From contig NZ_AOIO01000025.1 of assembly GCF_000337555.1 (NCBI RefSeq), forward strand, positions 1 to 32,133: 32,133 bases of DNA. The letters are read 5' to 3'. Shown one piece after another: positions 1 to 32,133 of the stretch. The notes below the pieces were generated by a model that did not search any database, had not been told where the DNA came from, and saw only the letters and a list, made by a program, of their open reading frames with translations. This DNA is from Natrialba asiatica DSM 12278. Its GTDB lineage: Archaea; Halobacteriota; Halobacteria; Halobacteriales; Natrialbaceae. Position numbers and translations under genes: made by a program. The stretch's first letter is position 1, and each line of letters begins with the position of its first letter.

Positions 1-9
1 GCCGGAGGG

Positions 10-32
10 GACGTGGCGGCGTGGGCCACGTC
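10..32. other. 8-bp perfect hairpin at window start
   Basis: Arms GACGTGGC (10-17) and GCCACGTC (25-32) are perfectly complementary around a 7-nt loop. It lies just upstream of a strong TATA box at 59-68. It may belong to the 3' end of a gene outside the window, for example as a terminator-like hairpin, but no T-tract follows, so function is unknown. Confidence 0.35.
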
Positions 33-58
33 GTTCGCATTAAAGACGAGGCGAGGGT

Positions 59-68
59 ACATATATAA
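59..68 (+). promoter_or_regulatory. Archaeal TATA box
   Basis: The sequence ACATATATAA is one of the clearest TATA boxes in the window. Archaeal spacing predicts transcription starting near position 90, well upstream of the first credible coding start at 262. It therefore drives either a long leader or a separate short RNA. Confidence 0.6.
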
Positions 69-89
69 GGCCGTCGTCTCGGAGGCAGC

Positions 90-230
90 CTGGTCCGTGT
101 TGGTGTGTCTCGTAAGCAAGAAAGTCACACCAAGGTGATCAACGGAGGGAAACAACAGAGAGAGGACTTCTCTATCCAATAGGGCCCGTTCAGAAAGCGA
201 CGAACGAGAACATGTAGAACGTGACCGATA
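90..230 (+). other. Possible small RNA or long structured leader
   Basis: This segment lies between the TATA box at 59-68 and a second, weaker TATA-like site at about 231-237, which is correctly placed for leaderless transcription of the gene at 262. Two small hairpins are visible: GGTGTG with CACACC near 102-130, and AGAGA with TCTCT near 161-175. No long reading frame is present. The only short one is a 25-codon frame starting with GTG at 105, which uses the AGA codon that is rare in this genome. I do not recognise the RNA, and it could simply be an untranslated leader. Confidence 0.3.
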
Positions 231-261
231 CGATTTACCGACCGCAGTCGTAGCGACGGAT

Positions 262-507
262 ATGGATCGATCGGGGTTTGTCAAACGCTCGGTGATTGCA
301 TTCGGACTTGTTATTCTGAGTTTTTTCGTGCGCGGGTTCAGCCAGCTGGCGTTCGGCCGTGGCGTTGCAGATGTGCTTCAGGCGCCAGTCGCGATTGTAG
401 GGTTTGGACTGTTGGTGTATCTATTCGTGCGCGCGACACTCGATGCGGTAGGGGTCTGGAAAATCGAAGAGTCAGATAGCGAGTCAGGACCGGGACAACG
501 CGGCTAA
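262..507 (+). CDS. Small two-helix membrane protein, unknown function
   Basis: An 81-residue protein with two predicted membrane helices, about residues 10-30 and 42-62, joined by a short loop, and an acidic tail rich in Glu, Asp and Ser. The N-terminus is basic (K and R before helix 1), which suggests a cytoplasmic start. A TATA-like ATTTA element at about 231-237 sits 25-30 nt before the ATG, the usual spacing for a leaderless haloarchaeal mRNA. It precedes hisD by 45 nt on the same strand, but hisD has its own promoter, so a shared role is not implied. No known domain is recognised. Confidence 0.7.
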   Translation: MDRSGFVKRSVIAFGLVILSFFVRGFSQLAFGRGVADVLQAPVAIVGFGLLVYLFVRATLDAVGVWKIEESDSESGPGQRG

Positions 508-516
508 CGCGGGAAG

Positions 517-529
517 GAAACCGTTTTTC
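517..529 (+). promoter_or_regulatory. hisD promoter (BRE plus TATA-like)
   Basis: A purine-rich GGAAACC stretch followed by a TTTTT run at 524-528 lies 25-29 nt before the hisD ATG at 553. This matches the placement of BRE and TATA elements in leaderless haloarchaeal transcripts. It is judged from position and composition only. Confidence 0.5.
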
Positions 530-552
530 GACTGCCGCCCTAACCCAGTGAT

Positions 553-1866
553 ATGACAATCGACGTGCGCGAAATCGCCGACCTCGGGCCGGATGATCGG
601 GTTGCGTTCTTCGATCGGGACGCCGGCATCGAGGCGGTCAGGGGAGATGTTCGAGAGATCGTCGATCGCGTTCACGAGGAAGGAGACGTCGCCGTTCGCG
701 AGTTCACAAGTGAGTTCGACGATGTCGAAGTCGGGAATCTCGAGATCACGGACGAGTGTGAGCGCGCGTACGAGGGGCTCGATGCGAAGCTCCGTGAGGC
801 AATCGAGGCGGCGGCGGCGAACGTCAGGGAGTTTCACGAGGCGCAGGTGCCGGAGGATTGGCGACGAGAGTTCGGCGAGGGACGAGAGCTCGGTCGCCGA
901 TTTCGACCGATCGAACGCGTTGGCGTCTACGTGCCCGGCGGGGAAGCGGCGTATCCGTCGAGCGCGATCATGGGCGTCGTCCCGGCCGTCGTCGCGGGCG
1001 TCGAGCACGTAACGGTAGTGACGCCACCGGCGGACGAATTAAATCCGGCGACGCTGGGAGCGATCCACGCTGCGGGTGCGGATGCGGTCTACAGTGTGGG
1101 TGGCGCACAGGCGATCGCCGCGCTGGCGTATGGGACGGAGACGATCACGCGCGTACAGAAGATCGTTGGCCCGGGGAATAAGTGGGTCACAGCGGCCAAG
1201 GCCGAGGTCCGTGGCGATGTCGAGATCGATTTTCTGGCGGGACCGAGCGAGGTCGTCGTCATCGCGGACGAGACTGCCGATCCTGAGCTCGTCGCGGCCG
1301 AATTGGTAGCCCAAGCCGAACACGACCCGAACGCGTCGGTCGTTGCCGTCACCGATGACGAGGAGACGGGGGAGGCAATTGCCGCGGCCGTCGACGCGCA
1401 GGCCAGCGCTCGCGAGCGCGAAGATGTGATTCGCGAGGCGCTTGCGAACGAGGCGAGTGGCATCCTTCGCGCGCGCTCGATGAGCGAAGCGATCCTGTTC
1501 GCAGAGGAGTATGCACCGGAGCACCTCTCGATTCTTGCAGCGGATGACGAAGAGGTGCTCGCGCGCGTCGACAGTGCCGGCAGCGTTTTCTTGGGGCCCG
1601 AAACGCCCGTTGCGGCCGGCGATTACGCCAGTGGTACGAATCACGTTCTTCCGACGAACGGTGGTGCACACGTCGCAGGTGGGCTGTCGGTCGAGACGTT
1701 CCTTCGATCGACGACGGTGCAGCGGCTTTCGGCTTCGGGACTGTCCGACCTAGATGAGACGATCACAACGTTGGCCGATGCGGAGGGTCTCGAGGCACAC
1801 ACCGCGAGTGTGCGAACGCGCATCGAGAGGGCTGAAGCCGAGACGGAGCCGACCGGTTCGGAGTAA
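553..1866 (+). CDS. hisD: Histidinol dehydrogenase
   Basis: Catalyses the last two steps of histidine biosynthesis, the NAD-dependent four-electron oxidation of L-histidinol to L-histidine, in the cytoplasm. The 437 residues match the family's usual length of about 430. Visible landmarks are YVPGGEAAYPSS near 126, IVGPGNKWV near 204, FLAGPSEVVVIAD near 227, and AQAEHDPNA with the presumed zinc ligands Q254 and H257. Further on are APEHLS, carrying the catalytic Glu-His pair (E323, H324), then AAGDYASGTNHVLPT with D357, and H416 near the C-terminus as the last zinc ligand. The ATG at 553 follows a leaderless-type promoter. No other his genes are in the window, so the pathway genes are dispersed here, as is common in haloarchaea. 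Confidence 0.97.
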   Translation: MTIDVREIADLGPDDRVAFFDRDAGIEAVRGDVREIVDRVHEEGDVAVREFTSEFDDVEVGNLEITDECERAYEGLDAKLREAIEAAAANVREFHEAQVPEDWRREFGEGRELGRRFRPIERVGVYVPGGEAAYPSSAIMGVVPAVVAGVEHVTVVTPPADELNPATLGAIHAAGADAVYSVGGAQAIAALAYGTETITRVQKIVGPGNKWVTAAKAEVRGDVEIDFLAGPSEVVVIADETADPELVAAELVAQAEHDPNASVVAVTDDEETGEAIAAAVDAQASAREREDVIREALANEASGILRARSMSEAILFAEEYAPEHLSILAADDEEVLARVDSAGSVFLGPETPVAAGDYASGTNHVLPTNGGAHVAGGLSVETFLRSTTVQRLSASGLSDLDETITTLADAEGLEAHTASVRTRIERAEAETEPTGSE

Positions 1867-1962
1867 CGCGAGGCGTAATCGGTGCCTACAGAACTTGAAT
1901 GACCTGGCTACTCCGCAGCCTGGTTTTACGTAGCTACGCCTCGAACTCCATCATAGATACCA

Positions 1963-2196
1963 ATGCAACCGCGTGAGGTCGACCCTACCGATGAGCGAGT
2001 TCTCGAGCGCAACTACGATTATGCACAGCGAAACGTTCGGCTTCTCGCGATGTGGTACGAGTGTGATGTCGAGCAGATGCTCGTGTTGCTGGCCGAACAC
2101 GGAATCGAACTCTCCAGGAACGACCGTCTCGAGTTCGGAACGCAGTATCGAGCAGTCAGAGATCGGTTCGAACGGGATGGTGGGTGGACTCACTGA
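1963..2196 (+). CDS. Small acidic hypothetical protein
   Basis: A 77-residue, predominantly helical, charged protein with no membrane segment and no cysteine pair. I do not recognise the family. The plus-strand frame is preferred over an 84-codon frame on the opposite strand because its product is rich in Asp and Glu, as expected for haloarchaeal cytoplasmic proteins, and because a TTTTAC element at about 1922-1928 lies upstream of the ATG. It sits between hisD and the IscA-like gene on the same strand. A middle segment, CDVEQMLVLLAEHGIEL, reads like a small helical bundle. Confidence 0.6.
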   Translation: MQPREVDPTDERVLERNYDYAQRNVRLLAMWYECDVEQMLVLLAEHGIELSRNDRLEFGTQYRAVRDRFERDGGWTH

Positions 2197-2258
2197 GGCG
2201 AGCAAGAGCGAGTTCCGAGGGCGTCAAGGTTAACATCGTTGCCCGGGAATGAGTGTGT

Positions 2259-2633
2259 ATGAGCACGGACAGCGCGGACGGTGGACAGCAAACGACGCAG
2301 CCGGAGATCGAGGTCACGGAAGAGGCAGCGACGCAGGCGCTTTCGCTGCTTGAAGGCGAGGGGATGGATGCTGGAGAGGGGGGACTTCGACTGTTCGTCC
2401 AACAGGGCGGCTGTGCGGGACTCTCGTATGGAATGCGATTCGACGATGCGCCGGACGAAGACGACACGATCTACGAGCATCACGATCTGCGTGTGTTCGT
2501 TGATCCGGCGAGTATGAACTATATCGAGGGGAGTGTGCTCGATTACGAGAGCGGGCTCCAGGCGGAAGGTTTCCACGTGGAGAATCCGAACGTCGTCAGT
2601 GAGTGTGGCTGTGGTGAGTCGTTCCGGACGTAA
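2259..2633 (+). CDS. HesB/IscA-family iron-sulfur cluster carrier
   Basis: A-type carrier that accepts Fe-S clusters and passes them to target enzymes. At 124 residues it is close to the family norm. The three conserved cysteines are present: C52 in QQGGCAGLSYGM, and C116 and C118 in SECGCGESF at the C-terminus. The first 20 residues are a polar, acidic extension typical of haloarchaeal versions. The ATG at 2259 is chosen over an in-frame GTG at 2253 because the product then begins MSTDS and the GGTTAACAT element at about 2228-2236 falls 23-31 nt upstream. It stands alone, without suf or isc genes beside it. The exact subgroup (IscA, ErpA or SufA-like) cannot be assigned. Confidence 0.92.
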   Translation: MSTDSADGGQQTTQPEIEVTEEAATQALSLLEGEGMDAGEGGLRLFVQQGGCAGLSYGMRFDDAPDEDDTIYEHHDLRVFVDPASMNYIEGSVLDYESGLQAEGFHVENPNVVSECGCGESFRT

Positions 2634-2818
2634 GCCCGCTCGGTGATCATTGCTCGGTGCTCCGGTGCTGTTGAGGGGCGGAGCAGAAATCGAGTTCAGA
2701 CGGCTGCTAGTTCGAGAGGTCGAGAAATCGGCCGTAAAAACTGTCCGAGATGTGCTGTGGTTGCGGCTCGTTTTCCTGTCGTTGCCAGTAGTTACTGAGT
2801 CGCCCGCTCAGAACGGTG

Positions 2819-3019
2819 TCACTCTTCGAGTTCAAACGCGACGGTGACTTCGGCCTGGTACTCGCGGTTGTCTGCGGTGGCAACTTCGACGCCGAGTTCG
2901 TCGACTTCGATCCATTGGACGTTCTGGAGGGTTTCCTCGGCGCGGTCGATTGCGTTGTCGGCGGCGGTATCGAAGTCCTCGGTACTCGTTCCGATGAGCG
3001 TGATCTTCTTGAAGACCAT
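2819..3019 (-). CDS. Dodecin, flavin-binding protein
   Basis: A 66-residue protein beginning [12 protein letters not shown] and ending in VTVAFELEE, closely resembling the haloarchaeal dodecin from Halobacterium as I remember it. Dodecins form hollow dodecamers that bind riboflavin or lumichrome pairs stacked between tryptophans; the key residue here is W36 in NVQWIEV. The family role is flavin storage and protection from light damage. The start is the ATG at 3019. An in-frame extension up to 3184 exists, but it translates the GAGT-rich spacer and has dodecin-unlike composition. A TATA-like CTTTACAG at 3046-3053 lies 27-34 nt upstream, so the gene is probably leaderless. Confidence 0.93.
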
Positions 3020-3045
3020 GGCTGCCCGTGCTACACCGTCGGTAC

Positions 3046-3053
3046 CTGTAAAG
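3046..3053 (-). promoter_or_regulatory. Dodecin promoter TATA box
   Basis: Read on the minus strand this is CTTTACAG, 27-34 nt before the dodecin ATG, matching leaderless spacing. A second and stronger TATA-like element on the minus strand (TATTTATCC, about 3166-3174) could start a longer transcript through the GAGT-rich spacer. Confidence 0.45.
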
Positions 3054-3094
3054 CTAGTGCCGGCGTGAGAACGAGGTGGTGAGAGCAGCGATTC

Positions 3095-3166
3095 GAGCGA
3101 GTGAGTAGGCGAGTGAGTGAGTGAGCAAGTGGGTGTGAATGAGGAGGGAAGTAGGTGAGCGAGTGG
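3095..3166. repeat. GAGT/GAGC tetranucleotide low-complexity tract
   Basis: A run of imperfect GAGT units, densest at 3095-3135 with three in a row near 3111-3122, then decaying into GAGG/GGGT variants. It occupies most of the spacer between the YjdF-like gene (ending 3201) and the dodecin start. Such a microsatellite is unusual in a haloarchaeal intergenic region and could vary in length between strains. No protein is supported across it. Confidence 0.8.
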
Positions 3167-3200
3167 ATAAATACCGGCCGGCATACCGCCGAATCGTGGA

Positions 3201-3854
3201 TTATCGGCTGTCGAGACGATCCCGAATCGCTCCCGTCACGTCCGAGAGGTACGCCCCGCCCCACAGTGCGACGATGATCGCACCGATGGAGTTGAAGATG
3301 AGATCCAGCATCGTGTCGTCGAGACCGTACTGGGTGAGAACGGCGTTCATACCGAGGGCATCTGCCGTGAGCGCGATCGCGAACTCGAGGACCTCCCAGA
3401 GGACGCCGAACGCGAGGACGAAAAGCAGGATGAAGATGGCGACGAACCGTGGGGGAAAGTGAATTCCTGACGAGTGTTCGTCGAGTGCACGGACCGTTGC
3501 ATAGCCGACGCCGGCAACGAGCGAGGACGACAGCGCGTGGGTGACGTGATCCCACCACCAGACTTGGCTGTAAAACGTCGTAGTCGTCCCTGGGAGTCCG
3601 ACGGAACCGAGGGCGTGGAGGAACACTGCGCTGGTGAGCCAGAGCGTGAGTCGGGGGTCCATCGGAATGCCGTAGTCGCGTTCGAGAAGGGATGGGAGCT
3701 GCGTGACGACGAGAGCAACGCCGGTGTTGATAACGATACCACCGTTGGGTCGCTTGAGGCCGATAACCAGCATTCCGACCAGGCCGAGTTCCATGAGGCG
3801 CGTGAGTTGGCGCTGGCGGCGCGAGGATAGACGGAGGGAGTCGAGTTCAAACAT
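3201..3854 (-). CDS. YjdF/DUF2238-like membrane protein
   Basis: A 217-residue membrane protein with about five or six predicted helices. Two segments recall the YjdF/DUF2238 family: [17 protein letters not shown] near the middle (the conserved Asp-His-x-x-His pattern in a helix) and [17 protein letters not shown] near the C-terminus. The biochemical function of that family is unknown. The ATG at 3854-3852 overlaps the end of the upstream gene by 8 nt, which suggests translational coupling. It is the last gene of the three-gene membrane cluster. The family assignment is from motif memory. Confidence 0.75.
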
Positions 3855-4743
3855 GGTCGTGGTGGTCTTTCGTTTCGTCTTGGTTCGAGTCTGAGTCCGG
3901 GTCTATATCTGGATCTGAGTCTGGATCTGTGTTTAGTTCCGGGTCTGGAGCAGCTGGGTCGGGCGCGGAATCCGACTGCCGGTCTGATTCGAGTTCTGAT
4001 TCGGTCTCCGGTGGCGGTGTCCTCGCGCCGTCGTCGCGTCGAGAAGGGACACGTGAATGGTCGGTGTCTGATTGTGAGGGCGGTGGTGCTGACACTGGTG
4101 TGGCGGAGTAGGTCTGGTCGATGCGGCCGAACCGTCTGAAGTAGATCTCGAAGACGATACCGCTCCCGAGACCGGCGACGGCGGAGTAGACGAACTCCCA
4201 CATGATTTCGTCGTGAGTGCCAGTAAAGGGAGTATCGAGGAGGCCGCCGATACTCCATCGAAGGAGGGCCCACAGGGCGGCCGCGGAGAGGGTCGAGACG
4301 ACGACGAAGATGACGGCGAAACCGGGCGTCATGCGGACGGTGGTGAACATCTGGAGTTCGACTGCGAGGACGAGTGCGATGGCCGCGACGGAGAGGTAAG
4401 ATGCGAAGTGGCCCGTTAGCCCGGCGGCGTCGAGTGCCATGCCGAGGATCGGGAGGGCTGCGAGCAACAGGACCTCCCAGGGGAGCATCACGAGCGGAGA
4501 GCGAAATGCGATCGACGGCAGGAGCGCCAACACGAGGAGTGTCGCTGCGAACGTCGTCCAGAGAACCTCGCCGAGGAGCAACTCGCTGAGTCCGATACCG
4601 GCGATGGCGATGACGAGTAGCCACGAGGCGATCGCGTTGGTTCGCCCGTCGGCGATCAACGTATCGAGTGTCGATCGAGACACGAACGGCTGTAGCGGTC
4701 GGGCGTACAAAAACGTGCGTAAACGGCACTGTTCGTGCGCCAC
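3847..4743 (-). CDS. Multi-pass membrane protein with Asp-rich tail
   Basis: A 298-residue protein with about six predicted membrane helices in the first 205 residues, then an 85-residue hydrophilic tail very rich in Asp, Pro and Ser. The last part is built from DPDSDPDIDPDSDSN-type repeats and ends in a short His-containing segment. The start codon appears to be GTG at 4743, 8 nt after the stop of the YdjM-like gene, and the 3' end overlaps the next gene by 8 nt, so the three are almost certainly co-transcribed. I do not recognise the membrane domain; it may be a distant relative of its YjdF-like neighbour. The tail could bind cations or simply be a halophilic disordered region. Confidence 0.75.
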   Translation of the reverse strand: MAHEQCRLRTFLYARPLQPFVSRSTLDTLIADGRTNAIASWLLVIAIAGIGLSELLLGEVLWTTFAATLLVLALLPSIAFRSPLVMLPWEVLLLAALPILGMALDAAGLTGHFASYLSVAAIALVLAVELQMFTTVRMTPGFAVIFVVVSTLSAAALWALLRWSIGGLLDTPFTGTHDEIMWEFVYSAVAGLGSGIVFEIYFRRFGRIDQTYSATPVSAPPPSQSDTDHSRVPSRRDDGARTPPPETESELESDRQSDSAPDPAAPDPELNTDPDSDPDIDPDSDSNQDETKDHHDHV

Positions 4744-4751
4744 AGCGATAC

Positions 4752-5843
4752 TTAGACGGAACCGAGTAGAGAGAGATAGACGACCAGGTATGCGAGGAGT
4801 GCGCTCGTGATGGCGGTGAGTCCCGTGAGTGCGGTTGCAAGCAGCGACTCCGTTCGTGGAAGCGATGGGAGAGCTGGTTGCAACCGCGGATGGCGGGCCA
4901 CCGAGATCGGTGAGCCAAGCGTGATGCCGGAGAGGAGGCCGACGCTGAGGATCGAGAAGACGAAGTGATAGGACACGTCGAGCGTCGGCGGTGTCGTCAC
5001 GACTGCAGCGAGTCCGTATCCCGCGGCGAGGCCAGCCCGGGGATCGATCGCTGCGAACGCGCTGCGGTCGGTGAGGCGACAGAAGGTGATTGCCGCCAAC
5101 CAGATGGCGCCGAGTTCGATCGCGAACGCGGCGAGGAGGTGAAGCGTCGGGTCGGAGTGAAGGACGACTCGGGACGTGAGGAGGGTCGAGTCGGCGGGAA
5201 AGAACCAGTCGGGTGGCGAACCGGTGACGAGGTCGCCCCAGGGGTGAGACCAGAGTCCCCAGAGAGCGGCGAGCGTAAGCGTCGAGGGAGAGATCGCGGG
5301 GAGTGAAGAGTTCGGTGCGGGGGTGTCTACGAGTGCGGAGGCGAGTGTCGATGCGCGGACACTGGCGAGGGAGAGGAGTGCGCCGGTCCCGAGAAAGAGG
5401 CTCATAACGAAGGCGGCGAGCGGGCCGGAACGGAGGAGTGCCGCCAGGACGAGGAGGCCGAAGAGCGAGAGTGAGGCGAGTGCGGCGAGTGCGGTGAGCG
5501 CGCTACCGATCGGTCGGCGGGGGCGATCCGACTCTCGCGTTCGCATCGCGAACGCGGCGAGTCCGAACGCGGGGGCAGCGACTGCACCGACGAGGAGCGA
5601 GTGGGTCACGGATCGGTGAACGGTTCGGCTCGCGTTCCAGAACGCGGTCGGCGCACTGGGAGCATTGTCGGCGAGCAGCCAGTGGCCGAGGCCGGTCAGG
5701 GCGTACAGGATATCGATATCCGGCAACGCGCCGAACGCGCCGGCGATGACGGCGACGAAGAGTGCGTGCTGGCGCGGCCAGCCACGCCAGTCGGCGATGA
5801 GTCCGGCAACGGCGAATGCGAGCAGGGCGTGACCGACGAACAC
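4752..5843 (-). CDS. YdjM/DUF457-like membrane-bound metal-dependent hydrolase
   Basis: A 363-residue polytopic membrane protein. The family pattern is clear: an N-terminal MFVGHALLAFA with H5, GALPDIDILYAL with D42 and D44, and HRSVTHSLL with H76 and H81. A distal LWSHPWGDLVTGSP follows. These His and Asp residues are the supposed metal ligands of the YdjM (LexA-regulated in E. coli) / DUF457 group, whose substrate is unknown. Its ATG at 5843 has a CTTAAG element at 5870-5875, 27-32 nt upstream, consistent with a leaderless start. It is the first gene of the minus-strand membrane cluster and is divergent from the aminotransferase gene. Confidence 0.85.
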   Translation of the reverse strand: MFVGHALLAFAVAGLIADWRGWPRQHALFVAVIAGAFGALPDIDILYALTGLGHWLLADNAPSAPTAFWNASRTVHRSVTHSLLVGAVAAPAFGLAAFAMRTRESDRPRRPIGSALTALAALASLSLFGLLVLAALLRSGPLAAFVMSLFLGTGALLSLASVRASTLASALVDTPAPNSSLPAISPSTLTLAALWGLWSHPWGDLVTGSPPDWFFPADSTLLTSRVVLHSDPTLHLLAAFAIELGAIWLAAITFCRLTDRSAFAAIDPRAGLAAGYGLAAVVTTPPTLDVSYHFVFSILSVGLLSGITLGSPISVARHPRLQPALPSLPRTESLLATALTGLTAITSALLAYLVVYLSLLGSV

Positions 5844-5956
5844 GACGTATCGGGTACGCGACGACTCCTCTTAAGCAACTCGCACGGTGGGCGTGATAGC
5901 CACTGAGCGTCGCCGCTGCCGGTAAGTCTTTGCGAGTGGCACTTGAGCACACACCC

Positions 5957-7168
5957 ATGGCACAGGAACCGTCGATCGAGACGGATCGAGCGCCAGCCGT
6001 CGGCGAACTCACACCACCGGATCGAACGCTGATGGGGCCGGGACCGAGCGACGTGCACCCGCGCGTACGGCGGGCGATGAGTACGCCGCTCGTCGGCCAT
6101 CTCGATCCGTCGTTCGTCGAGATTATGGACGACGTGCAGGAGTTGCTTCGGTATACGTTTCGGACGGACAACGAGTGGACGATTCCGGTTTCGGGGACGG
6201 GATCGGCGGCGATGGAAGCCGCGATCGGGAACGTCGTCGAGCCCGGCGACACGATGTTGGTTCCGACGAACGGCTATTTCGGCGGTCGCATGGCCTCGAT
6301 GGCGCGCCGCGCGGGCGGCGAGGTAGTCGAGGTCGACGCCCCGTGGGGCGAACCGCTCGATTTCGCCGATGTCGCCGACGCGCTCGCCGCGCACGATCCC
6401 GACGTTTTCGGTTTCGTCCACGCCGAGACGAGCACGGGCGTTCGCCAGCCCGACGTTCCGGAACTCACCGCCGCGGCGCACGACCACGACGCGCTGGTGA
6501 TCGCCGATACCGTCACCTCCATCGGTGGGGTCGAACTCCGCGTCGACGAGTGGGACATCGACGTCGCCTACGCCGGCCCGCAGAAGTGTCTCTCCTGCCC
6601 GCCGGGTGCGAGTCCGCTCACCCTCTCGGACGCGGCCATGGAAAAGGTCCTCGCACGCGAGGAGGACCCCCGGTCGTGGTACCTCGATCTCTCCTTACTC
6701 GAAGGCTACTGGGGCGAAGAACGCGCCTACCATCACACCGCACCGATCACGAACGTCTACGCGATTCGGGAGGCGCTTCGACTCGTCGCCGAGGAGGGTA
6801 TCGAGGAACGCTGGGCGCGCCACGAACGCCTCGCCGGTGCGTTGAAGGCCGGCGTGGAAGGGATGGGCCTCGAGATGAACGCACCCGACGAGTTCTGGTT
6901 GCCGAGTCTCAATGCGGTCCGCGTTCCCGACGGCGTCGATGACGGCGAAGTCTGTGCGGAACTGCTCGAGCGCTACGATCTCGAAATCGCGAGCGGCCTC
7001 GGCGATCTCGACGGAGATATTTTCCGTATCGGCTGTATGGGCTACTCCGCACGCCCGAAGAACGTGATTTATGTCGTGACGGCTCTCGGTGACGTGCTCG
7101 AGTCACTCGGGGCGACGGTCGATCCGGGCGCTGGAGTGACGGCGACACGGCGGGCGCTCTCGGAGTAG
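5957..7168 (+). CDS. Class V aminotransferase (alanine/serine-glyoxylate type)
   Basis: A PLP-dependent fold-type I enzyme of 403 residues, similar to serine-pyruvate, alanine-glyoxylate and serine-glyoxylate aminotransferases. Landmarks are MGPGPSDVHPRV near 26, VSGTGSAAMEAA near 78, the cofactor-binding Asp in VIADTVTSIGG (D184), and AGPQKCLSCPPG with the presumed Schiff-base lysine K210. A distal RIGCMG corresponds to the family's C-terminal RIGxMG pattern. The ATG at 5957 is chosen over a TTG at 5930, since it opens with the usual acidic haloarchaeal N-terminus. The substrate pair cannot be decided from sequence; glyoxylate or pyruvate as amino acceptor is expected from the family. Confidence 0.93.
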   Translation: MAQEPSIETDRAPAVGELTPPDRTLMGPGPSDVHPRVRRAMSTPLVGHLDPSFVEIMDDVQELLRYTFRTDNEWTIPVSGTGSAAMEAAIGNVVEPGDTMLVPTNGYFGGRMASMARRAGGEVVEVDAPWGEPLDFADVADALAAHDPDVFGFVHAETSTGVRQPDVPELTAAAHDHDALVIADTVTSIGGVELRVDEWDIDVAYAGPQKCLSCPPGASPLTLSDAAMEKVLAREEDPRSWYLDLSLLEGYWGEERAYHHTAPITNVYAIREALRLVAEEGIEERWARHERLAGALKAGVEGMGLEMNAPDEFWLPSLNAVRVPDGVDDGEVCAELLERYDLEIASGLGDLDGDIFRIGCMGYSARPKNVIYVVTALGDVLESLGATVDPGAGVTATRRALSE

Positions 7169-7268
7169 CATGAAAAACGGGGAAAGTGATCCCGGTTAGG
7201 GCTTGGGAGTCAGTCGCGGGCGATTCGGGTGGCGTTCGGGCGGTCAAACCCGCTGGGTCACCGCTGGG

Positions 7269-7598
7269 TTACGCCGAGACGCGTGGCCCTGGCGGCGCAC
7301 GTTCGACCTGATAGTCGTCGCCGTCGACGACGATGATCGCCCACTCGTAGCTGGGGTTCGTCCGGCGGAGTTCAGCTTCGAGGTCGTCGGCGTCCTCTGG
7401 CTGGGCGACGAAACAGTGAAACTGCCCCGACGACGATGACGAACGCGGAAGCTCTGCGTTCTCGAGGACTGTGTTTACGTGGACGACTTTCCACGCGCGC
7501 TCGGCCCGAAAGTCGGGGCCGGTTCCTTCGACGGTGTATCCGAGCTCTGCGAAGATCGACCTGGCCTGCTCGACGAGTCGCATGTTAACAGGACCCAT
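7269..7598 (-). CDS. Small conserved haloarchaeal protein (DUF7116-like)
   Basis: A 109-residue soluble protein: a helix with ARSIFAELGYTVEG, then a beta-rich core (FRAERAWKVVHVNTV, QFHCFVAQPEDADDLE, YEWAIIVVDGDDYQVERA). I associate this layout with the haloarchaeal DUF7116 family, but only from memory, and no function is known. The start could be the ATG at 7598 or the in-frame ATG at 7583. The first is preferred because a TATA-like element (ACATAAATG on the plus strand, 7624-7632) is 26-34 nt upstream. It is convergent with the aminotransferase gene. Confidence 0.75.
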   Translation of the reverse strand: MGPVNMRLVEQARSIFAELGYTVEGTGPDFRAERAWKVVHVNTVLENAELPRSSSSSGQFHCFVAQPEDADDLEAELRRTNPSYEWAIIVVDGDDYQVERAPPGPRVSA

Positions 7599-7623
7599 TC
7601 ATAGAAGCCTACGGTACCCACCG

Positions 7624-7632
7624 ACATAAATG
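7624..7632 (-). promoter_or_regulatory. TATA box of the 7598 gene
   Basis: On the minus strand it reads CATTTATGT, 26-34 nt before the ATG at 7598. The position fits a leaderless haloarchaeal transcript. Confidence 0.5.
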
Positions 7633-7686
7633 TTGGTCTGGAATAGAAAGCCAACCGTTGCTATACGAACCGGAGTTCAACGCGGT

Positions 7687-7707
7687 GTTTTATTGACAAT
7701 GTTTGTC
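7687..7707. promoter_or_regulatory. Inverted repeat beside a TATA-like element
   Basis: GACAA (7695-7699) and TTGTC (7703-7707) form a perfect 5-bp inverted repeat with a 3-nt centre. It directly abuts a GTTTTATTG stretch (7687-7694) that could act as a plus-strand TATA box. The layout resembles an operator over a core promoter, but no plus-strand gene begins within 500 nt, and the minus-strand gene at 7598 has a nearer promoter. Function is therefore uncertain. Confidence 0.3.
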
Positions 7708-7848
7708 TACTGATCGGAGCACGATCCAGTAATACCCAATTACGAAGCGGTGATACCAGCGCCGGTCGAGCGCGTAGATACCGTCACCGAAAGAGACAGG
7801 AGAGAGAAGACAGAGTGCACGTGCGGCAGCAGCGACGCTGAACTCGCG

Positions 7849-8094
7849 TTACTCGTGGGCAGCGTCCCACTCGGTCGGCTTCCGGAAGTTCCCGCACTGG
7901 TTGCACTTGATTCGTCCCATCGAGTCCATGGCGTTATCGATGCGCTCGCAGTTCGTACAGAACCATCCGTACCGACTCTCGGCGTCGTTCGTTTCGTAGA
8001 CGACCAGAAACGGCCCTTTCGATCCTCTGTCGCCGTCAGTCTCCGAGACGAAGACGGTGCCGGCGTCCTCGGTCGTGATCGATCGCAGCGCCAT
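7849..8094 (-). CDS. Small zinc-ribbon protein (DUF5816-like)
   Basis: An 81-residue protein with two CxxC knuckles: C46/C49 in GWFCTNCERID and C64/C67 in KCNQCGNFRKPTEWD, a single zinc ribbon. The N-terminal half forms a beta-rich segment (TVFVSETD, GPFLVVYETNDAESRYGW). I associate it with haloarchaeal DUF5816, with moderate certainty. A TATA-like CCTTTATC on the minus strand (8117-8124) lies 23-30 nt before the ATG. A 118-codon frame on the opposite strand is rejected because this strand shows the metal-binding pattern. A role in nucleic-acid or protein binding is only a family-level guess. Confidence 0.85.
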   Translation of the reverse strand: MALRSITTEDAGTVFVSETDGDRGSKGPFLVVYETNDAESRYGWFCTNCERIDNAMDSMGRIKCNQCGNFRKPTEWDAAHE

Positions 8095-8192
8095 GGGAAC
8101 CGGTAGTCACGCACCCGATAAAGGACTTCTGTCCGACTCGAGTAAAACCGGGATGAGACGCTCACCCACGTGAGAGTAGCGCTAACTGAAAG

Positions 8193-8199
8193 CTTTACC
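8193..8199 (+). promoter_or_regulatory. TATA box of the UspA gene
   Basis: CTTTACC lies 26-32 nt before the ATG at 8225, after a GAAAG purine stretch that could be the BRE. It is divergent from the 8117-8124 element of the zinc-ribbon gene, so the 130-nt spacer holds two back-to-back leaderless promoters. Confidence 0.5.
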
Positions 8200-8224
8200 C
8201 GCTCGGAACTCGTTCGATGCTGTA

Positions 8225-8635
8225 ATGGCGCTTGTCGTGGTTCCCGTTCGGTATCCGCTAACGAAACACTCACGACGAACGCTCGAACGGGCGGTCGATA
8301 TCGCCCGCGAGCGCGAGGCGGCGTTGACAGTTCTGCACGTGGACCTCTACCAGAACGGGAAGAAAGTGACGCGTATTGATCTGAAAAACACCGTCGAGCG
8401 ATCGATCGGGCCAGTCGAAAACACCCGGTACGTCGTTCGAACTGGATTTCTCGTCGAGGAGAGTATTCTCGACGAGGTGGCAGCGGAGGATGCAGACGTC
8501 GTCGTCGTCGGCAGTCAACAGGCGAGTCGGTTCCGCCGACTTTTCCGCCGGCTGACGGATAACCCGGATATCGACCGCTATCTCCGGACCCATCTCGACT
8601 GTGAAGTGATCACCATTGAGAGCGCCCGCGCGTAG
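8225..8635 (+). CDS. Universal stress protein (UspA family)
   Basis: A 136-residue Rossmann-like Usp domain: beta-strand ALVVVPVRYPLTKHS, helix RTLERAVDIARE, strand ALTVLHVDLY, then ADVVVVGSQQASRFRRLF and a final strand CEVITIES. In ATP-binding Usp proteins the C-terminal loop reads GxxGx(9)G(S/T). Here that region is GSQQASRFRRLFRRLT, lacking the second glycine signature, so it may be a non-ATP-binding type. The middle, NGKKVTRIDLKNTVERSIG, replaces the usual short linker. Usp proteins act in stress tolerance and signalling; no partner is encoded nearby. The end is 37 nt from the convergent MscS gene. Confidence 0.88.
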   Translation: MALVVVPVRYPLTKHSRRTLERAVDIAREREAALTVLHVDLYQNGKKVTRIDLKNTVERSIGPVENTRYVVRTGFLVEESILDEVAAEDADVVVVGSQQASRFRRLFRRLTDNPDIDRYLRTHLDCEVITIESARA

Positions 8636-8672
8636 CCTGCCTGCCCGTCCAGAGACGCTACGATCTCGGAAC

Positions 8673-9659
8673 TTATCCCTCGTTTCCGTCCGACACCACC
8701 GACTCACCGTGGGACGGCGCGGCTGAACTCGAGTCCCCGTCGGCCGTCTCGGACTCGTCGAAAACTATCCGTGCAGTCCCGCTTTGCTCGTTAAACACGT
8801 GATGACGGTGCGGATAGGCGAACTCGACATCGAGTTCAGCGAAGCGCTCGCGGACCGCTGACTGAACTCGCGACCGGGCGACCATTCGTTTGTAGGGTTG
8901 TTCGACCCAGAACGAGAGTCGGAGCAGGATGCCGTTGTCGGCGTAAGATTCGATCGTACAGACGGGAGCAGCCGCGTACCGCGCGCTGCCGATACGGATG
9001 TCGGGGCCGCCGGCGATAACCGTCTCGACGCTGCGTGCGGCGCGTTCGGCGTGACGGCGCGCGGCTTCGACGTCGCTCTCGTACGTGATCTCGAACTCGA
9101 CGTCGATCCGAGTACGTTCGTCTTCGGCGGAGTAGTTGATCACGTCGCGGGTGTAGATTTCGGAGTTCGGAATGACCAGCAGCGTATTTTCGAGCGTGAA
9201 AATTTTCGTATAGCGGATCGTGATGTCCTCGACGAATCCGGTGTGGCCGACATCGGCGATTTCGATCATGTCGCCGATCTCGTAGGGGCGGTCTGCAAGA
9301 ACGAAGATACCGGTGATGAAACTGCTGACGAGTGGCGCGATGACGACGGCAACCACGGCGGAGATGACGGTCACTGAGAGGAGGATATTCGTGTTGCCGA
9401 TGTCGAGGATACTGGCAGCGACGCCCAGTGTCAGCAGCAGGACAGTCGCTCGAACACCGCGCAGGACGGTTCGGGTGACGCTCGGACGATCGATACGGCG
9501 AGCGACCGTCCGGCCGGTAAGTCGAACGACGACCTTCGAGAGGTACCACCCAATGACGAGGACGAGAAGCGCTGTGACGAGTTCGGTCGCACCGAAGGGG
9601 AGGTAGCCCTGGACTCTCTCGAACGGCTCACTTGCAACTCCCGGCCAACCCTCACGCAT
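8673..9659 (-). CDS. MscS-family small-conductance mechanosensitive channel
   Basis: A 328-residue membrane channel that opens under membrane tension and releases solutes on hypo-osmotic shock, a clear need for a halophile. Three membrane helices are predicted: about 22-42 (VTALLVLVIGWYLSKVVV), about 69-87, and the pore helix around VISAVVAVVIAPLVSSFITG. The family signature follows as DRPYEIGDMIEIADVGHTGFVEDITIRYT. Next comes the beta domain (LVIPNSEIYTRDVINYS) and a C-terminal alpha/beta domain. A disordered acidic tail ends the protein. A GGTTAAGG element (9683-9690, read on the minus strand) lies 24-31 nt before the ATG. Confidence 0.95.
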   Translation of the reverse strand: MREGWPGVASEPFERVQGYLPFGATELVTALLVLVIGWYLSKVVVRLTGRTVARRIDRPSVTRTVLRGVRATVLLLTLGVAASILDIGNTNILLSVTVISAVVAVVIAPLVSSFITGIFVLADRPYEIGDMIEIADVGHTGFVEDITIRYTKIFTLENTLLVIPNSEIYTRDVINYSAEDERTRIDVEFEITYESDVEAARRHAERAARSVETVIAGGPDIRIGSARYAAAPVCTIESYADNGILLRLSFWVEQPYKRMVARSRVQSAVRERFAELDVEFAYPHRHHVFNEQSGTARIVFDESETADGDSSSAAPSHGESVVSDGNEG

Positions 9660-9877
9660 GAGATGACACTCATGGCGGGAGTGGTTAAGGGTTCTGTCCG
9701 CCCGCGAGCGGCGGCGACTCAGTGGTCAGTATCCGGGAATGCGAATCTCGCTGTACGGCCCGAGCCTGGATCGGTCGCGGGCCACAACGGGATGTCCGGC
9801 CGAACAACCTAATTTCGAAAACAGATGCTACTCGATACATAATAAATCATTTAGCCATCGGGATCATAGGGTGTGCT

Positions 9878-10942
9878 ATGGCATCAGACGAACTGCGCTC
9901 GACGGTCGAGCGCGTCGGGGATCGGTTCAACCTCGGCGAGTACGAGATCGACGCCTACCTGACCGTCCTCGAACACGGCCAGCTGACGGCGAGTGAAATC
10001 GCCGATCGAACCGACATTCCCCAGCCCCGTGTCTACGATACTGTCCGGAGCCTCAGTGACCGCGGTCTCGTGGAACTCCGCGAATCCCGCCCGATGAAAG
10101 TCGTCGCGATCGACCCCGGTGAGGCTTTCGACGACGTCCAGAGTTCGCTCGAGCAGATGATCGACGAACTCGAGGCTCGTTACACCGCGCCGGCTCGGGA
10201 CACCGAGGCAGTCTCGCTGGTCAAGTCGCGGTCGACCATCCTCCGATACCTGGAGGAGGTTATCGACGCGGCGGAATACGAACTCTCGCTGTCGCTCACG
10301 CCAGGGCTGTTGACGCGGTTCGAGGACGAACTCCGGGCGGCGATCGATGCTGGTGTCAGCGTGGATCTGATCGTCACGCCGGCCACCGAGGCACCCGATC
10401 CGGACGAGTTCGACTATCGGGAGATTGCGACGACGGCCCGGGCTCGACGCGGGATCACGACGCCGGTGATCGCCGTCGCGGACGGTAACTATTCGGTGTA
10501 TGCGACGCAGGATGCGCTGCGTGACGACCAGGACCGGTACGGCGTCATCTTCAACCGGTCGTCGCTCGGGTTCCTCGTTTCGGGCTTCTTCGGCACCGTT
10601 CTCTGGACGACCGCCGAGCGGACGCTCGGTGAGGACGGATCGAAGCGGACCTACCCCCGCAAGTACGCCTCGATCCGGCGCTGCGTGAAGGACTTGATGG
10701 AGGACGGCGGCGAGTTCTACGCGACGATCGAGGGTCGTGATGTGGACGTCGGCGGAACGCGGATCGTTCGCGGACGAGTTCTCGATGTTTCCTTCGAGGT
10801 CAGCGAGGAGGTCGCGAGTTTGACGATCGAGACCGAAAGCGGTGAGGAAGTCGCGGTTGGTGGTCGCGTCGCGGCACTCGAGGACATCGAGGGCCACGAG
10901 ATCCACATCGGTCGTGACGAGCCGCCGGCAATCGAGGAGTGA
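9878..10942 (+). CDS. TrmB-family sugar-responsive transcriptional regulator
   Basis: A 354-residue regulator. Residues 20-72 form a winged helix-turn-helix ([20 protein letters not shown], then [17 protein letters not shown]), followed by a coiled region ([16 protein letters not shown]) and a large C-terminal domain like the TrmB sugar-binding domain. In the family this protein senses sugars and represses or activates transporter and metabolic genes. The longer frame from 9722 is rejected; the ATG at 9878 has an AT-rich TATA region (about 9836-9854) at leaderless spacing. It lies directly upstream of the ABC importer on the same strand, so it most likely controls that locus. The ligand is unknown. 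Confidence 0.9.
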
Positions 10943-11060
10943 GTGCGACGGGGGGCGAGACGGAGAGCGAAGCGAGGAGCGGAGAGTAACGACAACGAAG
11001 GGCACCGATCCCAGGAGCCCGTGTGTGGCGCAAAACGGCTGTTCGTTTGTGTTCCCGGTA

Positions 11061-11116
11061 ACCGCTAACTTCGATCGATAGCGGTGCCCGTAATAGCGTA
11101 TTATACGAGTTAGCGG
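11061..11116 (+). promoter_or_regulatory. Half-site cluster around a TATA box upstream of the importer
   Basis: ACCGCTA (11061-11067) and TAGCGGT (11079-11085) form a perfect 7-bp inverted repeat. A third copy, GTTAGCGG, is at 11109-11116 and mirrors CCGCTAAC at 11062-11069. A TATA-like TATTATAC (11099-11106) sits between the second and third half-sites. This is where an operator of the adjacent TrmB-type regulator would be expected. The motif is not the TACT-N-GAGTA site I recall for Halobacterium TrmB. Confidence 0.45.
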
Positions 11117-11162
11117 ACGTGACTCTCTGGAGTAAGGGCTCGTATGCAAGCCAATCACTAAG

Positions 11163-11176
11163 ATACCAAGCGGTAT
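11163..11176 (+). promoter_or_regulatory. Inverted repeat ATACC-4-GGTAT before the importer start
   Basis: A perfect 5-bp inverted repeat with a 4-nt spacer, ending 13 nt before the ATG at 11190. If the binding-protein gene is leaderless, this site would lie between the TATA position and the start, ideal for blocking transcription. If transcription starts from the upstream TATA at 11099, it would lie in the leader. It is a second candidate operator. Confidence 0.4.
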
Positions 11177-11189
11177 TGTATTAGGTCGG

Positions 11190-12728
11190 ATGGGTCGAGA
11201 TACCGTGGATCAGGATCCAAGCCCGGACCCGAATCCGAACCCCGCGCAGCCGAGCACGCCGCGCGACGAACGGGCTCGCACTCGTCGGCAGCGGCTTTCT
11301 CGCCGCGCGTTCGTGGCCACAGCCTCGGCGACGGCGCTTGGAGCGACGGCGATCGCAGGCTGTCTCGGTGGCGGACCGGGGCCGAACACAGTTGTCATGA
11401 CCGGAGCGACCGATTTCGAGGGCATTCTGCACACGCCGGGCGACGAGCCAGACGTGCAGGAGGCCCTCTGGGAGGCAGGACTCGACGAGGACATCAGTGT
11501 CGAAGTCCAGACGGTCGTCAGCGACTCCGTCCAACGAATGCAGGAGGCCCAGTCGACGCTCCAGGCCGGGCGCGCCCCGCCGGACATCCACATGATGGAC
11601 ACCGGTTGGACGATTCCCTTCATCCTTCGCGAGCAGACGACGAATCTGACGGAAGAGTTCCCCGACGATGTCGTCGATCGCGTCGAGGAGAATTATCTGA
11701 ATGAAATCCTCGAAACGGCACGCCACCCGGAAACCGGGGATATTCACGGATTGCCGCTGTTTCCGGACTTCGGCATGATGCTGTACCGCCGGGATCTGAT
11801 GGAAGACGCCGGCCACGATACGAGCGACTGGGCGAGCAACCCGCCGACGTGGGAAACGTTCGCCGGAGCGGTCGCTGACGCCCAGTCGGAATCCGGGCTC
11901 GACTTCGGCTTTACGACCCAGGCGGCCGCCTACGAGGGACTCGCGTGTTGTACGTTCAACGAGGTCATGTCGACCTGGGGCGGCGGCTACTTCGGCGGCA
12001 CGGAAACCCTGTTTACGGCGGGCGACCGGCCGATCACCGTCACCGACGACGCCGTGATCGATGCCCTCCGAATGATGCGCACGTTCATCCACGGCGACGA
12101 GGACGAACACGCACTCGAGGGCTACCCGCAGATCTGCCCCTCCGCTATCGTCCAGTGGTCCGAGGACGAATCGCTCGCCTCCTTCTCGAGCGGCGACGCC
12201 GTCGCTCACCGAAACTGGCCCTACGCGATCGCGGAAACCGGCGGAGACGACGCGTTCGGGGAGAACCTCGGCGTCACGACACAACCATACGCCGTCTCCG
12301 AAGACGACGCTGAACTCGAGGGCGTCGGCGGAACGGCCGCCGCACTCGGCGGCTGGAATCTCGCTCTCAGCCCCTACACCGACAAAACGGAGCAAGCGCT
12401 GCAAGTGTTGGAAGCGTTCACACACGACGAAGTCATGCTCACCATCTTCGAACTGCAGGGCTTTATCCCGCCGAATATCGACCTGGTCGCGGATGCGAAT
12501 CCCGACGAAATCGGCCCCGTTGCCCGCTACGTCGAACAGATTCAGATGGCGGGGGAAAACGCCGTTCCCCGGCCGGTCACGGACGTGTGGCCGGAGCAAT
12601 CGGCGCTCATCTTTCAGGAGGTGAACGCAGTCTACCGCGGGGCAAAAGCGCCGACCGCTGCGATGGACGAGTTAGCTTCTCGCCTCGAGCGGAGCGAATC
12701 GGAGGTGGCAGCACAACATGGCGGGTGA
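11190..12728 (+). CDS. ABC sugar-importer binding protein, Tat lipoprotein
   Basis: A 512-residue extracellular solute-binding protein of family 1 (MalE/UgpB-like). The N-terminus is a Pro/Asp-rich 35-residue lead, then a twin-arginine signal SRRAFVATASATALGA, then the lipobox IAGC with C58. It is thus probably folded in the cytoplasm, exported by Tat and anchored by lipid. The mature part has the typical family features: RAPPDIHMMDTGW, DIHGLPLFPDFGMMLYRRDL with the hinge, and WNLALSPYTDKTEQALQVLEAF. It overlaps the first permease gene by 11 nt, showing operon structure. Substrate is likely a sugar, oligosaccharide or sugar derivative, not decided by sequence. Confidence 0.93.
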   Translation: MGRDTVDQDPSPDPNPNPAQPSTPRDERARTRRQRLSRRAFVATASATALGATAIAGCLGGGPGPNTVVMTGATDFEGILHTPGDEPDVQEALWEAGLDEDISVEVQTVVSDSVQRMQEAQSTLQAGRAPPDIHMMDTGWTIPFILREQTTNLTEEFPDDVVDRVEENYLNEILETARHPETGDIHGLPLFPDFGMMLYRRDLMEDAGHDTSDWASNPPTWETFAGAVADAQSESGLDFGFTTQAAAYEGLACCTFNEVMSTWGGGYFGGTETLFTAGDRPITVTDDAVIDALRMMRTFIHGDEDEHALEGYPQICPSAIVQWSEDESLASFSSGDAVAHRNWPYAIAETGGDDAFGENLGVTTQPYAVSEDDAELEGVGGTAAALGGWNLALSPYTDKTEQALQVLEAFTHDEVMLTIFELQGFIPPNIDLVADANPDEIGPVARYVEQIQMAGENAVPRPVTDVWPEQSALIFQEVNAVYRGAKAPTAAMDELASRLERSESEVAAQHGG

Positions 12729-13797
12729 GCCAGAAGCAGGCGCTGGGACCGGCACTGAAACCGGTGACCCCGGTCACGGCGGTCTGGGAAGCCACCCGGA
12801 CCAGGAGACCGACCAGAAACGGACCGGCAATCCCGTGATCAACTGGATGGAAAACCTGAGCGAGGCGGCGTACGCCTACCTCCTCTTGCTCCCCGCGTTC
12901 GCCCTGCTCACGTTGATCGCCTTCTATCCGCTCATCCGAACGTTCATCATGTCCCTCCGGCGGGACGAAACACGCGGTGCAGCCCCCCTTGGTGACTTCG
13001 TCGGAATCGACAACTACGTCGACATTCTCACCGGCAACGCCAGGCTTGCCCGACAGTTCGTGGATATCTCGCTGTCGTCGTCGTTCCCGTTCGTCGAACT
13101 CGGCGTTCCGTTCCTGCAACAAGCACTGTTCGTGACGCTCGGCTTTGCGATCCTTAGCGTCTTCTTCGAGACGGTTATCGGCTTCGGACAGGCCTACGTG
13201 CTCGACCAGGACTTCCGTGGCCGACGCTGGGTTCGCGTCGCGATCATCCTCCCGTGGGCAGTCCCCATCGTAATCCAGGGAATGATCTTCTACCTGCTGT
13301 TCCAGCCCGGGGTCGGCTTCGGCAGTGACCTCATGCAGTGGCTCGGTATCTTCGGGCCGAACCCGCTCGCCGACAGCCGGGACGCGTTCATCATCATCCT
13401 CGTGGCGGACATCTGGAAATCCGCGGCGTTCATGGCCCTGCTGATCCTGGCCGGGTTACAGAGCGTCGATCGAAGCCTGTACGACGTCGCTCGCGTCGCG
13501 GGCGCATCGCCGTGGCAACGATTCAAGATGATCACACTCCCACTCGTGTTGCCCGCGCTCCTCGTCGCCATGCTGTTTCGTACGATGGACGCCATGCGCG
13601 TCTACGGGCTGATCGAATCGACTGCCGGCTGTGCGTCCGTCCCCTCGCTCACCTGCCTCGTCGTCGAAGCCATGTTCGGCGGCACGCGAATCTTCGCCAC
13701 GGCGGCCGCCGTCGCGTTCGCAACCGCGCTCGTGATCGGACTGATCATCTCGGTGTACGTGTTCTTCTTCCGCGACACCGATGGAGGGCTCTACTGA
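12718..13797 (+). CDS. ABC sugar-importer permease 1 (MalF/UgpA type)
   Basis: A 359-residue inner permease subunit of the CUT1 class. After a 45-residue hydrophilic N-terminus there are six predicted membrane helices, beginning at AYAYLLLLPAFALLTLIAFY. The cytoplasmic EAA loop that docks the ATPase is YDVARVAGASPWQRFKMITL followed by PLVLPALL. A long extracellular loop between helices 1 and 2 (about residues 75-130) is typical of the MalF side. The ATG overlaps the binding-protein gene by 11 nt, and its stop overlaps the next start by 1 nt (TGATG), so translation of the three genes is coupled. It pairs with permease 2 downstream. Confidence 0.94.
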   Translation: MAGEPEAGAGTGTETGDPGHGGLGSHPDQETDQKRTGNPVINWMENLSEAAYAYLLLLPAFALLTLIAFYPLIRTFIMSLRRDETRGAAPLGDFVGIDNYVDILTGNARLARQFVDISLSSSFPFVELGVPFLQQALFVTLGFAILSVFFETVIGFGQAYVLDQDFRGRRWVRVAIILPWAVPIVIQGMIFYLLFQPGVGFGSDLMQWLGIFGPNPLADSRDAFIIILVADIWKSAAFMALLILAGLQSVDRSLYDVARVAGASPWQRFKMITLPLVLPALLVAMLFRTMDAMRVYGLIESTAGCASVPSLTCLVVEAMFGGTRIFATAAAVAFATALVIGLIISVYVFFFRDTDGGLY

Positions 13798-14867
13798 TGA
13801 CCGACGACAGCACACCCACGGACCACCGACGACAACGCTACCGGTACGAGTACCAGCACCAACACGCCGACGAAAACGAACGCCGCCCCGCCAAGACGGA
13901 CGGCGGCCAATCCACCGATCGCCAGTCGGACAGCGTGCTCATCGACGGCGAGGACGCCGAACTCGACCGCGGCCCCCTCCAACGCTGGGTCGCGAACTCG
14001 ATCTCGAACCCCGGCCGCGCCTACCGCGCGATGTTTTACACCGCGACGATATTCTTCCTGTTTACGACGCTGTTCCCCTTCTACTGGCTGCTCATGGTCG
14101 CGCTGACGCCGGAAGGACGACAGCAGGATATTATCCTCACCCCGAACGGATTCAATCCCGGATCGTTCGTCGAGGTCTTTCAGGTGCTGCCGTTTTACCG
14201 GTATATGTTCAACAGTTTCGTCATCGCGACCGCCTCGACCATCGTCGTCCTGGTTATCGCGAGCCTCGCCGGTTACGCCTTCGGCCGCCTCGAGTTCCCC
14301 GGCAGAGTGCCGTTGATGCTGCTCGTGCTGGTGATCTCCTTTTTCCCACCAGCCGCGTTCTTCATCCCGTTGAACGACCTGTTCAATACGTCGTTCTTCG
14401 TCCTCGAACCGATTACGAGCGACGGCACGCTCTACAACACGCCCGGCGCGATGGTGTTGCCGCTATCGGCGATCTTCATGCCGCTGGCGATTTTCATCCT
14501 GACGACGTTCTACTCGCAGATTCCGGACGGCTTGGAGGACGCTGCACGGGTAGAAGGGACGACCAGACTCGGCGCGCTGTTCCGAGTCATCATCCCGCTG
14601 TCGGCCCCCGGCGTGGCGACCGCCGGCGTGTTGACCTTCATCGCGGTCTACAACGAGTTCTTCTTCTCGTTTCTGATGACCGACGGGCAGCCGGAGAACT
14701 GGGCCCCGATTCTCGAGGGAATCCTCGGTTATCAGGGCCAGTATCAGGTGATGTATCACTTGATGGCGGCGGCGAGCATCATCGGGGTCATTCCGGTTGC
14801 GATTCTCGTGATCGTCGCACAGGAAAAAATCGTTAGCGGACTCACTGCGGGTGCGCTCAAGGAATAA
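13797..14867 (+). CDS. ABC sugar-importer permease 2 (MalG/UgpE type)
   Basis: A 356-residue permease with six predicted helices; the first is FYTATIFFLFTTLFPFYWLL. The EAA loop is EDAARVEGTTRLGALFRVII followed by PLSAPGV. The protein ends in a typical MalG-like tail, QEKIVSGLTAGALKE. It is unusual in having a 75-residue hydrophilic N-terminal extension rich in His, Gln, Arg and Asp before the first helix; most MalG proteins start almost directly with the helix. The start is set by the TGATG overlap with permease 1, although the same frame stays open much further upstream. An alternative start inside the extension cannot be excluded. Confidence 0.92.
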   Translation: MTDDSTPTDHRRQRYRYEYQHQHADENERRPAKTDGGQSTDRQSDSVLIDGEDAELDRGPLQRWVANSISNPGRAYRAMFYTATIFFLFTTLFPFYWLLMVALTPEGRQQDIILTPNGFNPGSFVEVFQVLPFYRYMFNSFVIATASTIVVLVIASLAGYAFGRLEFPGRVPLMLLVLVISFFPPAAFFIPLNDLFNTSFFVLEPITSDGTLYNTPGAMVLPLSAIFMPLAIFILTTFYSQIPDGLEDAARVEGTTRLGALFRVIIPLSAPGVATAGVLTFIAVYNEFFFSFLMTDGQPENWAPILEGILGYQGQYQVMYHLMAAASIIGVIPVAILVIVAQEKIVSGLTAGALKE

Positions 14868-14896
14868 CCGTAATCGACAGAACCTACACTACCACT

Positions 14897-16084
14897 ATGG
14901 CACGAGTTCAACTCGAACACGTCACGAAGCGCTACGAAGAGGTCATCGCGGTCGACGATATCTCGATGGAGATCGAGGACGGCGAATTCGTCACGTTCGT
15001 CGGGCCCTCGGGTTGTGGAAAGTCGACGACGATGGAGACCGTCGCGGGACTCACGAAACCGACAGAAGGCCAAGTGTACATCGGCGAGAAGGACGTGACG
15101 ACGCTCGCACCGAAGGACCGCGGCGTCGCGATGGTCTTCCAGAACATCGCGCTGTTTCCCCACATGAACGTCTTCGAAAACATTTCCTTCGGGCTTCGCC
15201 TCCGGAAGTACGACGACGAGGAGGTGAGCCGCCGCGTCGAACAGGCGGCGGATATCGTCCAACTCGAGGGCATGCTCGATCGAATGCCCGACGAGATGTC
15301 CGGCGGCCAGCGCCAGCGGGTCGCGATCGCCCGCGCGATCGTTCGCAACCCGGACGTCTTCCTGATGGACGAACCCCTTGCGAATTTGGACGCGAAACTG
15401 CGCGTTCACATGCGAACCGAACTCCAGCGGCTCCACCGCGAGCTGGGGACGACGATCATCTACGTTACTCACGACCAGGCCGAGGCGATGACGATGTCGA
15501 ACCGGATCGCCGTCCTCAACGAGGGACGCCTCCAGCAATTCGCCCCACCGCTCGAGTGTTACAACCAGCCTGCGAACCGGTTCGTCGCCGGCTTCATCGG
15601 CTCGCCGTCGATGAACTTCATCGAAGGCGAACTGACCGAAGCCGGATTCCAGTCCGATAACGTCGATGTTGAACTCGAACCGGAGCAGGTTCCGGGAGTC
15701 GGGGTCGGCGACGGAGTCACACTGGGCGTTCGCCCGGAGGACGTTCACATCGTGGAAACGGCGGACGCGATCAGCGAGCAAACTGCCCGGATCAACGTGG
15801 AGACCGACGTGATCGAGCCGATGGGCGATGAGATATTCGTCTACCTACTGCTCTCGGAGACGGCGGGACATTCGATGGACCAAGATCCTGCGTCCGCCCC
15901 GGACCAACTGCTTATGAGCGTCACACCGGATACGGAAATTCGCGCCGGAACGGCCGTCGATGTCGTTCTCGATCGATCAAACCTTCATCTCTTCGAGACG
16001 GCAACCGGCGATGCGCTCCGCCACAGTCTTACGGATCGCTCCGAACCCGATACCGGAACGGCGCCGACGGAAGCCGATAGCTGA
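14897..16084 (+). CDS. ABC sugar-importer ATPase (MalK/UgpC type)
   Basis: A 395-residue ATPase that powers the importer. Walker A is GPSGCGKST (36-44), the Q-loop is Q82 in VFQNIALFPHMN, the signature is MSGGQRQRVAIARA (134-147), Walker B is VFLMDEP (154-160), and the switch histidine is H192 in YVTHDQAEAM. From about residue 235 a TOBE/MalK-type regulatory domain follows, recognisable by GFIGSPSMNFIEG and LGVRPEDVHI. The region near 310-335 (ETAGHSMDQDPASAPDQ) is a longer acidic insertion than in most MalK proteins. The gene follows permease 2 after 29 nt. In the family one such ATPase often serves several importers. Confidence 0.95.
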   Translation: MARVQLEHVTKRYEEVIAVDDISMEIEDGEFVTFVGPSGCGKSTTMETVAGLTKPTEGQVYIGEKDVTTLAPKDRGVAMVFQNIALFPHMNVFENISFGLRLRKYDDEEVSRRVEQAADIVQLEGMLDRMPDEMSGGQRQRVAIARAIVRNPDVFLMDEPLANLDAKLRVHMRTELQRLHRELGTTIIYVTHDQAEAMTMSNRIAVLNEGRLQQFAPPLECYNQPANRFVAGFIGSPSMNFIEGELTEAGFQSDNVDVELEPEQVPGVGVGDGVTLGVRPEDVHIVETADAISEQTARINVETDVIEPMGDEIFVYLLLSETAGHSMDQDPASAPDQLLMSVTPDTEIRAGTAVDVVLDRSNLHLFETATGDALRHSLTDRSEPDTGTAPTEADS

Positions 16085-16265
16085 GGCTGAAAGCCACCAA
16101 TGGACAAAAGGTGGTCCAGAACGAAGATTCGATATAGCGACAAAGGATGTATTGGCTCGAAACCAGTCGTGTCACTCCCGCCGGTGACTGATGGGGAACC
16201 GGGTTCTCCGCAGCCACTTCCCGTCGGATCAGGACGGGGGAGACATCGGCGACTTCACACCTCCA

Positions 16266-17336
16266 ATGACAGACGATCGCACTGACATCAAGACCGGTAT
16301 CGTCGGCCTCGGAAACATCGGGCAGTATCACGCCGAACGGCTTCGTGAACTCGGTGTTCCGTTAGTCGGCGGCATGGACGTCGCGGCGGAAGCGCGGCGA
16401 CGATTCGCCAGACGCTACGATGTCGACGTGTACGAAGACCATCAGGAACTGTACGAGACTATCGATGCGGTCGTCATCACGACACCGAACAAGTTTCACG
16501 AGGAGTACGCTGTTGACGCCTTCGACCGGGGCATCCACGTTCTGCTCGAAAAGCCCCTGGCACACAGCTACGACAGCGCACAGCGGATCGCAACGGCGGC
16601 GAGAGAAACCGATAGCTACTGCATGGTCGGCTTCAACAATCGCTTTGCAAACACCGTCCAAATCGTGAAAAACCGAATCGACCGCGGTGAACTCGGGGAA
16701 GTGACTCACGTCGAGGCGAACTACGTCCGACGGCGTGGGATTCCCGGTCGCGGCTCGTGGTTCACCCGGCGACAGATCGCCGGAGGCGGAGCGCTCATCG
16801 ACCTCGGCGTTCACGCGATCGATCTCGCGCTGTACCTGCTCGGATACCCGGATGTCGAGGAGGTAACCGGCGTCGATCGAAGCGAGTTCGGCTCGCGCGA
16901 GGAATACGCCTATCTCGAGATGTGGGGAGACGATACGGGACCGCGAGGGTTCGATGTCGACGACTCGGCCAGTGCGTTCGTTCGCTGTCCGGGAAAGCGA
17001 ACGATCAGTCTCGAAGTGGCGTGGGCGACGAATCGGCCGACGAGCCACGAGTTCATCGTGCGAGGCACGAGTGCGGCTGCCCGATTCGATCTCCTCGAAG
17101 GGGATCTAACGATTTATTCGGCGAGTACGTCCGGGCCGGATCACCTCGAGAATACGTCGATCGAGGCGCGACAGAACGACACGCACACGGCGGAACAGCG
17201 GGCGTTTTTCAATCGGATCGTCCGCGACAATGGCAGCGATGGGACCATCGAACAGGCGCTGTCGGTGCAGCAGATCATCGACAGCATCTACCGGTCGAGC
17301 GAGGAGGGGAAAACGGTGACACTCGACGACGTGTGA
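16266..17336 (+). CDS. Gfo/Idh/MocA-family sugar dehydrogenase
   Basis: A 356-residue NAD(P)-dependent oxidoreductase. The Rossmann site is GIVGLGNIGQYHAERL with GLGNIG at 14-19, and the family EKP motif is LLEKPLAH (E95-K96-P97). The catalytic pattern is ALIDLGVHAIDLALYLLG with D179 and H183. Family members oxidise sugars, inositols or sugar derivatives. The ATG at 16266 is preferred over the one at 16191, because the product then opens directly before the nucleotide-binding strand. A TATA-like GATATAGC at about 16129-16136 would give a leader. The gene lies 181 nt after the ABC ATPase and before the TIM-barrel enzyme on the same strand. Confidence 0.92.
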   Translation: MTDDRTDIKTGIVGLGNIGQYHAERLRELGVPLVGGMDVAAEARRRFARRYDVDVYEDHQELYETIDAVVITTPNKFHEEYAVDAFDRGIHVLLEKPLAHSYDSAQRIATAARETDSYCMVGFNNRFANTVQIVKNRIDRGELGEVTHVEANYVRRRGIPGRGSWFTRRQIAGGGALIDLGVHAIDLALYLLGYPDVEEVTGVDRSEFGSREEYAYLEMWGDDTGPRGFDVDDSASAFVRCPGKRTISLEVAWATNRPTSHEFIVRGTSAAARFDLLEGDLTIYSASTSGPDHLENTSIEARQNDTHTAEQRAFFNRIVRDNGSDGTIEQALSVQQIIDSIYRSSEEGKTVTLDDV

Positions 17337-17490
17337 GCGCGCCGGTTCGCCGAACCTCCGAGTCGCCGTCTGACGGGCTACTCTCAGGCAGGTCGACGAA
17401 GCCCAATCGTCTGTGAGTGCGCCGGGAAATCGTACAGCAAACCGTACCGTGGCGGCTGGAGCGACGGGTCGCAATCAGTATCGTACCGAC

Positions 17491-17499
17491 ATTTTATTT
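17491..17499 (+). promoter_or_regulatory. TATA box of the TIM-barrel gene
   Basis: ATTTTATTT lies 26-34 nt before the ATG at 17525, the ideal distance for leaderless transcription. It fixes that ATG as the start and shows that this gene can be transcribed separately from the dehydrogenase upstream. Confidence 0.6.
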
Positions 17500-17524
17500 C
17501 ACCGTCCATCGTTCGTCAGCCCGT

Positions 17525-18493
17525 ATGCAACTCGGCGTTCACACCCCACCGCTTGCCGACGAATCGCTCGAGGGCGCGCTATCGTACCTCGACGAGCAGG
17601 GCGTCGACGCGATCGAACCCGGCGTCGGCGGCCACCCCGGCCAGGATCATCTGCCGCGTGCGGAGTATCTCGACGACGAGACGGCCCAGCAGGAACTACA
17701 GGACCTGCTCGCAACGTACGAGACGGAGATCAGCGCCCTCGCGGTACACAACAATCCGCTCCACCCCGACGACGAACGTGCGGCGACCGCGGATACCGAA
17801 CTCCGCGAGGCGATTACGCTCGCCGATCAGCTCGATATCGGCGTCGTCACCTGCTTCTCGGGGCTGCCGGCCGGCGGACCGAACGACGAGGTGCCGAACT
17901 GGATCACCGCGCCCTGGCCGCCCGAACACAACGAGGCGCTTTCCTACCAGTGGGAGCAGGCGACCGACTACTGGACGGATATCGCGGCGCACGCTGACAC
18001 CCACGGCGTCGATATCGCGATCGAGATGCACCCGAATATGCTGGTCTACGAGCCCCACGGGATGGCTCGGCTCCGCGAGGAAACTGGCGACCGAATCGGC
18101 GCGAATTTTGACCCGTCACACCTCTACTGGCAGGGCATCACGATCACCGATGCCATCAGGTATCTGGGCGAACGCGATGCGATCCACCACGTCCACGCCA
18201 AAGATACCCAAATTTACGACGCACAGGCGCGGGAGAAGGGCGTTCTCGATACGACAGCCTACGACGACGAGCCGAATCGGTCGTGGCTGTTTCGCTCCGT
18301 CGGTTACGGCCACGACGAATCACACTGGAAGGACATCGTGTCGACGCTTCGGATGGTCGGCTACGACGGCACGCTCAGTATCGAACACGAGGACTCGCTG
18401 ACGAGTTCACGCGAGGGCCTGGAGAAGGCGATCGATCTCTTAGAGCGGGCGATATTCGAGACCGAGCCGGGGGAGGCCTACTGGGCGGAGTGA
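17525..18493 (+). CDS. Sugar phosphate isomerase/epimerase-type TIM barrel
   Basis: A 322-residue enzyme of the xylose-isomerase-like (AP endonuclease 2) superfamily. It starts with MQLGVHTPPL, has the metal-binding pattern spread over the barrel, and ends with SIEHEDSL. Likely divalent-metal ligands are E167 in IAIEMHPN, D196 in ANFDPSHLYW, H222 or H224 in IHHVHAKDT, and E287 in LSIEHED. Members isomerise, epimerise, dehydrate or cleave sugars, inositols and 3-keto-glycosides. Beside a Gfo/Idh/MocA dehydrogenase and an ABC importer, it probably handles the oxidised product. The 5' extension of the frame to 17417 is rejected because of the promoter position. Confidence 0.9.
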   Translation: MQLGVHTPPLADESLEGALSYLDEQGVDAIEPGVGGHPGQDHLPRAEYLDDETAQQELQDLLATYETEISALAVHNNPLHPDDERAATADTELREAITLADQLDIGVVTCFSGLPAGGPNDEVPNWITAPWPPEHNEALSYQWEQATDYWTDIAAHADTHGVDIAIEMHPNMLVYEPHGMARLREETGDRIGANFDPSHLYWQGITITDAIRYLGERDAIHHVHAKDTQIYDAQAREKGVLDTTAYDDEPNRSWLFRSVGYGHDESHWKDIVSTLRMVGYDGTLSIEHEDSLTSSREGLEKAIDLLERAIFETEPGEAYWAE

Positions 18494-18586
18494 CTGCTGC
18501 TTGTGGCTGGTGAGTCGAAATCTACTGGAGTGTGGGCAGCCAGCGACCACGGGACCACGACTCGTGGCCACGAACAGAGCGAATCC

Positions 18587-18952
18587 TCACTCGTCGACGG
18601 TCCCAACGGACTCGTCCTCGTCGGCGGTGGTCCCCTCATCCAGGTCGACAGTCCCATCGCTGTAGACGGTCACCGTATACCCCTCGTACTCCAGCCGAAC
18701 GCGGCCGGGAGCGGCTGATTGTGAACTCGAGGATGGAGCGCCATCAGGGGCCGTGTCGGGCTCCGAGCCGGTGCTGTGAAAGAGGGCATCGAGCGCTTCC
18801 GGATTAATGGCGGCGTACAGCGGGTCGTATGCTGGGGGCTCGATGTCGGTGGGGGCAACTCCCTCGCGTGCAGCGATCGCTTCGATGATCGCCTGACTGA
18901 GAGAGACCGCTCCCTCGAACTCGGGCGGCGACTGATCGTCCGGGGAGGACAT
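18587..18952 (-). CDS. HalOD1 output-domain protein
   Basis: A 121-residue protein. The N-terminal half, AVSLSQAIIEAIAAREGVAPTDIEPPAYDPLYAAINPEAL in broad terms, and the strand RVRLEYEGYTVTVYSDGTVDL at the C-terminal side are typical of the HalOD1 output domain. That domain is a haloarchaeal module found alone or at the end of signalling proteins. A Ser/Pro/Asp-rich linker separates the two parts. No sensor or receiver domain is present. A GATAAGGG element (18977-18984, minus-strand CCCTTATC) is 25-32 nt before the ATG, so the gene is leaderless. Its partners and function are unknown. Confidence 0.88.
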   Translation of the reverse strand: MSSPDDQSPPEFEGAVSLSQAIIEAIAAREGVAPTDIEPPAYDPLYAAINPEALDALFHSTGSEPDTAPDGAPSSSSQSAAPGRVRLEYEGYTVTVYSDGTVDLDEGTTADEDESVGTVDE

Positions 18953-19197
18953 ATCGAACGCTAAGGGATTCCAGGGGATAAGGGTGATGGCAGTCCTCGC
19001 TGCGGTAGAGACCGTTCACAGACGCTCTCTATGAGGATGTATCGATCGTTCAGTGAAGCGGAAAAACGGAACGTAGCAATTGTGCGTAAATTTGTCATTT
19101 GAACCAGTAACTGGCCGGAGAGCGGTCACCCAGCGACGACGGTGGTTGTCCCGGTCACGACCAACGTGACTGACCCGCCAGCGCGAGTGTCGATGCA

Positions 19198-20025
19198 TCA
19201 TCCGATCGACCGTCCGAGATCACGGATAGAGTAGGAGCGGCCGATATGGACGCTGATGAGCGCGAGCACTGTTCCGGCGACGACATCAGAGAACCAGTGG
19301 ATGCCGAGGTACATCGTCGAGACGGCGATACTGATCGCGAGGACACCCGAAACGGGGACCCACAGCGGGTACTTCTCGCGCGTCAGCCACGCGAGGAAGA
19401 AAACGGTCATCGACAGAGACGTGTGCAGTGAGGGAAAGACGTTCGTACTCTGGTTCACCTGGTTCGTCAGGCGGCGCATCTGTGGGAACCCGTCGTAGAG
19501 AAGTCCCTCGAACAACAGCGGATCGAAGTTCCGCGGGCCGTAGGCGATGAAGAGGACGTAACACGCGAGACCGATCGTGTAGTTCACGGTGAACGCGAGC
19601 AACAGCGTCGAGAGATCGTCCATCGTCTCCAGCGCGAAGTATGCGATGATCGGGAACAACAGCAGGAAGGCGTACCCGTAGATGTATACGAAGGCGAAGA
19701 ACGATGTGAGTTCCGGTGACTGGAACGTCTGGAGCGCTGCGACCGGATTCACCGGGAACAACAACTGCTCGAGTTCGAACAGCCGCGGAGTGATGTTGTT
19801 CCCGAGCACGCGGTGCTCGATGCGGACGGCGATGTCGACCGTCGACCAGCGCAAAAATAAGACGAGTGCAAGCGTCGCAACCGGGAGGAGGCACATCTCG
19901 AGTCGCCATCGAACGTCCTGCAACGCGGTGACGAGTCGGCGCGGCCCGATGACGACGAGTGTCGCCGTCACGAGCATTGTGGCGACCACGAGGGCGAGTT
20001 GGAGTACGACGCTGGCGAGAGCCAT
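19198..20025 (-). CDS. PAP2-superfamily membrane phosphatase or transferase
   Basis: A 275-residue polytopic membrane protein of the PAP2_3 type (relatives of Aur1/Ipt1 and inositol-phosphoceramide enzymes). The catalytic motifs are FPSLHTSLS with H201, and GIHWFSDVVAG with H243 and D247; R163-like positions in AYGPRNF may serve as motif 1. About six helices are predicted. The family removes or transfers lipid-linked phosphate groups, so a role in lipid or isoprenoid phosphate turnover is possible. A TATA-like ATTAAT (20053-20058) is 28-33 nt upstream. It is downstream of the orphan binding-protein gene with a gap of about 200 nt. Confidence 0.88.
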   Translation of the reverse strand: MALASVVLQLALVVATMLVTATLVVIGPRRLVTALQDVRWRLEMCLLPVATLALVLFLRWSTVDIAVRIEHRVLGNNITPRLFELEQLLFPVNPVAALQTFQSPELTSFFAFVYIYGYAFLLLFPIIAYFALETMDDLSTLLLAFTVNYTIGLACYVLFIAYGPRNFDPLLFEGLLYDGFPQMRRLTNQVNQSTNVFPSLHTSLSMTVFFLAWLTREKYPLWVPVSGVLAISIAVSTMYLGIHWFSDVVAGTVLALISVHIGRSYSIRDLGRSIG

Positions 20026-20052
20026 ACGGGAGCCTAGCTACGGCAGGAGGGG

Positions 20053-20058
20053 ATTAAT
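20053..20058 (-). promoter_or_regulatory. PAP2 gene TATA box
   Basis: ATTAAT on either strand, 28-33 nt before the ATG at 20025. It shows that the PAP2 gene can be transcribed independently of the binding-protein gene upstream. Confidence 0.45.
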
Positions 20059-20232
20059 AGCGTCCGGTCGATACCGGAGAAGACGGCGGTCCGCAAAGCA
20101 AGACTGCACTGGAATCGGTCGCGGAGCTATCGTCACAACTGCAACGGTTTTCGTTCCGATCCCGTAGCCGTCGTGCGATCGGCTGTACAGCGCCTTGCAG
20201 CGGCTCCGATCACGGCAGCGACCGGAAACCAG

Positions 20233-22059
20233 CTACCGGAGTAACACGCCGTCCTCGTACCGATACCCGATCTCATCGAACAGCCGCCGGACCCGTTCGA
20301 CATCGAGTTCACCATCGGTTCCGGGAAACCCGGCCAGTGGCAGCGGGTCCGATCGGTCGTCGCTGTCGCGGTAGCCGAGCAACGATTCCTGCGTCGTCGG
20401 TGCCGTCGCTAACCCGTCGAAAAGTTCGGAGACGATGTACTCGCGGTCGATCAACCGCGAGAGAATCCGCCGCACGTTCGGATTGCCGAGTTCGGGGTGG
20501 TGCGTGTTGTAACCGATCAGGTACATCGACGTACTCGGTGCTGTGAGCAGCGATACCGCGTTGTCGTCGGCGAGTGACTCGATCTGCTCCGGCGGGAGGG
20601 GGCTTGCGGTGACGTCGACATCGCCGGCAAGCAGTGCATCGACCATCGTGCCAACGTTCGGCGAAATGTTGTATCTGAGGCCCTCGAACTGGGGGAATCC
20701 ATCGAGGACGGCGGGCATGTCGGTCGACACCGAATCACGGAGAACGTGATCCGCGACCGGCTCGAGCACGAGTGCGTCCGACCCCGCGTCGCCGAACTCG
20801 AGGAGGCCGGAGCCGACGGGTGCGTCGTTGTTGGTCGTCAGGGCTCTGGTCTGGCGTTCGGCGACGAGTTCGGAGCGGGGTTCCCAGATGTGTTGGGGGA
20901 GAATCGGGACGGTGAGAAATTGGGCGGCAGCGGGGGCGGTGGTGGTTCCGAACGGGATTTCGAGCGTGAGTCCGTCGACAACCTCGATCTGATCCGGCGT
21001 GTCGACGAGCGTCTGGCGGCCGCGATACCGGGGAGCAGGGATGCCGCTGTCGGCTGTACCGAGCGACGTGTCGGCCAGAAGCCGGAACGTGAAGGCGACA
21101 TCGTCGGCGTCGAGCGGTTCCCCGTCGTGCCAGGTGAGCCCCGGGCGAAGCGAGACCGTCGCGCTGAGTCGACCGGTATCGTCCCAGCGAACGTCGTCAG
21201 CGAGCCACGGAATGTATTCCTCAGGGGAGACCGATTCTGCGTTCGACGGGGGTTGGGACGGTGATATTCCGGCAGCGGCCCCCTCCCAACTCTCACTCGG
21301 CCGGCGGACGAGCGGCGCGTACACCAGATCGAGCAGCCCGGGGATGCGATTTTGATCGACCGCGATCGGGTTCAGTCGACCCGTTAGGCCGTCGCCGTAG
21401 ATCCCGACCGTAAGCGGTCCGTCGCGATCACCCGCAGCGGCGGGCGCAGTCGAAAGCAGATCGATGAACTCGATCGCGCGCTGTGGCGGGGCGGGGGCAT
21501 CGATCGACCGGCGGGTACCACCGATCCGGTCCGGGTATGCGACGACAGTAAACGGAGTCGTCTCCGTGAGGTACTCGAACAACTCGGCGAGCGTCTCACG
21601 GCGCGTTTCTCCGCTCTCCGCTCGCTGTTGCTCCAGAAAGTCATCGGCCGTGACAGACGAGAAGTGAAACGGATTCTGCCAGCCGCCCTCACTGACGAAC
21701 TGCGAGTGCAAGAGCCCATACAGGTCATCGAACTCGGCGAATCCCGGATGCCTGATGACGAACACGTCGTACTCCCCCTCGAGAAGTACGTCCCGATACA
21801 GCTCTGACTCGGTGATCGGCTCGGGAGACACATCGATTCCAGCCGCCTCGACGTTCTCCCGGAACCGACTCACGATCATCGACGCCATCGCGTCGTCGTC
21901 CGCGGGGACCGTCTTGATCGTGAGCGCGACCTGGTCGGGGCCGTTGTTTTCCGCGCGCGACCAGAATCGCTCCGCACAGCCGGCGAGCGCGCTCACGCTC
22001 AGTCCGCTTGCACCTGCCAAGAGGTGTCGCCGCGACAGCGACGGAGCGCCTCGCGTCAT
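20233..22059 (-). CDS. Orphan family-5 ABC binding protein, Tat lipoprotein
   Basis: A 608-residue extracellular solute-binding protein of the DppA/OppA class. It carries a twin-arginine signal SRRHLLAGASGLSVSA and a lipobox LAGC with C28. The mature part contains the family signature region SATVSLRPGLTWHDGEPLDA with DDVAFTF. The start is the ATG at 22059, in preference to the longer frame from 22236, and TGTATAG (22084-22090, minus-strand CTATACA) lies 25-31 nt before it. No dipeptide permease or ATPase is encoded beside it, so it must use components elsewhere or act as a sensor. The substrate could be a peptide or another ligand. Confidence 0.9.
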   Translation of the reverse strand: MTRGAPSLSRRHLLAGASGLSVSALAGCAERFWSRAENNGPDQVALTIKTVPADDDAMASMIVSRFRENVEAAGIDVSPEPITESELYRDVLLEGEYDVFVIRHPGFAEFDDLYGLLHSQFVSEGGWQNPFHFSSVTADDFLEQQRAESGETRRETLAELFEYLTETTPFTVVAYPDRIGGTRRSIDAPAPPQRAIEFIDLLSTAPAAAGDRDGPLTVGIYGDGLTGRLNPIAVDQNRIPGLLDLVYAPLVRRPSESWEGAAAGISPSQPPSNAESVSPEEYIPWLADDVRWDDTGRLSATVSLRPGLTWHDGEPLDADDVAFTFRLLADTSLGTADSGIPAPRYRGRQTLVDTPDQIEVVDGLTLEIPFGTTTAPAAAQFLTVPILPQHIWEPRSELVAERQTRALTTNNDAPVGSGLLEFGDAGSDALVLEPVADHVLRDSVSTDMPAVLDGFPQFEGLRYNISPNVGTMVDALLAGDVDVTASPLPPEQIESLADDNAVSLLTAPSTSMYLIGYNTHHPELGNPNVRRILSRLIDREYIVSELFDGLATAPTTQESLLGYRDSDDRSDPLPLAGFPGTDGELDVERVRRLFDEIGYRYEDGVLLR

Positions 22060-22083
22060 ATCAGGACCGGTACGTAACCGCGA

Positions 22084-22090
22084 TGTATAG
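22084..22090 (-). promoter_or_regulatory. TATA box of the family-5 binding-protein gene
   Basis: Minus-strand CTATACA at 25-31 nt before the ATG at 22059, matching leaderless spacing. It supports that start over longer in-frame options. Confidence 0.5.
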
Positions 22091-22501
22091 GACTTACTTT
22101 CACAGCGACACATCAACGTCGTCAAGCAACGTCCGAACTCGCAGCGGGCTGGGGCTACTCGAGTCGCCCTGTCGAGCAAGCAAACGCAGAACTCACGCCC
22201 CGGTGTCGAACGACTAGTCGAATCCATAGCAGGCACCTCGGTGCGAACGCTCAGTAGGCGATGACTATCACGAGTTCAGGATTGTTGCAGACTGGTGACG
22301 TTCTTTCCTCCGTTCGTATGCCCGCCATAACAATAGCTGCATCCGGTTACTATCGATTCGTGGCACCAGTTCGCACGTTCCGGATCGAGCGAGCGGTCCG
22401 GTGAGTCAGAAATCGTCCGCGTGGCGGACGAGCACTCGACGGCCCGAGCGCTCGAGAACTCGACCGATCACGGAACGGGTGAACGACCACGAGAGACAAC
22501 C

Positions 22502-23662
22502 ATGAAGCTCGCACTCATCGGCTTTGGGCAAGCAGGCGGAAAGATCGTCGACGAGTTCCTGGCGTACGACAGCGCCATCGACAACAGTTTCGTCGAGGCT
22601 GCAATCGCGGTGAACTCCGCGACGACGGATCTCCGGGGACTCGATCACGTTCCACAGGAGAACCGCGTTCTCATCGGGCAGGCGCGCGTGAAGGGACACG
22701 GCGTCGGTGCGGACAACGAACTCGGGGCGGCAGTAACCGAGGCTGACATCGACGAGATCCAGGGCGCGATCGACCGCGTACCGGTTCACGAGATCGACGC
22801 GTTCCTGATCGTTGCCGGCATGGGCGGCGGCACCGGCTCCGGCGGCGCACCGGTGCTCGCACGCCACCTGAAACGAATCCACACCGAACCCGTCTACGGG
22901 CTCGGAATCCTTCCCGGAACGGACGAGGGCGGCATCTACACGCTCAACGCCGCCCGATCGTTCAAGACGCTCGTCGACGAGGTCGACAACCTGCTCGTCT
23001 TCGACAACGACGCCTGGCGCAGCGCCGGCGAATCCGTCGGCAGCGGCTACGACCGGATCAACCGCGAAATCGTCGAGCGGTTTGGACTGCTGTTCGCCGC
23101 CGGCGAGGTCGGTCAGAACGACCACGTCGCCGAGAGCGTCGTCGACTCCTCGGAGATCATCAACACGCTCGAGAGCGGCGTCTCGACCATCGGTTACGCC
23201 AGCGAAACCGTCGAGTCCGCGAACGACGGGCTGCTCTCGTCGTTCCGCTCCGACACCGAGTTCGACGAAGGCACCGCGACGAACCGGATGACGAGCCTCG
23301 TCCGGAAGGCGACGCTCGGTCGGCTCACCCTCCCGTGTGACGCCGCAAGCGCCGATCGCGGTCTCGTCGTCGCGACCGGCTCGCCGGAGCACCTGAACCG
23401 CAAGGGCGTCGAACGCGGTCGCCAGTGGCTCGAAGACGAAACCGGTAGCATGGAAATCCGCGGCGGCGACTACCCGCTCCCCGGCCGCGACGATGTGGGC
23501 GCGATCGTCCTCCTTTCGGGCGTGACCGCCGTCCCGCGGATCGACCAGCTCCAGCAGGTTGCGATCGAAGCCCAGGAAACAACCGAAACGGTCCGGGCGA
23601 ACGCACAGGAAGACTTCGCCACGCTGGTCGACACCGGCGGTGAACTCGACGCGCTGTTTTGA
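22502..23662 (+). CDS. CetZ tubulin-like GTPase
   Basis: A 386-residue cytoskeletal GTPase of the archaeal CetZ family, related to FtsZ and tubulin, which in Haloferax controls cell shape and motility. Strong landmarks are MKLALIGFGQAGGKIVDEF at the N-terminus, the tubulin/FtsZ signature GMGGGTGSGGAP (107-118), YGLGILPGTDEGGIYTLNA, NLLVFDNDAWR and SSEIINTLESGVSTIGYAS. It agrees closely with CetZ1 as I remember it, including the KGHGVGADNELG segment, so it is probably the CetZ1 type. The ATG at 22502 matches the conserved N-terminus; the frame extends to 22421. No good TATA box lies at leaderless distance, so a leader from an upstream promoter near 22340 is possible. Confidence 0.95.
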   Translation: MKLALIGFGQAGGKIVDEFLAYDSAIDNSFVEAAIAVNSATTDLRGLDHVPQENRVLIGQARVKGHGVGADNELGAAVTEADIDEIQGAIDRVPVHEIDAFLIVAGMGGGTGSGGAPVLARHLKRIHTEPVYGLGILPGTDEGGIYTLNAARSFKTLVDEVDNLLVFDNDAWRSAGESVGSGYDRINREIVERFGLLFAAGEVGQNDHVAESVVDSSEIINTLESGVSTIGYASETVESANDGLLSSFRSDTEFDEGTATNRMTSLVRKATLGRLTLPCDAASADRGLVVATGSPEHLNRKGVERGRQWLEDETGSMEIRGGDYPLPGRDDVGAIVLLSGVTAVPRIDQLQQVAIEAQETTETVRANAQEDFATLVDTGGELDALF

Positions 23663-24060
23663 GACGGTCGGATTTCGCGAGTAAAGCGACGCGCGTTTCG
23701 TGTTCTTTCCGGTCGGTGAGAGTGAGTCAGTCTCGATCGTCTGCAACGCTGCGTTCGTTCGTGAGCGGAACGGAACGGTCACAAAAATCAGCCAGGAGGC
23801 ATTAATCCGGGGCACATATACTCCCCCTCTCGGCCGCGCAATGACCGTTTACCCGCCCGTCATCGAGCGACTAAGCCCCGGTACCAGTCGACGTGACGCC
23901 GGTGCAACGGTACTGATGCTGAACGCCCCCGACAAAATCGAGTCGACGACTGGTTGTCGGCGGCGTCAGTCGCCGTAACCGGACAATAACGAACTGTGAT
24001 ATGATCGACCGATCGAGTATGAGGAGACAGCACCGGACTGGCTGGGGGGCAAAATTATCG
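23663..24060. other. Intergenic stretch after CetZ
   Basis: About 400 nt with no convincing gene. It holds a good plus-strand TATA box (CACATATAC, about 23814-23822), 45 codons of possible mini-gene starting 20-27 nt after it (listed separately), and a GC-rich hairpin CGGCG with CGCCG near 23958-23976. Nothing else was recognised. Confidence 0.5.
23841..23978 (+). CDS. Possible 45-residue leaderless mini-protein
   Basis: The ATG at 23841 lies about 20-27 nt after a clear TATA box (CACATATAC), the spacing expected for a leaderless transcript. The product starts MTVYPPVIERLSPG and includes ATVLMLNAPDKIE, ending in a basic CRRRQSP tail. Third-position GC is only moderately high. It may equally be a short non-coding RNA transcribed from the same promoter. 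No family is recognised. Confidence 0.3.
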   Translation: MTVYPPVIERLSPGTSRRDAGATVLMLNAPDKIESTTGCRRRQSP

Positions 24061-24210
24061 ATGCGAGAGGCAGTCAAATCCGTCCTTCTCGGACACGACG
24101 AGGCGACAACGGTCGAGGAGTGTCGTCGCTGCGGGCGGACGACCGACACGCCGAATACCGTCTGCCCAACCTGCGGTTGTACGGAAATCGTCACGTATCG
24201 AATCGAATAG
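24061..24210 (+). CDS. Small zinc-ribbon protein
   Basis: A 49-residue protein with two CxxC pairs: C21/C24 in EECRRCGRT and C35/C38 in VCPTCGCTEIV, forming a zinc ribbon. The N-terminus MREAVKSVLLGHDEATT resembles short haloarchaeal zinc-ribbon proteins of about 50 residues. The same frame is open from an ATG at 24001 and another at 24019; the 24061 start is chosen because the upstream 20 residues are basic and unlike the rest. Function is unknown, perhaps nucleic-acid or protein binding. It lies 37 nt before the convergent mptE gene. Confidence 0.7.
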   Translation: MREAVKSVLLGHDEATTVEECRRCGRTTDTPNTVCPTCGCTEIVTYRIE

Positions 24211-24247
24211 CACGGTAAACACTTCTGGAACGGGTCACGAGAGACCG

Positions 24248-24940
24248 TTACGCCAGCGGCAACGCATCGATCGCCTCTCGTCGCCCATCGAGCACACTGA
24301 ACCGCTCCTCGCGGCGGCTCTCGAGCCATCGAAGCAACCGCTCCGCCCATGCGAGCTTCCGCGCTTTCATCGAACTCACCGTCTCGTCGTCGAAATCCCA
24401 CCCGACGAAAACCAACCGGGCCGCACCGAGGTGATCCGCAAGAAACGCCGCCCGGTCGCCGTCGGTGAACCCCCCGAAATTCCGGACCGGCCCCCGCGGC
24501 TCCACCTGCGTCGTCGGCAGGACGAACTCGTCGGCACAATCCGGCACGACGCGCCGAATCGCCGGCACATTGTCTCCGTGGGCGTGAACTGCTACCGGAA
24601 CGCCGTCTGCGGTGAGTCGTCGAACCGTCTCCGGGTTCTTATCCAGGTCCGTAACCATACAGTCCACCTCGATGCCGTTCGACGCGAGCACGTCGACTGC
24701 CGTTGAGGCCGCGACGACCACATCGACGGCCCGCGCTCGGTCGAGTTCAGGGTCGGTTTCGAGCGACGGGCCGGCACCCGCGATGGCGACGGTCGCACCG
24801 TCGACCGGCGAAAGCGCGTCGAGGTCGAACGGCGCCGTGAGCGAGGCGAGCACGTCGCGGGCCCGCTCGTCGCCGCTGCGCTCGTAGCCGAACTCGCGAC
24901 GGATTTCCTCGTAGACGGGGTTCCAGGAATCGAATTCCAT
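24248..24940 (-). CDS. mptE: 6-hydroxymethyl-dihydropterin pyrophosphokinase, MptE type
   Basis: A 230-residue enzyme of the archaeal MptE (DUF115-related) family, which transfers pyrophosphate from ATP to 6-hydroxymethyl-7,8-dihydropterin, replacing bacterial FolK. Family features seen are VAIAGAGPSLE (51-61), VTDLDKNPE (97-104) with acidic metal-binding residues D98 and D100, and VHAHGDNVPAI near 118. Downstream are NFGGFTDGDRA and VFVGWDFDD. The gene lies downstream of folP on the same strand, so product and next enzyme of the pterin pathway are encoded together. There is no TATA box at leaderless distance; transcription probably enters from the promoter at 25112-25118. Confidence 0.92.
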   Translation of the reverse strand: MEFDSWNPVYEEIRREFGYERSGDERARDVLASLTAPFDLDALSPVDGATVAIAGAGPSLETDPELDRARAVDVVVAASTAVDVLASNGIEVDCMVTDLDKNPETVRRLTADGVPVAVHAHGDNVPAIRRVVPDCADEFVLPTTQVEPRGPVRNFGGFTDGDRAAFLADHLGAARLVFVGWDFDDETVSSMKARKLAWAERLLRWLESRREERFSVLDGRREAIDALPLA

Positions 24941-24949
24941 TATCGAGAG

Positions 24950-25088
24950 ATGGGCGCACGTACAGTTGTGTGATTCGGCTTTGACTGCGCCAGCGTCGCC
25001 ACTCCGGAGCGTAACACCACAATAATTCCGTGTTGTGGGCCGGGGGTCGCCTCCAAAGTACCCCTACCCGGGAGGCCGCCCGGCGTCC
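24950..25088 (-). ncRNA. Structured non-coding RNA or leader between folP and mptE
   Basis: The 188-nt gap between folP and mptE holds a strong minus-strand promoter followed by a highly folded segment. GCCGGG/CCCGGC (25039-25044 with 25079-25084) and GCCTCC/GGAGGC (25049-25054 with 25071-25076) stack with a small internal loop and a 16-nt terminal loop. A second hairpin, CCACAA/TTGTGG (25017-25022 with 25033-25038), follows. On the RNA strand the first stem is followed by CC then ACAACA, reminiscent of the ACA box of an H/ACA guide RNA, although the internal loop looks too small for a standard guide pocket. It may instead be the mptE leader. Ends are approximate. Confidence 0.45.
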
Positions 25089-25111
25089 AGTCTTCCATTT
25101 CGAAGCCTTCG

Positions 25112-25118
25112 GTATAAG
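25112..25118 (-). promoter_or_regulatory. TATA box of the folP-mptE intergenic RNA
   Basis: Minus-strand CTTATAC, preceded by the purine stretch GAGAAAG as a likely BRE. It predicts transcription from about 25088, exactly at the edge of the folded segment. It lies only 11 nt beyond the folP stop codon. Confidence 0.6.
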
Positions 25119-25128
25119 CTTTCTCTTA

Positions 25129-26409
25129 CTACAGTAGGTTGTCGAGTTCGCGCCCGAGTTGACCGGTATCCTCACCAGACGTCCTGAGACGACGAGAAAC
25201 GGCCGAAAGGCTGGCTACCGTTCCGATGAGGAGCGAACGGTCGTCGGCCGTTTCGAACAGTTCGACGGGCGTCGTGCGACCACTGCCGTCGCCGCCGCTA
25301 GTACCACGACGGCTACCGCGTCCACAATCACCAGTGCGAGCGTTTGCACGCTCCGAGCGAACGGTTTCGACGGCCGCCGTCAGCTGCTCGCGCTGGCTTG
25401 CAGACAGCCCCTCGAGTTCGAACGCGTGTGGCTGGAACGCAGCTGCAATCGCGGTGTCGACGCCTCGCTCGTCGAGGTGGCGGCGAAACGTCCGCGTCGA
25501 ATCGATATCGAGTCTCGAAACGGTGACGGACTCGGTCATCGAACTCGCCCGTTCGGTGAACGCAGCGCCGATACGCGCCGCGTCGCGCGTTTCCGCCACG
25601 TCGTGAGTTCGGATCACGTGGGCACCGCGTTCGACCGCCATCGAGGTTGCCGCGAGACTAACCGGGAGTCGATCCGCGGTCTCGCGGTCTGCGATCGCAC
25701 CGAGGAAGTTCTTCCGGTTGATCGAGACCAGCATCGGCCGTCCGAGCGCGCGGAACTCGCGGAGCCGTCGGAACGTCTCCCGGTCGTCGTCGAGCGTCTG
25801 CGCCCCGCTCCAGCCGCCGAACGCGGGATCGATAATCGTCTTGTCCGTGAGTCCGTTCTGCTTTAACGCCTCGTAGACCTGATCGACGTAGTCGGCCTCG
25901 GCTGCCCACGCGGGGGATTTTCGGGCCGCCCAGTCGGTTTCCTCGACCGCGCCGGGACGCTCGAGATCCGGCGGACTCGCCATCTTCGCGACAGCCGCGT
26001 CGTGGGCCGCACAGACGGTCGGCAGTTCGGGATCGGCGAACCCAGCGATGTCGTTGACCATGTCGAACCCCCGTGAGAGGGCGGCGTCCGCGACCTCGTG
26101 GTAGCGCGTTTCGATCGAGAAGATCGCGTCGCCGGAGACGCTTTCGATCGTGTCGAGGGCGACGCGGAGCCGTTCGAGTTCGTCCTCGGCCGAGAGCACG
26201 CCGAAGCGTTTGTTCGCCGACTCGAGACCGATATCGACGATGTCGGCACCCTCGTCGATCAGTTCCTCGTCGACGTACCGGGCCGCCTCGCCGGGGTCGT
26301 CGTAGACGCTCGGATCGTAGGGCGACTCCTCGCTGACGTTCAACACACCCATGATCCGCGGCGGGAACTCGTCGCCGATGCCGAGTCCGGCCGCGTCGAC
26401 ACTGTTCAT
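25129..26409 (-). CDS. folP: Dihydropteroate synthase-family protein with C-terminal extension
   Basis: Joins p-aminobenzoate to the pterin pyrophosphate made by MptE in folate synthesis. The TIM-barrel core covers about residues 15-285. The family motifs are present but altered: IMGVLNVSEESPYDPSVY (19-36), DIGLESANKRFG (59-70) in place of the bacterial DxGGESTRPG, FSIETRYHEVA (97-107), FDMVNDIAGF, IIDPAFGGW (192-200), PMLVSINRKNF (225-235) and IRTHDV (266-271). Residues 286-426 form an extra domain rich in Arg, Ser and Gly linkers, which is not part of bacterial DHPS (about 280 residues). The start ATG is at 26409. A related pterin transferase role cannot be excluded. Confidence 0.9.
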   Translation of the reverse strand: MNSVDAAGLGIGDEFPPRIMGVLNVSEESPYDPSVYDDPGEAARYVDEELIDEGADIVDIGLESANKRFGVLSAEDELERLRVALDTIESVSGDAIFSIETRYHEVADAALSRGFDMVNDIAGFADPELPTVCAAHDAAVAKMASPPDLERPGAVEETDWAARKSPAWAAEADYVDQVYEALKQNGLTDKTIIDPAFGGWSGAQTLDDDRETFRRLREFRALGRPMLVSINRKNFLGAIADRETADRLPVSLAATSMAVERGAHVIRTHDVAETRDAARIGAAFTERASSMTESVTVSRLDIDSTRTFRRHLDERGVDTAIAAAFQPHAFELEGLSASQREQLTAAVETVRSERANARTGDCGRGSRRGTSGGDGSGRTTPVELFETADDRSLLIGTVASLSAVSRRLRTSGEDTGQLGRELDNLL

Positions 26410-26573
26410 ACCCCGAGTGAGGAGCGGAGACGGAAAATCGACGCGGTTGCGGCGAAGGGGCTACGCACGGATCACGGATGCGAACGATGGAACCGTCCTT
26501 TGGGGGGTCATACAGGAACCAGATCATCGAGGAGCCAGACCATCACAGGTGGCAGTAGTCATCCGGTGATAGC

Positions 26574-26620
26574 CAGTGCCGAGCGATACTACCCAATGGT
26601 GGGCGATGATGCTGGCACTG
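26574..26620. repeat. Long imperfect hairpin between folP and orc1/cdc6
   Basis: CAGTGCC-G-AGC (26574-26584) pairs with GCT-GGCACTG (26611-26620), a 10-bp stem with one bulged G. Inside the loop CCCA and TGGG (26592-26603) form a second small stem. It sits after the orc1/cdc6 stop (at 26655 on the minus strand) and 165 nt before the folP start. It could end the orc1/cdc6 transcript or mark a DNA structure near the origin. Confidence 0.5.
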
Positions 26621-26654
26621 ACTGATACTAACCGATCCTGATCAAGGTTGAGAG

Positions 26655-27938
26655 TTATGCCCAGTGACCCACACTCGATTGCTCGTCGTCCGTATCCTGG
26701 GATTCCTCGCTCGCTCCCTCCTCCAGCGGCGCGAGTCGTGAATCACGCAGCAGGACCTTCTTCACTATCGACGGATTCTCGAGCAACCGATGTTTCGCGT
26801 GCGCCCCGCGCCCGCGCCCCCGACCCTCGCGTTCGGACTGGATCACGTTGAGGAAGTTCTGCTCCTGGAGGATCTCCTGCACGCGGCGTTCCGAGAGCAC
26901 GTCGAAATCGAGTCGGTTCGCGACTTCCTTGTACTGGTTGTAGATGATCTTCGTCGGGAACTCCTTTTCCGTGCTGTTCTCGGTGAGCAGCGTCAGCGAA
27001 TACAGAATCGCTTTGGCCTGCTGTGGCGAGCCCTCGATGAGTTCGTTGAACCGGTCGGCTTCGGTCTTCTCTTTGGCGTCGCGGACGTGATCTGCCGTCA
27101 CGCGCGTGGCGTTTTGCTTCTTTGCGATCCGGCCCGCGTTCCGGAGGATGTCGATTGCCTTTCGCGCGTCCCCGTGTTCTTGCGCGGCGAGCGCTGCGGT
27201 CAGCGGAATCACGTCCCCCGAGAGCACGCCGTCGTGGAACGCGTCGCGGCGCTTTTCCAGGATTTCGACCAGTTGATTGGCGTCGTACGGAGAGAAGACG
27301 AGTTCGTCGCGAGAGAGGCTCGATTTGACGCGTTCGGAGAGGTGGTCGGGAAAGTCTATCTTGTTCGAGATGCCGATGATGCCGATGCTCGAATCCGAGA
27401 TACGGCGGTTCTCGCCCGCTCGCGAGAGTTTGCGCAGGACTTCGTCGTCTTCGAGCATGTCGATCTCGTCGAGAATAACGATAGTCACGTCGGTGCACTG
27501 GTCGACGGCTTGCCAGAGGCGTTTGTAGTAGTCGCCGGTACCCAGGCCGCGGTCGGGAACGGTGATGCCGCTTTGATTCGAGTCGTTGACGATCTGGGCG
27601 ATCGTCTTGATGATCGAAGCCTCGGTGTTCTGTTCGCCACAGTCGATGAACGCGTACTTTACTGTCACGTCGTCGCGTCGGGCCTCCGAAATCACGCGCT
27701 TTGTTACCGAGCGCGAGATGAGCGACTTTCCGGTGCCGGTCTTGCCGAAGATGAACAGGTGGTTTGGCTCGCTCCCGAAAATAGCCGGGTTCAGCGCGTC
27801 CGCCACCCGTTGCATCTGCTCGTCGCGGCCGACGATGCGGTCCGGGCCGGGCAGATGCGTGATTTCGAGCAATCGCTCGTCGGCGAAGACCGGATCGTCG
27901 TACCGAAAGAGCGGGTCACGATCGTCGTTGGCGGACAT
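26655..27938 (-). CDS. Orc1/Cdc6 replication initiator
   Basis: A 427-residue AAA+ ATPase that binds origin recognition boxes and starts archaeal chromosome replication. Walker A is GKTGTGKS (65-72), Walker B is VILDEID (154-160), and sensor 1 is in GIIGISNKIDF. Sensor 2 is around GDARKAIDILRNAG. The C-terminal third is a winged-helix DNA-binding domain, including VANRLDFDVLSERRVQEILQ. The protein ends with an acidic, Ser/Glu-rich tail. It is transcribed away from a gene-free segment with ORB-like repeats, the arrangement seen at haloarchaeal origins. Among the multiple haloarchaeal paralogues it is likely the main origin-linked Orc1, by context. Confidence 0.95.
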   Translation of the reverse strand: MSANDDRDPLFRYDDPVFADERLLEITHLPGPDRIVGRDEQMQRVADALNPAIFGSEPNHLFIFGKTGTGKSLISRSVTKRVISEARRDDVTVKYAFIDCGEQNTEASIIKTIAQIVNDSNQSGITVPDRGLGTGDYYKRLWQAVDQCTDVTIVILDEIDMLEDDEVLRKLSRAGENRRISDSSIGIIGISNKIDFPDHLSERVKSSLSRDELVFSPYDANQLVEILEKRRDAFHDGVLSGDVIPLTAALAAQEHGDARKAIDILRNAGRIAKKQNATRVTADHVRDAKEKTEADRFNELIEGSPQQAKAILYSLTLLTENSTEKEFPTKIIYNQYKEVANRLDFDVLSERRVQEILQEQNFLNVIQSEREGRGRGRGAHAKHRLLENPSIVKKVLLRDSRLAPLEEGASEESQDTDDEQSSVGHWA

Positions 27939-27968
27939 TGCAGTACCGGGTGTCTTCCAACTGGACTG

Positions 27969-27976
27969 AAATAAAG
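27969..27976 (-). promoter_or_regulatory. orc1/cdc6 promoter TATA box
   Basis: Minus-strand CTTTATTT lies 31-38 nt before the ATG at 27938. An ORB-like partial repeat begins 14 nt further upstream at 27990, so the initiator could influence its own transcription. Confidence 0.5.
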
Positions 27977-27989
27977 GTATGGAGATCGA

Positions 27990-28003
27990 TCGCGGATGTA
28001 AAT
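27990..28003 (-). repeat. ORB-like repeat A (partial)
   Basis: TCGCGGATGTAAAT is identical over 14 nt to the matching part of repeat B, but lacks the preceding CCCCC (the G-string on the other strand). It is the copy nearest to orc1/cdc6, just upstream of the promoter. Confidence 0.7.
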
Positions 28004-28131
28004 AAGGCTCGTTCGAGTCTCAAACGCCATAATAGAGGAAGTACTCGGGATAGGACCGGAATAGCCGGCCTCGCGCTTCTAACGACACCCGTGCGAGCGT
28101 GGAAGTTCGCACGACGACTCCACGCCCCCTG

Positions 28132-28154
28132 ACACCCCCGTCGCGGATGTAAAT
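28132..28154 (-). repeat. ORB-like repeat B
   Basis: A full-length element with ACACCCCC followed by GTCGCGGATGTAAAT. Positions 28132-28152 are identical over 21 nt to repeat C, 184 nt away. Read on the minus strand it starts TTACATCCGCG and ends with the string GGGGGTGT. Confidence 0.85.
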
Positions 28155-28315
28155 TCACGACACGGAAGCGCGGTCCGAACGCGAAAACAGCCGCTACGAA
28201 TGCGTTTCCGGAACCGGAGACAGTCACCGAACTGGCGGAGAATCCGTACGAGTTCAGCGATAAAACTAGGAGCACCGTTTCGACGGTGACTGGCGCGACT
28301 GGTACGTCGGGACAC

Positions 28316-28336
28316 ACACCCCCGTCGCGGATGTAA
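28316..28336 (-). repeat. ORB-like repeat C
   Basis: A full-length copy, identical to repeat B over 21 nt and in the same orientation. It borders the candidate unwinding segment at 28337-28407 on its left side. Confidence 0.85.
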
Positions 28337-28407
28337 CGCCGAAAGGGGCGGGGTGGTATTCTCGCAAGTCCCTATTTCGGAAAATACGATGGGTTTCGAA
28401 GCGGATC

Positions 28408-28428
28408 TTACATCCGCGGGACAGGTGT
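28408..28428 (+). repeat. ORB-like repeat D, inverted
   Basis: TTACATCCGCGGGACAGGTG and the following T match repeats B and C in the opposite direction, with a weakened G-string. It borders the candidate unwinding segment on its right side, so C and D form the inward-facing pair. Confidence 0.8.
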
Positions 28429-28461
28429 GTTGTCAAACAGACCCTCCCCACGCAAACGGCG

Positions 28462-28484
28462 TTACAAACGCGAGGGTGGTGTGT
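28462..28484 (+). repeat. ORB-like repeat E, degenerate
   Basis: TTACAAACGCGAGGGTGGTG and the following TGT keep the TTACA start, the CGCGA core and a G-rich end. It has the same direction as repeat D, 54 nt downstream. It is a degenerate but convincing fifth copy. Confidence 0.6.
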
Positions 28485-28643
28485 CCCTCTTCCACAACGC
28501 GACAACATGTTCGCTATCCCGCCGGTTTGCGGCTTCGATCGTTTCTTGCGGACGGTAGCGTGAGGACGCGAGCATGGATTTAACGCAGACGAAAGGCGGG
28601 GAATACGACGCAAAAGCGGGAAAAAGCGGTGTGGTATCGTCTC

Positions 28644-28706
28644 TCTAGTCTAGCTAGATTTAGTTATATCTACCTAACTAGTCTAGCTAGACTAGAACCG
28701 TTCTAG
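28644..28706. repeat. CTAG-rich inverted repeat in the origin region
   Basis: TCTAGTCTAGCTAGA (28644-28658) and TCTAGCTAGACTAGA (28682-28696) form a perfect 15-bp inverted repeat. A 14-bp direct repeat, CTAGTCTAGCTAGA, also occurs at 28645 and 28678. The block holds eight CTAG tetranucleotides in about 62 bp and an AT-rich centre (ATTTAGTTATATCTACCTAA). CTAG is a rare tetranucleotide in most prokaryotic genomes. It may be an unwinding element or a protein-binding array. Confidence 0.9.
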
Positions 28707-28776
28707 ACGAAAGAAACAGAACACAACACCCGCACGGTACCCGAACGGGAGCCGCAATACTCTCGCTATGGACGAC

Positions 28777-28790
28777 TCGACAGCTGTCGA
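28777..28790. repeat. 14-bp perfect palindrome upstream of the trmJ-type gene
   Basis: TCGACAGCTGTCGA is self-complementary, 83 nt before the ATG at 28873. It could be an operator or part of the origin region. No repeat of it was noticed elsewhere. Confidence 0.5.
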
Positions 28791-28872
28791 TCGTAACGGC
28801 GACTCGACCGCACCGACGAACACGTCACTTTTGACCGCTCGTTCGATACTCTGTACACACACTCCCGCCGTC

Positions 28873-29658
28873 ATGACCGACACTCACACCTCTTCGCACG
28901 GATCCGACGCGTCCGCTCCGGACCACCGAACGCCACCAGCAGTCGCCGTCGTCGACGCCAAATTCTCCGGCAACGTCGGTACCATCGCCAGGGCCATGAA
29001 GAACTTCGGGTTCTCCGATCTGCTGCTCGTCGACCCGCCCGAACTCGATCCCGACGGCGAGGCCTACGGCTTCGCCGGCCACGCCCGCGAGGACGTCCTC
29101 CCGAACGCGACCGAACTCTCCTTCGACGAACTCGCCTCGTCCTACCACACAATCGGCTGTACCGCCGTCACGAACGAAGACGACCGCAGCCACGTTCGAT
29201 TTCCGTTCTCGACGCCCGCTGAACTCGCCGACCGACTCCCGACCGTCGACGCGCCGACCGCGCTCGTTTTCGGCCGCGAGCGCGTCGGCCTGACCAACGA
29301 CGAACTCGCTCGCATCGACGAAATCTGCTCGATTCCAGCGAACGAGGAGTATCCCGTCCTCAACCTCGGCCAGGCCGCGACGGTTACGCTCTACGAACTG
29401 CGCTCGCTCGCGCTCGACGCGGACGAGACGCAACTCCCCGATGTCGACCGAGTTCGTGCGTCCGAACAGACGATCGACCGGGTCTACGACCAGTGGAGTG
29501 CGCTCCTCGAGACGATCAACCATCCCCCGGAAAAGCGCGAGAAAGCGATGCGAATGCTCCGGCGCGTCTACGGCCGTGCCGACCTCACGGAACGCGAGGC
29601 GAACACGCTCCTCGGTCTGGTTCGTCGGGCGGCAGAGCGGCCGGCGGAACGGGACTGA
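28873..29658 (+). CDS. trmJ: TrmJ-type tRNA/rRNA 2'-O-methyltransferase (SPOUT)
   Basis: A 261-residue SPOUT (TrmH/SpoU-family) methyltransferase using S-adenosylmethionine. Motif 1 is in FSGNVGTIARAMKNFGF (31-47), motif 2 is LVFGRERVGLTNDEL, and motif 3 is IPANEEYPVLNLGQAATV, the knotted cofactor site. Archaeal TrmJ makes 2'-O-methylcytidine at tRNA position 32; the exact target here is inferred from the family. A C-terminal helical extension (DQWSALLETINHPPEKREKA and following) is typical of TrmJ. The ATG at 28873 is preferred to the longer frame from 28768, as the product then starts just before the methylase domain and a CGATACTC element lies 23-30 nt upstream. Confidence 0.88.
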   Translation: MTDTHTSSHGSDASAPDHRTPPAVAVVDAKFSGNVGTIARAMKNFGFSDLLLVDPPELDPDGEAYGFAGHAREDVLPNATELSFDELASSYHTIGCTAVTNEDDRSHVRFPFSTPAELADRLPTVDAPTALVFGRERVGLTNDELARIDEICSIPANEEYPVLNLGQAATVTLYELRSLALDADETQLPDVDRVRASEQTIDRVYDQWSALLETINHPPEKREKAMRMLRRVYGRADLTEREANTLLGLVRRAAERPAERD

Positions 29659-29687
29659 AGGGGTCACCAGACCACCGATTGTAGTAC

Positions 29688-29699
29688 CGGTGGCCACCG
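29688..29699. repeat. Palindrome in the trmJ-gatE convergent gap
   Basis: CGGTGGCCACCG is a perfect 12-bp palindrome between the convergent ends of the trmJ-type gene (29658) and gatE (29752). Its place would suit a two-way terminator, but there is no T-rich tract. Confidence 0.4.
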
Positions 29700-29751
29700 C
29701 CGGTCTGAGATTTCCGGGACGGTTATCTCCAGTCGGCGTTCGACGACGCGC

Positions 29752-31656
29752 TCACGCTCGCTTTTGAATCTCCTCGCGGAGCAACTGACTCACGAGGTCG
29801 CCGTCCGCCTTTCCGCGAAGCGCACCCATGCACTCGCCCATGAGCCCGGAGAACGCCTGCATTCCCTCCGCTTCGACCTGTTCTTCGTTGCGCTCGACGA
29901 CCTCGACAACGGCCTCTCGCACCGCCGCCTCGTCGGCCCCGCCCAGTCCGGCTTCCTCGGCGACCTCCTCGGCGGTCCGATCGGGCTCCGCCGCCAGCGC
30001 GGTCAACAGATCCGGCACCCCCTCGTTCGGCAGGTCGCCACCCTCGACCATCTCGAGGACCGAGACGATGTGGGTCTCCGTGAGCCGTTCGACGGGCACG
30101 TCGTCGCGCCGGAGTTCAGTGAGCGTTGATTCGAGCGTCGTCGCGGCGAGGGTCGGATCGACGCCATCATTGTCACCGTCACCGCCGCCGACTACCTCCT
30201 CGAACAGCGGCATGTGCTTGCCGTAGGCGACCTGCTCGGCCAGTCCCTCGCTCAGACCGAACTCGTCCTGGTAGCGTTCGACCTTCTCGGTCAGGAGTTC
30301 GGGTTCTGGGACCTCGCTCGGGTCCGGTTCGACCGGCGGCACGTCCGTTTCCGGGTACATCCGCGCCGCACCGGGAAGCGGGCGGAGATAGCGGGTCGTG
30401 CCGTCGTCGTTCGCGCCGCGGGTTTCCTCGGGGACCCCTTCCAGCGCGGTTGCAGCCCGTTCGGCGGCGGCCTCGATCGCCGCCTCGGCTACGTCGGTGT
30501 CGGCGGCGACGATGGCGACGGCGTCCGCCGATCCTGCGCCGACCGCGTCACGAAGCGCCGCAACCTCGTCGTCGGTCACCCCGTAGGCCGGGAGTTCGTC
30601 GGTGTGGAAGATGCCGCCCGCACCGTGGCGTTTGGCGTGATCGGAGAGTTCGGTGCCGAGTCGTCGGTCGGGAGCGATCTCTCGGCCGACGAGTTCGTCG
30701 AAGCCGTAGAGGGGGACGCCCATGACCGATCCGTCGTCGTCGAGCGCGCCGGCGATGACGCCGCTGTCGGTGTCCTCGAACACGGCGGTCACGTCCCGTA
30801 CCTCGCCCACGGACGCCTCGCGCGCTTCGAGTTCGTCGCGGATGGCGACGAGTTCGACCTGGCGGGCGGTCTCGGTGCGGACGATGTCGTCGATGTCGTC
30901 GAGACTCTGGACGCCCTTGATCTCGACGCGTGCGCCGTCGGCGATGGAGACGTTGACGTCCTGGCGGATCGTCCCGAGGCCGCGCTTGACCTTGCCCGTC
31001 GAGCGCAGGAGCATGCCGATGCGTTCTGCGGCTTCGAGCGCCTGTTCGGGCGTCGAGATGTCCGGTCGCGTGCCGATCTCGACCAGCGGGATGCCGAGCC
31101 GATCCAGACTGTAGCGCACGCCGTCGTCGGTCTCTTCGACGCGCTGGGCGCTTTCCTCCTCCAGCATGAGATCCTCGATGCCGACCGCGCCTTCGCTGGT
31201 CTCGATTTCGCCGCCGGTCGCCATGAGCGTCGAGCGCTGGAAGCCCGAGGTGTTCGAGCCGTCGACGACGATCTTGCGCATGACGTGGGCCTGGTCGACG
31301 GGCGACATGTCCATCAGCTGGGCGATCTCGAGGACCGTCTCGAGCGCCTCCGCGTCCAGCTCGTGAGGCGGCTCGTCGTCCTCCTCGACGAGACAGGTCG
31401 AATCGTACGCGAGATAGGTGAACTCGCGGTCGACGCGGCTCTCTTCGAGGGCGGCCTCGTCGATCTCGCCGAGTTCGCTCCGGGTGGGGTGGAGGTAGCG
31501 CGTGAACGTCCGTGCTGCCTCTTCGGGTTCGCGAAGGGTGGTCGGACACTGACAGAACAGTTTCGTCGCCGTATCGAGTTGCTGGTGGATTTCCAGCCCG
31601 GCGACGAGGCCGAGTTCGTCGTAATCGTACTCGGTCTCGCGTTCGCGTGCGGTCAT
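29752..31656 (-). CDS. gatE: Glu-tRNA(Gln) amidotransferase subunit E
   Basis: A 634-residue subunit of the archaeal GatDE enzyme, which turns Glu-tRNA(Gln) into Gln-tRNA(Gln) using ammonia passed from GatD. The N-terminal kinase-like cradle starts with LGLVAGLEIHQQLDTATKLF, then FCQCPTTLREPEEA with two cysteines. A GatB-like core continues, with GVGIEDLMLEEE-type and IPLVEIGTRPDISTPEQA segments. A GAD insertion (about residues 290-410, including VMGVPLYGFDELVG) distinguishes GatE from GatB. The tail is the helical tRNA-binding YqeY-type domain ending in LVSQLLREEIQKRA. An acidic linker GGGDGDNDG is a halophilic detail. GatD is not in the window. The start is ATG 31656. Confidence 0.95.
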   Translation of the reverse strand: MTARERETEYDYDELGLVAGLEIHQQLDTATKLFCQCPTTLREPEEAARTFTRYLHPTRSELGEIDEAALEESRVDREFTYLAYDSTCLVEEDDEPPHELDAEALETVLEIAQLMDMSPVDQAHVMRKIVVDGSNTSGFQRSTLMATGGEIETSEGAVGIEDLMLEEESAQRVEETDDGVRYSLDRLGIPLVEIGTRPDISTPEQALEAAERIGMLLRSTGKVKRGLGTIRQDVNVSIADGARVEIKGVQSLDDIDDIVRTETARQVELVAIRDELEAREASVGEVRDVTAVFEDTDSGVIAGALDDDGSVMGVPLYGFDELVGREIAPDRRLGTELSDHAKRHGAGGIFHTDELPAYGVTDDEVAALRDAVGAGSADAVAIVAADTDVAEAAIEAAAERAATALEGVPEETRGANDDGTTRYLRPLPGAARMYPETDVPPVEPDPSEVPEPELLTEKVERYQDEFGLSEGLAEQVAYGKHMPLFEEVVGGGDGDNDGVDPTLAATTLESTLTELRRDDVPVERLTETHIVSVLEMVEGGDLPNEGVPDLLTALAAEPDRTAEEVAEEAGLGGADEAAVREAVVEVVERNEEQVEAEGMQAFSGLMGECMGALRGKADGDLVSQLLREEIQKRA

Positions 31657-31713
31657 TGCGCGGTAGTCGGTGACGGAGGGGTAAAAAACCGTCCAGTTGC
31701 GGTCTGGTCGCGT

Positions 31714-32133
31714 CTAGTCGTCCGACGACTCGTGCGGCGGCGTCGGGCCGTCCGCCGCGCTGTCCGCGTTCGCAGGGGTCCCTTTATCGTCCGCCATCGT
31801 TGTATCCGCGGGCCGTCCGGTGCCCTGGCGCTGTTCGGCGCGCCCCGACTCCGAAAGCGCGGTTGCGACTCCTTCGAGCACGCTCTCGGGTGGCACCTCG
31901 ACCCCGCGCTCCCGGCAGGCCTCGTACCGCGTTCGCACCGCCTCGCCCGACCCCACCTCGCTCGTCGTTTCCTCCTCGCCCGTCCTCGCCCCGCTTCGAT
32001 CGGCGACCCGTTGCGTTTCCACGACGACCGGCCGCTCGACGGACGCGACGAGTTCGAGAACGCGCCCGGTTTCGCCGCCCAGTTCGGGATCGGCGAGGAT
32101 CGTCGCGTCGGCGGCGTCGATGCACGCGGCGAG
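31714..32133 (-). CDS. Unrecognised acidic protein, 5' end outside window
   Basis: The C-terminal 139 residues of a minus-strand protein that continues beyond 32133; the visible frame is open to the window edge, so the GTG at 32022 is not the true start. Visible segments are AACIDAADATILADPELGGE, LVASVERPVVVETQRVADRS, RYEACRERGVEVPPES, and a disordered Ala/Asp/Ser-rich tail of about 50 residues. I do not recognise a family. The stop is 58 nt from the gatE start, and both genes are on the same strand, so they could be co-transcribed. Confidence 0.75.
   Translation of the reverse strand, partial: LAACIDAADATILADPELGGETGRVLELVASVERPVVVETQRVADRSGARTGEEETTSEVGSGEAVRTRYEACRERGVEVPPESVLEGVATALSESGRAEQRQGTGRPADTTMADDKGTPANADSAADGPTPPHESSDD

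Follow-up and report, generated by a model that had tools for sequence, protein, structure and literature searches.

A probable lineage-conserved replication origin beside orc1/cdc6 in Natrialba asiatica, separate from oriC1

Does the long gene-free stretch beside an orc1/cdc6 gene in Natrialba asiatica DSM 12278 serve as a replication origin and, if so, is it oriC1 or a different one? The stretch lies in the window (the whole stretch of 32,133 bases analyzed here), which is contig C25 of a 4.40-Mb draft genome in 49 contigs that carries seven Orc genes. An intergenic region of 829 bp directly adjoins an intact orc1/cdc6 initiator gene (26655..27938, minus strand; 427 aa; TIGR02928, 411 bits; Cdc6_C and Cdc6_lid over the cut-off), the cognate of the ORBs described below. 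On the other side, it is bounded by a divergent gene for a trmJ-family RNA methyltransferase (28768..29658, plus strand; TIGR00050 over the cut-off). The first-pass annotation, which proposed an origin here, extended the region to 28872; this end holds if trmJ starts at its alternative start, 28873, but not for the longer trmJ frame, which begins at 28768. Beyond orc, the minus strand at 24248-26409 carries Pterin_bind (dihydropteroate synthase-like) and MptE-like genes; a replicon of Natrinema thermotolerans likewise has folP and a DUF115 gene after orc.

The ORBs were scored with a PWM trained on 42 orthologous loci, from which every Natrialba locus was excluded (consensus ngTTACAtcCGCGAnGGnGGTGTgTn); it replaced an earlier PWM that included loci near-identical to the window. 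All five motif copies that had been proposed, at 27990, 28132, 28316, 28408, and 28462, were found, with scores of 25-37 bits. The first three lie on the minus strand and the other two on the plus strand, and the TTACA ends point toward 28337-28407, as had been claimed. The strongest copy, ORB3 (28313..28338, minus; 37.3 bits), forms the orc-side boundary of the core and is faced by the outer copy, ORB1 (28460..28485, plus; 34.8 bits), while ORB2 (28406..28431, plus; 25.9 bits) lies inside this pair. ORB4 (28129..28154, minus; 31.9 bits) is an outlying copy with a G-string, and the copy nearest to orc (27978..28003, minus; 25.3 bits) is a half-site whose TTACA is located 63 bp ahead of the orc start. 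A decayed sixth ORB (28059..28084, minus; 7.3 bits) occupies the slot at -144 from orc, which scores 14 to 23 in 24 of the 49 loci compared below. The copies in the window read TTACANNCGCGA. The G-strings had been described as pointing outward in all of them; this is the case for the copies at 28132, 28316, and 28462, but the G-string is weak at 28408 (GGGACAGG) and missing at 27990 (GATCGATCTCC). The region thus holds repeated, opposed ORBs, three of the five with a clear terminal G-string.

The motif is uncommon outside the locus. Away from these copies, no site in the window scores higher than 8.1 (at 8789), and when the 829-bp region was shuffled 2,000 times with its dinucleotides preserved, sites above 12 bits arose in only 7 cases (maximum, 15.5). 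When the draft genome was searched for TTACANNCGCGANGGNGGTGTG with up to 3 mismatches, eight sites were found: four at the locus and four elsewhere, the latter each with exactly 3 mismatches, compared with two sites for the reversed control. The shorter TTACATCCGCG occurs nine times, four of them at the locus (control, 1). Both searches therefore speak against the repeats being common elsewhere in the genome, which the first-pass annotation had named as a reason to doubt its call. TTACATCCGCG was not found in the texts covered by our literature search, and it may be published elsewhere. A lone strong ORB of the window type (24.8 bits) was also observed on another contig of the same genome (C28, about 44281; L014 1499-1524), between two genes and downstream of a ribosomal protein L11-like gene, named from its reading frame; it is possibly a titration site or a chance occurrence.

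The arrangement of the ORBs was compared among 49 Natrialbaceae loci (the window, L017-L063, and L073). Three features were found. One is that the three-ORB core, in which ORB1 and ORB2 have the same direction and ORB3 is opposed to them, exists in all 49 loci. Another is that the spacings within the core are nearly fixed: ORB1 and ORB2 are 54 bp apart in 40 loci, 56 bp in 7, 52 bp in one, and 53 bp in one, and the ORB2-ORB3 gap is 68-72 bp in 47 loci and 62 bp in 2, so that the 70-bp segment noted at 28337-28407 is real. The last feature is that the distance from the core to orc is variable, ranging from 264 to 792 bp before orc.

G-rich elements were also found in the core. One is located just inside ORB3 (28345..28356, plus), where the sequence forms one arm of a G-rich inverted repeat; in all 49 loci, the last 35 bp before ORB3, read in the orc-forward direction, contain at least 6 C in some 10 bp. 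The other lies between ORB2 and ORB1 (28441..28452, minus), with at least 6 G in some 10 bp in 42 of the 49 loci, and the two are oriented toward each other. Facing G-rich elements are likewise described for oriC1 (cdc6A) of Haloarcula hispanica, for which the sections of the published study available to us report that the G-rich inverted repeat enhances initiation and that the ORB G-strings are essential (PMC3936714). In comparison with that origin as described there, the window origin has a third ORB inside the pair (PMC3936714). The inter-ORB gap is only mildly AT-rich (54.9% GC), and a stretch of 32-40% GC sits outside ORB1. Within the 71-bp gap, the 45 bp beside ORB2 (28363..28407) are less GC-rich, with 51% AT vs 35% in the rest (means over the 49 loci, 51% and 33%), which makes them a candidate unwinding segment.

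The half-site near orc is conserved in its position. Of the 58 loci scanned, 47 have a promoter ORB copy at -62 to -64; the exceptions are the nine loci from outside Natrialbaceae, L060, and L061. In the alignment of 44 loci (L043, L048, L059, L060, and L061, where the promoter copy is shifted or missing, were left out), TTTACA and CGCGA are at least 90% conserved, and the G-string position is taken by another, largely conserved sequence. Just downstream of the half-site, the element TTTATTT (27969..27975, minus; -37 to -31 from orc) is conserved in the same consensus and, from its sequence, is a putative TATA-box-like promoter element of orc.

The ORB sequence is specific to the neighboring Orc family. 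Allowing at most 1 mismatch, we found the 22-bp motif at 60 sites in 19 of the 41 genomes (reversed control, 0), and 59 of these sites adjoin an Orc of the window type when the contigs of G034 and G079 are taken as circular; the exception is one site in G118. Among the 22 motif-free genomes, the 7 within the family all lack a close Orc orthologue, and none of the 7 covered by the Orc search among the 15 outside the family has one. Furthermore, no PWM site above 10 was found at the six other Orc loci of the N. asiatica genome (55,074 bp). A pairing of an Orc family with its own ORB family, on chromosomes and plasmids, was likewise described in the part of Wu et al. 2012 consulted here (PMC3528665).

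Across 427 residues, the Orcs of Natrialba taiwanensis and N. aegyptia are 100% identical (rounded) to that of the window; in other genera of Natrialbaceae, the identity is 81-97%. Matches at E 1e-100 were found in 106 of the 125 family genomes; in 99 of them the best E is below 1e-200, which corresponds to at least 81% identity among the matches listed, and in the other 7 the identity is only about 50%. Since 19 of the 125 genomes have no match at E 1e-100 and these 7 have only the distant one, the Orc is not needed by every family member. Outside the family, orthologues of 64-76% identity occur in Halorussus, Halomarina, Halogranum, and Haloprofundus; relatives were also found in the plasmid collection, while the phage records gave no Orc match. 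trmJ lies beside orc in 44 of the 48 Natrialbaceae loci other than the window, as well as on a 987-kb replicon of Natrinema thermotolerans A29 that is labelled a plasmid (L257, CP031304.1), which may reflect a split chromosome or the assembly. Natronosalvus has an additional ORB just downstream of orc (L259 5497; about 1247 bp after the orc start in L062), recalling the oriC2D titration region of H. hispanica.

The locus is not oriC1, and this assignment was rejected because another contig (C40) of the same genome carries an oriC1-type Orc and a different ORB. The Orc of the window scores 206 bits to Sulfolobus Cdc6-1 (2qby_A), vs 360 bits for the C40 Orc, and it does not belong to the SsoCdc6-1-like class-wide family: in an even draw of 116 class genomes, matches of at least 60% identity were found in 34, and those listed below that level reach at most 53%. 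Upstream of the C40 Orc are opposed ORBs of the GTTCCACTTGAAACGAAGGGGTGGGG type, and the GTTCCA..TGAAAC-type ORB is located there (L098 3000-3378), not in the window. The window ORB TTACANNCGCGANGGNGGTGTG differs from this canonical oriC1-type ORB, judged against the C40 copy and not against the H. hispanica letters. The same separation is seen in N. magadii (chromosome, 3,751,858 bp), whose major origin, in the published annotation, lies near 1.96 Mb: the Orc beside it, at 1,963,905, gives the best Cdc6_C match, as does the C40 Orc in N. asiatica, and the ortholog of the window locus lies at the record start (677). The C40 Orc (L098 3806-5797; 663 aa) was also observed to begin with a long acidic extension and to carry, within the AAA+ domain, some 108 additional residues that look like a disordered insertion. 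A further Orc locus, on C49 (L099 6855-7070), has opposed repeats of its own, ACAGCGGACAT..TGTGGGGTGGG, and is probably a third origin type.

Information on origin activity was obtained from plasmids. The primers of ARS-5 of Natrinema sp. J7 match Natrinema gari (L038) with 0 of 23 and 0 of 21 mismatches and bound 2.3 kb that contain the orthologous origin and orc; by this primer match, the J7 origin oriC9/ARS-5 (pFJ5; PMC5350488) is orthologous to that of the window. According to the portion of that paper at hand, the ARS-5 vector pFJ5 gave fewer than 10 cfu/ug and was recovered intact, and its authors state that it replicates independently, with an efficiency far below those of pFJ1, pFJ4, and pFJ6 (PMC5350488). 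Ori-Finder 2 assigned one ORB to oriC9 in the same text (PMC5350488), vs six sites above 12 bits found here in L038. The primers of ARS-2 were compared with the oriC1-type locus (L098): the first has 3 mismatches and the second was not found, so that a link between oriC1 and pFJ2, for which 0 transformants are given in that portion of the paper (PMC5350488), is only tentative. A literature search for marker-frequency work on replication origins in Natrinema found none, and such work may be published elsewhere.

GC skew at homologous sites on plasmids points in the same direction. In two Haloprofundus plasmids (49,319 and 48,463 bp), where the window-type Orc is the only one annotated in an incomplete gene table, the cumulative GC skew peaks 76 and 107 bp away from the point midway between the strongest opposed ORBs, and its minima are located 3,423 and 31 bp from the antipode. 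The skew amplitude was reached by 0 and 1 of 5,000 block permutations, respectively. On a third plasmid, pMHR1-4, which carries a second Orc, the maximum (26,297) lies between opposed sites at 26,054 and 26,415, about 62 bp from their midpoint (no permutations). These three plasmids are mutually related, with an Orc about 64% identical to that of the window, and amount to little more than one case.

On the chromosome, the skew inversion that had been suggested as a check is not clearly seen. In N. magadii, sampled as 94 half-sampled 20-kb bins, the skew change at the site ranks 63-67 of 94 from the positive end at three widths, which is ordinary. The Orc loci at 935 kb and 1,964 kb rank 93 and 89 at the narrowest width (k=3), in the origin-like direction, and the rank of the 935-kb locus falls to 69 at the widest. 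We also examined 100-kb flanks in four genomes (G094, G017, G054, and G095; only 42 kb on one side in G095). The nearest 20 kb gave skews of +0.020, +0.018, +0.022, and -0.011 on the trmJ side and -0.001, +0.005, +0.005, and -0.014 on the orc side; this fall in 4 of 4 genomes was not counted as support, being small and gene-dependent.

The proposal of an orc1/cdc6-adjacent origin is thus supported by the conservation of motif and geometry, the co-occurrence of motif and Orc, the skew of the Haloprofundus plasmids, and the published, weak plasmid replication in Natrinema. The locus is very probably origin-competent, and we consider it highly likely to be a lineage-conserved replication origin separate from oriC1 that works through Orc-bound opposed ORBs. 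It would be a second orc-adjacent origin, present in 99 of the 125 family genomes and separate from the main start site. Most likely, the adjacent Orc1 would bind the ORBs on both sides of a segment of about 70-125 bp, with ORB3 opposed to ORB1 and ORB2. Once bound, the complex would melt the less GC-rich stretch beside ORB2, the CTAG- and AT-rich tract beyond ORB1 (see below), or both, after which MCM would be loaded and bidirectional replication would follow; in the living chromosome, the origin would be used in this manner. For the G-string-less half-site, which lies directly beside the orc promoter at a constant distance, an autoregulatory role is probable; ORB4, away from the core, is probably an extra Orc-binding site that may act as an enhancer or in titration.

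The most serious alternative is that the origin is dormant, that is, competent and recognized by Orc, with firing in the chromosome rare or absent as long as oriC1 is there. It remains a serious rival because the skew in N. magadii is ordinary and the efficiency of pFJ5 is low (PMC5350488), and we regard it as possible, at somewhat less than even weight. The presence of an oriC1-type Orc with canonical ORBs on another contig is in keeping with it, and a dormant origin is reported for Haloferax mediterranei in the material available from PMC4595724. However, the strict conservation of the geometry over many genera suggests continued use, and the low yield of the plasmid could equally reflect incompatibility with the resident origin, as described for oriC2 of H. 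hispanica in the same partial source as above (PMC3936714). Dormancy overlaps with the reading of the locus as a lineage-conserved origin, which makes no claim that firing in the chromosome has been shown.

It is improbable that the repeats serve transcriptional control only, with Orc regulating its own gene and trmJ and initiating no replication. The half-site at the fixed position of -63 beside the TATA-like box would suit such a function, and a non-initiator regulator, Orc1-2, is known in archaea from what could be consulted of PMC9738581. Nevertheless, the opposed ORBs are located hundreds of base pairs from the promoter with their spacing locked, the ortholog is stated to replicate a plasmid (PMC5350488, as available), and the skew maxima fall at the homologous plasmid site. 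The idea that the repeats were left behind by an integrated plasmid and no longer work, which the plasmid-borne Orc relatives and the one decayed ORB copy might suggest, is very improbable given that the Orc is retained at such high identity across the genera of the family and that none of the 49 loci has lost the three core ORBs.

A past connection with plasmids may still be considered for the ancestry of the locus. In a tree of 39 rows, a hand-picked part of the loci, the 15 trmJ-adjacent rows group together as a single clade (support, 100/98), and the other plasmid and chromosomal relatives fall outside it. This fits a single move to the site beside trmJ, after which the origin was inherited vertically. 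That it came ultimately from a plasmid can only be inferred, because the plasmid rows were drawn from the plasmid collection.

Returning to the reading of the locus as an origin, the last element is a CTAG-rich and AT-rich tract with a 15-bp perfect inverted repeat (28645..28706), which holds 8 of the 16 CTAG sites of the window. No other part of the intergenic region is as AT-rich as the one with these eight sites (28645-28703). Across the 49 loci, the homologous 250-bp interval contains 262 CTAG (21.4/kb), vs 159 in 445,301 bp elsewhere (0.36/kb). At least two CTAG occur within the fixed interval in 44 loci; among the other five, the cluster is located farther upstream in L044, L052, and L055, and no tract was found in L032 and L059 within the DNA compared. 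AT-richness alone was rejected as the cause of this density, since the AT-rich bins of N. magadii have only 1.65/kb. In N. magadii (a 1.88-Mb sample plus the contig end), 300-bp windows with at least four CTAG were found only at 1,960,900-1,961,516, corresponding to oriC1, and from 2,376,175 onward, upstream of another Orc. The tract of the window-type origin itself straddles the numbering start there, with CTAG at 3,751,812, 3,751,847, 16, and 22.

Such clusters do not occur at all Orc loci. In N. magadii, no group of four or more CTAG was found at the sampled Orc locus at 935 kb; among the six other Orc loci of N. asiatica, the C40 locus has 9 CTAG per 300 bp and the remaining five have at most 3. 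At most 3 per 300 bp were also found in eight Halorussus, Halomarina, and Halogranum loci. The locus carries a cluster of methylase target sites, as would be expected of a Dam/SeqA-like arrangement, and the tract is taken to be part of the origin. A candidate for the methylase (359 aa, on C23) was found in 27 of the 27 genomes searched, with or without the tract, and its co-occurrence with the tract is therefore uninformative. The CTAG pattern as such is already known: Blow et al. 2016 (PMC4752239), in the text available to us, describe CTAG clusters in non-coding DNA upstream of haloarchaeal orc genes and propose a link to an orphan methyltransferase. In comparison with that report (PMC4752239), the tract is placed here at base resolution, outside the three-ORB core. 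For H. volcanii, the consulted part of PMC5867850 gives only one origin with the CTAG pattern and no growth defect upon loss of the methylases.

A further reading is that a plasmid-type origin settled beside trmJ with two locked controls, the half-ORB in the promoter and CTAG hemimethylation that delays re-initiation. We hold this combination to be speculative and rather unlikely as a whole. If it is true, the half-ORB in the orc promoter would make the supply of Orc self-limiting, N4-cytosine hemimethylation of the CTAG tract after firing would delay re-initiation, and the two together would be an archaeal counterpart of DnaA autoregulation and Dam/SeqA. The present analysis provides a base-resolution anatomy of what is in all likelihood a second origin common to most of the sampled genomes of one archaeal family, and this origin offers directly testable spacing constraints and a specific Orc-ORB pairing. 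At this one site, both the possible control of an initiator over its own promoter through a G-string-less ORB and the possible timing of initiation by CTAG methylation become testable.
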